64,000 nucleotides of DNA from Tichowtungia aerotolerans (lineage in GTDB: Bacteria > Verrucomicrobiota > Kiritimatiellia > Kiritimatiellales > Tichowtungiaceae). The stretch covers positions 868,001 through 932,000 of the forward strand of contig NZ_CP047593.1 of NCBI RefSeq assembly GCF_009905215.1, in the 5' to 3' direction. A model generated the notes under the pieces. The model had not been told where the DNA came from. It worked only from the letters and a program-made list of their open reading frames with translations, and searched no databases. Shown here in pieces: positions 1 to 64,000 of this stretch. Every line of letters begins with the position of its first letter. The first letter of the stretch is position 1. Both the position numbers and the translations under genes were made by a program.

Positions 1-140
1 GGCTCAGCTTCTTTTTTCACAAAAGGGATAATTTTAGCCGAGGGATGCCGCATCGGCAACATCAAGCCTTTTGATCTGGAACGCATTGCCAAATCAAATT
101 CATACGCTTCCATGAATGGATCTTTTAGAGCCGCTATCAT
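1..140 (-). CDS. partial hypothetical protein, runs off left edge
   Basis: An open minus-strand frame starts with ATG at 140 and stays open to the window edge, giving about 46 residues (begins MIAALKDPF). No family is recognised and no good ribosome-binding site is visible upstream. It has the same orientation as the four genes to its right and probably belongs to the same integrated element. It could be a chance open frame. Confidence 0.35.
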   Translation of the reverse strand, partial: MIAALKDPFMEAYEFDLAMRSRSKGLMLPMRHPSAKIIPFVKKEAE

Positions 141-207
141 ATCAGAGCACCAAACATTGACTTAATGATCTCTCCCGACTGAACAGGCGAAAAAAATGCA
201 GAGAGGG

Positions 208-567
208 TTAATATGAATCAGAACCCGCCTCTAACTGTCCGCTTTTCGGAATCCCGGCTTCAGTCGATGATTTTGGACGTAGATTCGCAGAATTGCCGAG
301 ACCCTGCCGGTTAGGATTCTTGCCGAGCCGAAAAGGCCAAAGAGCGCAGGATTCTTTCTTGCAGGCTCTCGCAGGCTCCTCCCCACAACTAGCGCAATGA
401 TTTTTAATCACGGTCAGAGGCCGGACCCCCGGAACACTTTTACCCATGCGCAGAGGATGGCTTGGACAATCTACCGCACCGCACAAGCGAACTTCTTTCG
501 ACTGATTCAAGCCACAAGCCAGACAATAAAGCCGGATTGCTTTTAATGGCGAAGGGTTCTTTTTCAT
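208..567 (-). CDS. small zinc-finger-like protein with two Cys4 repeats
   Basis: About 119 residues. Two similar cysteine motifs are visible: CLACG followed by a CGAVDC-type pair and a PLRMGK stretch, then CASCG followed by CKKESC and PFRLGK. This looks like an internally duplicated zinc-ribbon module of the kind seen in phage or island proteins. The start at 567 is preferred over an upstream in-frame codon at 603 because it lies just after the stop of the upstream gene (569) and has a GGAGG-type site 11 bases upstream. It is likely co-transcribed with the HTH gene. The function is unknown; DNA or RNA binding is inferred only from the cysteine pattern. Confidence 0.65.
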   Translation of the reverse strand: MKKNPSPLKAIRLYCLACGLNQSKEVRLCGAVDCPSHPLRMGKSVPGVRPLTVIKNHCASCGEEPARACKKESCALWPFRLGKNPNRQGLGNSANLRPKSSTEAGIPKSGQLEAGSDSY

Positions 568-568
568 T

Positions 569-820
569 TTACACACCCTCCGGCTTCTCTGTGCAGCTCT
601 CAATGTATTCCATTAACGAAGGTAGCCAGATGACGCGGATTCCGGTCAGCTTGCCGGGCTGTTTAATGGATGCGGATTTGATCTTGTTCGCATCGATCAG
701 ATTATAGATGCAACTCCTGCTCAATCCCTGAAGCCGTTCCCCCGGCTTTGTCGGCAACCGTTCCCATCGCTCAAGCTGCCCTGTGCCGTTGGCTAATTCA
801 TGCTGATAATTGCGTTTCAT
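569..820 (-). CDS. excisionase-like helix-turn-helix protein
   Basis: 83 residues. The central segment (LSRSCIYNLIDANKIKSASI) and following basic stretch (GIRVIWLPSLMEYI) fit the MerR/excisionase-type winged HTH used by AlpA and Xis proteins. The ATG at 820 has a GGGAGA site a few bases upstream. It sits downstream of the integrase gene on the same strand, as expected for a recombination directionality factor or element regulator. The family is inferred from the motif and context. Confidence 0.6.
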   Translation of the reverse strand: MKRNYQHELANGTGQLERWERLPTKPGERLQGLSRSCIYNLIDANKIKSASIKQPGKLTGIRVIWLPSLMEYIESCTEKPEGV

Positions 821-937
821 AATGATCTCCCTGTTTTTTCACAGCCGAAACCGTCCCGGCTGTTTCTGGGTGTCATTAATTGCGCAGCTCTAGAAATATT
901 GGATTGAAGGAAGCCCCTCTAAATACCGAGGCTTTAT

Positions 938-1549
938 TCAATCGCCAGCAAAAAGCTCTGGGCAATGCTCATGCGTAACCTTCCACGAGTCCACCGCTGC
1001 ATTCCGGATTGCCCGCAAGTCAGATTCTTTACCATCGGGATCAGGAACAACGATCCTCAGTAATTTATCAAAAGCCCCTTTATCTGGCGTTGTGCTCGGC
1101 ACGATCTTCAACTCTCGGAATATGTAGCATGCGATCTTGTACGCCAATTCCTTGTAGGGAGAGGGCTGTTTGTTTGACAAAATCGCCTTATGCATTCCCT
1201 CGTATCGAGCACATAATCGCTTTAACCCCAGTATCATTTCATGATGAGGGGGAAATATTATTTCCCGTGGTGCCCGCCGAGGATCACTCAGGCTTTTTCT
1301 TTTGCCCTCCGGTGAAAATGATGCAGCTTCGGTTAAGGCCAACTGTTCATCCAGCCCAATAGCCTTTAGAGCTAAGCTTAGGTTCCGGATATTTTTTGTA
1401 ATCAGCTTTTGTTGTTTCCGCGTTCTGAGCAACTGGATCTTCTTAAAAAATTCTATGGTCTGCCCGTATTGAGCCGACACATTCTGGTCCTTGTGCCAAG
1501 CCAGCAACTGCCCCTTCTGCTCACGGCTCAACTTCATTTCGTACTCCAT
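938..1549 (-). CDS. hypothetical protein of integrated element
   Basis: 203 residues, predicted soluble and rich in basic and helical segments. No family is recognised. The start overlaps the last 16 bases of the integrase gene, which implies translational coupling. The length and lack of frame breaks support a real gene. An accessory role in the element is an inference from position only. Confidence 0.6.
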   Translation of the reverse strand: MEYEMKLSREQKGQLLAWHKDQNVSAQYGQTIEFFKKIQLLRTRKQQKLITKNIRNLSLALKAIGLDEQLALTEAASFSPEGKRKSLSDPRRAPREIIFPPHHEMILGLKRLCARYEGMHKAILSNKQPSPYKELAYKIACYIFRELKIVPSTTPDKGAFDKLLRIVVPDPDGKESDLRAIRNAAVDSWKVTHEHCPELFAGD

Positions 1550-2694
1550 TTGGGGACAACCAACTTCGGAAGATTGTTGACCGCGGACCGCAATGCTATC
1601 GGGTCGCCGTGTGTGTAAATACGCGAAACCTCCGCGCTGGAATGCCCGGCCAGTTCGCGGGCAATGGAGTCACCTGCTCCACTCATTTTCAGGTTTGAGA
1701 CAAACGCATGTCTTAAACTGTGGAATGAGAGTTTGTTGACCGCCCGCTTTACTGTACGCCCTTTGCCGGTGCTTTCATGTGTCGGCTCTTTGGCAAGTCC
1801 TGCATCATGCATGATCTGCCGGAACTGATTGGATAGACTGGATGTTCCCGCCCGCTTGTGGGTTGCGCTTGCTTCGGGAAATACCGGCCCGCCGGTGTCA
1901 TAGGAAGGCAGTTTGACCAAAATGTCATGAAGAATATCCTTCAAGGGAAAAACCTCATCGGCACCGGTTTTCGATGCCTCAAAACGAATCTCCATCGCCT
2001 GTAAGTCCACATTATCCCAATCTAGTTTAGCAATATCACCCAATCGCAGTCCGCCGTAGTAGGCGATGAGGATCATCCCTTGCCATTCCTGATTGGCTTC
2101 ACTCAGCAGGCTGACAACCTGCTCTTGGGTAAACGGCTTGCGTTTGCTTTTCCCGTTCTTCCGCAGATCAACGCTTGCCGCGGGGTTCACTGTAGCCCGC
2201 CCTTCTTTCATCGCATCATTATAGAATGCCCGCAGGACTTTGATCTTTTTCCGTGCAGTACCGGGCGTGACGCGCTTTAGCAGGCTGTCCCTGTAGTCAG
2301 TAACGATGGCAACCGTTATCGCGTCCAGTGGCTTTGTTTTCCGAGGACCGATGAAGTCAAGAAATTCATCGAGGGTCTTTTTGTATTCCACGTATGAAGA
2401 TTCAGCCAATGCATTCTTTTTGCGCTGTAGCCACTGATCCGCAAACGAGGCGACTTCTTCCGCTGGCAGCTCTTCCCCGTGAACGGTTGCATAAATGGAT
2501 GACAGAGTATCCCGCACCCGCTTCATAGTCAGCCTCTCCCGCCGCGCCTCCTTTGCCGCCTCTTCAAACTTCAGGGCAATCTGCATGGCCTGTTTTTTGT
2601 CAGGCGTACCCGTCGATTTAAAGCAGCGCGTTCCTTCCGGCCCGTAGAATGCCGCATACCAATTTGGCCCGTTGTTTTTATGAATGCTTGCCAT
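1534..2694 (-). CDS. tyrosine recombinase (phage-type integrase)
   Basis: About 386 residues from the ATG at 2694, which follows a GAGGGGG stretch; an in-frame codon at 2775 would add a 27-residue extension with no similarity to the family. An N-terminal SAM-like core-binding region precedes the catalytic domain. The catalytic set is visible: Arg in GGLRLGDI, His-x-x-Arg in HSLRH, His in LAGHSS, and the Tyr nucleophile in SRIYTH. It lacks the extra helix that marks integron integrases, so it is not a candidate IntI for the cassette array at 3.5-6 kb. It lies about 115 bases from a 3' tRNA fragment, the usual arrangement for tRNA-targeting islands. Confidence 0.9.
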   Translation of the reverse strand: MASIHKNNGPNWYAAFYGPEGTRCFKSTGTPDKKQAMQIALKFEEAAKEARRERLTMKRVRDTLSSIYATVHGEELPAEEVASFADQWLQRKKNALAESSYVEYKKTLDEFLDFIGPRKTKPLDAITVAIVTDYRDSLLKRVTPGTARKKIKVLRAFYNDAMKEGRATVNPAASVDLRKNGKSKRKPFTQEQVVSLLSEANQEWQGMILIAYYGGLRLGDIAKLDWDNVDLQAMEIRFEASKTGADEVFPLKDILHDILVKLPSYDTGGPVFPEASATHKRAGTSSLSNQFRQIMHDAGLAKEPTHESTGKGRTVKRAVNKLSFHSLRHAFVSNLKMSGAGDSIARELAGHSSAEVSRIYTHGDPIALRSAVNNLPKLVVPKWSTK

Positions 2695-2810
2695 ACCTAA
2701 CCCCCTCGCACCTTTTGCATAATTAAAAGCATAACGTCCAGTGGTGTCACAGGCAATCAAATATGTCATAAACATTAGAAAAAATGATATTTTTTCGGAT
2801 TAAATAGTAT

Positions 2811-2839
2811 CCCCGGTTCGATTCCGGGTCTCGCCACCA
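2811..2839 (+). other. 3' tRNA fragment, likely attachment site of the integrated element
   Basis: CCCGG-TTCGATT-CCGGG forms a perfect T-arm, followed by a 7-base acceptor strand TCTCGCC, discriminator A and CCA. The AT-rich DNA before 2811 contains no D-arm or anticodon arm, so this is only a tRNA 3' end. Beside an integrase this is typical of a duplicated att site. The intact tRNA would be expected beyond the left edge of the window. Confidence 0.75.
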
Positions 2840-2889
2840 CCTTTACAAACCGGCTCTTCCCCAAAGACGGGGGCAAGGGCGGATTTTTA

Positions 2890-3580
2890 TTAACCACACA
2901 TCACAATTACTCTCAATCTGTAATTGTTGAAATTCCTGAAGCCATAGGCTCTTCTCTGGATCATTTCCATTTTGGTATGGAACCCTTCTGTAATGCCGTT
3001 GTTTCGGGTGAAACGCCACATCCGGGCGATTTCGTTACGCCATGAACTCAATGTGGACCCAAGTGTGCGCAGAGGCTCGAACGGGCTGTTGCGCAACTGA
3101 TCGATCCAATACAGCAGTCGTGAGGCCAGTGGCCGGCAGGCCTTTTTCGTTCGATGTTTCTGGTTGAGCAGCTCACAAAGCTCTTCTTTCGCTTCGTAGA
3201 TGATGCGGATTACCGGGTTTTGCTCAAAATACTGATCCAGACGTTCCTGCTGCTCCGGGCGCAGGTTTTCGCCTTTGCGCCGCATCAGGGAGAGCAGTCC
3301 CCGGTTTTTACGACCCACCGGGTCGAGCAGCTTCCATGTGTCCAGGAAATGGCGGATGACGGTGCGCACGACATGGAACCGGTCGCTTACGATCAGGGCA
3401 TTCGGAAAGTATTGCTTTACCAAGGCCCGGTAGCTTGAAGACAGATCGATGCAGACCACCTGAACCCGTTCCCGGCCTTTCATTCGCATCAGAGCGCTAT
3501 GCAGGGAGTGCTCCGATCGTCCCTTGGCCACTTCGAAGATCCTGTGCTTGCGCAGACCACAGAAGGTTGTCGCATAACGA
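2890..3580 (-). pseudogene. ISL3-family transposase, 5'-truncated
   Basis: The C-terminal two thirds of an ISL3 DDE transposase is readable: VCIDLSSSYRALVKQYFPNA and IVSDRFHVV, then the C-terminal ITEGFHTKMEMIQRRAYGFR block with the catalytic Glu. The N-terminal zinc-finger and HTH region and the first catalytic Asp are missing. Transposase-like sequence begins at about RYATTFCGLR, exactly where the outermost attC-like site ends. The residues upstream in the same frame are cassette DNA. No terminal inverted repeats are obvious. The element is probably inactive. Confidence 0.8.
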
Positions 3581-3635
3581 CCAGCATCACCTTGAACCGC
3601 CGAAGGCGGTGATAGAGTGTGTGCGCCGGCTATGT
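3572..3635 (-). other. attC-like site S1
   Basis: On the minus strand, an ACATAGC-type left end and a GTTATGC right end enclose a centre with CACTCTATC, the hairpin CCGCC-TT-CGGCGG and TCAAGG. The central part is nearly identical to site S2. The upstream gene ends inside it. This is the last site before the truncated transposase. Confidence 0.55.
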
Positions 3636-3955
3636 CTTTCTTTAATTTGCTTATGAATTGCTGTTCCCGTAAGAAAAGCAATCAAGAGTAGAAGCAGAAA
3701 AGCTGAGAGCTGAGCTGCATTAACCGTAAAATCAGTACTCAGATAGAGATCCTTGTGGAAAAGCATGGGACTTCCATAGGTAAATTCAATACTCTCCCAG
3801 CGCTCAGGATGCTCATGAATAGCCTTCCCGATGACCGCGAGTTGGTCGAAAAGCGTCTTCTCTAATTTCAGCGAGACAACGAGAAATGCGAGACTGCTTG
3901 CGAAGAGACAAACGACCGTCAACCACCAAGTCATCTTTTTCCATTTTATTTTCAT
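3587..3955 (-). CDS. cassette-borne small membrane protein
   Basis: 122 residues from the ATG at 3955, which lies just downstream of attC-like site S2, as in every cassette here. Two hydrophobic segments, near residues 9-28 and 82-98, flank a charged central region. The reading frame runs into site S1, so its last 13 or so residues are encoded by attC-like DNA, a common feature of cassette genes. No family is recognised. Composition is AT-rich compared with the chromosome to the right. Confidence 0.6.
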   Translation of the reverse strand: MKIKWKKMTWWLTVVCLFASSLAFLVVSLKLEKTLFDQLAVIGKAIHEHPERWESIEFTYGSPMLFHKDLYLSTDFTVNAAQLSAFLLLLLIAFLTGTAIHKQIKERHSRRTHSITAFGGSR

Positions 3956-3956
3956 G

Positions 3957-4028
3957 ACACAACGACTAGCATTACCCTGAGCCGCCGGAGGCGGTGATAG
4001 AGTGCGTGCTTTGGCTCTGTGGTTTTGT
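3957..4028 (-). other. attC-like site S2
   Basis: Left end ACAAAAC and right end GTTGTGT (reverse complement ACACAAC) are complementary except for one base. Inner arms CACAGAGC and GCTAGTC pair with a bulged base, and the centre folds as CCGCC-TCC-GGCGG. It shares CACTCTATC and TCA blocks with S1 and S4. The bulge and paired ends are what integron attC sites show. Confidence 0.6.
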
Positions 4029-4029
4029 T

Positions 4030-4443
4030 TTATGACCAGTCTATGATCCACTTTCTTGGAAGTGTTTCTCTAACAGGTTTGCCTCCCAAATTTTCTATGA
4101 TTTTCTCAAGCAGTGCTAGCAAATCCTGAAACGTATCGGTTTCAGACTGTTGTAGGTATCGTTTCCCAACCCAAATTCTCTCATCAATTATGGTGTAGCG
4201 ATAATCTTCGATAAATATGCTGAAGTACTGTCCTTGGAATTCTCCGCAGATCTGTGTTTTTCCTTCTGCTTTGAAATGCTCATTAAGTCGGAAGTCCTCA
4301 AGGCATTCTAACGCTTTCGCTGTAAGGATGGATTCTGTTGCCCCGATTGTTTGTGGAGTGGCGTTAAGGTGCCAAGTCAAACTGTCTGAGGGCATGCATC
4401 CGGTGATACAGAGTGAGATAATTGCTATCGCTATATTTTTCAT
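4030..4443 (-). CDS. cassette-borne lipoprotein
   Basis: 137 residues from the ATG at 4443. A signal peptide ends in a lipobox (SLCITGC), so the mature protein should be lipid-anchored at Cys16. The remainder is soluble with no recognised domain. The stop codon lies directly before the left end of site S2 and the start directly after site S3, making this a textbook single-gene cassette. Confidence 0.65.
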   Translation of the reverse strand: MKNIAIAIISLCITGCMPSDSLTWHLNATPQTIGATESILTAKALECLEDFRLNEHFKAEGKTQICGEFQGQYFSIFIEDYRYTIIDERIWVGKRYLQQSETDTFQDLLALLEKIIENLGGKPVRETLPRKWIIDWS

Positions 4444-4449
4444 TTTTAC

Positions 4450-4541
4450 ACAGAACGTTTGAAAGGACCCTCGTGCCTTGTGGCTCAATTTTGACCGTCC
4501 GGGTCATTACGTAGGCTCACTTGATTGGCTCGCAGTTATAT
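4450..4541 (-). other. attC-like site S3
   Basis: On the minus strand the ends are ATATAAC and GTTCTGT. It shares AATCAAGTGA, CCTACGT and CACGAGG(G/C)TCCTTTCA with site S5. The two halves are imperfectly complementary. The upstream gene stops inside its left end. Confidence 0.55.
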
Positions 4542-4862
4542 TAGTTTTTTATCTTTCCAAAAACGCATCTCTTTCCGGATATAAGGAAGTAGTGAATGGT
4601 AATATAGTGAAACATACGCAATGCAACAGGGAACATAGATTGAGAATGCAATAACTTGCCGGATGAAACCTGAACTGTCAGGCAATACCATGCGAGGAAC
4701 GCGCTGTCCTCCAAGCATCCCTATAACGAGAAAAAAGATGCTGAGCAATCCCCGCCAATTTGAAAATGCTTTCCAATGGTGTCGCCTAATAATCGCGCTT
4801 CGATCGCCTCTCGGAAGATCTGCGATTTCAGGTATTTGCTTGGATGTTAATATTATTTTCAT
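4536..4862 (-). CDS. cassette-borne two-TM membrane protein
   Basis: 108 residues. A charged N-terminus (about 30 residues, DRSAIIRRHHWKAFSNW) is followed by two hydrophobic segments near 38-54 and 68-88 and a basic tail. The ATG at 4862 sits six bases after site S4, and the stop is inside site S3. No family is recognised. Small membrane proteins of this kind are frequent cargo in integron arrays. Confidence 0.6.
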   Translation of the reverse strand: MKIILTSKQIPEIADLPRGDRSAIIRRHHWKAFSNWRGLLSIFFLVIGMLGGQRVPRMVLPDSSGFIRQVIAFSIYVPCCIAYVSLYYHSLLPYIRKEMRFWKDKKLI

Positions 4863-4869
4863 TTTTTGA

Positions 4870-4933
4870 TGCGAACGCTTCGCGTCACTTTGAGCGGGCG
4901 GAAGCCGCGATAGAGTGAAAGCGATGGTTAGCT
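4870..4933 (-). other. attC-like site S4
   Basis: Ends GCTAAC and GTTCGCA are complementary (GC-T/G-AAC), with inner arms CGCTTTCAC and GTGACGCG. The centre carries CACTCTATC and a GCGGC...GCCCGC hairpin like S1 and S2. This is the cleanest of the six sites. Confidence 0.65.
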
Positions 4934-4936
4934 CAG

Positions 4937-5194
4937 TTATTGTTTTGGCTCTTTAGGAAGTCGTTTCAAATTCTTGAGATATCGCTTTTCATTAAATTCC
5001 TTTTGATGCGTCATGACATCAAATACTTCCACGCAGACTGCTTGTGCAATGTAGAGCTTCGCATCCTCTTCACTAATGCCCTGTTTTACCAACCGATTCA
5101 GCGTTTCCGTGGTTTCCGGTGGATCGTTGTCAGCCAATTGATTTTCGACTGTTTCGAGGAATGCTGCTTTGAGATGTGGATTATGTTCTTTCAT
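4937..5194 (-). CDS. small acidic cytoplasmic protein, second gene of a two-gene cassette
   Basis: 85 residues from the ATG at 5194 (MKEHNPHLKAAFLETVENQL). It contains DNDPPETTETLNRLVKQG and a helical C-terminus rich in Leu and Lys. I recall similar small proteins as uncharacterised and assign no function. The start overlaps the stop of the upstream membrane-protein gene in an ATGA arrangement, so the two are translationally coupled and probably work together. The gene ends three bases before site S4. Confidence 0.65.
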   Translation of the reverse strand: MKEHNPHLKAAFLETVENQLADNDPPETTETLNRLVKQGISEEDAKLYIAQAVCVEVFDVMTHQKEFNEKRYLKNLKRLPKEPKQ

Positions 5195-5403
5195 ATTTTC
5201 TTCCCCTGTAGCCAGTTCGGTACTTTTCCAGTGATTCCTAAATATCCCCAAAAAATAGTCATACAACCTCCGCCGATCAGGAAATTCCACGGTCGTGGTT
5301 TTTCAAAAAATGCAGCACACGGCAATGTGATTAATCCTATAACGAACAAGAAATTGCAAAAGAACCGATACATCGGTCTGAGTCTGGTTTTATCTATTTC
5401 CAT
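5191..5403 (-). CDS. cassette-borne small membrane protein
   Basis: 70 residues from the ATG at 5403, placed just after site S5. Two hydrophobic segments are visible, near residues 15-28 and 39-54. The same frame is open upstream but only through attC-like DNA, so the shorter start is chosen. It is coupled to the downstream acidic protein by a four-base overlap. The pair could be a toxin-immunity or stress cassette, but nothing in the sequence proves it. Confidence 0.6.
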   Translation of the reverse strand: MEIDKTRLRPMYRFFCNFLFVIGLITLPCAAFFEKPRPWNFLIGGGCMTIFWGYLGITGKVPNWLQGKKI

Positions 5404-5413
5404 TTTTATATGA

Positions 5414-5498
5414 AGCCAACGGGTGAAAGGAGCCTCGTGGCTTGTGCTTCGCATAGACACGCAGCGAGTTTCACGTAGGGTCACTTGATTTGTTCGGC
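5414..5498 (-). other. attC-like site S5
   Basis: Ends GCCGAAC and GTTGGCT are complementary. The inner left block AAGTGA-CCCT-ACGTGA pairs imperfectly with CACGAGGCTCCTTTCAC. It shares long blocks with S3. The upstream gene stops inside it, so its C-terminus (NKSSDPT) is attC-encoded. Confidence 0.6.
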
Positions 5499-5866
5499 TC
5501 CATTAATATTGATTGATCAAGTTTTGCTAGCACCCACAATGTGTACCCACCAATGACTGTTCCGATCGGGAATTGAAAAAGCAGCAGAACACCAATGATG
5601 AATCCAACAACTCGCGTTGCCCATTTGCGGTTCATGCGGACAGCTTTTCCAAAAAATATATGAAATATTGCCTGCACTAAGATCAAAAGTGATGCACCAA
5701 TGAACATAAAAACGATCGATTGCAGATCAGGTTGTCCTGTTCCGCTCAATAGGCGCTGTATATCTTTTATCGTAAGGGGAATGAAAAGAAGGGCCGCCGC
5801 AATTCCAATCCAACCGAATGCGATATATACAGTTCCTAATCTATGCAGATGCTTTTCCATTTTCAT
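5471..5866 (-). CDS. cassette-borne polytopic membrane protein
   Basis: 131 residues with three to four hydrophobic segments (roughly 10-30, 49-68, 83-101 and 103-113). The ATG at 5866 follows CAAAAA directly after site S6, as in the neighbouring cassettes; a second ATG lies two codons further in. The C-terminal NKSSDPT is encoded by site S5. No family is recognised. Confidence 0.6.
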   Translation of the reverse strand: MKMEKHLHRLGTVYIAFGWIGIAAALLFIPLTIKDIQRLLSGTGQPDLQSIVFMFIGASLLILVQAIFHIFFGKAVRMNRKWATRVVGFIIGVLLLFQFPIGTVIGGYTLWVLAKLDQSILMEPNKSSDPT

Positions 5867-5874
5867 TTTTTGTT

Positions 5875-5988
5875 ACCGAACGTCAAAAGTGAGCTTCGGA
5901 AAAGGCCGTGCCGATTCCAACTCAGCGCGATCTAATGATTTTCAAAATCACCACCGGGGTTTTCCGTAAGTTCCACTTTCCGGTTGTG
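5875..5988 (-). other. attC-like site S6
   Basis: The left half contains AAAGTG, CTTACGG and AAAA. The right half contains TTTTCCG, AAGCTC and ACTTTT. They form a long imperfect inverted repeat with unpaired bases, with ends CACAACC and GTTCGGT. It lies between a two-gene unit and the next cassette and begins right after a stop codon. Confidence 0.6.
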
Positions 5989-6162
5989 CTACTTGTCTTT
6001 TTTTATGTCTGAGGGTTTCGGCCAAGATTCCTCGCTTCTAATAATGCACGAGTCATGAACAGAGCCACGTTTTGAAAAGTTCTCGTTAGCAATTCCTTCA
6101 TCTGAGCGCCTGTTATTACCAACCCACTCGCCATCGTCTCTTCTTGGTTTTTTGTCACACAT
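5989..6162 (-). CDS. 57-residue hydrophilic protein coupled to the SLATT-like gene
   Basis: A short reading frame begins with ATG at 6162, one base after the TAA of the upstream gene, and ends in TAG at 5989, just before attC-like site S6. The protein is highly charged (begins MCDKKPRRDD, ends DIKKDK) with no hydrophobic stretch. Tight spacing to both the upstream gene and the attC-like site argues that it is real despite its size. The function is unknown; it may be a partner of the membrane protein encoded upstream. Confidence 0.55.
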   Translation of the reverse strand: MCDKKPRRDDGEWVGNNRRSDEGIANENFSKRGSVHDSCIIRSEESWPKPSDIKKDK

Positions 6163-6163
6163 A

Positions 6164-6652
6164 TTATAGCCCCCTGCTTTTTTTTACTTGTTGCTGTATG
6201 CTTCTTATCCTTCTTCGCTTTGTCACGTTAAGATCAAAAGCACTGGATGAAATTCTTAATGATATTTTGTTTAGGATCTGCATTTCCTGATTAACGTCAT
6301 CTTCTGTTAGAGAATCTTTTTTAGCCCACAGAGTTTCGTACCTTGAAAGCAGATCTATCATTTCCACCGAGATGTTGAATGATTTCTGATACTTGTCGGC
6401 ACATTTTAGCAATGGAGATAAAATAGCCACAACAGTCGTCATCCCAATAAATGTTTGCCAAATCCATTCATACCCGGGAGTTTTCCAGATATTCCATGAT
6501 GCGACTGATGCAGATGAAAAAAGAGCAATGATGATTTTGAAGAATGTGTCCTGCGCTCTGTAATCACGCGCAAGTTGGGTGAAATATCTTTGTGATAAGT
6601 CAGCATCAAGCATTCGTCTCCAAAGCAAAATCTCTAATACTTCATTTTTCAT
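6164..6652 (-). CDS. SLATT-like two-TM protein
   Basis: 162 residues. An amphipathic N-terminal helix (residues 1-34) leads into two adjacent transmembrane segments at about 38-55 and 65-85, then a long helical cytoplasmic tail. This layout resembles the SLATT/DUF4231 2-TM proteins that act as effectors in nucleotide-signalling defence systems. The assignment is by architecture, not by a diagnostic motif. It is coupled to the 57-residue gene downstream. It is the first gene of the minus-strand accessory array. Confidence 0.55.
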   Translation of the reverse strand: MKNEVLEILLWRRMLDADLSQRYFTQLARDYRAQDTFFKIIIALFSSASVASWNIWKTPGYEWIWQTFIGMTTVVAILSPLLKCADKYQKSFNISVEMIDLLSRYETLWAKKDSLTEDDVNQEMQILNKISLRISSSAFDLNVTKRRRIRSIQQQVKKSRGL

Positions 6653-6768
6653 TAATGCTGATCAGAATAGAAGAAAAGCCTGACCACTTAAACCAAAAAC
6701 AAAACAGATCTTTACAACCTTTTACGAGCGTTTCGTTCATAAATGAAGATTATCCCATGTTCTCTACC

Positions 6769-6794
6769 GCCCCCCACCACAAGGGGGCTTTTTT
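6769..6794 (+). terminator. rho-independent terminator
   Basis: Stem GCCCCC/GGGGGC with an 8-base loop is followed by TTTTTT. No intact plus-strand gene precedes it, so it is probably a relic of the element that carried ardC. Confidence 0.7.
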
Positions 6795-6815
6795 GTATCC
6801 AGACGAAAGGACCCC

Positions 6816-6986
6816 ATGCCTACCAAAAAAATCAACCAGATGATCGCCGAAAGGATGATCGGCCGTATCAATGAAACCCGGGAACAGCCCTGGAAGAAAC
6901 CGTGGACATCGTGCTCACTGATGCCCCGAAGCCTCACAACCACACAAAGCTCATTCCGCAAGAAAGAGTCCAATTACCCGCGATAG
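6816..6986 (+). pseudogene. truncated ArdC-like antirestriction protein, N-terminal fragment
   Basis: 56 codons preceded by a GAAAGGA site. MIAERMIGRINE followed by PWKKPW is the start of the ArdC N-terminal ssDNA-binding domain found in plasmid and ICE proteins, which are normally several hundred residues long. The frame ends at NYPR, where the sequence switches to an ISL3 transposase 3' end. The gene is therefore broken at the junction and marks past mobile-element DNA. Confidence 0.6.
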
Positions 6987-7080
6987 GTAATTATCAAATT
7001 TTTGAAGCTATAGGCTCTTCTCAGAATCGTTTCCATTTTGGTATGGAAACCCTCTGTAATGCCGTTATTTCGGGCAAAGC
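6987..7080 (-). mobile_element. ISL3 transposase 3'-end remnant
   Basis: Read on the minus strand, it encodes FARNNGITEGFHTKMETILR and then RAYSF, matching the C-terminus of the transposase at 2.9-3.6 kb with scattered substitutions. It is in the same orientation as that copy, so the two fragments form diverged direct repeats flanking the cassette array. It begins within a few bases of the hemB stop codon. Confidence 0.8.
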
Positions 7081-7084
7081 AATC

Positions 7085-8065
7085 TTATCGCGCCAACAGT
7101 TCTGCGTAACGATTCGCCCAATAAGAAATAAAAATATCGGTTCCGGCGCGCTGCATTGCCGCAATATTCTCACGAACCATCGCCCGCAGATCGCCCCAGC
7201 CGCGCTCGGCCTGAGCAATCAGCATGGAATACTCGCCGCTCACATTATAAGCCGCCAGCGGCAGATCGGTTGTTTCGCGCAGACGCGTGATCACATCGAG
7301 ATACATCAGCGCCGGCTTCACCATTAGAATGTCAGCGCCTTCATCTTCATCAAACTCCGACTCGCGCAGCGCTGTGCGCAGATCGCCGTACGACGCCTGA
7401 TAGCCCTGTCGATCGCCTTTTCCCGGCGCCGACTGTTCCGCCTCGCGAAACGGGCCGTACATCGACGAAGCAAACTTGGTGGAATAGCTCATCAAAAGCG
7501 TATCGGTCAGATCGTTCTCATCGAGCGCTTCGCGAATCGCCAAGATCTGTCCATCCATCATTGCGCTCGGAGCCACGCAGTCTGCGCCAGCAACAGCGTG
7601 CGATACAGCAACCTTCTGCAACAGTCCCAAAGTCTCGTCATTTTTAACTTCTGTGCCGGCATGCAATGCCCCGCAATGACCGTGATCGGTATAAGCGCAT
7701 AAACAGACATCCGTAAAAACCGTCAGCTGCGGAAACTCTTTTTTGATCAGCGGAACTGCCTGTTGCACCGCACCTGTTTCGCTCCAGGCTTCCGATCCCC
7801 GGGAATCTTTTTTCGACGGATCGGTCAAGCCGAACAGCAGCACCCCGCCGACACCGCTCTCGGCCACCGGCTCCAGTTTTTTCAGCAGCACATCGGCGCT
7901 CATGCGGCTCTGCCCCGGCATGGCATCAATCGGCTCTTCCACACCCGTTCCCTCACGAACAAACACCGGCCAGATGAATTTTTCCGGTCCCGGCAGCGGC
8001 TGTCCGAACATGTTCCGCAGCCCCTCCGTGCGGCGCAGTCTTCTAAGTCGTACTTCAGGAAACAT
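7085..8065 (-). CDS. hemB: delta-aminolevulinate dehydratase (porphobilinogen synthase)
   Basis: 326 residues, full length. It condenses two 5-aminolevulinate molecules to porphobilinogen in the cytoplasm. The zinc-site cysteines are visible in DVCLCAYTDHGHC. The two active-site lysines lie in STKFASSMYGPFR and in MVKPALMYLD (Schiff base). It is the last gene of the minus-strand heme operon and follows a four-helix-bundle gene. Its stop codon is followed almost immediately by the ISL3 remnant, so whatever originally lay downstream has been replaced. Confidence 0.97.
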   Translation of the reverse strand: MFPEVRLRRLRRTEGLRNMFGQPLPGPEKFIWPVFVREGTGVEEPIDAMPGQSRMSADVLLKKLEPVAESGVGGVLLFGLTDPSKKDSRGSEAWSETGAVQQAVPLIKKEFPQLTVFTDVCLCAYTDHGHCGALHAGTEVKNDETLGLLQKVAVSHAVAGADCVAPSAMMDGQILAIREALDENDLTDTLLMSYSTKFASSMYGPFREAEQSAPGKGDRQGYQASYGDLRTALRESEFDEDEGADILMVKPALMYLDVITRLRETTDLPLAAYNVSGEYSMLIAQAERGWGDLRAMVRENIAAMQRAGTDIFISYWANRYAELLAR

Positions 8066-8107
8066 TCTTCTTCTCCTTCCAAAACGGACAGAACATACAA
8101 AACAGCC

Positions 8108-8710
8108 TCAGTTCTGTCCTTTCTGTCTATTCTCCACTCTGGCCTTGTAAAGCCGCTCGGAAAACCCGCCGCCCTTTTCAAAATAATCTGCCTGACGGGC
8201 CAGCAGCTTTTCTACCAGATAATGGGCCTGAGCTGAAAGCACCGCGCCCAGATTTGCCGCCCGCTCCTCCCGGCTCTGCGTTCTCCCCGACGAATTCACC
8301 CATGCTGCCGCAGCGTCCAAACTTTCCGGGTGCAGGTTCCGGGCTTCGGAAAACATCGCGGCATCATCCGTTTCCCATAACGGCAGCCCCTTACGCTGCA
8401 AATATTTTTTATAGTCCTTATGCAGTTCCCCCAGACGTCCCCGGGCCACATTGGTCAGATTCAGCTCCAGCTTTTTGGTCGTTGCGCTCAGCTCGCTGCC
8501 TTCCCGAATATTCTGAAACCCGCTGCGCGACGCCTGCACCATCTGGTCATGATGCCGATCCTTTTTTGGGATATACAGCTCGCAGAAACGGCACGTAAAA
8601 TCATAGCAGAGCTCCGCCAGCCAGTACGCCTTCAGGTTTCGAAAGCCGCTGTGCTTTCCAAAAATCCGCTCCGACGATTCCGAACTCAAAACGTGTCGTT
8701 TTTCATCCAC
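8108..8710 (-). CDS. four-helix-bundle (23S IVS-like) protein
   Basis: 200 residues. The first half (FRNLKAYWLAELCYDFTCRF and DQMVQASRSGFQNIREGSE) matches the four-helix-bundle family first described from 23S rRNA intervening sequences. A further helical suffix of about 100 residues follows, as in the four-helix-suffix subfamily. The start appears to be GTG at 8710, two bases past the stop of the hemC fusion gene and after a GGGGA site. It sits inside the heme operon between hemC and hemB. No enzymatic role is known for the family. Confidence 0.8.
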   Translation of the reverse strand: MDEKRHVLSSESSERIFGKHSGFRNLKAYWLAELCYDFTCRFCELYIPKKDRHHDQMVQASRSGFQNIREGSELSATTKKLELNLTNVARGRLGELHKDYKKYLQRKGLPLWETDDAAMFSEARNLHPESLDAAAAWVNSSGRTQSREERAANLGAVLSAQAHYLVEKLLARQADYFEKGGGFSERLYKARVENRQKGQN

Positions 8711-8711
8711 A

Positions 8712-10784
8712 TCAAATCCCCGTTTTTTCCTTCCTGTCCGTCAGCCAACATGCCAAATCAAACAGGCATTTCTCCACCGTCGCCATTTCCCCGACCACAT
8801 CGGCTTTGCAGCCGACGGCGGTCAATGCTGCACGGGTCGGGCCGCCGATGGCGAGGATGGTCTTCTTCGCCAGCGCATCGGCTCCCCACTGAAAAACGAA
8901 TGACTCAACGGCAGAGGCAGAGGCAAAAAAGACCGCATCAAACTCCGGGCAGCGGTTATGCGTAACAACCCGGTTTTCGTAAAGAACCACATCGTCGACA
9001 TCCGCGCCGGCGGCGCGCAGGCCCTCTGCCAGAGTCGTACCGGCCTTCTGTGAACGCAGACGCAGAATATTCTGCCCGTTCACAATCGGCGCTGCTGCTT
9101 CGAGCAGACCTTTTCCGCTGAAATCACTCTCCGGTATCAGATCGCAGCCCAGCCCGATCTTTTCAAGCGCCCGCGCCGTGCCGGAGCCGACACTCATGAT
9201 TTTCGGTAAACGACGCAGATCGAACTTCTGTTTCAGCAACCATTCATGGAAACAACGCACTGCTGACGGAGAAGTCAATGCAATCCAATCGTATTTGAAG
9301 AATTCCAAACAGTGGAAAACCGGCATCAGCCTGATAAGCGGCCGAACAACGGGTCGGCCGCCAAAGTCATAGACCGCCTGCACGGCCTGCGGCATCAGAG
9401 CATCGGAACAGGTCAACAAGATCTGCTTCCCGCCAAATGCGCCGAGTGTTCGATCAAACCCGCAGCGGGTGATCTCTCCGACGATGAAGAGTCCGACCGC
9501 CTTCTGAATTTCCGGCAGACTCGCAAGCGTTCCCCGGCAAACCTCTTCTCGATCCGATCCGGCTTCAAACACGAATGCGCAAGGCGTATTGCCCGACATA
9601 CCGTCCGCCATCAGTTCTTCCGCCAACTGCTGTGCGATGCCAACCGACATAAAAAAGACCACTGGCACCCCGGCTCGCGCCGCCTGATCAACCGGCGCCA
9701 CGTCTCCGCCCTGCAGGCGCGGCGTCATCACGGAGAAACCGCGGGCGACGCCGCGACGGGTCAGCAGAATTCCCGTATCGGCGGCAGCAGTCTGCATCGC
9801 GCTGATACCGGGAATCACACGGTTTGCCAATGAAAGGTCTTCAAGTGCCTCCACTTCTTCAGCGAGCCGCCCGAAAATTCCGGCATCCCCGCCTTTGAGC
9901 CGGACAACCCGTTTCCCTTTGCGAACTTCGTCGCACAGCATCCGGTTGATTTCGTCCTGCGGCTGCGAGTGAGCTCCCTGCCGCTTGCCGACATAGATTT
10001 TCTGCGTGCTCTCCGGAAGGACTTTCAAAAGCGAGTCATCCATCAGCGCGTCGTAAAGGCACACATCGGCGGTCTGCAGAGCACGAATGCCATCAAGCGT
10101 GCAGTGACCTTCCGTAACGCCTGCGCCGACAAAAGCAGCGGCTTTCACAAACAGGTTACGCATGGCGATCATGCGCGCATCGCCTTTTCGGAATGTAATC
10201 GTGAGCGCGCCCTGCGCTTCCGGCGTATCCAGCTCATCGAGAGGAATCCATTCGGCAATGCGGTCTTCCAGACCAAGACGCTGCAATGCCACACCAGCCA
10301 TAATAATCAGATCGAAGGTTCCATCGTCGACCTGCGCGATGCGCTCTTCAATATTTCCACGGATCGGCAACTGCGTCGCGGCAGGAAATCGGCTTTGCGC
10401 GTATTCAGCGCGACGCTGAGAGCTGACGCCAATCGTTCCCGGCTCCAGCGAACCGACCAGCACATCGCGCCGGTCGCCGGCAGCCGGCAGCCAGAACCAG
10501 TCGAGACCATCGGCGACCGGATCAGGCAGGTCTTTGGCGCTGTGTACCGCAAAATCAACCGTACCGTTCAAAACGGCGTCATCGAGCGTCTTCGTGAAAA
10601 AATCAGCCGGGCTTTCGCGCAGATCCGTTGTCCGATCCGCATCGCCGGGAGTTTCGAGTTCCAAACTTTGGAAAGAAACCTGCGGGAACAGAGCGCCGAA
10701 CCGCGCCAGCACATGATTTACCTGCCAAAGAGCGAGCGGACTGTTACGCGTGCCGGCCCTGAAAACTGTTGATGATCCGTTCAT
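8712..10784 (-). CDS. hemC-cobA-hemD: HemC-CobA(SUMT)-HemD trifunctional fusion with truncated HemC
   Basis: 690 residues in three modules. Residues 1-212 are hydroxymethylbilane synthase domains 1 and 2: GTRNS, catalytic Asp85 in HSAKD, SSQRR at 121-125 and IRGN at 141-144. Residues 214-455 are uroporphyrinogen-III C-methyltransferase, with VGAG, RLKGGDAGIFGR and PGISAMQTAAADTG. Residues 460-690 are uroporphyrinogen-III synthase. HemC domain 3 is absent, including the Cys that anchors the dipyrromethane cofactor (Cys242 in E. coli). The first 41 bases overlap the end of the cysG-hemA gene. Copies of the dispersed palindrome lie in the HemC part (10659) and HemD part (9303). Confidence 0.93.
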   Translation of the reverse strand: MNGSSTVFRAGTRNSPLALWQVNHVLARFGALFPQVSFQSLELETPGDADRTTDLRESPADFFTKTLDDAVLNGTVDFAVHSAKDLPDPVADGLDWFWLPAAGDRRDVLVGSLEPGTIGVSSQRRAEYAQSRFPAATQLPIRGNIEERIAQVDDGTFDLIIMAGVALQRLGLEDRIAEWIPLDELDTPEAQGALTITFRKGDARMIAMRNLFVKAAAFVGAGVTEGHCTLDGIRALQTADVCLYDALMDDSLLKVLPESTQKIYVGKRQGAHSQPQDEINRMLCDEVRKGKRVVRLKGGDAGIFGRLAEEVEALEDLSLANRVIPGISAMQTAAADTGILLTRRGVARGFSVMTPRLQGGDVAPVDQAARAGVPVVFFMSVGIAQQLAEELMADGMSGNTPCAFVFEAGSDREEVCRGTLASLPEIQKAVGLFIVGEITRCGFDRTLGAFGGKQILLTCSDALMPQAVQAVYDFGGRPVVRPLIRLMPVFHCLEFFKYDWIALTSPSAVRCFHEWLLKQKFDLRRLPKIMSVGSGTARALEKIGLGCDLIPESDFSGKGLLEAAAPIVNGQNILRLRSQKAGTTLAEGLRAAGADVDDVVLYENRVVTHNRCPEFDAVFFASASAVESFVFQWGADALAKKTILAIGGPTRAALTAVGCKADVVGEMATVEKCLFDLACWLTDRKEKTGI
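9303..9317. repeat. dispersed palindrome, 1 mismatch
   Basis: TTCCAA-ACA-GTGGAA in the HemD part of the heme fusion gene (encodes FHCLE). Confidence 0.7.
10659..10673. repeat. dispersed palindrome, perfect
   Basis: TTCCAA-ACT-TTGGAA in the HemC part (encodes FQSLE). Confidence 0.9.
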
Positions 10785-12219
10785 ACTGCTCCTGATGTTC
10801 GCCGATAATCCGGCGGCACTTCTCGAGGCTTTCGTTCAGATTTCCCATCCGGCTGCGGTGCCACTGCTTAAGGCCGTCGAGGTCGATCAATATCGGTTCC
10901 GGAGAAAGCTCTTTGAGCGCCGGATCAATATTGCGCGGCATGCCGAGGTCGATCAGGGTCACTTCTTTTTCATGATCAAAAAACGGGGCATGCCCGCTGT
11001 GCAGAAGATGGCCCGGCGCGTCCGCCGCGCTGACGACGATATCTGCATCACCCAGCCGGTCTTTGATGCTGTTGAAATCGCACAGCTCGACATTCTTCCA
11101 ATGCCTGGAAAGCTCGGGCCGGTTTCTGTGGTAGCACCAGACAATCTGTCCAACCTTTGGAAAACTGTTGGCGACCAGACCCTGCCCGACCATTCCGGCA
11201 CCGAGAATCAGAAGTTTCTTTTCTGAGAGATCGGTCTGGCGATCTTCAAGATAGCTCAGAACGAGATCCTCAATTTCTTCGAAGCGCAGGCCGGGAGCGA
11301 TTTCGGTCTGGATGTGCTTGGAAACGTGAAGCAGCGATGAAACCCACTCCTGCATCATACTGCCGGCCCATCCGGATTCCCGGGCAGAGTCGAATGTCTG
11401 CTTGATCTGAGCGGCAATGTGGCTTTCGCCGGGCGTCTGCGAAAGCATTCCCGCGGTGACCAGACAGAGGTGCCCGAATGCTTCTGCACCGCGATGAATA
11501 TAGAACTGTTCGTCGGAAAGCTTATCGAACCCGAGCACGTGCCGCAGAATTCCGTTATGAGCGGTTTCGTGCGAAACAACCGCAATCAGTTCTACACGGT
11601 TGCAGGTATTGAGGATCATAAATTCATGAACGCCCCAGAGCTGCATGAGCATGAATCCCGTGCGACCCGATCGAGGCCCGGTCAGATGAAACGGTTCGCG
11701 CTGTTCGAGTGACAGGTGGTGGTGGTCGGTTCCGACAACAACCAGCTCGACGGTTTCGATCATTTCCAGATGCCGAGCCAGACTGTCTTTTACCATCTTG
11801 GCCTGCCGACAGGACTGCCCGCCGGTTGCGACGGTCAGCGTCAGGCTGCCGTGACGGGCGATTGCCGGCGTGGTGAAATCGCTTTGCGCCCAGTTCCCGT
11901 CCACGCAACTGCATAGGATGTTTTTTTTGCGGCAATGTTCGAGTACCTGACGATTAACATACCGGTCGTTGGTTGCTGCAAAAACGAGCACCATGCCGTC
12001 AACATCGTCCGGCTCAAATTTTCGGGCAACATGGTGAATGGAAAGCTCTGAAAACTTGTCACAGAGGTCCGGGCTGACCACCGTCACTTCGGCGCCGGAA
12101 TCGATCAGGTGCCCGGCTTTTCGAAAAGCCACTTTGCCACCGCCGACAACCAGGCACGGCCGCCCGTCCAGCAGAAGACTGACCGGCATGGATTTGGTCT
12201 GGTTCAGTTTGTCGTTCAT
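10744..12219 (-). CDS. cysG-hemA: CysG(B)-HemA fusion: precorrin-2 dehydrogenase and glutamyl-tRNA reductase
   Basis: About 491 residues from the ATG at 12219; a GTG lies one codon upstream. The N-terminal 155 or so residues are the NAD-binding siroheme-synthase module (CLVVGGGKVAFRKA, FAATNDRYVN). The rest is glutamyl-tRNA reductase, with catalytic Cys in MILNTCNRVELIA, TAGMLSQTPGESHI and the nucleotide site GAGMVGQG. Fusions of this type are known in clostridia and Selenomonas, as I recall. It supplies both the first step (glutamyl-tRNA to glutamate semialdehyde) and precorrin-2 oxidation for siroheme. No ribosome-binding site is evident. GSA aminotransferase (hemL) is not in this window. 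Confidence 0.93.
   Translation of the reverse strand: MNDKLNQTKSMPVSLLLDGRPCLVVGGGKVAFRKAGHLIDSGAEVTVVSPDLCDKFSELSIHHVARKFEPDDVDGMVLVFAATNDRYVNRQVLEHCRKKNILCSCVDGNWAQSDFTTPAIARHGSLTLTVATGGQSCRQAKMVKDSLARHLEMIETVELVVVGTDHHHLSLEQREPFHLTGPRSGRTGFMLMQLWGVHEFMILNTCNRVELIAVVSHETAHNGILRHVLGFDKLSDEQFYIHRGAEAFGHLCLVTAGMLSQTPGESHIAAQIKQTFDSARESGWAGSMMQEWVSSLLHVSKHIQTEIAPGLRFEEIEDLVLSYLEDRQTDLSEKKLLILGAGMVGQGLVANSFPKVGQIVWCYHRNRPELSRHWKNVELCDFNSIKDRLGDADIVVSAADAPGHLLHSGHAPFFDHEKEVTLIDLGMPRNIDPALKELSPEPILIDLDGLKQWHRSRMGNLNESLEKCRRIIGEHQEQYERIINSFQGRHA
11096..11110. repeat. dispersed palindrome, 1 mismatch
   Basis: TTCCAA-TGC-CTGGAA in hemA (encodes SRHWK). Confidence 0.7.
11148..11162. repeat. dispersed palindrome, 1 mismatch
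   Basis: GTCCAA-CCT-TTGGAA in hemA (encodes FPKVG). Confidence 0.65.
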
Positions 12220-12297
12220 CACGAAGAATGGATTATCTGATACTGGAATACGGGATCCGTGAACAACTCACCATCTACCCAGCAATCCTTTACTCCA

Positions 12298-13281
12298 TCA
12301 TTCCTCTCTAAAATATTGCATGCTTGTTTTTTTAAACTCACGCCCAGACGCAAACAGCTCCCCTCCGGACAAACCACAGGCAGAAGAAATATCCTTAAAT
12401 AATTCCAGGGTTTCCTCCTGATTGGCCGTATGAATCATAGCATAGAGATTAAACGGAAAAGCATCAAGACGAGGGCGCTGATAACAGTGGGTCACTTCGG
12501 ACCGCGCAGCCACCCGCTGCCCGGCAGAAAGAATTTCATCTTCCGGAACCGGCCACACACACATGGCATTGTTTTTAAATCCGGCTTCACGATGATAAAG
12601 AATGGCTCCGATGCGTCGCAGCACGCCCTGCTCTTTCCACGCCTGCAGCGTTGTCAGCACGAACTCTTCGCTCTCTCCGATTTGCTCTGCAACCGTTGAG
12701 AACGGTCTCTCGACCAGAGGCATCTGCTGATCCATCGCCCGCACCAGCACCTTCTCCCGTTCGGAGAACCCGCAGCACGAAACAGCATCGGACGGAACCG
12801 GCGAACCGGATCCAGTTTCATCGCGACCATGAGGTGCCAAATCAAACACGACATCAATTTTAAACCGTCTGATGGCCGGAAGCTGAGAGAGTTCCAAGCC
12901 CAGTTCCTCGCGGAGTTTCGCAAAGCCGGAATTAAATTCGTCCTCAAGCATGGCGAGTGTGAACCAGAGATTCGGATAATCACCGTCTCCGACCGGCAGG
13001 CGCTCGTAACAATGCGTCACGCCGAGATGATTCGAAATGATGGCGGCTTTTTCTTCAAGCAACTCATCCGGCACATCCAATGCACATAGAATGCTTTTGT
13101 AACCGAGATGCCGGGCATCAAAAATGCCGCCAAAGCGGCGCAGCAATCCATCGGACTGCGCCTCGTGGAGCAACGCCAGCACCTTCGCTTCCGGAATTTC
13201 CAATGTCTGGAACGGTCTCGAGACCAGCTCAACACCGCGCTGGAGCTGAGTAAGGATTCTGTTTTCGACGGCGATTCTCAC
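12298..13281 (-). CDS. ahbAB: siroheme decarboxylase AhbA-AhbB fusion
   Basis: 327 residues made of two tandem Lrp/AsnC-like halves (1-160 and 172-327), each with a winged-helix segment and a characteristic THCYxR block followed by aromatic residues (NLWFT, NLYAM). AhbA and AhbB normally form a heterodimer that decarboxylates siroheme to 12,18-didecarboxysiroheme; here both are in one chain. The start is a GTG that overlaps the ahbD stop. The palindrome at 13198 encodes FQTLE near the N-terminus. Confidence 0.92.
   Translation of the reverse strand: MRIAVENRILTQLQRGVELVSRPFQTLEIPEAKVLALLHEAQSDGLLRRFGGIFDARHLGYKSILCALDVPDELLEEKAAIISNHLGVTHCYERLPVGDGDYPNLWFTLAMLEDEFNSGFAKLREELGLELSQLPAIRRFKIDVVFDLAPHGRDETGSGSPVPSDAVSCCGFSEREKVLVRAMDQQMPLVERPFSTVAEQIGESEEFVLTTLQAWKEQGVLRRIGAILYHREAGFKNNAMCVWPVPEDEILSAGQRVAARSEVTHCYQRPRLDAFPFNLYAMIHTANQEETLELFKDISSACGLSGGELFASGREFKKTSMQYFREE
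13198..13212. repeat. dispersed palindrome, 1 mismatch
   Basis: TTCCAA-TGT-CTGGAA in ahbAB (encodes FQTLE). Confidence 0.75.
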
Positions 13282-14219
13282 TCGGCCTCCATAAAGTTTC
13301 CGGTTCGTGCGTAGGCGCGGGCGGGACAGCCGGCAAACGGATTGAGGGTGCGCATGCTTTTGAACACCTCGGAGTTTTTATAAAGCGTTTCGAAATCAAA
13401 ATTTCCGGAGCGCAGTTCCCCGCACGGAAGATCCAGAAAGCCGCAGGTCTGCAGGACGCCGGTATGAGAAATAAAAACAAAGCCGCGGCCGCCCATACAA
13501 CCGCAGAAAGAAGGGTCTGATATATATTTGCGATATTGAGGAGCGCAGGTGGTTTTCACGCGAATCGGAACCTCAGTCGACCGTTGTGCAATCCATTCGA
13601 GTGCCTGCTCGCGGGTTTCCGGATCGAGCGCCAGATCCGCCATCTCTGCTCCGCGTCCGGTCGGAACCAGAAAAAAGAAGTCCATCGTTACAGCACCGAG
13701 TTCAATTGCTTTATCTAAGATCTTCGGCAACTCATCCACATTGAGCTTCGAAACCGTGGTATTGATCTGAAACGGAAGCCCGGCCGCCTTTAAGTGATCC
13801 AAAGACGCGACTGTTTTTTTGTACGCATCGGGAATCCCGCGAAACATGTCATGTTTTTCGGCCGTTGCCGCATCCAGACTCACACTGACCGCCATCACGC
13901 CGGAAGCTTTGAGCTTTTCAGCAACCTCGGTCGTCAGCAGATGCCCGCAGGTCGCTAAAACTACACGGCATCCCTTGTCAGTTGCATAACGGGCCACCTC
14001 AAAAATATCATCGCGCATCAGCGGCTCACCGCCGGTCAGAATAATCATCGGCTTCGAAAAATCGGCCAGCGCATCGATCGTCTTGAAACACTCCTCCGTC
14101 GAAAACTCTCCGTCATAGTCGCAGTCGCGCGCCGCACCGCGGCAATGCCTGCACTTCAGCTCGCAGCGTCTCGTGATCTCCCAGGCAACAATCCGAGGAT
14201 TTTTTCCGGAACTATGCAT
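13278..14219 (-). CDS. ahbD: radical SAM heme synthase AhbD, shortened C-terminus
   Basis: 313 residues. The radical SAM motif is CELKCRHC near residue 19, with GGEPLMRDD following. AhbD converts Fe-coproporphyrin III to heme by oxidative decarboxylation of two propionates. FISHTGVLQTCGFLDLPCGEL matches the family. The usual C-terminal cysteine-rich segment (C-x2-C-x5-C type, ligating an auxiliary 4Fe-4S cluster) is missing: the text goes from TLNPFAG straight to CPARAYARTGNFMEAE and stops. The upstream ahbC gene overlaps by 8 bases and ahbAB overlaps the stop. Confidence 0.88.
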   Translation of the reverse strand: MHSSGKNPRIVAWEITRRCELKCRHCRGAARDCDYDGEFSTEECFKTIDALADFSKPMIILTGGEPLMRDDIFEVARYATDKGCRVVLATCGHLLTTEVAEKLKASGVMAVSVSLDAATAEKHDMFRGIPDAYKKTVASLDHLKAAGLPFQINTTVSKLNVDELPKILDKAIELGAVTMDFFFLVPTGRGAEMADLALDPETREQALEWIAQRSTEVPIRVKTTCAPQYRKYISDPSFCGCMGGRGFVFISHTGVLQTCGFLDLPCGELRSGNFDFETLYKNSEVFKSMRTLNPFAGCPARAYARTGNFMEAE

Positions 14220-15390
14220 TCGAAATTTCCTCGTCGGTCAAATAGCACGCTGGATCAACACCCCATAATTCACCGCCTGCCTCACCGCGAGCGCGGAAGT
14301 TTCCGCCGCAAACATTCAGAAAACGGCAGGCCTTGCATTTTCCGGTCACATGAGCCGGCTTGTTTTTCAGCTGCGTCAAAAACTGGTTGGACGAATCGGT
14401 CCAAATTTCACTGAACGGTTTTTCGCGCACATTACCAAAAGTATGATTCCGCATAAACTGGTCCGGATGCACCGACCCGTCCCAGCTGACACAGCCGATT
14501 CCATTTCCCGAACTGTTGCCGCCATTCATCTTCAACAGCTCCATAACCCGGACGGCATCCTCCTCTCGCCCCTCTTTGAGCAGACGCATATAGAGATACG
14601 GCCCGTCACAGTGATTATCAACCGTCAGGATTTCCTTCGGTAGGCCGCGTGCGTGAAGGTCCGCCGTGCGGTCAATAATGCAGTCCACAACCCGGCGGGT
14701 TTCTTCATACGACAGGTCGTCAACCGAGGCACCGCGACCCGTGTAAACCAAATGGTAAAAACAGACTCTCGGAATGTCTTCCTGCTCAAGCAGGTCAAAT
14801 ACTCCGTTCAGATCCTGCACGTTGTGTTTGGTAATCGTGTAACGCAGGCCGACCTTGATGCCCGCGCGCTTACAGACGCGAATTCCTTCGAGCGCCTTAT
14901 CGAACGCGCCGCTCACTCCGCGGAACCGATCGTTGGTCTCACGCAGTCCGTCGAGGCTGACACCGACATAAGACAACCCGATTGCTTTGAGCCGCTGCGC
15001 GACGTCATCGGTAATCAGCGTGCCGTTGGTTGAAATGACTGCACGCATCCCTTTCGACACCGCGTATTCGGCGAGATCCGGCATATCTTTCCGACAGAGC
15101 GGCTCGCCGCCGGAAAAAAGGATAACCGGCGAGCCGAACGCCGCGAGGTCATCAATCAGCGCCTGCCCGTCTTCAAACGACATCTCATCGTCGGCACAGC
15201 GTCCGTCCGCATGGGCATAGCAATGCACACACTTCAGGTTGCATGCCTTCGTGCAGTTCCAGACCACCACCGGCTTCTTGTCCTCGGAAAACTGAAGCAG
15301 ATGGCTGGGCAAATCTTTTGCCTTTCGTCCATAACGCAGAGCATCCGACGGCTCCACCGTTCCACAATACAATTTAGAAATTCCAATCAT
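14212..15390 (-). CDS. ahbC: radical SAM 12,18-didecarboxysiroheme deacetylase AhbC
   Basis: 392 residues from the ATG at 15390 (MIGISKLYCGTVEPSDALRY, the typical AhbC start); upstream in-frame codons are unlike the family. The radical SAM cluster motif is CNLKCVHCYAH, and a SPASM-type C-terminus carries CKACRFLNVCGG. It removes acetate groups from didecarboxysiroheme to give Fe-coproporphyrin III. It heads the heme operon. The AGGAGAAAGG ribosome site lies upstream, and a perfect TTCCAA-N3-TTGGAA palindrome (15381-15395) is centred on the start codon. Confidence 0.95.
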   Translation of the reverse strand: MIGISKLYCGTVEPSDALRYGRKAKDLPSHLLQFSEDKKPVVVWNCTKACNLKCVHCYAHADGRCADDEMSFEDGQALIDDLAAFGSPVILFSGGEPLCRKDMPDLAEYAVSKGMRAVISTNGTLITDDVAQRLKAIGLSYVGVSLDGLRETNDRFRGVSGAFDKALEGIRVCKRAGIKVGLRYTITKHNVQDLNGVFDLLEQEDIPRVCFYHLVYTGRGASVDDLSYEETRRVVDCIIDRTADLHARGLPKEILTVDNHCDGPYLYMRLLKEGREEDAVRVMELLKMNGGNSSGNGIGCVSWDGSVHPDQFMRNHTFGNVREKPFSEIWTDSSNQFLTQLKNKPAHVTGKCKACRFLNVCGGNFRARGEAGGELWGVDPACYLTDEEISNA

Positions 15391-15395
15391 TGGAA
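15381..15395. repeat. dispersed palindrome, perfect, on the ahbC start codon
   Basis: TTCCAA-TCA-TTGGAA; the ATG of ahbC (15390-15388) lies within it, so initiation sits in the repeat. Confidence 0.9.
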
Positions 15396-15572
15396 GTTCG
15401 GCCTTTCTCCTGAATCGCCGCAAATCATATGAAGTCCTTCCGAATGCATCCACCTAATTCGAGACAAACCGACACTGCTGAATATCAGCACACAAATAAT
15501 TTCCTTCACTTTCAACCTTTACGAGAGCATGCTTCTGCGCTGTTTTTGAGCTTATTTTCTCAGGAGAATCCC

Positions 15573-16541
15573 ATGCAGGAAAGACTACCGGAATTAAACA
15601 AAAAACTGGATGCGGTCCGAACCTCGATTGCCGAGGTAATTGTCGGTCAGCAGGCGCTGATCGACAAGCTGCTCAACGCCCTGCTGTGCAACGGGCACGT
15701 CCTGCTCGAAGGAGTTCCCGGAGTTGCAAAAACCATGATGGTCAACTCCATGGCCAATGCCCTGGATGCCAGCTTTAACCGTCTCCAATTCACCCCTGAC
15801 CTGCTGCCGGGCGACGTCGTTGGAACCCAGATTTATCGCGACGGAACCTTTGAAACCGAAAGAGGTCCGATCTTCGCCAACCTCGTGCTGGCCGACGAAA
15901 TCAACCGTGCTCCCGCCAAAGTGCAAAGCGCCCTGCTCGAAGCCATGCAGGAGCATCAGGTAACCCTCGGGCAGCAAACCCATAAACTGCCGGAACCGTT
16001 CATGGTGCTCGCCACCCAAAACCCCATCGAACAGGAAGGCACCTACGCCCTGCCCGAAGCACAGGTCGACCGCTTTATCTTCAAACTGATTGTCGACTAC
16101 CCAACCATGGACGAAGAGCACATCATCCTCAGGCGCATGGCGAAAACCGCACCGAAAGTATCCGTCACTCAGGCGGCCTCGCTCGAAGACATCCTGGAAC
16201 TGCGCCGTCATCTGGACGCCATCCACGTCGATGAAAAAATTGAACGCTACATCCTGCGCCTCGTCGCCGCCACCCGTGACCCTTCTGCATACGGTCTTGA
16301 TGAGCTCAAGGGCTACATCCGCTTCGGCGCCTCTCCCCGAGCTTCTATTTACCTCGCGCTGGCCGCCCGCGGACACGCCCTGCTGCGCGGCGGCGAATTC
16401 GTTGTGCCCGACGACGTCAAAGCCGTCCTGCACGACGTCGTCCGCCACCGCATTGCCATCAGCTACCGCGCCGAAGCCGAAGGACTCAACTCCGACGCCA
16501 TTCTCGAACGCATTGTCGAAACCGTTCCGGTTACTGAGTAA
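15573..16541 (+). CDS. moxR: MoxR-family AAA+ ATPase
   Basis: 322 residues. The start is the ATG at 15573 after AGGAGA; an earlier in-frame codon at 15429 would add an unrelated 48 residues. Walker A is GVPGVAKT, Walker B LVLADEINRAP, and sensor 1 VLATQNPIEQEG. MoxR ATPases act as chaperones for VWA-domain partners and here begin a moxR-DUF58-batA-batB-batD operon. The gene is divergent from ahbC, with about 180 bases between the starts. Confidence 0.95.
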   Translation: MQERLPELNKKLDAVRTSIAEVIVGQQALIDKLLNALLCNGHVLLEGVPGVAKTMMVNSMANALDASFNRLQFTPDLLPGDVVGTQIYRDGTFETERGPIFANLVLADEINRAPAKVQSALLEAMQEHQVTLGQQTHKLPEPFMVLATQNPIEQEGTYALPEAQVDRFIFKLIVDYPTMDEEHIILRRMAKTAPKVSVTQAASLEDILELRRHLDAIHVDEKIERYILRLVAATRDPSAYGLDELKGYIRFGASPRASIYLALAARGHALLRGGEFVVPDDVKAVLHDVVRHRIAISYRAEAEGLNSDAILERIVETVPVTE

Positions 16542-16545
16542 CGCC

Positions 16546-17433
16546 ATGCCCGAACAGATGGACAGACGTCTGCGACAGCTTCAGCTGCAGACACGCTATC
16601 CGGTCGAGCACCTGCTCGCCGGCGAATACCGCAGTGTCTTTAAAGGCCGCGGCATGGACTTCGACGAAATCCGGCCTTACGAAAAAGGCGATGATGTCCG
16701 CACCATCGACTGGAACGTAACTGCGCGCACCGGCAAGCCGCACATCAAACGCTACATTGAAGAACGCGAGCTCGCCGTCTGGTTTCTGGTCGACACCTCC
16801 GCCTCCTGCCGCACCGGGCATGGCGAGCGCACCAAGTGGGACGCGATGCACGAAATCACCGCTCTCTTAACGCTGTCTGCCATTCGCAACAATGACCGCG
16901 TCGGGCTGATTCTTTTCTCGGACCGCATCGAACATATCAATCCGCCGCGCAAGGGCCGGAGCCACGCCATGCATCTGCTCAGCGACCTGCTGCATGCCGA
17001 ACCGCAGGGAAAACAGACCAACCTCCAGCCCGCACTCGACGCGCTGGCCCACCTCGCCCGCCGCCGCAGCCTCGCCTTTCTGCTCTCCGACTTCCTGTTC
17101 GATGTCAACCGCGACCGCCTCGGCCAGACCGGCTTCCGACAGGATCTCATCGCTGTCGCCGTCAACGATTCGCAGGAAATCGAACCGCCGGTCTGCGGAC
17201 TGGCCGCTGTCAAAGATTCGGAAACCGGCGAACAGATGCTGTGCGATTTCAACCGCACCCATCAGGCAAGCTACCGACGCGCATTCGACACCCGGCGCGC
17301 CGCGCTCAGAACCGAACTCAACGCCATCAATGCGGACCTGATCGAACTGACCACTGAGAGCGACTGCGCCGAAACCCTGACCCGTTTTTTCCGCAACCGC
17401 CTGCGCCGCGCCGCCGATGAAACCGGCGGATAA
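16546..17433 (+). CDS. DUF58 / VWA-like protein of the Bat operon
   Basis: 295 residues starting at the ATG at 16546, four bases after moxR. It contains the DUF58 signature GMDFDEIRPYEKGDDVRTID followed by WN, and a degenerate VWA region (FLVDTSASC, VGLILFSD). DUF58 proteins are the usual soluble partner of MoxR in the aerotolerance operon. A longer frame upstream overlaps moxR and is ignored. Confidence 0.92.
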   Translation: MPEQMDRRLRQLQLQTRYPVEHLLAGEYRSVFKGRGMDFDEIRPYEKGDDVRTIDWNVTARTGKPHIKRYIEERELAVWFLVDTSASCRTGHGERTKWDAMHEITALLTLSAIRNNDRVGLILFSDRIEHINPPRKGRSHAMHLLSDLLHAEPQGKQTNLQPALDALAHLARRRSLAFLLSDFLFDVNRDRLGQTGFRQDLIAVAVNDSQEIEPPVCGLAAVKDSETGEQMLCDFNRTHQASYRRAFDTRRAALRTELNAINADLIELTTESDCAETLTRFFRNRLRRAADETGG

Positions 17434-17436
17434 AAC

Positions 17437-17895
17437 ATGAAATATTTGAAAACAGTCATATCGCTTCTGATTGCCGGCTCAGCATTTGCAGAGGACCCGA
17501 AAATTACCTGCGAGCCGCACGAACTGCGCGGACTGCCGGGCGAACCGCTTCAGGTTCGCGTAACGGTGGAGACCGACCGTGTCGCGCCGATCCAGCTGCG
17601 CATTCCGGCCGTCAGCAACCTGGTTTTGCATACCGTTGAAAAGATTCCGGTCCGGCGCACCGAAAAAGGCCATTACGTCCAGCAGCGAATCATCATCTGG
17701 CAGGGAATCGAATCCGGACAAACCAGCATCACCAACCTCTCTGTCGTTTTCCAAACCTTGGAAAAACCCGACCCAAAAACTCCAACCCCTGCAAAAGAAA
17801 AAGGAGCCCTGACGCTGCCAGTTCCAGGTATTGAAATCACCATTGATGGAGTGAAACCGGCCGAGCCACCCAAAACGGCGGAGGAGGAAAAATGA
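17437..17895 (+). CDS. secreted Bat-operon protein with BatD-like beta-sandwich
   Basis: 152 residues. A signal peptide (ISLLIAGSAFA) is followed by a single beta-rich domain that resembles the repeats of BatD, then a Pro/Lys-rich tail. The start lies three bases after the DUF58 stop, and the end overlaps batA by four bases, so it is embedded in the operon. A perfect palindrome at 17749 encodes FQTLE. No more specific role can be given. Confidence 0.75.
   Translation: MKYLKTVISLLIAGSAFAEDPKITCEPHELRGLPGEPLQVRVTVETDRVAPIQLRIPAVSNLVLHTVEKIPVRRTEKGHYVQQRIIIWQGIESGQTSITNLSVVFQTLEKPDPKTPTPAKEKGALTLPVPGIEITIDGVKPAEPPKTAEEEK
17749..17763. repeat. dispersed palindrome, perfect
   Basis: TTCCAA-ACC-TTGGAA in the small Bat-operon gene (encodes FQTLE). 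Confidence 0.9.
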
Positions 17896-18878
17896 CCTTC
17901 GCCTATCCGTTTATGCTTCTACTGCTGCCGATTGCCCTGCTCCTGCTTCGCAGACGCCGGTTCAACGCCATCGAAATCTCCAGCCTGAACGGCTGGCGGG
18001 ATGCCGCCGAACCGCGGCGCGTCCGGCGGCTTAAGCTGATGAACATTCTGCGGGCGGCCGCCTGCGCCCTGCTCATCATCGCCATGGCCGGGCCGCAGAC
18101 GGAGCGTCCCGTCAACGAAGAAGTGCGCCAGGGCATCGCCATTGAAATGCTGCTCGACATCTCCAGCAGCATGGACCGCAACATCAAGGGAAGCGGCGGA
18201 GAACAGACCACGCGCATGGAGGCGGCAAAAAAGGCCGTTGAAGCGTTTATCGGGAACCGCCCCGACGATCTCATCGGCCTGATTACATTTGCCCGCTACG
18301 CCGACACGCTCAGCCCGCTCACGTTCGGCCACGAGGCGCTCATTCAGCTGGTGCAGGACGTTGAAATTCAGGACCGCCCCAACGAGGACGGAACGGCTTA
18401 CGGCGACGCTCTTTCGCTGGCCTGCGCGCACCTCGACCGGATGAATGAATGGAACGATGAAGAACAGCAGCCGATCCAGAGCAAAACCATCATCCTGCTG
18501 ACCGATGGGGAAAACAACTGCGGCCTGCACCTCCCGCAGGAGGCCGCAGGGCTGGCAAAAAACTGGGGCATCCGCATCTATGCCATCAGCCTCGGCGATG
18601 CCGATGAAAAAGATCTGACCGACGCCGAACAGCTGCTCGAAATCATCAGCGACGGAACCGGTGGCGGCTTCTGGAAAATCTATGACATCGACGAACTGAG
18701 CGAGACCTATGCCCGCATCGATGAACTCGAAACCAGCGCAATCAAGAGCGCCACGCTCGTTCATACCGAACACACGCCCGTCTTTACGTTTTTTGCCCTG
18801 CCCGCACTGCTCCTGCTGCTGACGGAACGAATCTTCAACGCCACCGCCCTGCGCATTACCGAGGAGGATGAAGCATGA
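17892..18878 (+). CDS. batA: BatA-like VWA membrane protein
   Basis: 328 residues. It has an N-terminal TM segment, a second TM near residue 50-65, and a VWA domain with MIDAS motif DISSS and DGENN, ending in a C-terminal TM (about 298-315). Overlap with both neighbours is four bases (ATGA). BatA proteins sit in the cytoplasmic membrane with the VWA domain exposed, presumably as MoxR clients in stress and oxygen tolerance; the exact function is not established. Confidence 0.9.
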   Translation: MTFAYPFMLLLLPIALLLLRRRRFNAIEISSLNGWRDAAEPRRVRRLKLMNILRAAACALLIIAMAGPQTERPVNEEVRQGIAIEMLLDISSSMDRNIKGSGGEQTTRMEAAKKAVEAFIGNRPDDLIGLITFARYADTLSPLTFGHEALIQLVQDVEIQDRPNEDGTAYGDALSLACAHLDRMNEWNDEEQQPIQSKTIILLTDGENNCGLHLPQEAAGLAKNWGIRIYAISLGDADEKDLTDAEQLLEIISDGTGGGFWKIYDIDELSETYARIDELETSAIKSATLVHTEHTPVFTFFALPALLLLLTERIFNATALRITEEDEA

Positions 18879-20836
18879 TCTTCAAAGCTCCTCTCCTGCT
18901 GCTGCTCCTGCTGATTCTTCCAATCCTTGGAAAACTCCTCGCGCGCGCCCACCGCAAGCGCAACGAAGCCGCCGCGAAACTGCGCGGAAAAAAACCGGTT
19001 TCCAATGTTTGGAAAAAAGGCGCTGCCCGGCAGCTCGGAGTTTTTGCCCTGCTGATTCTCGCACTGGCGCAGCCAGCGTGGAATCCGCGCCCCGGCCCCC
19101 TGCAGGCGCAGGGCCGTGATCTGGTCATCGCGCTCGACATCTCGCGCAGCATGCTCGCCGATGATGTTTTCCCGACGCGACTCGATGCTGCAAAAATTCC
19201 GCTCTACGAAAGTCTCGATCAGCTTCAGGGCCAGAAGCTCGGCCTGATTACATTTGCGGGAGCCGCCGCCGTACGCGTTCCGCTTACGCTTGATCACGAA
19301 TTCATTCGCTACATGCTCGAGCGCGCCCAGCCGTCTGACGCCGAAGTCGGCAGCACCTCCCTGCAGGCGGCCATCGAAAAAGCCATTGATGTCGCCCTCA
19401 ACGAATCTGCCAAGGGAAAGCAGGATATCATCCTGTTCACCGACGGCGAGGACCACATCAGCAACATTGAAAAAACAACGGAGGAACTGCGCGAGTGCGG
19501 CGCGCGGGTGCTGATCATTGGGCTCGGCGATCCCGTCGCGGGCGCCAAAGTTCCAGAGATTGGGAAACCCGGCGAATGGATGCAGCACAAGGGCAGCGAC
19601 GTCGTCACTAAGCTTGACGAGGAAAAACTGATTCAGCTTTCGGCGGAAAGCCCGAACGTGACCTATTACGCCGCCCGCACCCGCCCGTTCGACCTGATCA
19701 CCCTCTACCGCCAGATGATCGCCGACAGCCCCGGCATTCTTTCGGAAGATGCTTCAGAATTGGTTTACACAGAAGGATATCCGTTCCTGATTGCCCTCGC
19801 GATTTTGCTTTGGCTGCTGCCGCTCAACAAACGGCTGTTTGCCACACTGCTGCTGGCCGGCTGTTCACCGGATTTCCAGACATTGGAAACCGGCTATGAG
19901 CAGAACTTTGAAACCGGTCGTGAACTGTGGGCCTCGGCGCAGGAACCGATCAAAACGGATCCGCGCGCTGCACTGTTTACACTGAAGCAGGCACGTGCTG
20001 CGCTCCTGAAGGCCGCACTGACCCGGCCGGGCGACCGGCCGGCGGCAGAACAGATTGCGGGAGTCAGCGCGCAGATTCGCGCGGTCGAAGAGGCGGTAAA
20101 GGAACAGGAAGAGGCAGAAAAAGACCTGCAGCAGAAGTTGAAAGAAGCCATTGAGCAGCTTCAGCAGCTGACTCAGCGGGAAAATACGCTGTCGCAGAAA
20201 AGCCAGCAGCTTTTGCGCAGCCGACCGCCGGTTCCGCCGGAAGAAAAAGCTGCCGCAGTCGAACCGGTACGAACCGAACAGGACGACGTGAAAAAACAGA
20301 CCGGCACCGTTACCGATACCATCAGCGAAGCACAGCAGCTGATCCAGAAAATGCTCGCGACCGCCTTTGCAGAAGGCGATAAGCCGTCACCGACTGAATT
20401 TGACGAACCGATCCGCCTGCTGAACGAGGCTATGGCATCACAGCAAACTGCTCTCGAAAACCTTCAGCCGGAGCAAAGCAACTGGCCGCAGGCCAACACG
20501 GCCTTCCGTTCTGCAACAAGGCAGATGCAGGAAGCCCTGCGACTGCTGTCCGACCAGAACCAGGGGCAAAACTCTGACGAAAGCTCGGGAATGTCCGATG
20601 ATATGGACATGGACTGGGATTTCGATGAAGACATGGAGTGGTCGGAATCGGACATGCCGAGCGACATGTCGATGCCGATGCAGTCCCAGAATTTCAAGAC
20701 CGCACTCGAAAGCCGCTCCCTTCCGACGCCCAATTATACCGCCGAAGAAATTCTGATGGAAGAAGCCGCCAACATGGAACAGCGTGCAGAGCAGCAGTCC
20801 AGCCGGGCCGGAGCAAAAGTGGAGAAAAACTGGTAA
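18875..20836 (+). CDS. batB: BatB-like VWA protein fused to a coiled-coil (BatC-like) extension
   Basis: 653 residues. Residues 1-330 match BatB: TM segments at both ends and a VWA domain with MIDAS DISRS and TDGED. The remaining 320 or so residues start at a lipobox-like LLLAGC, then have helical repeats with a strong Gln/Glu coiled coil (about 400-450) and an acidic Asp/Met-rich region near 565-600. This part takes the place of BatC and looks like a fused second gene. Three palindrome copies lie inside (18918, 19000, 19874). The stop overlaps the next ATG as TAATG. Confidence 0.85.
   Translation: MIFKAPLLLLLLLILPILGKLLARAHRKRNEAAAKLRGKKPVSNVWKKGAARQLGVFALLILALAQPAWNPRPGPLQAQGRDLVIALDISRSMLADDVFPTRLDAAKIPLYESLDQLQGQKLGLITFAGAAAVRVPLTLDHEFIRYMLERAQPSDAEVGSTSLQAAIEKAIDVALNESAKGKQDIILFTDGEDHISNIEKTTEELRECGARVLIIGLGDPVAGAKVPEIGKPGEWMQHKGSDVVTKLDEEKLIQLSAESPNVTYYAARTRPFDLITLYRQMIADSPGILSEDASELVYTEGYPFLIALAILLWLLPLNKRLFATLLLAGCSPDFQTLETGYEQNFETGRELWASAQEPIKTDPRAALFTLKQARAALLKAALTRPGDRPAAEQIAGVSAQIRAVEEAVKEQEEAEKDLQQKLKEAIEQLQQLTQRENTLSQKSQQLLRSRPPVPPEEKAAAVEPVRTEQDDVKKQTGTVTDTISEAQQLIQKMLATAFAEGDKPSPTEFDEPIRLLNEAMASQQTALENLQPEQSNWPQANTAFRSATRQMQEALRLLSDQNQGQNSDESSGMSDDMDMDWDFDEDMEWSESDMPSDMSMPMQSQNFKTALESRSLPTPNYTAEEILMEEAANMEQRAEQQSSRAGAKVEKNW
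18918..18932. repeat. dispersed palindrome, perfect
   Basis: TTCCAA-TCC-TTGGAA in batB (encodes LPILGK). Confidence 0.9.
19000..19014. repeat. dispersed palindrome, perfect
   Basis: TTCCAA-TGT-TTGGAA in batB (encodes SNVWK), 82 bases from the previous copy. Confidence 0.9.
19874..19888. repeat. dispersed palindrome, 1 mismatch
   Basis: TTCCAG-ACA-TTGGAA in batB (encodes FQTLE), just after the lipobox-like site. Confidence 0.75.
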
Positions 20837-23235
20837 TGAAGAACATTCGTTATTGGTTATTGGTTATTGGGCTTGTCTGCAACGCGCAGGCTGAATTATC
20901 CGTAACGCTGGCCCCGGAAGAAGCGAGCCGGTTTATCTACGAACCGTTCCGCCTGCTCCTGCAAGCAGACAAAGAGATTGAGCGCCCGGAGATTCCGTCA
21001 GGAACGAACTGGTCGGTAACCGGCATGCTCCCGGTTGAAAACGGATTCCGGATTGAGCTGATCGCCAACGAATCCGGCATGCTCACCCTGCCGCCATTCA
21101 CAGTTACAGCAGGAGAAGAACATGCGCAAACGCCGCTGCTCCGTCTGGCGGTCGCCGCACCGCGTCCCGCCCACGAAATGGAGCTCCTGACCGCTTTCTC
21201 GACGACCAATCCGGTGGTCGGCCAACCGATCGAACTGACCGTCACCTGGAAAACCGGTGTTCCGTTCCCGCGCTGTCAGGAACTTCAATTTTCCCTTCCA
21301 CTGCTGCGTAATCCGGACTGGGAGGTTTATCCCACTGATCCGGGCGTTCCGGAAAAAAACCGCATTGGCCTGCCGGTCAACGCCCAGCGCATCATTGCAA
21401 AAAACGAGCCGAATCAGCTGCAGTTTTTCTATCGGCTGGTTCCGCGCCGGGCAGGCACCTTCGCCTCCTCCGCCCGACTGAACTGCGCTTTGATGGAAAC
21501 TCTCCGATCGTCCAGTCAGTATCCGAGCTATTTCGACAACCACTTTTTCAATATTCCGGACAAAAAAGACCGTTTCGAGCGGATCTATCTTTCCGTGCCC
21601 GAAACGGAACTGACCGTACAGCCCCTGCCGGCAGAAGGTCGCACGGTCCGCTACAGTGGTATCGTCGGCAACTGCGCCGCCTCGGCACGAATTGAGCCGT
21701 CCGACACCGTGGTCGGCCAGCCGATGCTGCTGACGGTCACCCTGACGAACCTGACGTTCGGCGGACACATCCGCAACCTGCCCGAGGCCACGCTCGACGG
21801 CCTCGGCTCGGAATTCGGCATCACCCGCGAACCGATGCACGTGAGAACCGCACCCACGGCCAAGTCGTTCACCTACATCGTACGGCCTCTGCGCAGCGGA
21901 CTCACCGTCCTGCCTGCGCTCGCCCTGCAGATTTTTGATCCAGCGGAGCAAAGCTACCAAACCATACGCTCAGAACCGCTGCCGATCACGGTCGAGCCGA
22001 ACGGCGAACAAACCGTCTACACGCCTTCCCAACAACAAGAGCCGCTGACTCCGCTGAGCGGAATCCGGCATAACCGAAAAGAGAGCGAACCCACCATGTA
22101 CGCATTCCTTGAATTCCTTGCTGCAGACGGCTGGATTTTCTGGCTGCTGCCGCTGCTGCTCTGGCCGGCACTCCTCCCGTGGCTGCGCCGCCGCGACCGC
22201 TGCCGGACTGATCCCGCCTACGCACGCGCCGCTCACGCCCGGAGCCGCTTTCGGAAAAAGGTTGTTCACGATGAAGAATCCGCGTGGAAAAACTATCTTG
22301 CCGACCGCTTCAACCTCACCGCCGAAGCGGTCACTTTCGACGCCGTCAGACCGCACCTGCAAGACCTCGATCCCGAACTCCTGCAGGCCGTGCGCAATCG
22401 TTTTAAAGCCGAAGAAACCGATCACTACGCGCCTCCCGGAACACCGGCACAAAAAACCGCCACCATTCGCCATCTGGTCAGAAAACTGGAAAAAGCCGTA
22501 CCGGTTTTTTTGCTGATGATCGCTCTGTTTCCAACCATCGGAAAAGCCGCACCCGTTCAGGCCGAGACCCTGTTTGAGCAGGCCATGAAAATTCGTGCAG
22601 AAAAACCGGACCAAGCCGCACCGCTCTTCACGGAAGCCGCACTCGAATTCGAAACCGACCGGCAGTTTTTCAATGCCGCCAACAGCTGGTTTTTTGCCGG
22701 CGAAAACGGGCGCGCACTGGCAAACTACCGCGCCGCACAGAACCGCCGGCCGTTTGACCGGCAAATTCGAGACAGCATTCACTTCATTCGCGCACAGCGC
22801 AGCAGCCTTTTCCAAACCTCGGAAAAACCAGGCCACCGTCTTTCCAATGGCTGGAAAAACTTCTGCACGTGGAGCCCCGCCCTGCGGTTCGGAGCCTTAA
22901 CGTTGCTGTACCTGATCGGCTGGGCCGTATTCCTCGCCGCTCGTATCTTTGGAAAAACCGTTCCGCGCAAAGCGTGGATTACGCTGGGAGTCATTGCGGC
23001 GGGTCCGGCGCTGTCGCTTATCTGGAGCTTTTTCCAACCTTCGGAAGGAGTCGTTATTCAGCCGACCGATGCGCGCCTCGGTCCCGGCTACGCCTATGAA
23101 AAAGCGTATGAAGGACTGCTGCAGGAAGCGATCGAGTTCCAATGGCTGGAGAAACGCGGCGGCTGGGTGCTCGCCCGCCTGCCCGACGAATCCGAAGCAT
23201 GGCTGCGCGAAACCGCCTGCGTGAAAGTGCAGTAA
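20836..23235 (+). CDS. batD: BatD-like protein fused to BatE-like TPR and SH3 domain
   Basis: 799 residues from the ATG at 20836. A signal peptide is followed by several beta-sandwich repeats typical of BatD (residues 20-430). A TM segment and a cytoplasmic basic region come next, then a second hydrophobic segment and TPR-like helices (FEQAMKIRAEKPDQAAPLFT), two further TM segments, and a C-terminal SH3b-like domain (VVIQPTDARLGPGYAYEKAY). BatD and BatE are separate genes in most operons. Five palindrome copies cluster in the last 700 bases. Confidence 0.85.
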   Translation: MKNIRYWLLVIGLVCNAQAELSVTLAPEEASRFIYEPFRLLLQADKEIERPEIPSGTNWSVTGMLPVENGFRIELIANESGMLTLPPFTVTAGEEHAQTPLLRLAVAAPRPAHEMELLTAFSTTNPVVGQPIELTVTWKTGVPFPRCQELQFSLPLLRNPDWEVYPTDPGVPEKNRIGLPVNAQRIIAKNEPNQLQFFYRLVPRRAGTFASSARLNCALMETLRSSSQYPSYFDNHFFNIPDKKDRFERIYLSVPETELTVQPLPAEGRTVRYSGIVGNCAASARIEPSDTVVGQPMLLTVTLTNLTFGGHIRNLPEATLDGLGSEFGITREPMHVRTAPTAKSFTYIVRPLRSGLTVLPALALQIFDPAEQSYQTIRSEPLPITVEPNGEQTVYTPSQQQEPLTPLSGIRHNRKESEPTMYAFLEFLAADGWIFWLLPLLLWPALLPWLRRRDRCRTDPAYARAAHARSRFRKKVVHDEESAWKNYLADRFNLTAEAVTFDAVRPHLQDLDPELLQAVRNRFKAEETDHYAPPGTPAQKTATIRHLVRKLEKAVPVFLLMIALFPTIGKAAPVQAETLFEQAMKIRAEKPDQAAPLFTEAALEFETDRQFFNAANSWFFAGENGRALANYRAAQNRRPFDRQIRDSIHFIRAQRSSLFQTSEKPGHRLSNGWKNFCTWSPALRFGALTLLYLIGWAVFLAARIFGKTVPRKAWITLGVIAAGPALSLIWSFFQPSEGVVIQPTDARLGPGYAYEKAYEGLLQEAIEFQWLEKRGGWVLARLPDESEAWLRETACVKVQ
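22529..22543. repeat. dispersed palindrome, 1 mismatch
   Basis: TTCCAA-CCA-TCGGAA in batD/E (encodes FPTIGK). Confidence 0.7.
22810..22824. repeat. dispersed palindrome, 1 mismatch
   Basis: TTCCAA-ACC-TCGGAA in batD/E (encodes FQTSE). Confidence 0.7.
22842..22856. repeat. dispersed palindrome, 1 mismatch
   Basis: TTCCAA-TGG-CTGGAA in batD/E (encodes SNGWK), 18 bases after the previous copy. Confidence 0.7.
23032..23046. repeat. dispersed palindrome, 1 mismatch
   Basis: TTCCAA-CCT-TCGGAA in batD/E (encodes FQPSE); a two-mismatch copy follows at 23137-23151. Confidence 0.7.
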
Positions 23236-23323
23236 ATTCAAAAACGGTGTTTTGCATAAGAAAAACGGCTGAAGCGGGAATCGCGCATTGATGCCGCAAG
23301 CCGAGGCGATTATTCTGTCGGGC

Positions 23324-23803
23324 ATGTCTGAAACAAAAAAGCTTTTGATTTTTGTCTGCACGGGGAATACCTGCCGCAGCCCGATGGCGGAAGGACTGCT
23401 GCGGGCCCGGCTTCCGGACAACTGCGGATGGGAGGTTATGTCCGCCGGAGTCTGCGCGGCAGAGGGATGGCCTGTCAGCGAACATGCGATTACCGCTCTG
23501 CGGGAAAAGAAAATCGATATTTCCGGACTGACGTCCACCACACTGACACCGGATCTGATTGAGCGGGCGGATCTGCTCGTCACCATGACAAGCGGTCATC
23601 AGGCGGCGGTTCTGGCGGCGGTTCCGGAAAGCCAAGACAAAGTTTTCTTGCTTAAATCGTTTGGAGTCGCAAAATGCGCGGCTGATATTGACGACCCGGT
23701 CGGGGGATCGCTTGATTTATACCGTCGTGTGCGCGATGAAATCGATGCGGCTTTACCCGACCTGATTCTTTATATGATGGAGCACAGAGGAACTGAATTA
23801 TGA
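23324..23803 (+). CDS. low-molecular-weight protein tyrosine phosphatase
   Basis: 159 residues. The P-loop [15 protein letters not shown] carries the CX5R signature (with CR-S), and the general-acid region DIDDPVGG is near the C-terminus. Family members dephosphorylate tyrosine or phospho-arginine residues, or reduce arsenate. The ATG at 23324 is chosen; a TTG at 23288 would add 12 unrelated residues. The stop overlaps the rpiB-glyA start (ATGA), as in organisms where such phosphatases precede rpiB. Confidence 0.88.
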
Positions 23804-25482
23804 AAATTGCGATTGGCGCCGATCACGGCGGATTTGAACTGAAAGCAAAATTTATCGACATTCTGAAGGCAAAGGGCCATGAGGTGGAGGATTGCGGCAC
23901 CAACAGTGCGGAGTCGTGCGATTATCCCGATTACGCGGCCGAGGTCGCGCGTCGCGTTTCGCAGACAGAAGCCGATCAGGGCGTTTTGATCTGCAATACG
24001 GGCATCGGCATGAGCATTACGGCCAACAAATTCCCGCGAGTGCGCGCGGCAGTGTGCTGCACAGGAGAAATGGCCGCTCTCACCCGTATTCACAATGCGT
24101 CCAATGTGCTGTGCATTGGAGCAAACAATGCACCGGAAGAAGCGGCGCTTGAGATCCTCGAAGCATGGTTGACCAATGAGCCGGAAACGGAAGGTCGCCA
24201 CGGCCGCCGGGTTAATAAGATGAAGACTTACGGCAAAAGCACCAGCGATGCCATCGCGCTCCACGAAGCCGATCCGGAAATGTACCGGATCGTCCGCGAT
24301 GAAAACATCCGCCAGAAAAACAACATCGAGCTGATCGCTTCGGAAAACATCGTCAGCCAGGCGGTTCGCGAAGTGCAGGGATCGCGACTGACCAACAAAT
24401 ATGCCGAAGGCTACCCGAATAAGCGGTGGTACAACGGTTGCGAAAATGTCGATGACGCCGAGCGGCTGGCCATCGACCGCGCGAAAGAGCTTTTCGGAGC
24501 CGAACATGTCAACGTCCAGCCGCACAGCGGCAGCGGCGCCAACATGGCCGTCTATTACTCCGTGCTGGAGCCCGGCGACACCATCCTCGCGATGAGCCTC
24601 GCCGAGGGCGGTCACCTGACCCACGGCCACCCGATGAACTTTTCCGGCCGCTTCTTCAACATTGTCCCCTACGGCGTCTGCAAAGACTCCGAACAGATCG
24701 ATTACGACGAAGTGCAGCGCCTCGCCGAGGAGCACAAACCGCGCATGCTGGTCGCCGGAGCGAGCGCTTATTCGCGCATCATCGACTTCAAGCGGCTGAA
24801 AAAAATCGCTGACTCGGTCGGAGCCTACTTTATGGTCGACATGGCGCACATCGCCGGACTGGTCGCCGCCGGCTGCCACCCGAGCCCGGTTCCGTATGCC
24901 GACTTTGTGACGACCACCACCCACAAAACCCTGCGCGGACCGCGCGGCGGCATGATTCTCTGCAAGGAAAAATTTGCGGCCGATCTCGACCGCCAGGTTT
25001 TCCCGGGCATCCAGGGCGGACCGCTGATGCACGTCATCGCAGCGAAGGCAGTCGCTTTTGGCGAAGCGCTGAAACCAGAGTTCAAGGCCTATCAGGAACA
25101 GGTTGTTAAAAATGCCGGCGCACTGGCAGCTGCCTTGCAGGAAAAGGGCTTCCGCCTTGTGGCAGGCGGCACCGATAACCACCTGATGCTCGTCGATGTC
25201 GGCGCCAGTGGACTTACCGGAAAAGATGTCGCTAATGCACTCGACAAAGCGTCAATCACCGCCAATAAAAACGGCATTCCGTTCGACCAGAAAAGTCCGT
25301 TTGTCACCTCCGGCGTCCGCCTCGGCACACCGGCGGTCACGACCCGCGGAATGAAGGAAGAGGATATGAAAACCATCGCCGGCTTCATTAAAACGGTAAC
25401 CGAAAACATGGATAACGAAGCCAAGCTGGCAGAGCTCCGTGAAGAAGTCGTCGCCTTTTCCAACCGGTTCGTCCTGCCGTAA
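23800..25482 (+). CDS. rpiB-glyA: RpiB-GlyA fusion: ribose-5-phosphate isomerase B and serine hydroxymethyltransferase
   Basis: 560 residues. Residues 1-143 are RpiB ([35 protein letters not shown]). After a short linker, residues 150-560 are SHMT, with [21 protein letters not shown], the PLP-lysine block [14 protein letters not shown] and FPGIQGGP. The first half interconverts ribose and ribulose 5-phosphate and the second makes glycine and methylene-THF from serine. No internal stop or start site separates them. A strong terminator follows. Confidence 0.95.
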
Positions 25483-25500
25483 AAAATAGAAACCGACAAA

Positions 25501-25531
25501 AAATCCGCACCTTCAGGTGCGGATTTTTTTT
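25501..25531. terminator. bidirectional rho-independent terminator
   Basis: A perfect 11-bp stem AAATCCGCACC/GGTGCGGATTT with loop TTCA is flanked by an A tract on the left and T tract on the right. It lies between convergent rpiB-glyA and the PEP-CTERM gene and can serve both. Confidence 0.9.
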
Positions 25532-25546
25532 GCGTAAAGAGAGAAG

Positions 25547-26155
25547 TCAGCTGCGGATTCTGCGCCGCATGACCATAAGCAGTAAGCCGCCGGTTCCAAC
25601 CAAAGAAATCACAACAGGCTCAGGAACAACAATCAGGTCTAAAGAGTCCAGGCTGATAGAACTGCCTTCGCTCACTTCCAGACGTATCACCTCTCCCGCA
25701 GCAACCTCCCATGAAATCCCTTCGAGGTAGGCACTGTTTTGATTGCTCAGATCTCCATAGGAAACGGAGTTTGTCTCCAACCCGATTATAAAATTAAATG
25801 TTTCAGCGTCATCAAGAACGCTGAAATCCAGTTTTGTAATCCGAATATCCTTGTTAAAAGACATCAATGCGACTTCGCCGTAGTCGAAACGATCATTTAC
25901 TTCACCGAGAATAGAAGAATCTATGCCGAAATCACCTGAATTTGAATTCAGGGTCTGACCGTCCAAAGCAGTTGCAAAATTAACCGTTAACCCTGGAATC
26001 TCAAAAACAGAAACCGCCGTCCAGTTAGTGCCAATGCCATCAAGGCTGTCCCCGGTAGTCTCCAAAGAAGCCCCGCCGTTCTCTAAATATACAGTCGCAG
26101 CACCGGCATTAAGAACACAGGCCAACAGGATTGAAATGGAGGCACATCTTTTCAT
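25547..26155 (-). CDS. PEP-CTERM sorting-domain secreted protein
   Basis: About 202 residues. An N-terminal signal peptide (ISILLACVLNAGAA) and a C-terminal VPEP motif followed by a TM helix and Arg cluster (MRRRIRS) define a PEP-CTERM exosortase substrate. The middle is a beta-rich, low-cysteine domain with many Asn, Ser and Thr, similar in style to other exported adhesin-like proteins. The exosortase itself is not in the window. The ATG at 26155 is chosen over an upstream TTG. Confidence 0.88.
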   Translation of the reverse strand: MKRCASISILLACVLNAGAATVYLENGGASLETTGDSLDGIGTNWTAVSVFEIPGLTVNFATALDGQTLNSNSGDFGIDSSILGEVNDRFDYGEVALMSFNKDIRITKLDFSVLDDAETFNFIIGLETNSVSYGDLSNQNSAYLEGISWEVAAGEVIRLEVSEGSSISLDSLDLIVVPEPVVISLVGTGGLLLMVMRRRIRS

Positions 26156-26235
26156 TTGCAAAACTTTTTAAAAATATAGCGAACGAAACTGATGGAATCC
26201 ACTAACTTGTTAAGTTTTTTTGCGTTTGAATACGA

Positions 26236-26712
26236 TCAAGTTCTCCAGGATTTAAACGGTTGATGTGCCAGTGCTGCATTAAAATAGCGGGAATCATGCG
26301 AAACCTCCTGCCCCAGCCAGCCCGGCCGGTCAAAAGACTGCTCTTCATTTTCCAGTTCAATCTCCGCCAGAACAAGCCCTTCATTCATCCCGGAAAACTC
26401 ATCCACCTCCCATGTAAACCCTTCACAAAAAAACCGGTATCGAACTTTGGATACCGTTCTTCCATTGCAAAGCATTCGCAGCATTGTCTCCGCGTCTTCT
26501 ACAGGAATCGGATATTCCATTTCCAGCCGGGATACCCCTTCGGTCGGTCCTTTAAGCGTTAAAAAACCCTGATTTCCCATTCGCCGAACACGCACAGTCG
26601 CCTCATCGATTGAAGAGGAAAGATAGCCCTGTTCGCACAAAAGCCCTGTCCCGACCAATTGCCGCCAACTATCATTTTTTACCAGAAACTTTCGCTCAAT
26701 CTCCATCTTCAT
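26236..26712 (-). CDS. CYTH-domain protein
   Basis: 158 residues from the ATG at 26712, which has AAGGA about 8 bases upstream. The diagnostic ExExK motif is present as MEIERKF, followed by alternating charged strands (ATVRVRRMGN, LTLKGP, RLEMEYPI, WEVDEFSG, LAEIELE). CYTH enzymes act on triphosphates (inorganic triphosphatase, class IV adenylate cyclase); the short single-domain form is most often a triphosphatase. It is divergent from pyrF. Confidence 0.88.
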   Translation of the reverse strand: MKMEIERKFLVKNDSWRQLVGTGLLCEQGYLSSSIDEATVRVRRMGNQGFLTLKGPTEGVSRLEMEYPIPVEDAETMLRMLCNGRTVSKVRYRFFCEGFTWEVDEFSGMNEGLVLAEIELENEEQSFDRPGWLGQEVSHDSRYFNAALAHQPFKSWRT

Positions 26713-26783
26713 GAACAAATCCTTGCTTTCGTTTCACTGTTCAGGGATTTTTATCCGAACTGATTTGAATTGAAAGGACCAAT

Positions 26784-27482
26784 ATGAACCCTGCACTGAT
26801 TGTCGCTCTGGATGTACCCAACCTGACTGAAATGGAAAAAACTCTCGATCGTCTTCCCGACAGCATTGAATGGTACAAAGTCGGATTGGAGATTTTCTGT
26901 GCCGAAGGACCCGCCATTCTATCGCCGCTGAAACAACGGAATAAAAAGATTTTTCTGGACCTCAAACTGCATGATATCCCCAGAACTGTGGCCAATGCGG
27001 TGAAAACCGCGGCCAACCATGGCGTCAACCTGATGACGGTCCATGCCATTGGCGGACGTGCAATGCTGGAAGCTGCCGCTCAGGCTGCGCGCGAATGTGA
27101 TGTTCCGCCGAAACTGGTTGCCGTAACCACTTTAACCAGCCTGAGCCAGGACGATTTCAGCGATCTCGGCATTAACCGCACTGTTTCTGAACAGGCATTG
27201 GCACTGGGCGATTTAGCCATTGGCTCTGGAATTGATGGATTGGTTACCAGCGCCCACGAAGCAGAGGCTCTTAGCCAGCGCTTCCCGGAAGCACTGCTGG
27301 TGACTCCCGGAATTCGTATGCCTGACGGCGATATTGGAGACCAGAAGCGAGTTGCCACGCCGTCATTTGCCGTACAACAGGGAGCCACCCACCTTGTGGT
27401 TGGTCGTCCCATCGTACAGGCAGAACAGCCGGCCAATGTAACCGCCGCCATTCAGGCTGACATGAAAAACGCCCTGTCATGA
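26784..27482 (+). CDS. pyrF: orotidine 5'-phosphate decarboxylase
   Basis: 232 residues, full length. The catalytic Lys-Asp block FLDLKLHDIPRTV, the N-terminal LIVALDVPN and C-terminal VVGRPIVQA are all present. It makes UMP from OMP, the last step of pyrimidine synthesis. The ATG is preceded by GAAAGGA. No other pyr gene is adjacent. Confidence 0.96.
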   Translation: MNPALIVALDVPNLTEMEKTLDRLPDSIEWYKVGLEIFCAEGPAILSPLKQRNKKIFLDLKLHDIPRTVANAVKTAANHGVNLMTVHAIGGRAMLEAAAQAARECDVPPKLVAVTTLTSLSQDDFSDLGINRTVSEQALALGDLAIGSGIDGLVTSAHEAEALSQRFPEALLVTPGIRMPDGDIGDQKRVATPSFAVQQGATHLVVGRPIVQAEQPANVTAAIQADMKNALS

Positions 27483-27519
27483 CTTACAGGGCGCTAAACA
27501 AACCGGCTTATAGAGAATC

Positions 27520-27696
27520 TTATTCCGACAGAGTCAGTTTTTTTCCGGAATCCAGCCACTGCTGAAGAATAATTTTGCAATATTTGCTTTTGGAAATGTG
27601 CATAGAGCTCGAACGGTTTTCGAGCTCTTCAGCCATTTTCTTCGACATATTAATGCCGATGGTCTTGGTTCCTTTTCCAATCGGGTTTGTTCCCAT
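27520..27696 (-). CDS. 58-residue ribbon-helix-helix protein
   Basis: A short frame starts with ATG at 27696 after TAAGGAGG with ideal spacing and ends in TAA at 27520. After a Gly/Thr-rich lead, KTIGINMSKKMAEELENRSS followed by KSKYCKIILQQWL fits a CopG/Arc-type ribbon-helix-helix domain: one strand and two helices. These bind DNA as dimers, often as autoregulators. No toxin gene is adjacent. Confidence 0.75.
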   Translation of the reverse strand: MGTNPIGKGTKTIGINMSKKMAEELENRSSSMHISKSKYCKIILQQWLDSGKKLTLSE

Positions 27697-27889
27697 AGTC
27701 AGCCTCCTTACTGATTCAAACCGGCGATGCTATAAAAACCGGAGTATTTCGGTCAACAGGTATTGTTTTCTGTTTTCAAGCATCTAACCGCCCCCTAAAA
27801 CAATTTTGTTCTACACAAAACAAACAGCACTCAAAAGAAAAAACATTTCTCTTTAAAGATACGTATATAATGTAAGGAGTTTAACCTTA

Positions 27890-29332
27890 TTAATAGCGGT
27901 AATGTTCCGGCTTGAACGGGCCGTCTTTTGGAATCCCTAAATACCGGGCCTGCTTCTGAGTCAGCGAATCCAGTCGAGCTCCCAAACGACCAAGGTGCAG
28001 GGCCGCCACTTCTTCATCCAAATGCTTCGGAAGCACATAAACGCCAACCGAATACCTATCTTCGGCTTCGTGTTTCTGCCAGATTTCCATCTGAGCCAGC
28101 ACCTGATTGGTAAAGCTGTTAGACATCACAAAGCTCGGGTGCCCGGTCGCGCAACCGAGGTTGACCAGACGCCCTTCAGCCAGCAGAAGAATGCTGTTGC
28201 CTTTGGGGAACGTCACCTTATCGACCTGCGGCTTGATGTTGGTCCACTTGTATTTGCGAATCTTCTCTACCTGAATTTCGGAATCAAAATGCCCGATATT
28301 GCAGACAATCGCCTGATCTTTCATCTGCTTCATATGGCGCTCGGTAATTACATCACAGCACCCGGTCGTCGTTACAAAAACATCACCCAGCCTGCACGCT
28401 TCATCCATCGGCATCACTTCGAACCCGGCCATGGTGGCCTGCAGGGCGCAAATCGGGTCAATTTCCGTCACAATCACGCGGGCATTCTGCCCCTGAAGTG
28501 ACTGCGCAGACCCTTTGCCGACATCACCGTATCCAGCGACGACAGCCACCTTCCCGGACAGCATCACATCCGTAGCGCGCATAATTGCGTCCACCAATGA
28601 ATGGCGACAGCCATACACATTATCGAACTTAGACTTCGTCACGGAATCGTTTACGTTAATCGCCGGGAAGAGCAGTTCCCCTTTCTCGGCCAGCTGATAC
28701 AAACGGTGCACTCCTGTCGTGGTTTCCTCGGTTACTCCGCGAATTCCTGCAGCCATGCGCGAAAAACGGGTCGGATCTTTTTTCAGCGCTTTTTTCAGCT
28801 GCGCATAAAAAACCGCCTCCTCCGGGCTGCCGGGCTTGCGATCGAGAATTGACGGGTCTTTTTCCGCTTTAACTCCCACCTGCACAAACATGGTTGCATC
28901 GCCGCCGTCATCGAGGATCATATTCGGGCCCTTGCCGTTACCCCAGTCGAGAATCCGATCCGTATACTCCCAGTATTCCTCCAGCGACTCTCCCTTCACG
29001 GCAAAAACCGGCGTACCGGCTTTTGCGATCGCGGCGGCGGCATGATCCTGCGTCGAATAAATATTGCAGCTCGCCCAGCGAACCCTGGCTCCAAGAATCT
29101 GGAGCGTTTCAATCAGCATCGCCGTCTGAATCGTCATATGAAGCGACCCGGCAATCTGTGCACCTTTCAAAGGTTTTTCTGCACCGTATTTTTCACGCAG
29201 CGCCATCAGCCCCGGCATTTCGTGTTCAGCCAGCTCCATTTCCCGGCGCCCGAAAGGGGCCAGTGAAATATCCTTAACAACATAATCCTTTTTCTGCGCT
29301 TTCTTGCGCGTCTTCTTCTTCGGGGTAGCCAT
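27890..29332 (-). CDS. ahcY: adenosylhomocysteinase
   Basis: 480 residues. An unusual Lys-rich N-terminus of about 15 residues precedes the conserved body: [14 protein letters not shown], the NAD site [23 protein letters not shown] and the C-terminal KPEHYRY-type end (KPEHYRY). It hydrolyses S-adenosylhomocysteine to adenosine and homocysteine. It lies 15 bases downstream of an ArsR-methyltransferase gene on the same strand, forming a methyl-cycle pair. Confidence 0.97.
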
Positions 29333-29347
29333 ATCGATTTGCTCCGT

Positions 29348-30274
29348 TTATTTCTGTTTCTCAGCAACAACCATCAACACCGAAAAAGCCGTCTCCGGCC
29401 CTTCCAATGTTTGGAAAATTTTTATTTTCAGCCCGGCTTCCTTCAGCCAGCCGCGCAGTTCTTTTTCGTCAAATCCCAGCCATTGGTCCGCCCACTCGTC
29501 GCGCACCCACTCCTGTTCGTGCCGCGACAGATCGAGCAAAATCAGCTGACCGTCCGGCTTTAAAGTCCGTGCCGCCTCTTTCAGTGCCCGACCGGGACGT
29601 GCCGCATGATGAAGTACCTGGCTGACAAACACCGCGTCTTCGCTGTTCGCTTTCAGCGGCAGTTTCTCAAGATCCCCCTTTTCCGCGGCCACACGGCCGG
29701 CCACTCCGGCTTCCGCCGAACGTTCCTGCACAACCCGCAGCATCTGAGCGGAGAGATCTATCGCCGTCACCCGTTTTGCAAAGCGGGCCAGCAGCAGCGT
29801 CAAATCGCCCTCACCGCAGCCGATATCCGCCACTGTTTTTCCGCTGAATCCGGCAGCAAGCGCAGCAGCCATTCCGCGCCAGCCCCCGCCCGGTTCTGTA
29901 AGCGAACCGTAGCGCCCGGCAATTTCGTCAAAAAACTTGGTGCTCTCTTTGCGGCGCTGATCGAGCACCTTATCAACCGCCGCGCGGTCGCGGCTCGCCC
30001 CGCGCAGCTCCGCCAGCTTCTCGCTCAACAGCTGCGCAAACGAGGCATCCTGAAAAACCGGACCGCGGCGATAATACACCGACGTTCCTTCGCGACGGGT
30101 TTCCAGCAGGCCGCTGTCGCGCAGCGGTTTCAGATGACGGCTCACCGAAGACTGCGGCATTTTCAGCGCCGTCACAATTTCCGCCACCGACAGCTCCGCG
30201 ATCTCGACGGCCCGTAAAATCCGCAGCCGCGCCTCGTCACTCAGGGCCTTAAATACATCCAGAAGATTTTCCAT
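29348..30274 (-). CDS. ArsR-family regulator fused to SAM-dependent methyltransferase
   Basis: 308 residues. Residues 1-80 are an ArsR-type winged helix (ALSDEARLRIL, PQSSVSRHLKPLRDSGLLET). Residues 110-305 are a class I methyltransferase (VADIGCGEGDLTLLLA, AIDLSAQML). Proteins of this layout lie beside ahcY in several phyla and are thought to sense or manage SAM/SAH levels; that role is from memory of the family. A palindromic operator-like repeat is just upstream. A perfect TTCCAA-N3-TTGGAA copy lies near the C-terminus. Confidence 0.88.
   Translation of the reverse strand: MENLLDVFKALSDEARLRILRAVEIAELSVAEIVTALKMPQSSVSRHLKPLRDSGLLETRREGTSVYYRRGPVFQDASFAQLLSEKLAELRGASRDRAAVDKVLDQRRKESTKFFDEIAGRYGSLTEPGGGWRGMAAALAAGFSGKTVADIGCGEGDLTLLLARFAKRVTAIDLSAQMLRVVQERSAEAGVAGRVAAEKGDLEKLPLKANSEDAVFVSQVLHHAARPGRALKEAARTLKPDGQLILLDLSRHEQEWVRDEWADQWLGFDEKELRGWLKEAGLKIKIFQTLEGPETAFSVLMVVAEKQK
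29402..29416. repeat. dispersed palindrome, perfect
   Basis: TTCCAA-TGT-TTGGAA in the ArsR-methyltransferase gene (encodes FQTLE). Confidence 0.9.
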
Positions 30275-30280
30275 AATCCA

Positions 30281-30302
30281 TTTATCCGCTTTTTCGGATA
30301 AA
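30281..30302. promoter_or_regulatory. operator-like inverted repeat upstream of ArsR-methyltransferase
   Basis: TTTATCCG and CGGATAAA, 8-bp arms with a 6-base spacer, lie 7 bases upstream of the start codon at 30274. ArsR-family regulators bind such repeats, so this is a likely autoregulatory site for the ArsR-methyltransferase/ahcY unit. Confidence 0.6.
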
Positions 30303-30395
30303 AGGATATTTACTTGATAGAATCAAGAAAAAGGCGCGGCGGAATGAATCCGGCGCGCCCTAAAAGCCTAAGGCCTTCAGCCTATAGCCTTCTCA

Positions 30396-30731
30396 TCAGC
30401 CCCATTTGCCTTTGCCCATGTGGCCCTGCACTTCGGTCATGGAAAGCTTCATGATCTTCCAGGCCATCGCACGGGATTTGGTGAACACATCCACGCAGCC
30501 GGGATCGAGTTCATCTTCGATTCCGTCATTGCAGATATCTTCGAGCTGGCGAGCCAGCGCAATGACCTCTGCATGCAACGCGTTGCTGTGACGCGAACGT
30601 TCGACCAAAGATGACGCTGCATCGTCAAGCAGGACAAACTGATCTTTCGGGGCTCCGCATTTCGGGCATTTTTCGGGAGCTTCTTCGCCGTCGTGAATAT
30701 ATCCACAGGCCGCACATTTGAACTTCTTCAT
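30396..30731 (-). CDS. rubredoxin-like protein with helical C-terminus
   Basis: 111 residues from the ATG at 30731, with AAGGAGAG upstream. The N-terminal CAACGYIHDGEEAPEKCPKCG is a rubredoxin-type Fe(Cys)4 knuckle of the short rubrerythrin kind. The following 75 residues are helical, with no ferritin-like Glu/His ligands visible. It is probably an electron carrier in oxygen or peroxide defence, consistent with an anaerobe. Confidence 0.85.
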   Translation of the reverse strand: MKKFKCAACGYIHDGEEAPEKCPKCGAPKDQFVLLDDAASSLVERSRHSNALHAEVIALARQLEDICNDGIEDELDPGCVDVFTKSRAMAWKIMKLSMTEVQGHMGKGKWG

Positions 30732-30839
30732 AATTCTCTCCTTCTTTCTGCTTAAAACATTACAAGAACGGTAATGTTTGCACTCTCCTCCGTCAAGCTC
30801 TGCTTGCGATCTTACCGGGTGATCTTTACAATCCAAGTC

Positions 30840-31601
30840 ATGAAACTGAAAACTTTGATCCAAACCTTGGAAGAAATTGCACCTCTCGAGCTGGCAGAAA
30901 GCTGGGACAACCCCGGGCTGCTGATCGAACCGCTCAAAACCCGGGAAATCAGCAAGGTCCTGCTTGCAGTCGACCTGACAGACGCCGTCGCCCGCGAAGC
31001 CGTTCAGAAAAAAGCCGATGCAATCGTCACCTACCACCCTCTTTTTTTCGGCGGATTCCAAAAGCTGCAAAAATCAGATCCGCAGGCGCACAGCGCCATG
31101 CGGCTGATCCAGCACGATATTGCTGTTTACTCTCCGCACACAGCGCTCGATGCCGCTCCCGGCGGCGTGAACGACTGGCTGGCCGACTCCCTTGGCGAAG
31201 GAGATCTCTACTGCGCAGAAACCGGCGGAGCGCGTATTGTTGAGCTGGCCGCGCCCGTAAAACTTCCAACCCTTGGAAAACGCATCAGAGAGTTTCTACA
31301 CATCAACCAGGTTCAAACGGCCCAGGCAAACGATCGTCCCATCAAGACCATCGCCCTGTGCGCCGGAGCCGGAATCAGCGCATTGAAGGAAATCAAAGCA
31401 GACTGCTATCTGACCGGAGAAATGAAGCACCACGATGTACTCGACGCGGTCGAACGCGGAACGTCCGTTATTCTCTGCGGTCATACCGAAACCGAGCGGG
31501 GTTACCTCAAAATTCTCCGCCGCCTGATTCTGACTGAGACCGAAAAAACGGTTGAAGTGATCCTCTCCAGAGCAGACACCGCACCACTGAAAACAATGTA
31601 G
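30840..31601 (+). CDS. Nif3-like dinuclear metal centre protein
   Basis: 253 residues from the ATG at 30840. ESWDNPGLL at the N-terminus, TYHPLFF with the metal His, HTALDAAPGGVND and the C-terminal GHTETERG metal ligands define the Nif3/YbgI family. The biochemical role of the family is uncertain, with proposed GTP cyclohydrolase-like activity. The usual central insert domain is short or absent. Palindrome copies lie at codon 7 (one mismatch) and at 31264 (perfect). Confidence 0.92.
   Translation: MKLKTLIQTLEEIAPLELAESWDNPGLLIEPLKTREISKVLLAVDLTDAVAREAVQKKADAIVTYHPLFFGGFQKLQKSDPQAHSAMRLIQHDIAVYSPHTALDAAPGGVNDWLADSLGEGDLYCAETGGARIVELAAPVKLPTLGKRIREFLHINQVQTAQANDRPIKTIALCAGAGISALKEIKADCYLTGEMKHHDVLDAVERGTSVILCGHTETERGYLKILRRLILTETEKTVEVILSRADTAPLKTM
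30858..30872. repeat. dispersed palindrome, 1 mismatch
   Basis: ATCCAA-ACC-TTGGAA at codons 7-11 of the Nif3-like gene (encodes IQTLE). Confidence 0.7.
31264..31278. repeat. dispersed palindrome, perfect
   Basis: TTCCAA-CCC-TTGGAA in the Nif3-like gene (encodes LPTLGK). Confidence 0.9.
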
Positions 31602-31606
31602 CCCGC

Positions 31607-32386
31607 TTATTTCCGGGAATGCTGCTTGAAAAAACGAACCATCAGCTCCGGCGCCTCGGAAGGAAACTGGTGTCCACCTGAATGAATCAGCGTCACCAGC
31701 GGCGTACCGCCGGAAGATGGATAAAGCGTCCCGGTCAAGTCACCGGCAGATGGCCACGGCTCTCCTTGTGACGAACAGCCGTTCACACGCTGAACCACTT
31801 TCATCATTTTATCCTGCCAGCTGAACTTAACCAACGGATCGTTCTCTCCGGCAATGTGCAAAACCGGAAGCGGCTGAATCTTCCCGATCACTTTCGGATT
31901 AAGAGCCCCGGACGGAGCGATAGCGGCAAACAGATCGCCGCGCACGCCCCAGAGCATATAGGTGAAACTTCCGCCATTGGAGTGCCCGGTGCAGTACACA
32001 CGATTCGTATCGATCCGGTCTTGCAGTGACGCATAGACCGCGTCGAAGAATTTAAGATCACGGTTGATGCGATCATTCGGATCGCAGTTCCATCCGTTTC
32101 GTTTGCCTTCCGGATCGGTCAGCTGTCCGGGCGTCGGCAGCCCCTGCATATAAATAACGGCCGCCTCCGGCCACTGGTCCTGAATGGCAAACTTACGAAA
32201 GGTATTTCGCATATTCCCGCCGTGCCCATGAAATACAAACACCAGCGGCGGGGTTCCGACATCTTCCGGGAAGCAGACCAGCGCCTCGCGCATCACCCCG
32301 CCAATATCCCACGTCCTGACCTCTTCCGCAAAACAGCCTGCGGAAAACAGCAGCAACACAATGATTTGTTTGGCATTCATGATCAT
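31607..32386 (-). CDS. secreted alpha/beta-hydrolase (PHB depolymerase/feruloyl esterase-like)
   Basis: 259 residues. A signal peptide (IIVLLLFSAGCFA) is followed by an esterase fold: oxyanion HGHGG, nucleophile Ser in CTGHSNGGSF, Asp in AGENDPLV and His in HSGGHQFP. It matches the LpqC-type polyhydroxybutyrate depolymerase/feruloyl esterase group. The substrate is unknown. A signal peptidase II site (AGC) is possible, making it a lipoprotein. Confidence 0.85.
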   Translation of the reverse strand: MIMNAKQIIVLLLFSAGCFAEEVRTWDIGGVMREALVCFPEDVGTPPLVFVFHGHGGNMRNTFRKFAIQDQWPEAAVIYMQGLPTPGQLTDPEGKRNGWNCDPNDRINRDLKFFDAVYASLQDRIDTNRVYCTGHSNGGSFTYMLWGVRGDLFAAIAPSGALNPKVIGKIQPLPVLHIAGENDPLVKFSWQDKMMKVVQRVNGCSSQGEPWPSAGDLTGTLYPSSGGTPLVTLIHSGGHQFPSEAPELMVRFFKQHSRK

Positions 32387-32446
32387 TTAACGGCCTTCAT
32401 TCTCGTTTATTGTTTTGAAACCGCAAATTTTTAATAATGTGAACTC

Positions 32447-33127
32447 ATGAACATTGAACCGATTGGCATTATTCATTCCTGTTTCGAGGAAAAGTTTGGA
32501 ATCCCGCGGCAGGCAGGTCTGATCAAGAGCGCCACAGCGGCCCTGGAACTTCTCCCGCCCTACAACGTGCAGGAAGCATTGCGCGGAATTGAGGAATTTT
32601 CTCATCTTTGGATCGTCTTCGCCTTTCACGAAAGCATCACCACCACATTCCAGCCGACGGTAAGACCTCCGCGGCTCGGCGGCAACACCCGCATCGGTGT
32701 ATTCGCCACCCGCTCGCCGTTTCGACCCAATCCGATCGGTCTCTCTGTGGTTGAACTGAAACATGTTACCGGCACAACCCTGCAACTGTCCGGCGGCGAT
32801 TTTCTCGACGGAACGCCGGTGCTGGACATCAAACCCTACATTCCCTACGCCGACTCCATTCCCAACGCAAACGGCGCCTTTGCCAACGCCGCCCCGCTAC
32901 CGGAAAACACCGTTATCTTTCAACCGGAAGCCGACGCCGTTTTCCAAACATTGGAAAAAGAACAACAGCAGTTGATCCGTGACGTTCTCAGCTACAATCC
33001 GCGCCCGGCGTATCAGGTCAATGACCCAGACCGAATCTTCGGGACGACTCTTTGCGACTACCATGTGCAATGGAAACAGGACAAAACTCTCATCACCGTG
33101 ATGTCTTTATCCTCACGATCAACATAA
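32447..33127 (+). CDS. trmO: tRNA (t6A37) N6-methyltransferase TrmO
   Basis: 226 residues. IGIIHSCFEEKFGIPRQ, LWIVFAFH, and the signature GVFATRSPFRPNPIGLSVVE define the TsaA/TrmO family, which methylates the N6 of threonylcarbamoyladenosine at position 37 of some threonine tRNAs using SAM. VLDIKPYIPYAD is also typical. A perfect palindrome at 32942 encodes FQTLE in the variable C-terminal part. It is divergent from the esterase. Confidence 0.93.
   Translation: MNIEPIGIIHSCFEEKFGIPRQAGLIKSATAALELLPPYNVQEALRGIEEFSHLWIVFAFHESITTTFQPTVRPPRLGGNTRIGVFATRSPFRPNPIGLSVVELKHVTGTTLQLSGGDFLDGTPVLDIKPYIPYADSIPNANGAFANAAPLPENTVIFQPEADAVFQTLEKEQQQLIRDVLSYNPRPAYQVNDPDRIFGTTLCDYHVQWKQDKTLITVMSLSSRST
32942..32956. 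repeat. dispersed palindrome, perfect
   Basis: TTCCAA-ACA-TTGGAA in trmO (encodes FQTLE). Confidence 0.9.
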
Positions 33128-33172
33128 GACATTTCTTTTGTGCAAATCTTTTGATTGTGATAGAAAACATTT

Positions 33173-33703
33173 ATGAATGTTGATCCGTTCCACTTGAACC
33201 GTCCGGTTCATCTCGCACGGCGGGATGTGTTTTACGAACAGGCCAAGCAACTGATCCAAGAGCTTCCAACCCACAAAGATCTGGAAGACCAGCATGAAAC
33301 CGTCCTAAAAGCGCTCGCACTCTTTCAGGATGCGCTTCACCACGCCAATGCGGCCAATCAGTCGAACGAAACCACCGACAAAGACCTTCGTTTTTCCTAT
33401 TTTCTCGATGCGTGTGTTGATAACACGCAATCCATCACTCGAATGCTTCGTCGTCAGAGATCGGTGAATTCGAAGGACTCAAATTTGACCACCTTTTTAG
33501 GCTCTGAAGACACCTCTGCAAAAATGGCAACCCACTATCGCCGATGTGCCGCGCACATTCTCAAAGGGACTCTCCATCTTCTTTCACATGCAGAGGCCCC
33601 CTATCATCATCTTCAGCAGCTAACCTTTGACGCCATGACGTCTGATGAACGGGCGCGTTATGAGAAAGCCCGCAAACACCTTCTGACTGCGGAACAGAAT
33701 TAA
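33173..33703 (+). CDS. hypothetical helical protein
   Basis: 176 residues, predicted soluble and mainly helical, rich in His and Gln. No family is recognised. No clear ribosome-binding site is visible before the ATG. The stop overlaps the mutL stop region on the other strand. The lack of rare-codon or composition anomalies supports a resident gene. Confidence 0.6.
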   Translation: MNVDPFHLNRPVHLARRDVFYEQAKQLIQELPTHKDLEDQHETVLKALALFQDALHHANAANQSNETTDKDLRFSYFLDACVDNTQSITRMLRRQRSVNSKDSNLTTFLGSEDTSAKMATHYRRCAAHILKGTLHLLSHAEAPYHHLQQLTFDAMTSDERARYEKARKHLLTAEQN

Positions 33704-35517
33704 CTGCGCCCGAACTTGCGATTAAGTTCCGTAAAGCTTTGAAAAATCAACGTTGGACGTCCGTGCGGGCAGGTGTAGGGCATTTCCGTTTTCGCCAAAT
33801 CGGAAACCAGCTTTTCAAGCTCTTTGATCGTGAGGCTGTCCCCCGCGCGTACAGCAGCCCGGCAGGCCGCCTGCCCCACCGTTTCACGCAGTGCCTCACG
33901 CGTCGCGCGCGCGGCAGCGCCTCCCTTGTCGAGTGCTTTGGCAATGCCGCTGAGGATGACCAGCGGCGATCCCTCCTGCAGATGCACCGGCAGGGCGTCC
34001 ACCAGAAAGGTGTCCTGTCCGAAGTCGGAAACTCCGAACCCCATCTCCTCCAGCGCCGGAACCTGTCGGCGCAACGCTTCCGCATCAGCCGGCATCAGCT
34101 CAATGGTCTCCGGCGTCAAAAGCCGCTGCTGCGCCGGTGAACCGGATATAATGTCACGCATAAATTTTTCGAAGAGAACCCGTTCATGCGCAGCCTGCGG
34201 ATCCATGAGCACCACTCCGTCTTCTGTTTCGAGCACGGCATACGTACCGCCTGCCTGTCCCAGCACCCGGCACCACTGCCACGGGGCACTGTGCGCCCCT
34301 TCCTGCTCGGGATGGACTGTTTCTACGGGTGCGACCTCATCGTTCCTTCTTTCCGGCGGCGTCTCCGGAATTTCTTTCCCCGGCTCCCCTGTGCCTCTGG
34401 AGCTTTGTGCCTTTGGAGCTCTATGACTCGGCATCTCAATATCCAACTCATGCTGCTTAATCAGGCGAGGCGCGGGCGCGGGTTTATCGAACGCAAAACT
34501 CGGTGCCCGCTTTTCTTCGATTGGCGCGTTCAGCGCCAGCGCTTTTTCAATCGCTGCAATCACACAGTCACGCACGGCCGCGGGACGGCGGAACCGAACT
34601 TCTTTTTTAGCCGGATGCACATTCACATCCACAGCGTCGGGGGCTGTCTCAATAAAAATGAATGCCGACGGATGCCGCCCACGGGCCAGCACAGAATGGT
34701 AAGCTTCGTTGATGGCATGATAAATCACCGGCGCAGCGGCCGGACGACCGTTAATGAATATGTATTGATCGGACCGATCCTTGCGGCCCGTCTGCGGCAG
34801 TCCGGCAAATCCGGTCACTTTTATCGTGTCGGCTTCGAAATCGAGTTCACGCAGATGGCTGAAAAAGGACGGGTTGTACAACTCGGCAATGCGGTCGGCC
34901 AGCGATCCGCCGCCGGGCAGTTTATAGAGTTCGCGTCCGTCGGAAACCAATGAAAGGCCCGTTTCCGGGTGCGCCAGAGCATAGACCGCAAACAGCTGGC
35001 GGATCTGCGCCAGCTCGGTCGCTTCTGTCCGCAGAAACTTACGCCGCGCAGGTACATTAAAAAACAGGTTACGGATTTCGAAGCGCGTACCGGGCGGACA
35101 GCCCGCATCGGCCACATCCTGCAGTTTTCCGCCCGCCACCCGGATTTCCGTTCCGCTCACCTCATCATGCGGACGGGTAATCAGCGCAAAACGCGAAACA
35201 GCGGAAATTGAGGAAAGCGCCTCGCCGCGGAAGCCAAGTGTCGCAACGGCTTCAACCTCTTCGGCCGTGCGGATCTTGCTGGTCGCATGGCGTTCGATCG
35301 CCATCAGCGCATTGTCGCGATCCATACCGGAGCCGTTATCGGAAATCGCAATCAGCTGCATGCCGCCGCGCACGACCTCCACATCGATCTGGGTCGCACC
35401 GGCATCGAGCGCGTTTTCCATCAGCTCCTTCATGACAGAAGCCGGGCGTTCAATTACTTCTCCCGCCGCGATCTTATTGATCACATGATCCGGAAGCATC
35501 TGGATTTGGTTTTTCAC
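33700..35517 (-). CDS. mutL: DNA mismatch repair protein MutL
   Basis: 605 residues. GHKL ATPase motifs are intact: ELMENALDAGATQI, DNGSGM, TLGFRGEALSSISAV and the lid region. The C-terminal domain keeps ACRAAVRAGDSL and CPHGRP, seen in endonuclease-type MutL, but the metal motif usually written DQHA(x)2E(x)4E reads DPQAAHERVLFE, with Gln-His replaced by Pro-Gln. Nicking activity is therefore uncertain. mutS is not in the window. Three palindrome copies lie just upstream of the start. Confidence 0.96.
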   Translation of the reverse strand: MKNQIQMLPDHVINKIAAGEVIERPASVMKELMENALDAGATQIDVEVVRGGMQLIAISDNGSGMDRDNALMAIERHATSKIRTAEEVEAVATLGFRGEALSSISAVSRFALITRPHDEVSGTEIRVAGGKLQDVADAGCPPGTRFEIRNLFFNVPARRKFLRTEATELAQIRQLFAVYALAHPETGLSLVSDGRELYKLPGGGSLADRIAELYNPSFFSHLRELDFEADTIKVTGFAGLPQTGRKDRSDQYIFINGRPAAAPVIYHAINEAYHSVLARGRHPSAFIFIETAPDAVDVNVHPAKKEVRFRRPAAVRDCVIAAIEKALALNAPIEEKRAPSFAFDKPAPAPRLIKQHELDIEMPSHRAPKAQSSRGTGEPGKEIPETPPERRNDEVAPVETVHPEQEGAHSAPWQWCRVLGQAGGTYAVLETEDGVVLMDPQAAHERVLFEKFMRDIISGSPAQQRLLTPETIELMPADAEALRRQVPALEEMGFGVSDFGQDTFLVDALPVHLQEGSPLVILSGIAKALDKGGAAARATREALRETVGQAACRAAVRAGDSLTIKELEKLVSDLAKTEMPYTCPHGRPTLIFQSFTELNRKFGRS

Positions 35518-35538
35518 AGCCGCCCATCATACCGGCTT

Positions 35539-35553
35539 TTTCAATCATTGGAA
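35539..35553. repeat. dispersed palindrome, 1 mismatch, intergenic
   Basis: TTTCAA-TCA-TTGGAA, 22 bases upstream of the mutL start. Confidence 0.7.
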
Positions 35554-35579
35554 CCCTATTGCATAGAGACGCTTCATTT

Positions 35580-35594
35580 TTCCAACCATTGGAC
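35580..35594. repeat. dispersed palindrome, 1 mismatch, intergenic
   Basis: TTCCAA-CCA-TTGGAC between the AraC gene and mutL. Confidence 0.7.
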
Positions 35595-35605
35595 GATTAT
35601 CACGG

Positions 35606-36415
35606 CTAGAATCGGCCCTTTTCCAGGGTTTGGAAAAACCGGCCCGGCGTGGTGCCGAGTGTTTTGCGAAACATAGCAATGAAAGCACTGAGATTCTGAT
35701 AGCCGAGATCAAAAGCCACCTGCGTTACGGACTGCCCCTGGCTGAGACGATCAATTGCTTCAAGCAACCGAAGCCGCGTACGCCACTCGCCAAAGGTCAT
35801 TCCGGTCTCCCGCAAAAAAAGCCGGGACAGCGTACGAGATACCGCACCCGCAGTTTGGGCCCATTCGTCGAGTGTACGGTTATCGTCAGGAGAATGGATC
35901 AGATTGACCATGATCTTATGCAAACGTACATCATCACTCATCGGCAGATTAAGCCGGGCCGGTTTTATCTGCTGCAGTTCATCCAATATCACCTGCATAA
36001 GCCGGGCGGTCAGATGGCTCCGCTCCATGCGTCCTTCGGTCTCGCCGACGCGCAGAATCAGCTCCCGTAACAAAGGAGTGACATTGAAAACCATACATTG
36101 TTCCGGCAGTGACGCTGCGGCGGTCGAATCAATGAACAGATTGCGTATGGACACAGCTCCGGGAAAATAAACCTGATGCTGAACCTGAGAAGGAATCCAT
36201 ACAGCCTGAGCCGGGGGAACCAGCCAGGTGTTTTCCTTTGTAATAACCCGCATAACACCCCGGTTCGCAAAGATGACCTGAGCCCGCGGATGAGCGTGCG
36301 ACGCAGCACAAACCGCATTTTTGACTTCTGCGCAATACGAAATGACGGGACGGGACGAATCTTCGATAAATCCAGTCTCAACCGGCGGCAAAGATGTCTC
36401 TTTTGACATATTCAT
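35606..36415 (-). CDS. AraC-family transcriptional regulator with cupin sensor
   Basis: About 269 residues from the ATG at 36415; a GTG at 36451 would extend it by 12. The N-terminal half is a cupin (HPRAQVIFANRG, VPPAQAVWIPSQVQHQ). The C-terminal half has two HTH motifs, ending VTQVAFDLGYQNLSAFIAMF. The last residues FFQTLEKGRF are encoded by a palindrome copy (35621). It is divergent from a methyltransferase gene, the likely target. Confidence 0.9.
   Translation of the reverse strand: MNMSKETSLPPVETGFIEDSSRPVISYCAEVKNAVCAASHAHPRAQVIFANRGVMRVITKENTWLVPPAQAVWIPSQVQHQVYFPGAVSIRNLFIDSTAAASLPEQCMVFNVTPLLRELILRVGETEGRMERSHLTARLMQVILDELQQIKPARLNLPMSDDVRLHKIMVNLIHSPDDNRTLDEWAQTAGAVSRTLSRLFLRETGMTFGEWRTRLRLLEAIDRLSQGQSVTQVAFDLGYQNLSAFIAMFRKTLGTTPGRFFQTLEKGRF
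35621..35635. repeat. dispersed palindrome, 1 mismatch
   Basis: TTCCAG-GGT-TTGGAA at the 3' end of the AraC-type gene (encodes FQTLE). Confidence 0.75.
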
Positions 36416-36483
36416 TGTCTTATTATCGTGAGACAGACCGATAATTACCACCTATTATTTCCCTGAACATTGAGGAGGACCCC

Positions 36484-37257
36484 ATGAAATCGACCGAAAA
36501 AGAACATAAGCGACAAATCATTGATCAGTTTTCCAAACAGGCCGTTCCGTTTACTGAACTGCCCGGCCATCTGAGCGCAATTGAAATGCTGACTGAACTG
36601 TCGCAGCCGCATAAAGATGATCAGGCACTGGATGTGGCCTGCGGTCCCGGTCTGGTTGCCTGCGCTTTTGCTCCGCAGGTACAGCACATCGAAGGAATCG
36701 ACATCACACAGGCAATGATTGATCAGGCTCAGAAACGTCAACAGGAAGAAGATCTGAAGAACATCAGCTGGAAAACCGGAACCGTTGATCCACTGCCTTA
36801 TGGCAGCGAAAGCTTCTCTCTGGTCATCACCCGCTACAGTTTCCACCATTTTCTGCACCCGCGCAATGTGCTGAGCGAAATGATTCGCGTCTGCCGGCCC
36901 GGCGGCCGAATCCTGGTGGCCGATGCCGTTCTGCCTGCAGACAAGGCGGAAGCATACGACCGAATGGAAAAACTGCGCGATTCGTCCCATACCCGTGTAT
37001 TAAAAACCGGTGAGCTGGACAATTGGTTCAAATCGTTCGGCTTAACAGAATGCCGGCAGTGCGGCTATTCGGTGGACGTGGAACTGGAAGCCCAGCTGAA
37101 TGCTTCGTTTCCCGAACCGGGCGACGAAGTGCACTTGCGCAAAATGATCACCAACGACATCGGGAAAAATGCACTTGGAATTAATGCCCGGAAACAAAAC
37201 GAAGCAATCTGGTTTTCCTATCCGATTTCCGTTTATGCCGGCCGAAAATCATTCTGA
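36484..37257 (+). CDS. class I SAM-dependent methyltransferase
   Basis: 257 residues. Motif I is LDVACGPGLVACAF, followed by EGIDITQAMI and the UbiE-like late motif RVCRPGGRILVAD. A strong GAGGAGG site precedes the ATG. The substrate is unknown; the family includes quinone and small-molecule methyltransferases. It is divergent from the AraC-type gene, 68 bases apart. Confidence 0.88.
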   Translation: MKSTEKEHKRQIIDQFSKQAVPFTELPGHLSAIEMLTELSQPHKDDQALDVACGPGLVACAFAPQVQHIEGIDITQAMIDQAQKRQQEEDLKNISWKTGTVDPLPYGSESFSLVITRYSFHHFLHPRNVLSEMIRVCRPGGRILVADAVLPADKAEAYDRMEKLRDSSHTRVLKTGELDNWFKSFGLTECRQCGYSVDVELEAQLNASFPEPGDEVHLRKMITNDIGKNALGINARKQNEAIWFSYPISVYAGRKSF

Positions 37258-37275
37258 ACAATCCAGTTTTTCCAA

Positions 37276-38672
37276 TTATTTAGCGAGGAGATGGCGAACC
37301 TCGTCTTCGGAAAGGTAGCGGTCATCACCGGCAGCTTCAATAAGTGCGGCGACGGTGTCCGAGGCAGAAGCGTTGGGGTTGTGCTGCATGTAGAGCCCGG
37401 CGACGTGAGAAACATACGCTGTGGCAACGGAGGTACCCTGCGATCCGCCGGCGGATCCGGGAGCGATAATGTCGACAAAATTTCCGCGGTTTGAATACTC
37501 GGTGTACTGCCCGTCTGCAGTTCCGGCGGCAACGCCGATGACACCGGGATAAGCGGCGGGATATATGGAACGACCGGTATTTTCATTGCCGACAGCGGCA
37601 AAAACGGGCGAACCGCTGTTGATGGCATAGCGCACAGCAGTCTCAATGAATTTGCTGGGGGTTTCGGTTCCCCAACTGAGGCTGACGGGACCGGAACTGT
37701 TTTCAACGGCATGCGTCATGGCATTCATGAGGGTGTATGAGTCGGCCGAGCCGTCATCGGCAAAAGCTTTGACAATCACGACCGGCACCCCCTCTCCCAC
37801 CGGCGTACGGTACGGATCAACCAGTCCGGCGGCGAGTTTGGCCATTAGGGTTCCGTGACCCACAGCATCCGCAGTGAGCGGCGCATTCGGGTTGGTGGCG
37901 TCATACGCACTGAGCACAGCGGAACTCAGCGCTTCATCGGCAATCAAACCGGAATCGAGAACGGCTACGGCCATTTCTCCGTTGCCGGACGGTGGAATCC
38001 ACTGAGGTTTCTCGCCCGTCGAGGTTCCGCCGGGCAAAAGCTCGGGCAGATCATACACATAGTTGGGTTCAGCGAGAGAGATGGCGGGGTCATTGGCAAG
38101 CTGTTCGGCGAGCTCAGGAACATTGATGTTTTCCGGCAATAAAATCCGGTAGACACCAAGTGTTTCGCTGGCTTCCATGACGGTACCGCCAGTGCGGGCG
38201 AGAAAAGCCTGCAGGTCTTCCATGGATGTTCCGAGCCCGAACCCAACCAGAATTTCACGGGCGAGATAACGGGTATGCCCGTCGATGGCGGTTACTACCC
38301 GACGGGAAATTCCCAAAGGCTCCGTTTGCTCGGGAAAGCCTTTACGATAAACGCGAATTCCGTTGAGAACAATACGGCTGCCGAGCGGACTGCTTTGGCG
38401 CCGCCAGTCGAGAAAATAATCGTGGGGACAATCAGGTCGCCCAGAGCTTTTTCCAGATCAACGCCCTGCCAATTTCCGGAAACCGATTTCTGCACTCCAG
38501 GATCCATTTCCACATTGATGCCCGCGGCGGAAAAATGTGCCAGCAGAGTATTCAGTGGCTCATTTTCCACCTGCAGCCACAGACGGTCCTGATCAATCCT
38601 GAATTCAGAAACAGTCCCGGTCACAGAAACGGCTGTGATAAGCAACAAACAGAATGTAAGAAGCCGAATCAT
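37276..38672 (-). pseudogene. secreted subtilisin-like serine protease with STN-like N-terminus, interrupted by a frameshift
   Basis: One gene appears split in two frames. The upstream frame (38672 to 38295) gives a signal peptide (LLTFCLLLITAVSVTG) and an STN/secretin-like domain. The downstream frame gives an S8 protease with Asp in VAVLDSG, His in GHGTLMA, Asn in GNENTG and Ser in GTSVATAYVS. Reading in the protease frame back from its first usable codon gives natural-looking sequence (DYFLDWRRQSSPLGSRIVLN) up to a GGGG run at 38424-38427, where a one-base shift joins the frames. Loss of one base, a sequencing error or ribosomal slippage would all explain it. Confidence 0.75.
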
Positions 38673-38729
38673 TCCGAAAACGATAGCAGGCGAATGAACA
38701 AATGGCAACCAACCCGGTCTAACAGTACA

Positions 38730-38758
38730 TTGACGATATTTTACAGGAGGCGTAGTAT
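38730..38758 (+). promoter_or_regulatory. sigma70-type promoter of the secreted protein gene
   Basis: TTGACG, 17-base spacer, TAGTAT. The -10 box ends only 9 bases before the ATG at 38768, so the transcript would start within a few bases of the start codon. An AGGAGG lies inside the spacer, too far upstream to be in that mRNA. Confidence 0.55.
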
Positions 38759-38767
38759 TTCCGCTCT

Positions 38768-39715
38768 ATGAAACGAATTGTACAGAGTGCTGTTCTGACA
38801 GCGGTTTTTTTTGGTTCCGCAATTGCTGATGACGGACTGGATTCCGCATTGGCGGCATTGAAAAAGAAAACTCAGCGGTACAACTATTCAACACAAGCCA
38901 ATCTGCAAAACCAGAATCTGGCCGTCCCTGAAGAACAGAGCGAAGAAGATAAAGCGCTGGATGAAAAACTCCGGAAGATTGAAAAAGAGCTCGATCACAG
39001 CTTGGCGCGTCCCTCCCGAGGCCCGGCCGCTCCGCGAATGTCTGCTCCCAGATCCCGACCGCAGGAAGAGCGCAACTGGCTGACCCCGGCGCTGCTCGAC
39101 AATACAGCATTAGCAGAAGATACGGTTGATTCAGAAGAACCATCATGGGTTGAAAATGAACTGGAGCGACAAAAAAGCATTCGATTGGAACAGGACGCCC
39201 TGAAAGAGGTCTCCGCACAGGAACAAAGATTCAATAATACATTCCAATCGAGGCAAGAGTCTCCTTTTTCTGATCTAAAAGGATACAATCAGTCGCTAAA
39301 GGACCGTCTTTCTGTCCAATCTTCCTCGGATCAAACCAGCGATGAATCCCGGCGCGGGCTGTTCGGATCCGCAAAAGAACGTCCCGTCAGCCCGTTCAGC
39401 CTGTCAGGCAGAAGAGAAAAGGAGCAACAGGAAGCTTCCGAAGGACTCTTTTCATCCCGGAAATCATCCATATCAACATTCGGCATACAACCATATTCTG
39501 AAACACAGAGTCCCTCCAGCATCTCTACTTACAACAGGAACGTGAACTCTGGAGTTTCCCCAACAGCACCGCGCAGCTTACGCCCGTCATGGAAAGATCA
39601 GGAAACACAGCAACTGTCCCCGATTGAAAAAGTCCGAAAAGCCTCGCCCGCCTATAAAGCCGACCCGTTTTCGGATGATTTCATGCCTAAAATCAAAGGC
39701 AGCATCTGGGATTGA
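38768..39715 (+). CDS. secreted low-complexity protein of unknown function
   Basis: 315 residues. A signal peptide (MKRIVQSAVLTAVFFGSAIA) is followed by charged helical segments and long Ser/Gln/Pro-rich stretches likely to be disordered. Short repeats of the type FS-x-S-GRR or LFGS/LFSS are visible around residues 197-230. No family is recognised. Its promoter is unusually close to the start codon. Confidence 0.7.
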   Translation: MKRIVQSAVLTAVFFGSAIADDGLDSALAALKKKTQRYNYSTQANLQNQNLAVPEEQSEEDKALDEKLRKIEKELDHSLARPSRGPAAPRMSAPRSRPQEERNWLTPALLDNTALAEDTVDSEEPSWVENELERQKSIRLEQDALKEVSAQEQRFNNTFQSRQESPFSDLKGYNQSLKDRLSVQSSSDQTSDESRRGLFGSAKERPVSPFSLSGRREKEQQEASEGLFSSRKSSISTFGIQPYSETQSPSSISTYNRNVNSGVSPTAPRSLRPSWKDQETQQLSPIEKVRKASPAYKADPFSDDFMPKIKGSIWD

Positions 39716-40483
39716 TTATTGGTCTCTCTTGAACCCCTTCAGCATATCCGACGCTTCTTTCGCGAGTTTGATTTTAGACAGCTGCTCCTGAAATGAACGC
39801 AGAGATTCTTCGTGATCCCCTTCGATTCGCTCCAACAAAAGCAGTGCCTGTTCGGCAGAACGCAACGCTTTGTCATAATCCCCGGAAACATAATAGGCTT
39901 CAGCAAGAGTATTCCACACGGACGGCATAGTCGGAGCAAACAGAAGAGCTTCGCGGCTGTGCCGCAAAGCCAAAGAAACGCTCCGCACCTCCGGACCAAT
40001 CGCATAACACCAAGCCAGATTGTTATGCGCCAACGGATTTTCCGGCTCCAGTTCCAATTGCTTCTGAAACATAGCCACAGCGTCTTTAAACCGGTCCATT
40101 TGCACATAAAGCGAGCCGAGACGCATCAATGTCTGCTCATCGTCGGGATGAACCTCTAAAGCACGGAGATACGCCCGTTCCGCCTCTTCAAATTCACCTT
40201 CGTCTGCATATTCGATACCGGTAGACAGCAGAAACGATGCTTTTGTATTCCGACCCGCATTGATGGACTCGGCCTTCTCCTCCGTTTCTGAACGGCGCGA
40301 ATCATCGGTTAAAATATGAACCGGCTGCGCACTGGAACTCTGAGGCCCCGTCGGCAACGTAATGCTTCCCTCCGGGAGCTTATTGGTAACCACCGGCTCA
40401 ATCGGCAACCCCTGCGCCGAAACGGCAACCACTAAAACCAATTCAAACAAAACAATCAGAAACAAGCGCATCATAAACATCAC
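39716..40483 (-). CDS. TPR-repeat exported protein
   Basis: 255 residues. A hydrophobic N-terminus is followed by a proline-rich linker and at least three TPRs (GIEYADEGEFEEAERAYLRA, LGSLYVQMDRFKDAVAMFQK, LAEAYYVSGDYDKALRSAEQ). The ATG overlaps the end of cdaR by four bases, so it belongs to the folP-cdaA-cdaR unit. It is probably a periplasmic or membrane-anchored scaffold; no specific partner is evident. Confidence 0.8.
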   Translation of the reverse strand: MMFMMRLFLIVLFELVLVVAVSAQGLPIEPVVTNKLPEGSITLPTGPQSSSAQPVHILTDDSRRSETEEKAESINAGRNTKASFLLSTGIEYADEGEFEEAERAYLRALEVHPDDEQTLMRLGSLYVQMDRFKDAVAMFQKQLELEPENPLAHNNLAWCYAIGPEVRSVSLALRHSREALLFAPTMPSVWNTLAEAYYVSGDYDKALRSAEQALLLLERIEGDHEESLRSFQEQLSKIKLAKEASDMLKGFKRDQ

Positions 40484-41460
40484 AACGTTTTAACCGTCAC
40501 CTGCACAACAGACGGTTCTATTTTTTCCACCTGAATACCGGACGGCAGATCTACACGCACCGGCATTTCATACTCTGTGGGTTCTGTCAGTTCCGTGCAA
40601 TCAATATAAGTATAGATATCTTTGGTATCCAGCGCCTCAATACGCTGAGGACTGCCTTTCAAAACCACATCCACCCGGTCGGGCCGGATTTTGACAACTC
40701 TTGTATCATCAGAAGCCAGCAATGGGCGTACCAGGCTTTTCTCAACCCGACGCACCGCAAAGTGTTCCTCCAATATTAAATCCACAGATACCCGGTCCGG
40801 CATAGCAACCCACGCCTGTCCATCCGAAGCAATATTCACATGGGTTTTAAACGAATTGTAGCGGCCGTCCAGACTGATGGGAACCGTGCGGACCTGCTCC
40901 AGATTTATCAATCGGCGCTCCGCACCACGAACCCGGACCGATGCCGGCTCGCAGACAGTCTGTTCCAGCTGGATCCCCTCCGGCAGTTCACCTTCCAGAG
41001 AGGCTTTCACAGGCAGGACCCTCTCCACCTCGCGGTCAATTGTCACAGTCACTTCCGATGGCTGAAACAGCACTGCATGTGCACGGGAAGGAGCTTTTAC
41101 ATAACGTGATGAAAACTTGATGGTCTGCCGCAGCCGACCGGAACGATCCGCGATATCCATTTCAACCGACACCTGATCGCGACTGATAAAGCGAATATCA
41201 TCCCGAGAACCACGAAAGCGAATACTCACAACATCCGTAGACTGGTCCAGCACCGCGAGGCCCGGTCCGGCGGTAATTGTAACCGGCACATCCTGCACCA
41301 CCACTTCATAGCTGGTGCTTTCACGAACCCCCTGCCAAACCGCAAAAGCCAGCACCAGACAAATCAGCTTCAGAATCCAGTTACGGCTCATGGTGCCCCA
41401 GAACGGAGCCAGACTGACCCCGGCTAAACGCTCAAACATCGATTTGAGTCTATCGCCCAT
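40480..41460 (-). CDS. cdaR: YbbR-domain protein CdaR
   Basis: 326 residues. One N-terminal TM helix (WILKLICLVLAFAVWQG) is followed by repeated YbbR beta domains outside the membrane (VQDVPVTI, PVKASLEGELPEGIQLE, VRVDLPSGIQVE). CdaR regulates the diadenylate cyclase CdaA, whose gene overlaps it by 11 bases. Confidence 0.88.
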   Translation of the reverse strand: MGDRLKSMFERLAGVSLAPFWGTMSRNWILKLICLVLAFAVWQGVRESTSYEVVVQDVPVTITAGPGLAVLDQSTDVVSIRFRGSRDDIRFISRDQVSVEMDIADRSGRLRQTIKFSSRYVKAPSRAHAVLFQPSEVTVTIDREVERVLPVKASLEGELPEGIQLEQTVCEPASVRVRGAERRLINLEQVRTVPISLDGRYNSFKTHVNIASDGQAWVAMPDRVSVDLILEEHFAVRRVEKSLVRPLLASDDTRVVKIRPDRVDVVLKGSPQRIEALDTKDIYTYIDCTELTEPTEYEMPVRVDLPSGIQVEKIEPSVVQVTVKTL

Positions 41461-42295
41461 CAGACCCCTCTCCGAAAATAAAGCTCATCTGGCCCCGCTC
41501 AGAATTGTTGCGTCGGGTCATCCGGCGCAGGCCGCCGGTTTCTCGCCCGAGGAACGTCGAAAGAATTCGGCGCAGGTGCGCACCGTCAAATCCGCGTTTC
41601 AGTCGGCCGTTGTAAGCAATGGATATCACTCCAGTCTCCTCCGAAACCACCACGACAATCGTATCCGACTCTTCCGTCATGCCAATCGCTGCGCGATGAC
41701 GAGTTCCCAGATTGCGGGCAATATCATCATTCTGCGTCAAAGGGAACACGCACCCGGCAGCCGCAACGCGGTCCTCACTGATAATCACCCCTCCATCGTG
41801 CAAGGGTGCACCGGGATAAAACAGTGCCGCCAGCAACTCTGCAGTCACCTCGCTGTTCAACGGCGTTCCCGTATCCTGGATGGCCTTGGTTTCCACCGAC
41901 CGCTCAATGGCAATCAGTGCACCGATTTTACGAGCCGCAAGCAGTTGCACCGCATCGGCAATCGGATCCGCAAGGATCTTGCGCGCCTTGGATGCTACAA
42001 AATTCTCCTGCCGACCGATCCGGGCCAGAGCCCGGCGGATTTCAGGATGAAAAATCACAATCAATGCAAACGTAGAAAATCCCACCAGTTTCTGCAACAG
42101 CCAGCTAAGCGTTGTCAGATTGCTCAACTCCGTCACCAGAATCAACCCGGCAAGGAGAATCATCAATCCGGTAAAAACGGCGGACCCCCGAGTACCGCGG
42201 AACAGTTTCAGCAACGAATAAAAAATTATCGCGAGAATCAGAATCTCAATCCACCCGGTCACACCGGGATTTTCTATGCCGTTCAGCCAGTTCAT
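41450..42295 (-). CDS. cdaA: diadenylate cyclase CdaA
   Basis: 281 residues. Three N-terminal TM helices (residues 15-75) precede a DisA_N domain with DGGVIIS and the GTRHRAAIG motif needed to form c-di-AMP from two ATP. c-di-AMP controls osmolyte and potassium balance and cell-wall homeostasis in many bacteria. It lies six bases after folP, an arrangement common in Bacteroidota and relatives, followed by cdaR. Confidence 0.94.
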   Translation of the reverse strand: MNWLNGIENPGVTGWIEILILAIIFYSLLKLFRGTRGSAVFTGLMILLAGLILVTELSNLTTLSWLLQKLVGFSTFALIVIFHPEIRRALARIGRQENFVASKARKILADPIADAVQLLAARKIGALIAIERSVETKAIQDTGTPLNSEVTAELLAALFYPGAPLHDGGVIISEDRVAAAGCVFPLTQNDDIARNLGTRHRAAIGMTEESDTIVVVVSEETGVISIAYNGRLKRGFDGAHLRRILSTFLGRETGGLRRMTRRNNSERGQMSFIFGEGSDGR

Positions 42296-42300
42296 TTACG

Positions 42301-43152
42301 TTATCCTTGAAAACGCAGTCTATCCACAAGCCGGACAGCATCGCAAGATTCCTTTACATCATGCACCCGCAAAATCGAGGCCCCGCGCATCACCGAAAAA
42401 ACTCCGGTCGCCAGACTGCCCGCCAGCCGCTCATGCACCTCCCGACCGAGCAGCCGTCCAAACAGGCTCTTGCGGCTCACCCCGATCAGCACCGGCCGGC
42501 CCGTCGCCGCCAGGTTCGGAATATTGTTCAGCAAAGCCAGATTATGCTCATCCGTCTTCCCGAACCCGATGCCGGGATCCAGACAGATCTGCTCCTCGGC
42601 CACGCCCTGCTGCATCACCGCCGCCATGCGCTCCTCAAGAAACTTTCGAACCTCGAAAACCGCATCGCCATACTGCGGATCCTCCTGCATGGTTTGCGGC
42701 AGCCCCTGCATATGCATCAGCACCAGCCCCGCACCGGCCTCCGCCACCACAGCCGCCATTGCCGGATCAGCACAAGCCGAGACATCATTGATAATATCTG
42801 CGCCGGCGGCCACCGCCGCGCGCGCGACCTCCGCCTTCATCGTATCGATCGAAATCAGACAGTTGCTCTGCTCGCGAATTTTTCCAATGATTGGAACCGT
42901 GCGCTCAATTTCTTCCAATGCCTGGACGGGCTCTGAACCGGGCCGGGTCGATTCCCCGCCAATATCGATGATGTCCGCCCCCGACTGAAGCATCTCCAGC
43001 GCGTGTTCAACACCTTTTTCCAGAGATTTAAACTTTCCTCCGTCCGAAAACGAATCCGGTGTTGCATTGAGGATTCCCATCACCAGCGTGCGTTCCGCGC
43101 AGTCGATTTTCCGACCCCGGCAGCTCCAGATAATTTTCTTTTTTCCAGACAT
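42301..43152 (-). CDS. folP: dihydropteroate synthase
   Basis: 283 residues from the ATG at 43152. VMGILNATPDSFSDGGKF, DIGGESTRPGSEP, DPGIGFGKT and GVSRKSLFG are all diagnostic. It joins pABA to the pterin in folate synthesis. The start is uncertain: a GTG at 43212, overlapping the upstream stop as GTGA, would add 20 residues unlike the family. The ATG at 43152 lacks a clear ribosome site and lies inside a degenerate palindrome (43143-43157) in the same register as at ahbC. Confidence 0.94.
   Translation of the reverse strand: MSGKKKIIWSCRGRKIDCAERTLVMGILNATPDSFSDGGKFKSLEKGVEHALEMLQSGADIIDIGGESTRPGSEPVQALEEIERTVPIIGKIREQSNCLISIDTMKAEVARAAVAAGADIINDVSACADPAMAAVVAEAGAGLVLMHMQGLPQTMQEDPQYGDAVFEVRKFLEERMAAVMQQGVAEEQICLDPGIGFGKTDEHNLALLNNIPNLAATGRPVLIGVSRKSLFGRLLGREVHERLAGSLATGVFSVMRGASILRVHDVKESCDAVRLVDRLRFQG
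42882..42896. repeat. dispersed palindrome, perfect
   Basis: TTCCAA-TGA-TTGGAA in folP (encodes VPIIGK); a two-mismatch copy lies at 42913-42927. Confidence 0.9.
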
Positions 43153-43157
43153 TGAAA
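43143..43157. repeat. dispersed palindrome, 2 mismatches, on the folP start codon
   Basis: TTCCAG-ACA-TTGAAA; the folP ATG (43152-43150) lies within it. Another degenerate copy is at 43174-43188. Confidence 0.6.
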
Positions 43158-43208
43158 AAAAGCTACCCGATTTTTTCGAGGGTTGGAAACCCAAACCGTG
43201 CCAAGCGG

Positions 43209-44447
43209 TCACGGAAGGCGATAGACCTTTGCATAAGTTCCCTCATTGAACCCGTACAGGGATATAATATCGGACCAGAACATGAAAATCCACGGACGAT
43301 ACGAAAGGAAACCGTTTTTTGTGTAGAAGATGTCGTCGGCGATATAAACGGTAGAATGGATCGGCTCGTCCGTCTCCTGATTGAACAAAACAACAACATC
43401 TCCGAACTGGAGATCACCTTTGGCCGGAATAAAATACGTTTTGAACACATCCGCCCATTCGTCCGAATGCACATCGCGCCATTCCGGAACAATGCCATAA
43501 AACTCCATACAAGCTAAGTGGCAATAAATCTTGCTGTCCTTTTCAGGAAAAGTATAAAGCCGTTTTCGAGCTGTAGACGGAAGGAGGTGTATCACATCCA
43601 GCTTTTCAACGCCTCGCGTCTCGGCAATTGAATTGAAAATCGGCAGGACCTCTTTCCGACGATTGTCGATCGCCCAGTAGTTACGAATAGAATTCAAACG
43701 ACTGTCATCATTGATGGTCAGCCGCAGCATCAGCGTGCGCGTCCTGAACAACGACCGCAGAAAACTATTTCTCTCTTCCGGATCCGTAATACGGGAAAGA
43801 ACATACGGTACATCACTGAAAACGACGATTCCCTTTTGAGAATAACACAAAGAACGGATTAACTCTGCACTTTGCAGGGTCAATCCGGCACCTGTGTACC
43901 AACTGACCGGATCACCGGATTCAATAACGATTGGATACGCATAATACGGGTTCTTTTCCGGCCAACGCCGCAAAAGCATGCGCAGTCTGGAACGAATCTC
44001 CGGCGTTAATGTCATGATCAATCGACCTGTCGGAACAATGCGAAGCTCTTTTGAAACAATGGACATATAAGAATTCTTCTGCAAAACAGATTTGCTGATT
44101 CCTATCTTCTCCAGCTTCCTGATGGCCTCTGCCTCTGTGTGGCCCGGAAAACACCAATACATCTGCTCTGAGAACAACTCCGCGTTATCCTCCGTATTTG
44201 GATGCTGAAGATAGAATATATAATATTCCAAATCGCCCCATGGTCCGTCATGAGCCGGGTGAGTCTGACGCAATTCCGAATCGGAGTCCTGTTCAGAAAA
44301 CTGCGAGTCCGGCAAAGCACCATACGGCGTACTGATCAGTCTGGAACGGGCGCCGATAGCCAGCTTGAAATGCTGATTCTCTCCAAACACGCACATAGCG
44401 GACCCGAAAACGATCAGAACTCTTAAAACCAGAAAATAACGTGTCAT
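43209..44447 (-). CDS. secreted protein with NlpC/P60-like C-terminus
   Basis: 412 residues with a signal peptide (VLIVFGSAMCVFG). The C-terminal 120 residues resemble an NlpC/P60 papain-like hydrolase: a Cys in HLACMEFYG, then GDLQFGDVVVLFN and the His in PIHSTVYIADDIFYTKNG. Such enzymes cut peptidoglycan stem peptides. The N-terminal 270 residues are unrecognised. It is upstream of folP on the same strand. Confidence 0.65.
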   Translation of the reverse strand: MTRYFLVLRVLIVFGSAMCVFGENQHFKLAIGARSRLISTPYGALPDSQFSEQDSDSELRQTHPAHDGPWGDLEYYIFYLQHPNTEDNAELFSEQMYWCFPGHTEAEAIRKLEKIGISKSVLQKNSYMSIVSKELRIVPTGRLIMTLTPEIRSRLRMLLRRWPEKNPYYAYPIVIESGDPVSWYTGAGLTLQSAELIRSLCYSQKGIVVFSDVPYVLSRITDPEERNSFLRSLFRTRTLMLRLTINDDSRLNSIRNYWAIDNRRKEVLPIFNSIAETRGVEKLDVIHLLPSTARKRLYTFPEKDSKIYCHLACMEFYGIVPEWRDVHSDEWADVFKTYFIPAKGDLQFGDVVVLFNQETDEPIHSTVYIADDIFYTKNGFLSYRPWIFMFWSDIISLYGFNEGTYAKVYRLP

Positions 44448-44592
44448 AATCCACCTTTATAAAAAGGATCGAAAAATACGTTTCACAACCCGAAACCACA
44501 AGCCCCAAAACTACCGGACTGCCGACTCTCATTCCGGGCAAATCCGAACCTATGCGCTTGTATTTCGACGGGAAGCCTTTAGCTTTGAGGAC

Positions 44593-46341
44593 TTGAAGAA
44601 AACATCCGTCAGTCTGAAGCGCTACCTCGCACAGCATCGTCACGATATTGCGATGACCGCGTTGTGCGCTCTGGTGACAGCCGGAATCAATCTGCTAATG
44701 CCGTATGTAATGCGACTCGGCATCGACGGACTGACAGAAAATACACTGTCTCGCGGCGCACTGATCCGCTATGTGCTGATCTATCTGGCGCTGGCCGTAC
44801 TGGCGACCTGGTTCGCGCGACAGCTGCGCCGCCTGCCGCAGCGGATGTCGCATCAGGTGGAATACGATGTGCGCCGCGACCTGTTTGACCACCTTACCCG
44901 GCTGGATCTGGATTTTTTCCGAGGCGAGCGCACCGGGGATCTGATGACGCGGATGTCGTCCGACCTCACCATGGTGCGCAATGCAATCGGCCAGGGCTTT
45001 CTGCAGGGCACCCGCGCTGTCATCGCGCTGACCTTTGCCTCCATTGTGATGTTCTGGATCGCTCCGAACCTGGCCCTGCTGATTTTCGCGCTGTACATGC
45101 CGGTATCGGTCATCTTTTTCCTGATTTTCAATGTGATCCGCCGCCGCCAGAAAGAACTGCAGGAACAGGTGTCCGAGCTGTCAAACTTTGCCCAGGAAAG
45201 CTTTGCGGGCATCCGATGCATTAAAGGCTTCGCAATGGAGCCGCGCCGCAACCGGCTTTTCGAAGGTGCCAGCCGCGACCTGGCAAATAAGGAAATCCGC
45301 GTGCAGGCGATCCGCCAGTTTCTGTGGCCGATGATGGCCTTCTGGTTCAGCATCGGCACACTGATGCTGCTCTACTTCGGCGGGCGGCAGGTGATTTCCG
45401 GAACGATGAGCGTCGGTGTAGTGGTGCAGTTTCTTCAATACCTGCTCTACCTGCAGTGGCCGCTGCTTTCCATGAGCTGGATGCTCGGGCTGCTTCAGCG
45501 CGGAAAGGTGAGCTGGAAACGGGTTCAGGAGCTGTTCGCCGTCCAGCCGCAGATTGCCGATACGGAGCAAACCGATCACTCCATCCGGGCTCTGAACGGC
45601 TCACTCGACTGGAACGATGTTTCACTGTCAATCGACGGAACGCCGTTGCTGCACGACATCAACCTGCGCGTCCCGGAAGGAAGAACGATCGGAATCACCG
45701 GCCCGACCGGCAGCGGCAAAACCCTGCTGGTTTCGATGGCCGCACGCCTAATGGATCCGACTGAAGGCGAACTGCGCATTGGCGGTCACCCCGCCCGCGC
45801 AGTGCCGCTCGAAACGCTTCGCAGTCAAATCGGCTTTGCCGAGCAGGAACCGGTTTTATTCTCCCAGACGCTTCAGCACAATATTGCGTTTGGCGTTGAG
45901 GAGCCCGTACCGGAGCAGATTGTCTGGGCAGCGAACGTGGCCCATCTGCACAGCGAAGCCGAAAGCTTCCCCGACGGGTACGAAACCGTTCTCGGCGAGC
46001 GCGGAGTAACGCTCTCCGGCGGACAGCGGCAGCGCACCGCCATCAGCCGGGCGGTGGCGCGCCGGCCTCAGATTCTGATTCTCGACGATGTACTCTCGGC
46101 CGTCGACACGCACACCGAGGCATCGATTATGCAAAAGCTTCAGCCGGTCATGAACGACCGCACATGCCTGTTTGTCAGTCACCGCATTTCCACCCTGCGC
46201 TACACTGACGAAATCATTGTGATTGAAGCTGGGCGCATTACCCAGCGCGGCACACACGACGAGCTGGTCGCACAGCCGGGCTATTATTCAGAACTCAACA
46301 CGCTGCAGCAAATTCAGCAACGGCTGGAGGATGACCGATGA
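44593..46341 (+). CDS. ABC exporter half-transporter, degenerate-site subunit
   Basis: 582 residues: six TM helices (residues 15-310) then an ATPase domain with Walker A GPTGSGKT, signature LSGGQ and Walker B ILILDDVLSAVD. The catalytic Glu after Walker B is Asp here, the hallmark of the non-catalytic site in heterodimeric exporters such as TM287/288. The start may be the TTG at 44593 or an internal ATG about 20 codons later. It overlaps its partner gene by four bases. Confidence 0.92.
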   Translation: MKKTSVSLKRYLAQHRHDIAMTALCALVTAGINLLMPYVMRLGIDGLTENTLSRGALIRYVLIYLALAVLATWFARQLRRLPQRMSHQVEYDVRRDLFDHLTRLDLDFFRGERTGDLMTRMSSDLTMVRNAIGQGFLQGTRAVIALTFASIVMFWIAPNLALLIFALYMPVSVIFFLIFNVIRRRQKELQEQVSELSNFAQESFAGIRCIKGFAMEPRRNRLFEGASRDLANKEIRVQAIRQFLWPMMAFWFSIGTLMLLYFGGRQVISGTMSVGVVVQFLQYLLYLQWPLLSMSWMLGLLQRGKVSWKRVQELFAVQPQIADTEQTDHSIRALNGSLDWNDVSLSIDGTPLLHDINLRVPEGRTIGITGPTGSGKTLLVSMAARLMDPTEGELRIGGHPARAVPLETLRSQIGFAEQEPVLFSQTLQHNIAFGVEEPVPEQIVWAANVAHLHSEAESFPDGYETVLGERGVTLSGGQRQRTAISRAVARRPQILILDDVLSAVDTHTEASIMQKLQPVMNDRTCLFVSHRISTLRYTDEIIVIEAGRITQRGTHDELVAQPGYYSELNTLQQIQQRLEDDR

Positions 46342-48116
46342 GCCGCCCGAAGAATCCAAGTCGCGGACTCGCCCGTCGCCTGCTGCGCTACGCCCTGCCG
46401 TACTGGCCGTGGTTGCTGCTCGCCCTGGTTCTGGTGCTGACCGTTTCGGCCTCCATCAACTATCTACCGGTACTCATCAAGCACCTGACCGACCAATGCC
46501 TGCTCGACACGTCCGCCCCGGCCGCGACCCGAATCCATCTGCTCGGACAGATCAGCCTGACCTATCTGGTCATCACGCTCATCGGATACATTCTGCGCTA
46601 CGCCCAGGGGCTGCTCACCGTATGGATCGGACAGAAGATTGTCTACGACCTGCGCGTCGACGTATTCCACAAGGCCCTGCGCATGCACCAGGCATGGTTC
46701 GACCGCACGCCGGTCGGCACCCTGCTCACCCGCGTCACGTCGGACATTGAACGACTGCAGGCCTTCGTCACCGACGGCGTCGCCGGCACCGTTGCTGATC
46801 TGTTTATGCTCTTCGGCATCATGGGCTACATGCTGCTGATCAGCCCGCGCCTGTCGATGGTTCTGTTCCTGCTCCTTCCACCGCTGTTCGCCCTGCTCTT
46901 TTTTGTGAACCACAAACTGCGCAACGCCAATCGCCTCATCCGCAAACGGCAGGCCGCGCTGAATGCGCTGACGCAGGAGGATATCACCGGCATCACCACC
47001 ATCCAGCTGTTCAACCGCGAGTCTGCCGCCCGCAGCGAATTTGATGAACGCAACAACGACCTGCGGCTGGCGCACTTTGAGGAGGTACGCTGGTTCAGCA
47101 TCTATTTCCCCGTCATCGAAACCGGACAGGCCGTCACCATCGCCATTATTCTCGCAGCCGGCGGGCTCTGGCTGCTGGCGGGCGGAACACCGCTCACCGC
47201 AGGAGCACTGATCGCCTTCCTCGCCTACATCCGCGACTTTTTCCGCCCGCTCGGATCGCTGTCCGACAAGGCTGGTTCATTCCAGATTGCCATGGCCTCT
47301 GCCGAGCGGCTTTTCGCGCTGATGGACACACCTGAAGAGGTCAACGATCCCGACGTTCCGCAGCCCACGGATAAAATTGACGGAACCATCGCCTTCGAAA
47401 ATGTCTCCTTCGCTTACACCGAAAACAATCCCGTCCTCAGGAACATCAGCTTTGCGGTTGAACCGGGACAGGTGCTGGCCGTCGTCGGCGCAACCGGATC
47501 CGGAAAAACCACTATCATTAACCTGATCGGGCGCTACTACGATGCAAAGGAAGGCCGCATCACCATCGGCGGAACGGATATCCGCGATTTCAAAAAAGAG
47601 GATCTGCGCAAACGCATCGGAACCGTTTTTCAGGATCCGTTCATTTTCGCCGCGTCGGTTGCCGACAATATCTCGCTGCTCAATCCTGCCCTGACCCGCG
47701 ACGACATCGTTCGCGCCGCCACAGCCGTCAATGCGGACTCTTTCATTCGCAACCTGCCGAACGGCTACGATACCGAACTTAATGAACGCGGCGGCGGACT
47801 GTCTCTGGGCCAAAAACAGCTGCTCGCTATGGCGCGCGCCCTCGCACAGAATCCCGATCTGCTCTTCGTACTCGACGAAGCCACCGCCAGCATCGACACC
47901 GCCACCGAACTGCTTATTCAGGACGCACTTGGCAAACTGGTGAAAAACCGGACCAGCATCGTCATCGCCCACCGCCTCTCCACCATCCGCAACGCCGACC
48001 GCATCCTCGTCATGCGTCACGGAGAACTCGTCGATTCCGGGAACCATGACGAACTCATGGCCCGCGCCGGCTATTACCGCAACCTCTATGAAATGCTTCA
48101 GCAACCTGTTGCATAG
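46338..48116 (+). CDS. ABC exporter half-transporter, catalytic subunit
   Basis: 592 residues with six TM helices and an ATPase with Walker A GATGSGKT, signature LSLGQ (deviating from LSGGQ) and Walker B LFVLDEATASID with the catalytic Glu intact. With the preceding gene it forms an asymmetric heterodimer. The substrate could be a drug, lipid or peptide; nothing nearby indicates which. Confidence 0.93.
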   Translation: MSRPKNPSRGLARRLLRYALPYWPWLLLALVLVLTVSASINYLPVLIKHLTDQCLLDTSAPAATRIHLLGQISLTYLVITLIGYILRYAQGLLTVWIGQKIVYDLRVDVFHKALRMHQAWFDRTPVGTLLTRVTSDIERLQAFVTDGVAGTVADLFMLFGIMGYMLLISPRLSMVLFLLLPPLFALLFFVNHKLRNANRLIRKRQAALNALTQEDITGITTIQLFNRESAARSEFDERNNDLRLAHFEEVRWFSIYFPVIETGQAVTIAIILAAGGLWLLAGGTPLTAGALIAFLAYIRDFFRPLGSLSDKAGSFQIAMASAERLFALMDTPEEVNDPDVPQPTDKIDGTIAFENVSFAYTENNPVLRNISFAVEPGQVLAVVGATGSGKTTIINLIGRYYDAKEGRITIGGTDIRDFKKEDLRKRIGTVFQDPFIFAASVADNISLLNPALTRDDIVRAATAVNADSFIRNLPNGYDTELNERGGGLSLGQKQLLAMARALAQNPDLLFVLDEATASIDTATELLIQDALGKLVKNRTSIVIAHRLSTIRNADRILVMRHGELVDSGNHDELMARAGYYRNLYEMLQQPVA

Positions 48117-48214
48117 GCGCGTATCTGCCCGGCATCCTTACAACCACCGAAGCCAACTGACTCCATCGGTTGATTTCAGAGCCTGCGGTGACCAGCATAT
48201 CCGCAACAGATTTC

Positions 48215-49687
48215 TTATAATCCTTCCTGACCACACTCTCGCCAGGTTCCGCCAAACGCCGGATGCTGCCAGCCCGTAAACCACTCATAGGCATCAAAAC
48301 GCCAGCCTTCTGCGGACATGCGGGGATCATCAACAGACTGAAGTCGGGATATCATTTTTTCGGCCAGTTCTTTTTTTACAGCCGCGTATTGAACGCTGCC
48401 CGCAACATTCTTCAGCTGGTTTGGATCCTGGCGCAGATCGTACAGGATTTCCTCCGGCTGTTTTTGAAGCAGCGCCATATAATCACGATATTCCGGATTG
48501 TTCCAATTTGCCACGTAGTCGTTTTTACACGCGGACGCATCGATATCAACAAAGGTTGGATAGTTTCCCTGCGGCCAGCGGTCCGGCTCGTAATTCCGGA
48601 TATAAAGAAAATCTTTCGTACGAATAGATCGCATCGGATACCCGCCCCAGGAATCCGGCTGAGCCGGACAATGCCTTTCGCGACCGGTCACGATATAATC
48701 ACGGGATTCCAGAATCTGTCCGGACTTTGTTGAGGCAAGCCAGGGCATCAGGCTGCGGGCACTCATCGTCTCAGGAATGGGAATCCCTGCTGCGTCAAGA
48801 AATGTAGGAGCCAGATCAGAAGTGGAAACAAAATCTTTCACGACACGCCCGCCTTTCAGTATGCCCTTTTCCCAATAGACAATCAGCGGCATCTGCGTAC
48901 CTCGATCCTCCAGTCGGGTCTTGGCTCCGGGCAGCGGCATTCCGTTGTCACTGGAAACCACAACCAGTGTATTATCCAGTTCACCGTTTTCTCTCAGCAG
49001 ATCAATCCGCTCTCCCACTTCACGATCAAACCGGGCAATTTCTGCCAAATACCCGGCAAAGGTTTTGCGCGTTCCGGGCGAATCCATCAGAAACGCCGGC
49101 AACACTATATCTTCAGGCATAAACCCGCAGGCTTCGGCATAGCCATCGTCATATGGAAGGTGCGGATCAAGGGATCCGAACCAGAAACAGAACGGCTTAT
49201 CCTTTGGACGCTGGTCCATAAACTCGGCGAAACTTCCAAACTCATGCCCTGCCGGATTGTGATCCCATCCAAAATCCTTCCAGTTTCCCGGAGCCCAGCC
49301 TTTGCGTTCAAAACCAACTGCGTAGCCGGCCTCCTCCAGCAGCCGGGTATAAACCTGATATTTGCTCTGAAATCCGCCAAACAGGTTGGCCGCCTCTTCG
49401 AGCTCAATCGCCATCCGCCCCGTCAGGATCGATGCCCGAGACGGCGCGCACGACGGCGCGGAACAATACGCATGTTCAAACCGAATGCCTTTGGCCGCCA
49501 GTTTATCAAGATTCGGGGTTCTCGTCTGCGAATCGCCATAACATCCCACATTCATGGCGGACAGATCGTCCGCCAGACACAACAGAATATTGGGACGACT
49601 GTCACGCGATGCGGCAACCGCTGCTGCTCCGGCAAACCCGACAGCACCAGCCAGAACAACAGATTTCATTTCTTTTCTTATTCTCAT
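48215..49687 (-). CDS. exported type I sulfatase
   Basis: 490 residues. A signal sequence is followed by a sulfatase core: CLADDLSAMNVGCYG metal site, and CAPSRASILTGR, where the Cys is the formylglycine precursor (C-x-P-S-R). GSLDPHLPYDDG and SSDNGMPLPGA are also typical. It should remove sulfate from a polysaccharide outside the cytoplasm. Anaerobic maturation would need an anSME enzyme, not seen here. The start at 49687 has an AGAGAG site. It is divergent from the XylR-type regulator. Confidence 0.93.
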   Translation of the reverse strand: MRIRKEMKSVVLAGAVGFAGAAAVAASRDSRPNILLCLADDLSAMNVGCYGDSQTRTPNLDKLAAKGIRFEHAYCSAPSCAPSRASILTGRMAIELEEAANLFGGFQSKYQVYTRLLEEAGYAVGFERKGWAPGNWKDFGWDHNPAGHEFGSFAEFMDQRPKDKPFCFWFGSLDPHLPYDDGYAEACGFMPEDIVLPAFLMDSPGTRKTFAGYLAEIARFDREVGERIDLLRENGELDNTLVVVSSDNGMPLPGAKTRLEDRGTQMPLIVYWEKGILKGGRVVKDFVSTSDLAPTFLDAAGIPIPETMSARSLMPWLASTKSGQILESRDYIVTGRERHCPAQPDSWGGYPMRSIRTKDFLYIRNYEPDRWPQGNYPTFVDIDASACKNDYVANWNNPEYRDYMALLQKQPEEILYDLRQDPNQLKNVAGSVQYAAVKKELAEKMISRLQSVDDPRMSAEGWRFDAYEWFTGWQHPAFGGTWRECGQEGL

Positions 49688-49879
49688 AGAACTCTCTCTA
49701 CTTTTTCATATTAAAATTCACCGACTCATCAGTTGGAAACGAATTCGTATATGCCGACTGAGGCCAGACGATATCTGTTTCGACCGGTACGACCTTACGT
49801 TGAAGCTTCTTGACCACCAACGACTCAATATTACAATCAATGAGCTTTGTTACATTTTCCAACCAAACCCGCCCGTCTT

Positions 49880-51064
49880 ATGGATTTAAAACAGAAAAAG
49901 AAAACCATCGGCATAATCCTCGACATCTACTCGATCAGTCATACACGCATGATCACAGGAATTCAGGAGTACATTCAGGAACACAACTGCTCCTGGGATA
50001 TTCGGGTGATTGATACCCGCCGACTGTCAACTCCCACCCCGTTTCCCGTCGACTTCGACGGCATCATCACGCCGCAGGAAGATCCGCTCTTCTTCAACCA
50101 GAAAAATTCGACGGTCGTGTTCATTCGCGGCGATTCCACTTCGGTAACCACTCCCCAGAACGCCGTTCAAATCAGTCATCGCACCCTGATTACCATAGCC
50201 TTTAAACACCTGCTTTCCAAAGGATTCAAATCCATCGGCCTGGCAAGCTGCTCTCACGGTCCATCGCGCCGGTGGATTACCCGCCGGGAAGAGATATTTC
50301 GCCAATGCTGCTCACAACATGACATAGCCGCCTCCATTTACGCCCCTCGTCTTTGCATTGAAAAAGATCAGATGTCCCTGCTCAAAGACATCAGGCAATG
50401 GCTGCTGTCTGCACCCCGTCCTTTTGCTGTTATTGCGCTGAATGATGCCCGGGCAATGGATATCCTGCAATGCTGCAGCCAAAACAACATTCGCATTCCG
50501 GAAGACGTCGCTCTGATGGGCATCGACAACAACCCAACGATCTGTCCGTTCATGACCCCATCACTGACCAGCATTTCCTTAAACTACCGCGCCATCGGAT
50601 ATCAGGCCGCCTCGTTACTGGACACCCATCTATGCGACTCCCCACCTTCTCCTGAAACGATTCCCTTCGACGCATTCACCTTGATTGAACGAAAATCCAC
50701 CGACATTTCCGTACCGCAGGATCCTCTGGTTCAAAACGCTCTCCAGTTCATTCGAGAACATTGTCACAGCCCCATTCAAATGGAAGACATCTGCACGGCA
50801 GTGAATTCCAGCCATACAACACTCAACCGACGGTTCCAGGCAGCAATAAACAGTTCCCTGCATGAAGTCCTTCAGCGCGAGCGGCTCCAGCGAGCCAAGA
50901 AGATGCTGACAGATCCGTCAATGAACCTGAAGGAAATCGCCTACAGCTGCGGCTTTCAAACCCCGCAGTATTTTTCAGCCGTTTTCCGAAAACATGAAAA
51001 CACAACCCCGGGCCAGTACCGAAAAATTCACCAGAACCCGGTCGGCCAACAGCAACCATTTTAA
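49880..51064 (+). CDS. XylR-type regulator: LacI-like sensor with AraC HTH
   Basis: 394 residues from the ATG at 49880. The N-terminal half is a periplasmic-binding-like sugar sensor (KTIGIILDIYSISHTRMITG, VALMGIDNNPTICPFMTPSL). The C-terminal 100 residues are an AraC double HTH (LKEIAYSCGFQTPQYFSAVF). These proteins bind a sugar and activate nearby catabolic genes. Its position between the sulfatase and the glycosidase points to a role in that locus. Confidence 0.9.
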   Translation: MDLKQKKKTIGIILDIYSISHTRMITGIQEYIQEHNCSWDIRVIDTRRLSTPTPFPVDFDGIITPQEDPLFFNQKNSTVVFIRGDSTSVTTPQNAVQISHRTLITIAFKHLLSKGFKSIGLASCSHGPSRRWITRREEIFRQCCSQHDIAASIYAPRLCIEKDQMSLLKDIRQWLLSAPRPFAVIALNDARAMDILQCCSQNNIRIPEDVALMGIDNNPTICPFMTPSLTSISLNYRAIGYQAASLLDTHLCDSPPSPETIPFDAFTLIERKSTDISVPQDPLVQNALQFIREHCHSPIQMEDICTAVNSSHTTLNRRFQAAINSSLHEVLQRERLQRAKKMLTDPSMNLKEIAYSCGFQTPQYFSAVFRKHENTTPGQYRKIHQNPVGQQQPF

Positions 51065-51074
51065 GTTTATTCCA

Positions 51075-51641
51075 TCAGAACAGTTCCCATCCGTCAAAAA
51101 ACAGATTTACCGGTTCTCCAAACTGTGGAAAAAACTGCGGAACCTCAAATTTGAAATTCATGTGAAAGACAACAGGATCGCCCAACGAAGATGCAGCCAG
51201 CACGTCCTTTCCCTGCGTAACCCGGCAATCCGACAGGTTCACATCGAATGCGGTCCATTGCTCAGATTGCAGAATCTGAGCTTTCGGCTGCCAGCTACGC
51301 CGCTGTACATCGATCAGAGTCGGCTGCAGTTTTATTTCAAAACCCGAGTCATTGGGATTAAAAACGGAAAATCGAATCCGCTTCACCTGACGGGCCGCGA
51401 TATCCCATATCAGATTGCCATGCCGTTCTTTGGCTGAAAACCGGAACGTTAATTCCAGCGAATGCCCTCCGCGAAGAGACGGTTTTTTCACGACTCGGGT
51501 GGAAACCAGATCACGCGTGTTACGCTGATAGCGGTCGGTGCGGACCGGCGAACCGAAAAAATTAAAATACACCGGACTTGCCAGTATGCCTCCCGCTCCG
51601 CAGAAGGCTGCGGTCAGTATCTCTCTGCGCTTAATCGACAC
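51075..51641 (-). CDS. exported beta-sandwich protein of unknown function
   Basis: 188 residues. The N-terminus (MSIKRREILTAAFCGAGGIL) looks like a Tat or Sec signal. The rest is beta-rich and could be a carbohydrate-binding jelly roll (HSLELTFRF, RIRFSVFNPNDSGFEIKLQP, FHMNFKFEV). The start overlaps the end of the glycosidase gene by 11 bases, so they are coupled. The binding role is an inference from context. Confidence 0.65.
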   Translation of the reverse strand: MSIKRREILTAAFCGAGGILASPVYFNFFGSPVRTDRYQRNTRDLVSTRVVKKPSLRGGHSLELTFRFSAKERHGNLIWDIAARQVKRIRFSVFNPNDSGFEIKLQPTLIDVQRRSWQPKAQILQSEQWTAFDVNLSDCRVTQGKDVLAASSLGDPVVFHMNFKFEVPQFFPQFGEPVNLFFDGWELF

Positions 51642-53793
51642 GGCGCACCTCCCCTTGCGGCGTCAGCAGCCATTTTCCGAACACTGGAACTGTAATGCAT
51701 TCATCTTCTGTTTCCGGAACTTCCAGTTCACGCTGAATACGGATAGAAAACTTTTTCCCAGCAAACCAGTATTCATTCACCCCGGCAAAGGTCCACTTTT
51801 CAGGCAGCTTCGGAGCAATGATTAATCCGTTCCCCATCGGTTCCAAACCGAAAATTCCAGTCAGATAAAACAGCGGTACCAGACCCGACTCCGGAAACTC
51901 TCGCAAGATTCCCTCCACGTGGGTAACGCCGTGCCAGTTACACGGCTTGCGGTGCAGCTGATCTTTATGAAACTCTTCCAGAATCACCTCCATGCGCCGC
52001 ATCGCATCGGTAATTCCGCGCGTACGTAAACGACTCATCAGATCATAATGCGACACATAAAAAATATGACCTCCATTCTGAATCTGTCCGCCGTATTCGC
52101 CGACCGTCCCAGGTCCAACCTGCATCGTCCAGTTTTCCCAGAACATTCCGTCGTTCACCGCAGCATCAAGGGTGTTGGCGCGTGGCGCAACTTTCCAGAA
52201 ATAAATATCGTCTCCAATGGATGTATCCCCTTTAACCGTTCGGGATCCGTCCAGCCAGCGCAAAACCTGTTCAGCGTGCTCCTCCGTGGCAATCCCGCAG
52301 GCAATCGCCTCCAGGTTAACGAATGTAAAACCGCAATCAGCCATTACCCCCTCTTTGGAAATCCAGCCGGCGAAACGACCGGTTTCCTCGTTCCAGAAAA
52401 GCTCGTTATACCGTTTTTTAACCAGTGGTCGAAGCGCCCGGTATTCGGCGGATTTGTCCGCATTGCCAAGCGCCTCTTCGAGGCGCGCCATCCATTCCAG
52501 GGACTGGAAAAACAGCATATTGGCGTAAGCCGACTGATATCCGAACCGCCAGCCATCCCAATAGTTGCCGCTAAGACCGGAGGCAGAGCCATCGTGCTCC
52601 GGATCATGAATCGTCAGCACACCGGTTTTGCCTTCCATCGTTTCCAGCTGATAGCGCATCGCTTTACGCAGCTTTTCAATCAGCGACACGCCGGTTACAG
52701 CATCCTTTGTCTGCAGGAACTCAAAATTGCGATGCATCAGCGTCCAGTGCGATATTCCGGAAATAAAAACAGCCGGCGTTACATAATGTTTCGAGTGACC
52801 GAGATGAAGAAATCCGTCGCCGGCCACCCCCATCAGTCCCTCTTCATTCTGGGGATAGGTGTTCACCGTCCGTTCAAAATAACCCTTCGAATACGGATCA
52901 TCCATCCACGACAGTTTCATGGAATTCCACAGCGCCCAGATGGTACTTCCGATGCCAAGCAGTCCGCCTTCGTCCGGGCGGTCCGTCGGCCACCATCCGT
53001 CGAAATGATGCAGCACCTCATTTTCTGCCGATCCGAAACTGAGCCACATATTATTCCAGTCGGCCACTGTTTCAGGGTCTGCATCAAAATCAAAAAGCCG
53101 CTCCCCGCGCAACATCTGGATTTCTCCCAGGCGCAGCGCAAACCGACGATCGTCAATCGGCGGTGTGCAGTATGAAACGATGCGCAGCGCATCGCACATC
53201 ACGCCATGCAGCGGAATCAGCACTTTGTTTTTTCCAGGGTCTGGAAAATGATTCCAGCTCGCGGCCGGAATATCGTTCCAAACCCGACCGCCATCCGTGC
53301 TGATTTCAATACAGAAACTTTCTGGAAAAGGATCGGTCCGATCTCTCTCCAGAATCACCGCGTCGACCGCTTCCACCTGATCGAACTTCAACGTGATGTT
53401 CTGCGGGATATAACGGTCCCGTTTCGGATACGGATCACTGCTGCGCGTAAACCCAATCAAAGAGTCCTCATCGGACAATGCCGTCCCAGTGACATCAACC
53501 GATCGCCCCTTCAGCGGAATATTGCGTCCCGAAAGCGTAATGGCCCGCGGCTTCAGTTGGAACCGCCCTGATTTTTTCCAAACCTTGGAAAACCGCGGCG
53601 AAAATTTTGCCAGCCCGTGAGACGTCGGCGTCCACGTTCCGTCTCCCCAGTCGACCAGATACCACACCATCTCTTCGCCGCCGGCGGCCGGCGGTTTATA
53701 CGAAAACGGGCCGCCGGTTTTCACAGCAGCCTGGAGGGTTCCTGCAACCAGCAGAAATACGGCATTACTCAGGAATCTGTTTATGTTTTTCAT
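51631..53793 (-). CDS. secreted six-hairpin glycosidase
   Basis: 720 residues from the ATG at 53793. After a signal peptide, a beta-domain of about 200 residues (EVDAVILERDRTDPFPESFC-like, F5/8 style) precedes an alpha-alpha toroid region (SGNYWDGWRFGYQSAYANML, CGFTFVNLEAIACGI, WMQ-type aromatic patches, FYVSHYDLMSRLRTRG). The exact GH family is not certain; rhamnosidase-like (GH78) and related families are candidates. With the sulfatase and regulator it suggests breakdown of a sulfated polysaccharide. Three palindrome copies lie inside. Confidence 0.75.
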   Translation of the reverse strand: MKNINRFLSNAVFLLVAGTLQAAVKTGGPFSYKPPAAGGEEMVWYLVDWGDGTWTPTSHGLAKFSPRFSKVWKKSGRFQLKPRAITLSGRNIPLKGRSVDVTGTALSDEDSLIGFTRSSDPYPKRDRYIPQNITLKFDQVEAVDAVILERDRTDPFPESFCIEISTDGGRVWNDIPAASWNHFPDPGKNKVLIPLHGVMCDALRIVSYCTPPIDDRRFALRLGEIQMLRGERLFDFDADPETVADWNNMWLSFGSAENEVLHHFDGWWPTDRPDEGGLLGIGSTIWALWNSMKLSWMDDPYSKGYFERTVNTYPQNEEGLMGVAGDGFLHLGHSKHYVTPAVFISGISHWTLMHRNFEFLQTKDAVTGVSLIEKLRKAMRYQLETMEGKTGVLTIHDPEHDGSASGLSGNYWDGWRFGYQSAYANMLFFQSLEWMARLEEALGNADKSAEYRALRPLVKKRYNELFWNEETGRFAGWISKEGVMADCGFTFVNLEAIACGIATEEHAEQVLRWLDGSRTVKGDTSIGDDIYFWKVAPRANTLDAAVNDGMFWENWTMQVGPGTVGEYGGQIQNGGHIFYVSHYDLMSRLRTRGITDAMRRMEVILEEFHKDQLHRKPCNWHGVTHVEGILREFPESGLVPLFYLTGIFGLEPMGNGLIIAPKLPEKWTFAGVNEYWFAGKKFSIRIQRELEVPETEDECITVPVFGKWLLTPQGEVRRVD
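53576..53590. repeat. dispersed palindrome, perfect
   Basis: TTCCAA-ACC-TTGGAA in the glycosidase gene (encodes SKVWK). Confidence 0.9.
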
Positions 53794-53829
53794 CAAGCAG
53801 ACAGCGGGTTTCAAGGGCACGGATTTTAG

Positions 53830-53904
53830 TTATAGGAAAAAAGCGATCAAACACACTGCCAAAAGCAGAACGCCGGCCTGACCGCAGACAAACATCGTTT
53901 TCAT
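53830..53904 (-). CDS. possible 24-residue membrane peptide
   Basis: A short frame (MKTMFVCGQ then a 14-residue Leu/Val/Ala-rich helix ending AFFL) lies directly upstream of the glycosidase gene. An in-frame ATG three codons earlier is possible. No clear ribosome-binding site is visible. It may be chance; it is listed because almost the whole frame is one transmembrane helix. Confidence 0.25.
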   Translation of the reverse strand: MKTMFVCGQAGVLLLAVCLIAFFL

Positions 53905-54076
53905 TCCAGACATACCAGTTTGAATATCTGTTTTTTACTCATACAGTTCACCTTATGGATTCATTCTCCACGAAGAAATTAAAAATTAAAGTTAAATTTC
54001 AGTATATGTTTTTTGCAATATAAACAAGCGGGAGGGCTGAAAAACCGCACGGAAATACGTCGTTCGGTTTACAGAA

Positions 54077-55231
54077 TTACTGCCGGAATGCCTCGTGCAT
54101 CCGATCGCAGTAATAGCGTACGTTATCCCACTCGGCATCCGGCGGAAGACGATGGTCGGGACACGGAATATAGCCACCAAGATCCACCAGCGGTTTGAGA
54201 CGCTCAATTTCTTCATCCACTGCTTTCCGATCCTTGGAGAAAACCGTTTTGTTCATGCCACCAACACCGCGCAGCTCGCGACCGTACTGTTCGCGCCACG
54301 GTGCAATGGATGCATTCCATGTGCCGACTTCGATCGGGAACATGGTGTTCACCCCGTTTTCGAGCCAGGTCGGAATCAGCGAATCAATGCATCCATCACA
54401 GTCCACCGAGATGATATCAATCCCGTAACGGCGCACCAGATTAGTGATTCGTTTATAGTGCGGACCAATCACCTCTTCAAAAACAGCTGGAGAAACAAGG
54501 GGACCGTTTTTGAAACAGATATCTTCCCAGAAATGGGCGAAATCGAATTTTGCTCCGCTTTTAAGAATTTCTTCTGTGTAACGGTAATCGAGATCCGCCA
54601 CGGTCTGAACCATTTCGTGAAACAGGTCTTCATCGTCCACCTGCAGGTAACTCAGCCCCACGACTCCAAGCCAGTTGCGAATATCGCCGATTAGGCTTCC
54701 ACAGTAGAGGCCGTAATGCTGCGAGCGTGATTCATCACGCAAAATATTCACCCCGTTCTCTGAGAACACCTGAAAGGTGCCGGAGTCCGGGTTCATCACG
54801 ACTGACTTCTGAATGCGATCCGCAAAAAACTGCAGGCGAGGCAGATAATGTTCCTCCCACGAGACACGATCCGTCAGCGTATGTTCTATCTCCATAGGGA
54901 TCGATCCGGTACCCGGCTTTTCCAGTTCCACCACTCCACAGGCATTCATGACCTTTTTCGAGCCGTCCGGCATCGCGTCGATCACTTTTCGTTCAAACAG
55001 CGGATTGAGTGTGCTGTGATAAAAAAACGTGCTGAACCAGTTGAAATCGAAACCGAGTTTTTGATTCAGGGAGAGGCATCCTTCGTAATAGGTTCCGGCT
55101 TCTTCTTCATTGATGTGCCCCTCTGCGAGCCACTTCTGAAGAGTTTCGTTCCAGAATCCAAAATGAACAACCGGAAGCTGATCGTAAGATTGATAATGTA
55201 GGATTGCCTCAACCCGCTCTCTGTTTTTCAT
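54077..55231 (-). CDS. uroporphyrinogen decarboxylase-fold protein (methyltransferase-like)
   Basis: 384 residues. NRERVEAILHYQSYDQLPVV and the late blocks VSVDCDGCIDSLIP and CPDHRLPPDAEWDNVRYYCD match the URO-D superfamily branch often annotated as corrinoid or glycoside-linked methyltransferases, not true HemE. Heme synthesis here uses siroheme, so HemE is not needed. An AGGAG site precedes the ATG. It lies at the end of the carbohydrate locus, a common place for these proteins in this phylum. Confidence 0.8.
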   Translation of the reverse strand: MKNRERVEAILHYQSYDQLPVVHFGFWNETLQKWLAEGHINEEEAGTYYEGCLSLNQKLGFDFNWFSTFFYHSTLNPLFERKVIDAMPDGSKKVMNACGVVELEKPGTGSIPMEIEHTLTDRVSWEEHYLPRLQFFADRIQKSVVMNPDSGTFQVFSENGVNILRDESRSQHYGLYCGSLIGDIRNWLGVVGLSYLQVDDEDLFHEMVQTVADLDYRYTEEILKSGAKFDFAHFWEDICFKNGPLVSPAVFEEVIGPHYKRITNLVRRYGIDIISVDCDGCIDSLIPTWLENGVNTMFPIEVGTWNASIAPWREQYGRELRGVGGMNKTVFSKDRKAVDEEIERLKPLVDLGGYIPCPDHRLPPDAEWDNVRYYCDRMHEAFRQ

Positions 55232-55481
55232 TCACTGACTCCTGATTCATTGATCCCGTCTAATATGAGATAAAATGTCAAACGTTGCAAAAAGAGACAA
55301 TGGATGGACGTCGCACAAGAATGTATTATCGTAAGATTTAAAAACAGATTAAAATAAAACCTGTTTCAGATATTTACAGCATCAGTGTCCCATCTTTAAC
55401 CATCTACGGAATGGTCTGAGCAATATGTTTTTGTAAAAGCTGCAGGAACGTTTTCCGTCAATCCACTGCTGAGGGTGAGGC

Positions 55482-55523
55482 AAAAAAAGAGGCCCGTTGG
55501 TTCCATGTGGAACCGACGGGCCT
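55482..55523 (-). terminator. second terminator of rRNA operon
   Basis: A long stem (AGGCCCGT...ACGGGCCT with inner GGTTCC/GGAACC) is followed on the minus strand by a T tract. Confidence 0.85.
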
Positions 55524-55532
55524 GAAAAAGGC

Positions 55533-55566
55533 GAAGGCCCTGCTCGTCGAAACGAACAGGGCCTTC
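55533..55566 (-). terminator. first terminator hairpin of rRNA operon
   Basis: Inverted repeat GAAGGCCCTG/CAGGGCCTTC with one G-T pair, just downstream of 5S on the minus strand, followed by a short T stretch (CTTTTTC). Confidence 0.8.
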
Positions 55567-55570
55567 ATAG

Positions 55571-55685
<115 letters not shown>

Positions 55686-55857
55686 AAAGTGGTATCGATC
55701 GCTTTGCGATCGGGTTATTGGTTATTTGTTTTTAGTTATCAGTCAGTAACAGAGTATTTACTGACAACCATTAACAGATAACTGTTAACCATGATTAAAA
55801 ATCAATTGCATAGATTAGGGGACTGCACAGCATGCGTGCTGTTAGAAAAGTAAAGAT

Positions 55858-58783
<2,926 letters not shown>

Positions 58784-58893
58784 AAAAGTCCACTAATGTA
58801 ACGACACGCATGCTATATCTTCAGTTTTCAGATCACAGTTCTCACTGTGAACCTCAACTATCTCTATATAGTTGCAGTTACCCTAATCTATGC

Positions 58894-58909
58894 AATTTTC
58901 AAAGAACAC
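58894..58909 (-). promoter_or_regulatory. boxA-like antitermination site before 23S
   Basis: Minus strand TGTTCTTTGAAAATTG resembles the leader boxA at 60999-61011 (TGCTCTTTGAAAA). boxA loads the Nus antitermination complex on rRNA transcripts. Confidence 0.6.
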
Positions 58910-58975
58910 TTCCCCGAAGGGAAAAAATGTTGCGGCTGCTGTTCTGTGCGTCTGCCACCTTTACGAATAATAGAA

Positions 58976-59052
58976 TGGTGGGCGTGACAGGAATCGAACC
59001 TGTGACCTCATCCTTATCAGGGATGCGCTCTAACCGACTGAGCTACACGCCC
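58976..59052 (-). tRNA. tRNA-Ile (GAT)
   Basis: Full cloverleaf on the minus strand: acceptor GGGCGTG/CACGCCC, discriminator A, encoded CCA, anticodon loop CTGATAA with GAT anticodon and T-loop TTCGATT. It lies in the 16S-23S spacer as in many bacteria. Confidence 0.97.
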
Positions 59053-59061
59053 CCCGGAAAT

Positions 59062-59137
59062 TGGTGGAGGTAGACGGGTTCGAACCGACGACATCCAGCT
59101 TGCAAAGCTGGCGCTCTACCAACTGAGCTATACCCCC
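59062..59137 (-). tRNA. tRNA-Ala (TGC)
   Basis: Acceptor GGGGGTA with TACCTCC on the other side, discriminator A and encoded CCA. The anticodon loop TTTGCAA holds a TGC anticodon and the T-loop reads TTCGAAC. It lies in the 16S-23S spacer between 16S and tRNA-Ile. Confidence 0.97.
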
Positions 59138-59342
59138 GGTACGGTCCGACCGGCTCACTTCAACAGCCTTTTGAATGACTCTTTACGATATCCATTTCGA
59201 TCCAGAAACGGTGCGATTTGCTCTCATTACGTGGTGCTCCGGGTCGCTCCGGAGCGGCGACTCAAAGATTACTTTGAGCCGTTACCCTATCGATTGTCCG
59301 CCTGCGAATAAATGCAGACCGATTAGCAATCGATTCTCCTTA

Positions 59343-60912
<1,570 letters not shown>

Positions 60913-60998
60913 TAAATATATACGGAAACATTTTTTGAAACATAACTTAAACAAATCGCACCATTTCTAAATCGAAATGGTCATCGTGAGTCATTCAG

Positions 60999-61011
60999 TT
61001 TTCAAAGAGCA
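60999..61011 (-). promoter_or_regulatory. leader boxA of rRNA operon
   Basis: Minus strand TGCTCTTTGAAAA upstream of 16S, close to the boxA consensus TGCTCTTTAACA. A second similar site lies at 61321-61334, downstream of the distal promoter. Confidence 0.65.
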
Positions 61012-61071
61012 AAAATTCGACTCAACCTTGTAAAGCAACCTCAGCTGCTTTCCTTTGTTGAGCGGCCGGAC

Positions 61072-61100
61072 AATCTATGCCAGTGACATCGAATCGTCAA
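61072..61100 (-). promoter_or_regulatory. rRNA promoter P1 (proximal)
   Basis: TTGACG, 17-base spacer, TAGATT, reading toward 16S. A start point near 61065 gives a leader of about 150 bases containing boxA. Confidence 0.7.
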
Positions 61101-61187
61101 CCGTTTTTCAAATTTATTTTTCAGAACAAATTCCCGCTCGAAATGACACCGTTTCAACCGGCGTTTTTGTTTCGAACAAGGCGGTGC

Positions 61188-61215
61188 ATCATACGCACCT
61201 CAGTGAATCCCGCAA
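61188..61215 (-). promoter_or_regulatory. rRNA promoter P2
   Basis: TTGCGG, 16-base spacer ending GGTGCG, TATGAT. Bases downstream (CCGCCTTGTTCG) repeat those after P3. Confidence 0.7.
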
Positions 61216-61320
61216 TCTCTTTTTTTAACTTTTTTACTGCTCGGATTCCGGCCGTCCGAAACTGGACCTCCGCACCCCGGGCAGCCCGTTAAAAACGATG
61301 GCTGATTCCCTGAATCTGTA

Positions 61321-61334
61321 CTTTCTCAAAGAGC
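61321..61334 (-). promoter_or_regulatory. boxA-like site between P3 and P2
   Basis: Minus strand TGCTCTTTGAGAAA, close to the leader boxA. It would be transcribed only from P3. Confidence 0.5.
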
Positions 61335-61392
61335 ATTTCCTGTCCGCTTCAACCCGGTTTTGCAACCTGTTTTGTTGCGAACAAGGCGGCGT

Positions 61393-61420
61393 ATAGTACG
61401 CACCTGTTTTTTATCCGCAA
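61393..61420 (-). promoter_or_regulatory. rRNA promoter P3 (distal) with A-rich UP region
   Basis: TTGCGG, 16-base spacer ending GGTGCG, TACTAT. The A-rich stretch upstream (61421-61450) suits an UP element. It shares its -35, spacer end and downstream CCGCCTTGTTCG with P2, so the two are a duplication. The 60913-61722 interval holds only these regulatory elements; no gene is supported. Confidence 0.7.
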
Positions 61421-61722
61421 CCCCTTTTTTACTTTTTTCAAAAAAAGGATCAAAAACCCCAACAAAACAGCCATTAATTACGGATTTAAAAACCTGCTCC
61501 CCCTCGAAAAAACGTCATTTTCACATACACCTCCCGATCGGAAATACACACAAGATGCTACACTGCAAATATTTACATGATGTAATCACCGCAAAATATG
61601 CTTTTACAGCACAAAACCTCATGCCTCTCCAACAGATTGACGCCCTGAAATCCGCCTCAATATTTGCGGTTCAGCAAGCGCCAGCATTGCCGCACAGGAT
61701 TATTCATGCTTAAACTCCCTCT

Positions 61723-63996
61723 ATGAAACAACCTTCATCAAAAAAAGCCGGCCTTCAGGAACGCATTCTCAAACACATGTCCAACCCCAAATACCGCCCG
61801 CTCAGCCGCCCCGACCTGGCCAAAGCCATGCGCATCCACAGCAAAGAGCGCAACCAGCTGCGGCAGGCACTCATCAACCTCGAAACCGCCGGCAAAGTCG
61901 TCAGCCTGCGCAAAAACCGCTGGGCTCTCCCCGAAACAAGGGACACCATCGCAGGAATCGTCCGCGTCACCGACAAAGGCTTCGGCATCTTCACCCCGGA
62001 CTGCGGCAAAGAAGAATTCTACATCGCCAAAGACGACCTGAAATGCGCGCTGCACGAAGACCGCGTCTCTATCGAACGACTGCCGGCCAAAAAGCCACCG
62101 CGCGGACGCCCCGCTTTCCGCAACCCGGAAGGCCGCGTCGTCAGCGTACTGGAGCGCAAAGCCCAAGAGGTCGTCGGCCTCCTCAAACGAACTCCTTATT
62201 ACGCCTACGTCATTCCGGACAACCTTCGCCTCGGCCACGACGTGCGCGTGGCCGACGTTGAAAAAGAGCTCGGAGAAATCCCTGACGACCATAAAGTCGT
62301 TATCCGCCTCAACGAATGGGACGATCCTTTTAAACCGCTCAGCGGCACAGTCATCGAGGACATCGGCCACAGCGACGATCCCAACGTCGAAATGCAATGC
62401 ATCCTGCGCGCGCACGGATTCCGCCAGAACTTCTCCGAAGAAGTCCTCGCCGAAGCCGAAAAAATGCCGCACGAACTGCGGCCCGAAGATTATGAAGGCC
62501 GCACCGACCTGCGTGAGCGCCTCACTTTCACCATCGACCCGGAAACCGCGCGCGATTTCGACGACGCCATCTCGCTCGAAAAAGTTTCCAATGGTTGGAA
62601 ACTCTCCGTCCACATCGCCGACGTCGCGCACTTCGTGCCGAAAAACTCAGCCATCGACAAAGAAGCCCTGCACCGGGGAAACAGCATTTACCTCGTCGAC
62701 CGCGTCGTCATGATGATCCCACCCGAACTGACGACTAAAATCTGCAGCCTCAACCCCAATGTAGACCGCCTCGCGCATACTGTCGAAATGACCATCACCG
62801 AAAACGGACAGATGGTCGCCGCGCAAACCTGCCGCTCCATCATCCACTCCGATGCCCGCCTCAACTACGATCAGGTACAGGCCCTCTTCGACGGAGAAAC
62901 CGATGACCAAATTCCCGCATCAGTCGTTGAAGCCCTCAAAGCACTTCGTCCGCTCATACGCACCATCCGCAAACTGCGCACCGACGACGACGGATCGCTC
63001 GAGCTCGACACCCCTCAAATCAAATGCATCCTGGGTAAAGACGGCAAAGTTGCCTCCATCGAAAAAGGCGAAGCCAAAGAGGCCTATCAGCTGATTGAAG
63101 AGTGCATGCTGCTCGCCAACGTCGCCGTCGCCCGAAAACTCAAAGAAGCGCAGTGGCCCGCCATTCACCGCATCCACGAAGAACCCGACGCAGAAATGTG
63201 GGCACAAATGGGCGCGGAACTTCAGGCGCTCGGCATCGACGCCCTGCCCGCCACACGCGCCGATATCAATGCCGTCCTTGAAAAAGTCGCCGGCCATCCG
63301 ATGGAATACTCCGCCAACATGGCCATCCTCACCAACCTCAAGCGCGCCGGCTACTCCGCCGAGCCCGCCGGCCACTTCGGCCTCGCTTTCGACGACTACG
63401 TTCACTTCACCTCGCCCATCCGCCGCTATCCCGACCTCGTCGTCCACCGCCTGCTCACCGCACTCGAACAAAACGGAAAACAGCCGTACCGTAGCAATGA
63501 TATCGAAGCCATCGCCGCGCAGTGTACCCGCACCGAAACCGAAGCCGACGCCGCCGAAAAAGAAAGTATCGCCCTGCGCCGTGCCGAATACTACCGCGAC
63601 CTGCTTTATAAAGGGGAAACCGGTCCCTACACCGCCTGCGTCATCAAAGTGCTTGGAAAAGGTCTGCTCATCGAACTTGAAGACACCCTTCAGCGCGGAC
63701 TCGTCGCCTTCTCATCCATCACCGATGACCGCTACGAACTCAACGCTTCAAAAACCAAAGCCACCGGCACCCGCTGGGGCAAAAGCTTCCAGATCGGCGA
63801 CGAAATTGAAGTGGACCTCGTCAAAGTCGACGTACAGCGCAACTTTGTCGATTTCCACCTCACCGGACAGGAACAGTTCTCTGCCAAGAAAAAAGGCAAA
63901 CCGCAGCGCCGCAAAAAAGGCAAAAAACAAACCGTCGCCTTCAACGGAAACGCCAAATACGGCAAAAAACCGAAAAAGCGCCGTAATCGAAAATAG
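61723..63996 (+). CDS. rnr: ribonuclease R
   Basis: 757 residues: N-terminal winged-helix, two cold-shock-like domains, then the RNB catalytic core (TFTIDPETARDFDDAISLEK with the metal Asp residues, HIADVAHFV, DRVVMMIPPEL, YVHFTSPIRRYPDLVVHR), an S1 domain and a basic tail (RRKKGKKQ, KPKKRRNRK). It degrades structured RNA 3' to 5'. A perfect palindrome (62586) encodes SNGWK inside the core, between the metal-binding region and HIADV, without disturbing length. It is transcribed away from the rRNA operon. Confidence 0.97.
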   Translation: MKQPSSKKAGLQERILKHMSNPKYRPLSRPDLAKAMRIHSKERNQLRQALINLETAGKVVSLRKNRWALPETRDTIAGIVRVTDKGFGIFTPDCGKEEFYIAKDDLKCALHEDRVSIERLPAKKPPRGRPAFRNPEGRVVSVLERKAQEVVGLLKRTPYYAYVIPDNLRLGHDVRVADVEKELGEIPDDHKVVIRLNEWDDPFKPLSGTVIEDIGHSDDPNVEMQCILRAHGFRQNFSEEVLAEAEKMPHELRPEDYEGRTDLRERLTFTIDPETARDFDDAISLEKVSNGWKLSVHIADVAHFVPKNSAIDKEALHRGNSIYLVDRVVMMIPPELTTKICSLNPNVDRLAHTVEMTITENGQMVAAQTCRSIIHSDARLNYDQVQALFDGETDDQIPASVVEALKALRPLIRTIRKLRTDDDGSLELDTPQIKCILGKDGKVASIEKGEAKEAYQLIEECMLLANVAVARKLKEAQWPAIHRIHEEPDAEMWAQMGAELQALGIDALPATRADINAVLEKVAGHPMEYSANMAILTNLKRAGYSAEPAGHFGLAFDDYVHFTSPIRRYPDLVVHRLLTALEQNGKQPYRSNDIEAIAAQCTRTETEADAAEKESIALRRAEYYRDLLYKGETGPYTACVIKVLGKGLLIELEDTLQRGLVAFSSITDDRYELNASKTKATGTRWGKSFQIGDEIEVDLVKVDVQRNFVDFHLTGQEQFSAKKKGKPQRRKKGKKQTVAFNGNAKYGKKPKKRRNRK
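62586..62600. repeat. dispersed palindrome, perfect
   Basis: TTCCAA-TGG-TTGGAA in rnr (encodes SNGWK). Confidence 0.9.
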
Positions 63997-64000
63997 CGAA

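Follow-up and report, generated by a model that had tools for sequence, protein, structure and literature searches.

Can a hydroxymethylbilane synthase work once the domain that carries its covalent cofactor is gone? The question is raised by one gene in the window, by which we mean the whole stretch of 64,000 nucleotides from Tichowtungia aerotolerans (contig NZ_CP047593.1) analysed here; positions refer to its numbering unless another locus is named. All enzymes of the HemC family have been stated to consist of three domains, with an invariant cysteine and a product that is grown on a fixed dipyrromethane (PMC3949521), and mutations of C261 in human HMBS are not tolerated (PMC9934555). A Cys-free enzyme would therefore be chemically unexpected.

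The fusion protein and its genome

The gene is a 690-aa ORF (8712..10784, minus strand) whose translation, Pfam matches and AlphaFold2 (AF2) model identify it as a fusion of HemC domains 1 and 2, SUMT/CobA and HemD (uroporphyrinogen III synthase). PF01379 (HemC domains 1 and 2) matches residues 9-205 (E 3e-44), PF00590 (SUMT) residues 218-423 and PF02602 (HemD) residues 468-673, without any match to the domain 3 model PF03900. The HemC module covers residues 1-212 (10149..10784), the SUMT/CobA module about residues 213-440 (9465..10148) and the HemD module about residues 447-690 (8712..9446), all on the minus strand. The initial annotation, made from the DNA alone, had claimed that HemC lacks domain 3 and the cofactor cysteine, that it keeps the catalytic Asp85 and the substrate arginines, and that the chain passes at residue 212 straight into the methyltransferase; all three claims were borne out. 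The alignment of the hemC model TIGR00212 ends at model position 212 of 293 and the NCBIfam SUMT models start at residues 216-218 of the protein, which therefore has no room for domain 3. The position of E. coli Cys242, the dipyrromethane carrier, is missing; residues 1-212 contain no cysteine, and the SUMT/HemD part contains 14. Asp85 (E. coli D84; codon at 10530..10532, minus strand, in the motif HSAKD), K84 and the substrate arginines are retained.

The genome, a single contig of 3.88 Mb with an estimated completeness of 98.4%, contains the fusion as its sole PF01379 match, and a PF03900 search of the whole genome yielded zero matches. PF03900 is a weak model that left several normal-length canonical HemCs unmatched in our survey of the phylum. 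Since it overlooks some real domain 3s, we built a dedicated profile (A2) from 16 aligned canonical domain 3s. This profile detected its target at E 1e-18 to 1e-25 in 7/7 positive control genomes, the majority of them missed or weakly scored by PF03900, and gave no match in the genome of the window, not even at E = 10. Marginal 19-bit A2 matches in two genomes (G012 and G112) were discarded, being located in frames without HemC. The search for a second hemC or an orphan domain 3 proposed in the initial annotation thus found neither in this genome with PF01379, PF03900 or the controlled A2 profile, and the full-length HemC that would have refuted the claim did not appear. This supports the conditional inference drawn there, namely that with a sole HemC the growing chain must be held differently or the cysteine must come from elsewhere.

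The fused SUMT is likewise the only one of the genome, as the sole other TP_methylase is, judged by its sequence, an RsmI-like rRNA methylase; the idea that the fused copy is a spare backed by a second SUMT was rejected on this ground. The SUMT modules of the window protein and its closest group (clade A, below) read YDAL or YDSL, LLTRR and GVGxxxxCT. The usual SUMT motifs, which we take to be YDRL, PLTHR and GPGDPELL, are thus altered in these modules despite the lack of a second SUMT in the genome.

Several tetrapyrrole genes accompany the fusion on the minus strand. They encode HemB (porphobilinogen synthase; 7085..8065, NF006762 above cut-off), a precorrin-2 dehydrogenase-HemA (glutamyl-tRNA reductase) fusion (10744..12222; PF13241, PF05201 and PF01488) whose gene overlaps the hemC start by 41 nt, a fused AhbA-AhbB siroheme decarboxylase (12298..13281; NF040708 and NF040707 above cut-off), an AhbD-like radical SAM protein of 313 aa (13278..14219) and AhbC (14212..15453; TIGR04546 above cut-off). 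With these genes on one strand, a siroheme-dependent heme route is encoded here; of the proteins expected for that pathway, AhbA/AhbB and AhbC are identified by the three models NF040707, NF040708 and TIGR04546. The AhbD-like protein has TIGR04545 as its best match, with 330 bits against a cut-off of 500 and over residues 10-232 only, and Pfam found no SPASM domain in it; its auxiliary-cluster region may be altered. Between hemB and the fusion lies a 200-aa ORF (8108-8710, minus strand) without a Pfam match, which presumably resembles the four-helix-bundle proteins of 23S intervening sequences.

Distribution and phylogeny of short HemCs

In a profile survey of the phylum, PF01379 was found in 89 of 145 genomes. 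Within the window's class, nearly all matches lie in long fusion frames without PF03900, G059 being one member with a canonical HemC. Two genomes of the window's own genus (G003 and G127) have no HemC match at all, which suggests that tetrapyrrole synthesis was lost or that the assemblies are incomplete. An alignment of 36 proteins of the phylum, none of them selected by the signature described below, separates two fusion clades. Clade A, which includes the window protein, has the order HemC (domains 1 and 2)-SUMT-HemD; clade B is a divergent version of the same architecture, with three members in which HemC is joined to HemD without SUMT.

Short HemCs are not confined to these fusions. NCBIfam contains a 241-aa hydroxymethylbilane synthase model, NF002202 (PRK01066.1). 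What we take to be the Chlamydia HemC sequence, used as a probe and not as evidence, scored 384 bits against this model (cut-off 251), and this directed the search to Chlamydiota. We also scanned a genome collection of 84,980 species with a DNA signature for [FY]FT-16 residues-HSAKD, which had matched most of the short loci in hand and no canonical locus. Among the matches listed, the titles are Chlamydiota, Kiritimatiellae, Omnitrophota and a few Bacteroidota and others, with the caveat that titles of metagenome bins may be wrong, and HemC ends after domain 1 in every listed locus with enough sequence. Short HemCs occur as free-standing proteins of about 210-250 aa, or joined either to HemD alone or to SUMT-HemD. 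The existence of free-standing forms, some without any cysteine, led us to reject fusion as the cause of the domain 3 loss.

Genome-wide counts point the same way. The 40 genomes behind 41 signature loci (among the matches listed) have PF01379 in 40/40 and PF03900 in 0/40. HemC is present in 126 genomes of a Chlamydiota sample of 151 and domain 3 in 2, so that 124/126 are short. In the Omnitrophota sample domain 3 is found in 44/145 genomes, and this phylum therefore holds both HemC forms. The short form is thus standard in the window's class and in Chlamydiota, and part of the Omnitrophota and some genomes with Bacteroidota titles have it too; it was found on the contigs L109, L115, L124 and L139, titled Paludibacteraceae, Tannerella, Prevotellaceae and Bacteroidales.

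One Omnitrophota-titled genome (G159) encodes two different short HemCs, the first in a SUMT-HemD fusion (L136) and the second in a HemA-like frame (L084). The latter HemC, short and Cys-free, forms the C-terminal end of a 502-aa ORF (L084:6199-7707, plus strand) that extends upstream of it and whose beginning resembles glutamyl-tRNA reductase, an apparent HemA-HemC fusion.

This distribution bears on the objection that the finding is an artefact: that the gene was truncated, that the contig is misassembled or that sequence missing from the assembly hides a full HemC. The completeness estimate of 98.4% leaves the last case formally possible. Against it, the genome is assembled in one contig, the comparison with relatives called for in the initial annotation retrieved the same domain-3-less architecture from dozens of independent genomes of the phylum, and the short form recurs in the 40/40 genomes of other groups (among the matches listed) and in 124/126 HemC-bearing Chlamydiota genomes. 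Recurrence across independent genomes refutes a sequencing accident, and we give an artefact of any kind practically no weight.

In a tree of 68 short and 25 canonical HemCs, computed with the signature columns removed, a single branch (100/99, present in all 200 bootstrap trees) separates the two forms. Adding canonical Omnitrophota HemCs left the split unchanged (100/99; 34 and 30 rows), and Chlamydiota-titled HemCs fall on the window's side. As far as sequences can tell, this shows that a single change separates short from canonical HemC, most simply one loss, and that the window's HemC module is a member of a separate and widely distributed lineage of two-domain HemCs without the cofactor domain. 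The tree is unrooted, and this phylum, together with Omnitrophota and E. coli, supplies most of its canonical set; it therefore cannot exclude that the two-domain form came first and the dipyrromethane-dependent form later.

Members of the lineage are closely linked to HemD. Of 80 signature loci among the matches listed, HemD is in the same frame in 37, lies no more than 1 kb downstream in 20 and is in neither place in 3 with sufficient flank; the other 20 have too little flank. HemD is thus fused or within 1 kb in 57/60 of the listed short loci with enough flank; for canonical loci with enough flank, it is within 1 kb in 9/34 and fused in none. The count of fused HemDs rests on a family-built profile without a locus-by-locus check. 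L120 presents an intact operon with cobA/hemD, hemB and hemL (the last two read from sequence), and L140 (Omnitrophota) has the order hemA-hemC-cobA/hemD-hemB-hemL with overlapping genes.

Conserved residues and candidate anchors

Apart from the missing domain, the active site is largely intact. All 117 short HemCs have R11, Q19, S81, K83, D84, R132, R149, R176 and Q198 (E. coli numbering); D84 is also invariant in 55 canonical ones, and S13 and R155 are kept in 98-99% of the short set (R155 in 98%). R131 is relaxed, with arginine in 74% of short versus 100% of canonical HemCs. The lid loop differs: here the short HemCs share a derived D-F-F-T motif, have lost K59 and do not keep K55. The position of Gly60 is occupied by Asp in 95% of them and by Asn in the remainder, with Asp in 0/55 canonical sequences. 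In the window protein this lid base reads SPADFFTK (residues 58-65; 10590..10613, minus strand), without lysine at the K55 and K59 positions and with Asp in place of Gly60. Part of the short set was selected by the signature, and the frequencies of FT and HSAKD within it are therefore biased. In E. coli, the lid residue K55 contacts the domain 3 residues Q243, E305 and V306 (PMC3945110), which makes the joint loss of lysine and domain coherent.

HSAKD alone was rejected as a marker of the short form, since several canonical Omnitrophota HemCs have it; the full [FY]FT-16-HSAKD signature is absent from the 55 canonical HemCs. One Omnitrophota HemC of canonical length (L201) carries HSAND instead of HSAKD, with the active-site Lys replaced by Asn, and keeps the domain 3 cysteine.

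Structure prediction agrees with the domain assignment. The AF2 model of the window fusion (mean pLDDT 88.5, pTM 0.87) gives separate Foldseek matches to PBGD and to SUMT/CysG structures, and its HemC module superposes on PBGD 4htg and 1pda over about 209-215 columns at 1.6-2.0 A. A free HemC of 226 aa (L145; pLDDT 92.8, pTM 0.87) matches E. coli PBGD 1pda over 216 columns at 1.8 A. The models thus predict the PBGD fold of domains 1 and 2 for the window HemC; they predict a fold, not an activity.

Conceivably, the short protein makes no bilane at all and has a regulatory or other role, with uroporphyrinogen III supplied by another route or the organisms being auxotrophic. The absence of a domain considered essential and the mutational intolerance of human C261 (PMC9934555) speak for this reading. 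It would have to account, however, for the conservation of the catalytic and binding residues over several phyla, for the position of the short protein as the only HemC inside complete uroporphyrinogen III operons, some of them coupled to siroheme or heme genes, and for HemC being among the core genes listed for 37 Chlamydiales genomes (PMC3899948). We regard it as very unlikely.

If the protein is a synthase, the issue is whether another residue replaces the lost cysteine. The canonical domain 3s inspected carry it. In the 117 short HemCs no Cys column exceeds 30%, and the HemC chains of L084, L120 and L145 contain no cysteine; a single replacement cysteine common to the short lineage was therefore rejected. 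The main rival to an anchor-free enzyme is that the covalent anchor moved to different cysteines in different subgroups. In clade A the candidate would be Cys228, the first cysteine of the window protein (10101..10103, minus strand), located just past the truncated HemC, where domain 3 would begin; it is present in 22/27 fusions of this clade, and the remaining five have a cysteine at position 242 (window numbering). In clade B it would be a cysteine at the position of E. coli A172, found in all ten members. Each subgroup could thus use its own anchor. Yet Cys228 sits in the SAM-binding loop of SUMT and is found in 0/7 clade B fusions, which also lack a cysteine at 242, so that it is not the general answer; no cysteine is common to the whole lineage, and the three Cys-free HemC chains have no candidate of their own. 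We consider a moved cysteine unlikely.

Alternatively, the chain could be anchored to another type of residue (Lys, Ser, Thr or His) or to a separate partner protein. In its favour, the active-site K83 and S81 are invariant, and HemD is nearly always fused or adjacent. However, none of the nucleophiles is invariant in the short HemCs and at the same time restricted to them, no conserved cysteine was found in the HemD part of the fusions, and no partner domain 3 is encoded. This explanation, too, appears improbable to us, although no experiment excludes a non-Cys nucleophile.

Possible mechanism and relation to known systems

Domain 3 and its cysteine are absent from the protein and from the genome, and likewise across phyla, and the catalytic residues are conserved. 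From this we infer that the two-domain hydroxymethylbilane synthase probably needs no cofactor anchored through a thioether and delivers its bilane to HemD. No biochemistry supports the anchor-free chemistry so far, and chain-length control without the cofactor remains unexplained. Porphobilinogen would be condensed in the same cleft as in the canonical enzyme, with the chain growing on a primer that is held non-covalently. In the simplest and most likely version, the first porphobilinogen would become ring A and only four rings would be bound. The product would then end in an aminomethyl group that the enzyme may either convert by deamination and hydration or pass on to HemD; a tightly bound free dipyrromethane would be the main alternative primer. 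The bilane would go straight to the fused or adjacent HemD and, in the window organism, feed SUMT and the siroheme-dependent heme route of the neighbouring genes. As a tentative and still doubtful generalization, Kiritimatiellia, Chlamydiota, part of the Omnitrophota and some Bacteroidota-titled genomes may use such a self-primed, cofactor-free synthase that binds four rings and channels aminomethyl- or hydroxymethylbilane to HemD.

There is a real chance that this mechanism is new. HemC is a near-universal enzyme of heme synthesis, and we infer from the loss of domain 3 that the textbook mechanism has a variant not described so far. Should domain 3 indeed be dispensable in a large lineage that includes Chlamydiota, the chemistry does not require the self-made cofactor, and the reason why most organisms possess it would become testable. 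A two-domain, Cys-free enzyme would also be a clean tool for studying chain-length counting and product channelling to HemD. Furthermore, automatic annotation credits proteins with a covalent cofactor even where they have no site for it, a practice that is called into question.

Our literature search, which left subscription journals mostly uncovered, found no paper on a HemC without domain 3. Chlamydial HemC has been annotated as an ordinary porphobilinogen deaminase (PMC3899948). Known before is the 241-aa chlamydial HemC model in NCBIfam; the missing domain is not discussed in the literature found. Like the window protein, this NF002202 type stops right after domain 1 and lacks domain 3, a point on which the model name is silent. 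The window protein scores 121.7 bits against it, below the cut-off of 251, and unlike the model it is fused to SUMT and HemD.

Compared with canonical HemC/PBGD (EC 2.5.1.61; PDB 1pda, 4mlq and 7ccx), the short form has the same fold of domains 1 and 2 and the same catalytic and essentially all substrate-binding residues, but it lacks domain 3 and the dipyrromethane cysteine, has a rewritten lid loop (K55 and K59 lost, Gly60 changed to Asp) and occupies a separate branch of the tree. HemC-CobA-HemD fusions of Euryarchaeota combine the same three activities in one chain, and the accessible part of their description does not discuss domain 3 (PMC11237513). A further parallel is provided by the CobA-HemD fusions of siroheme-dependent heme pathways, which share the SUMT-HemD order and the neighbouring ahb genes; the window protein differs from them by the truncated HemC added in front.
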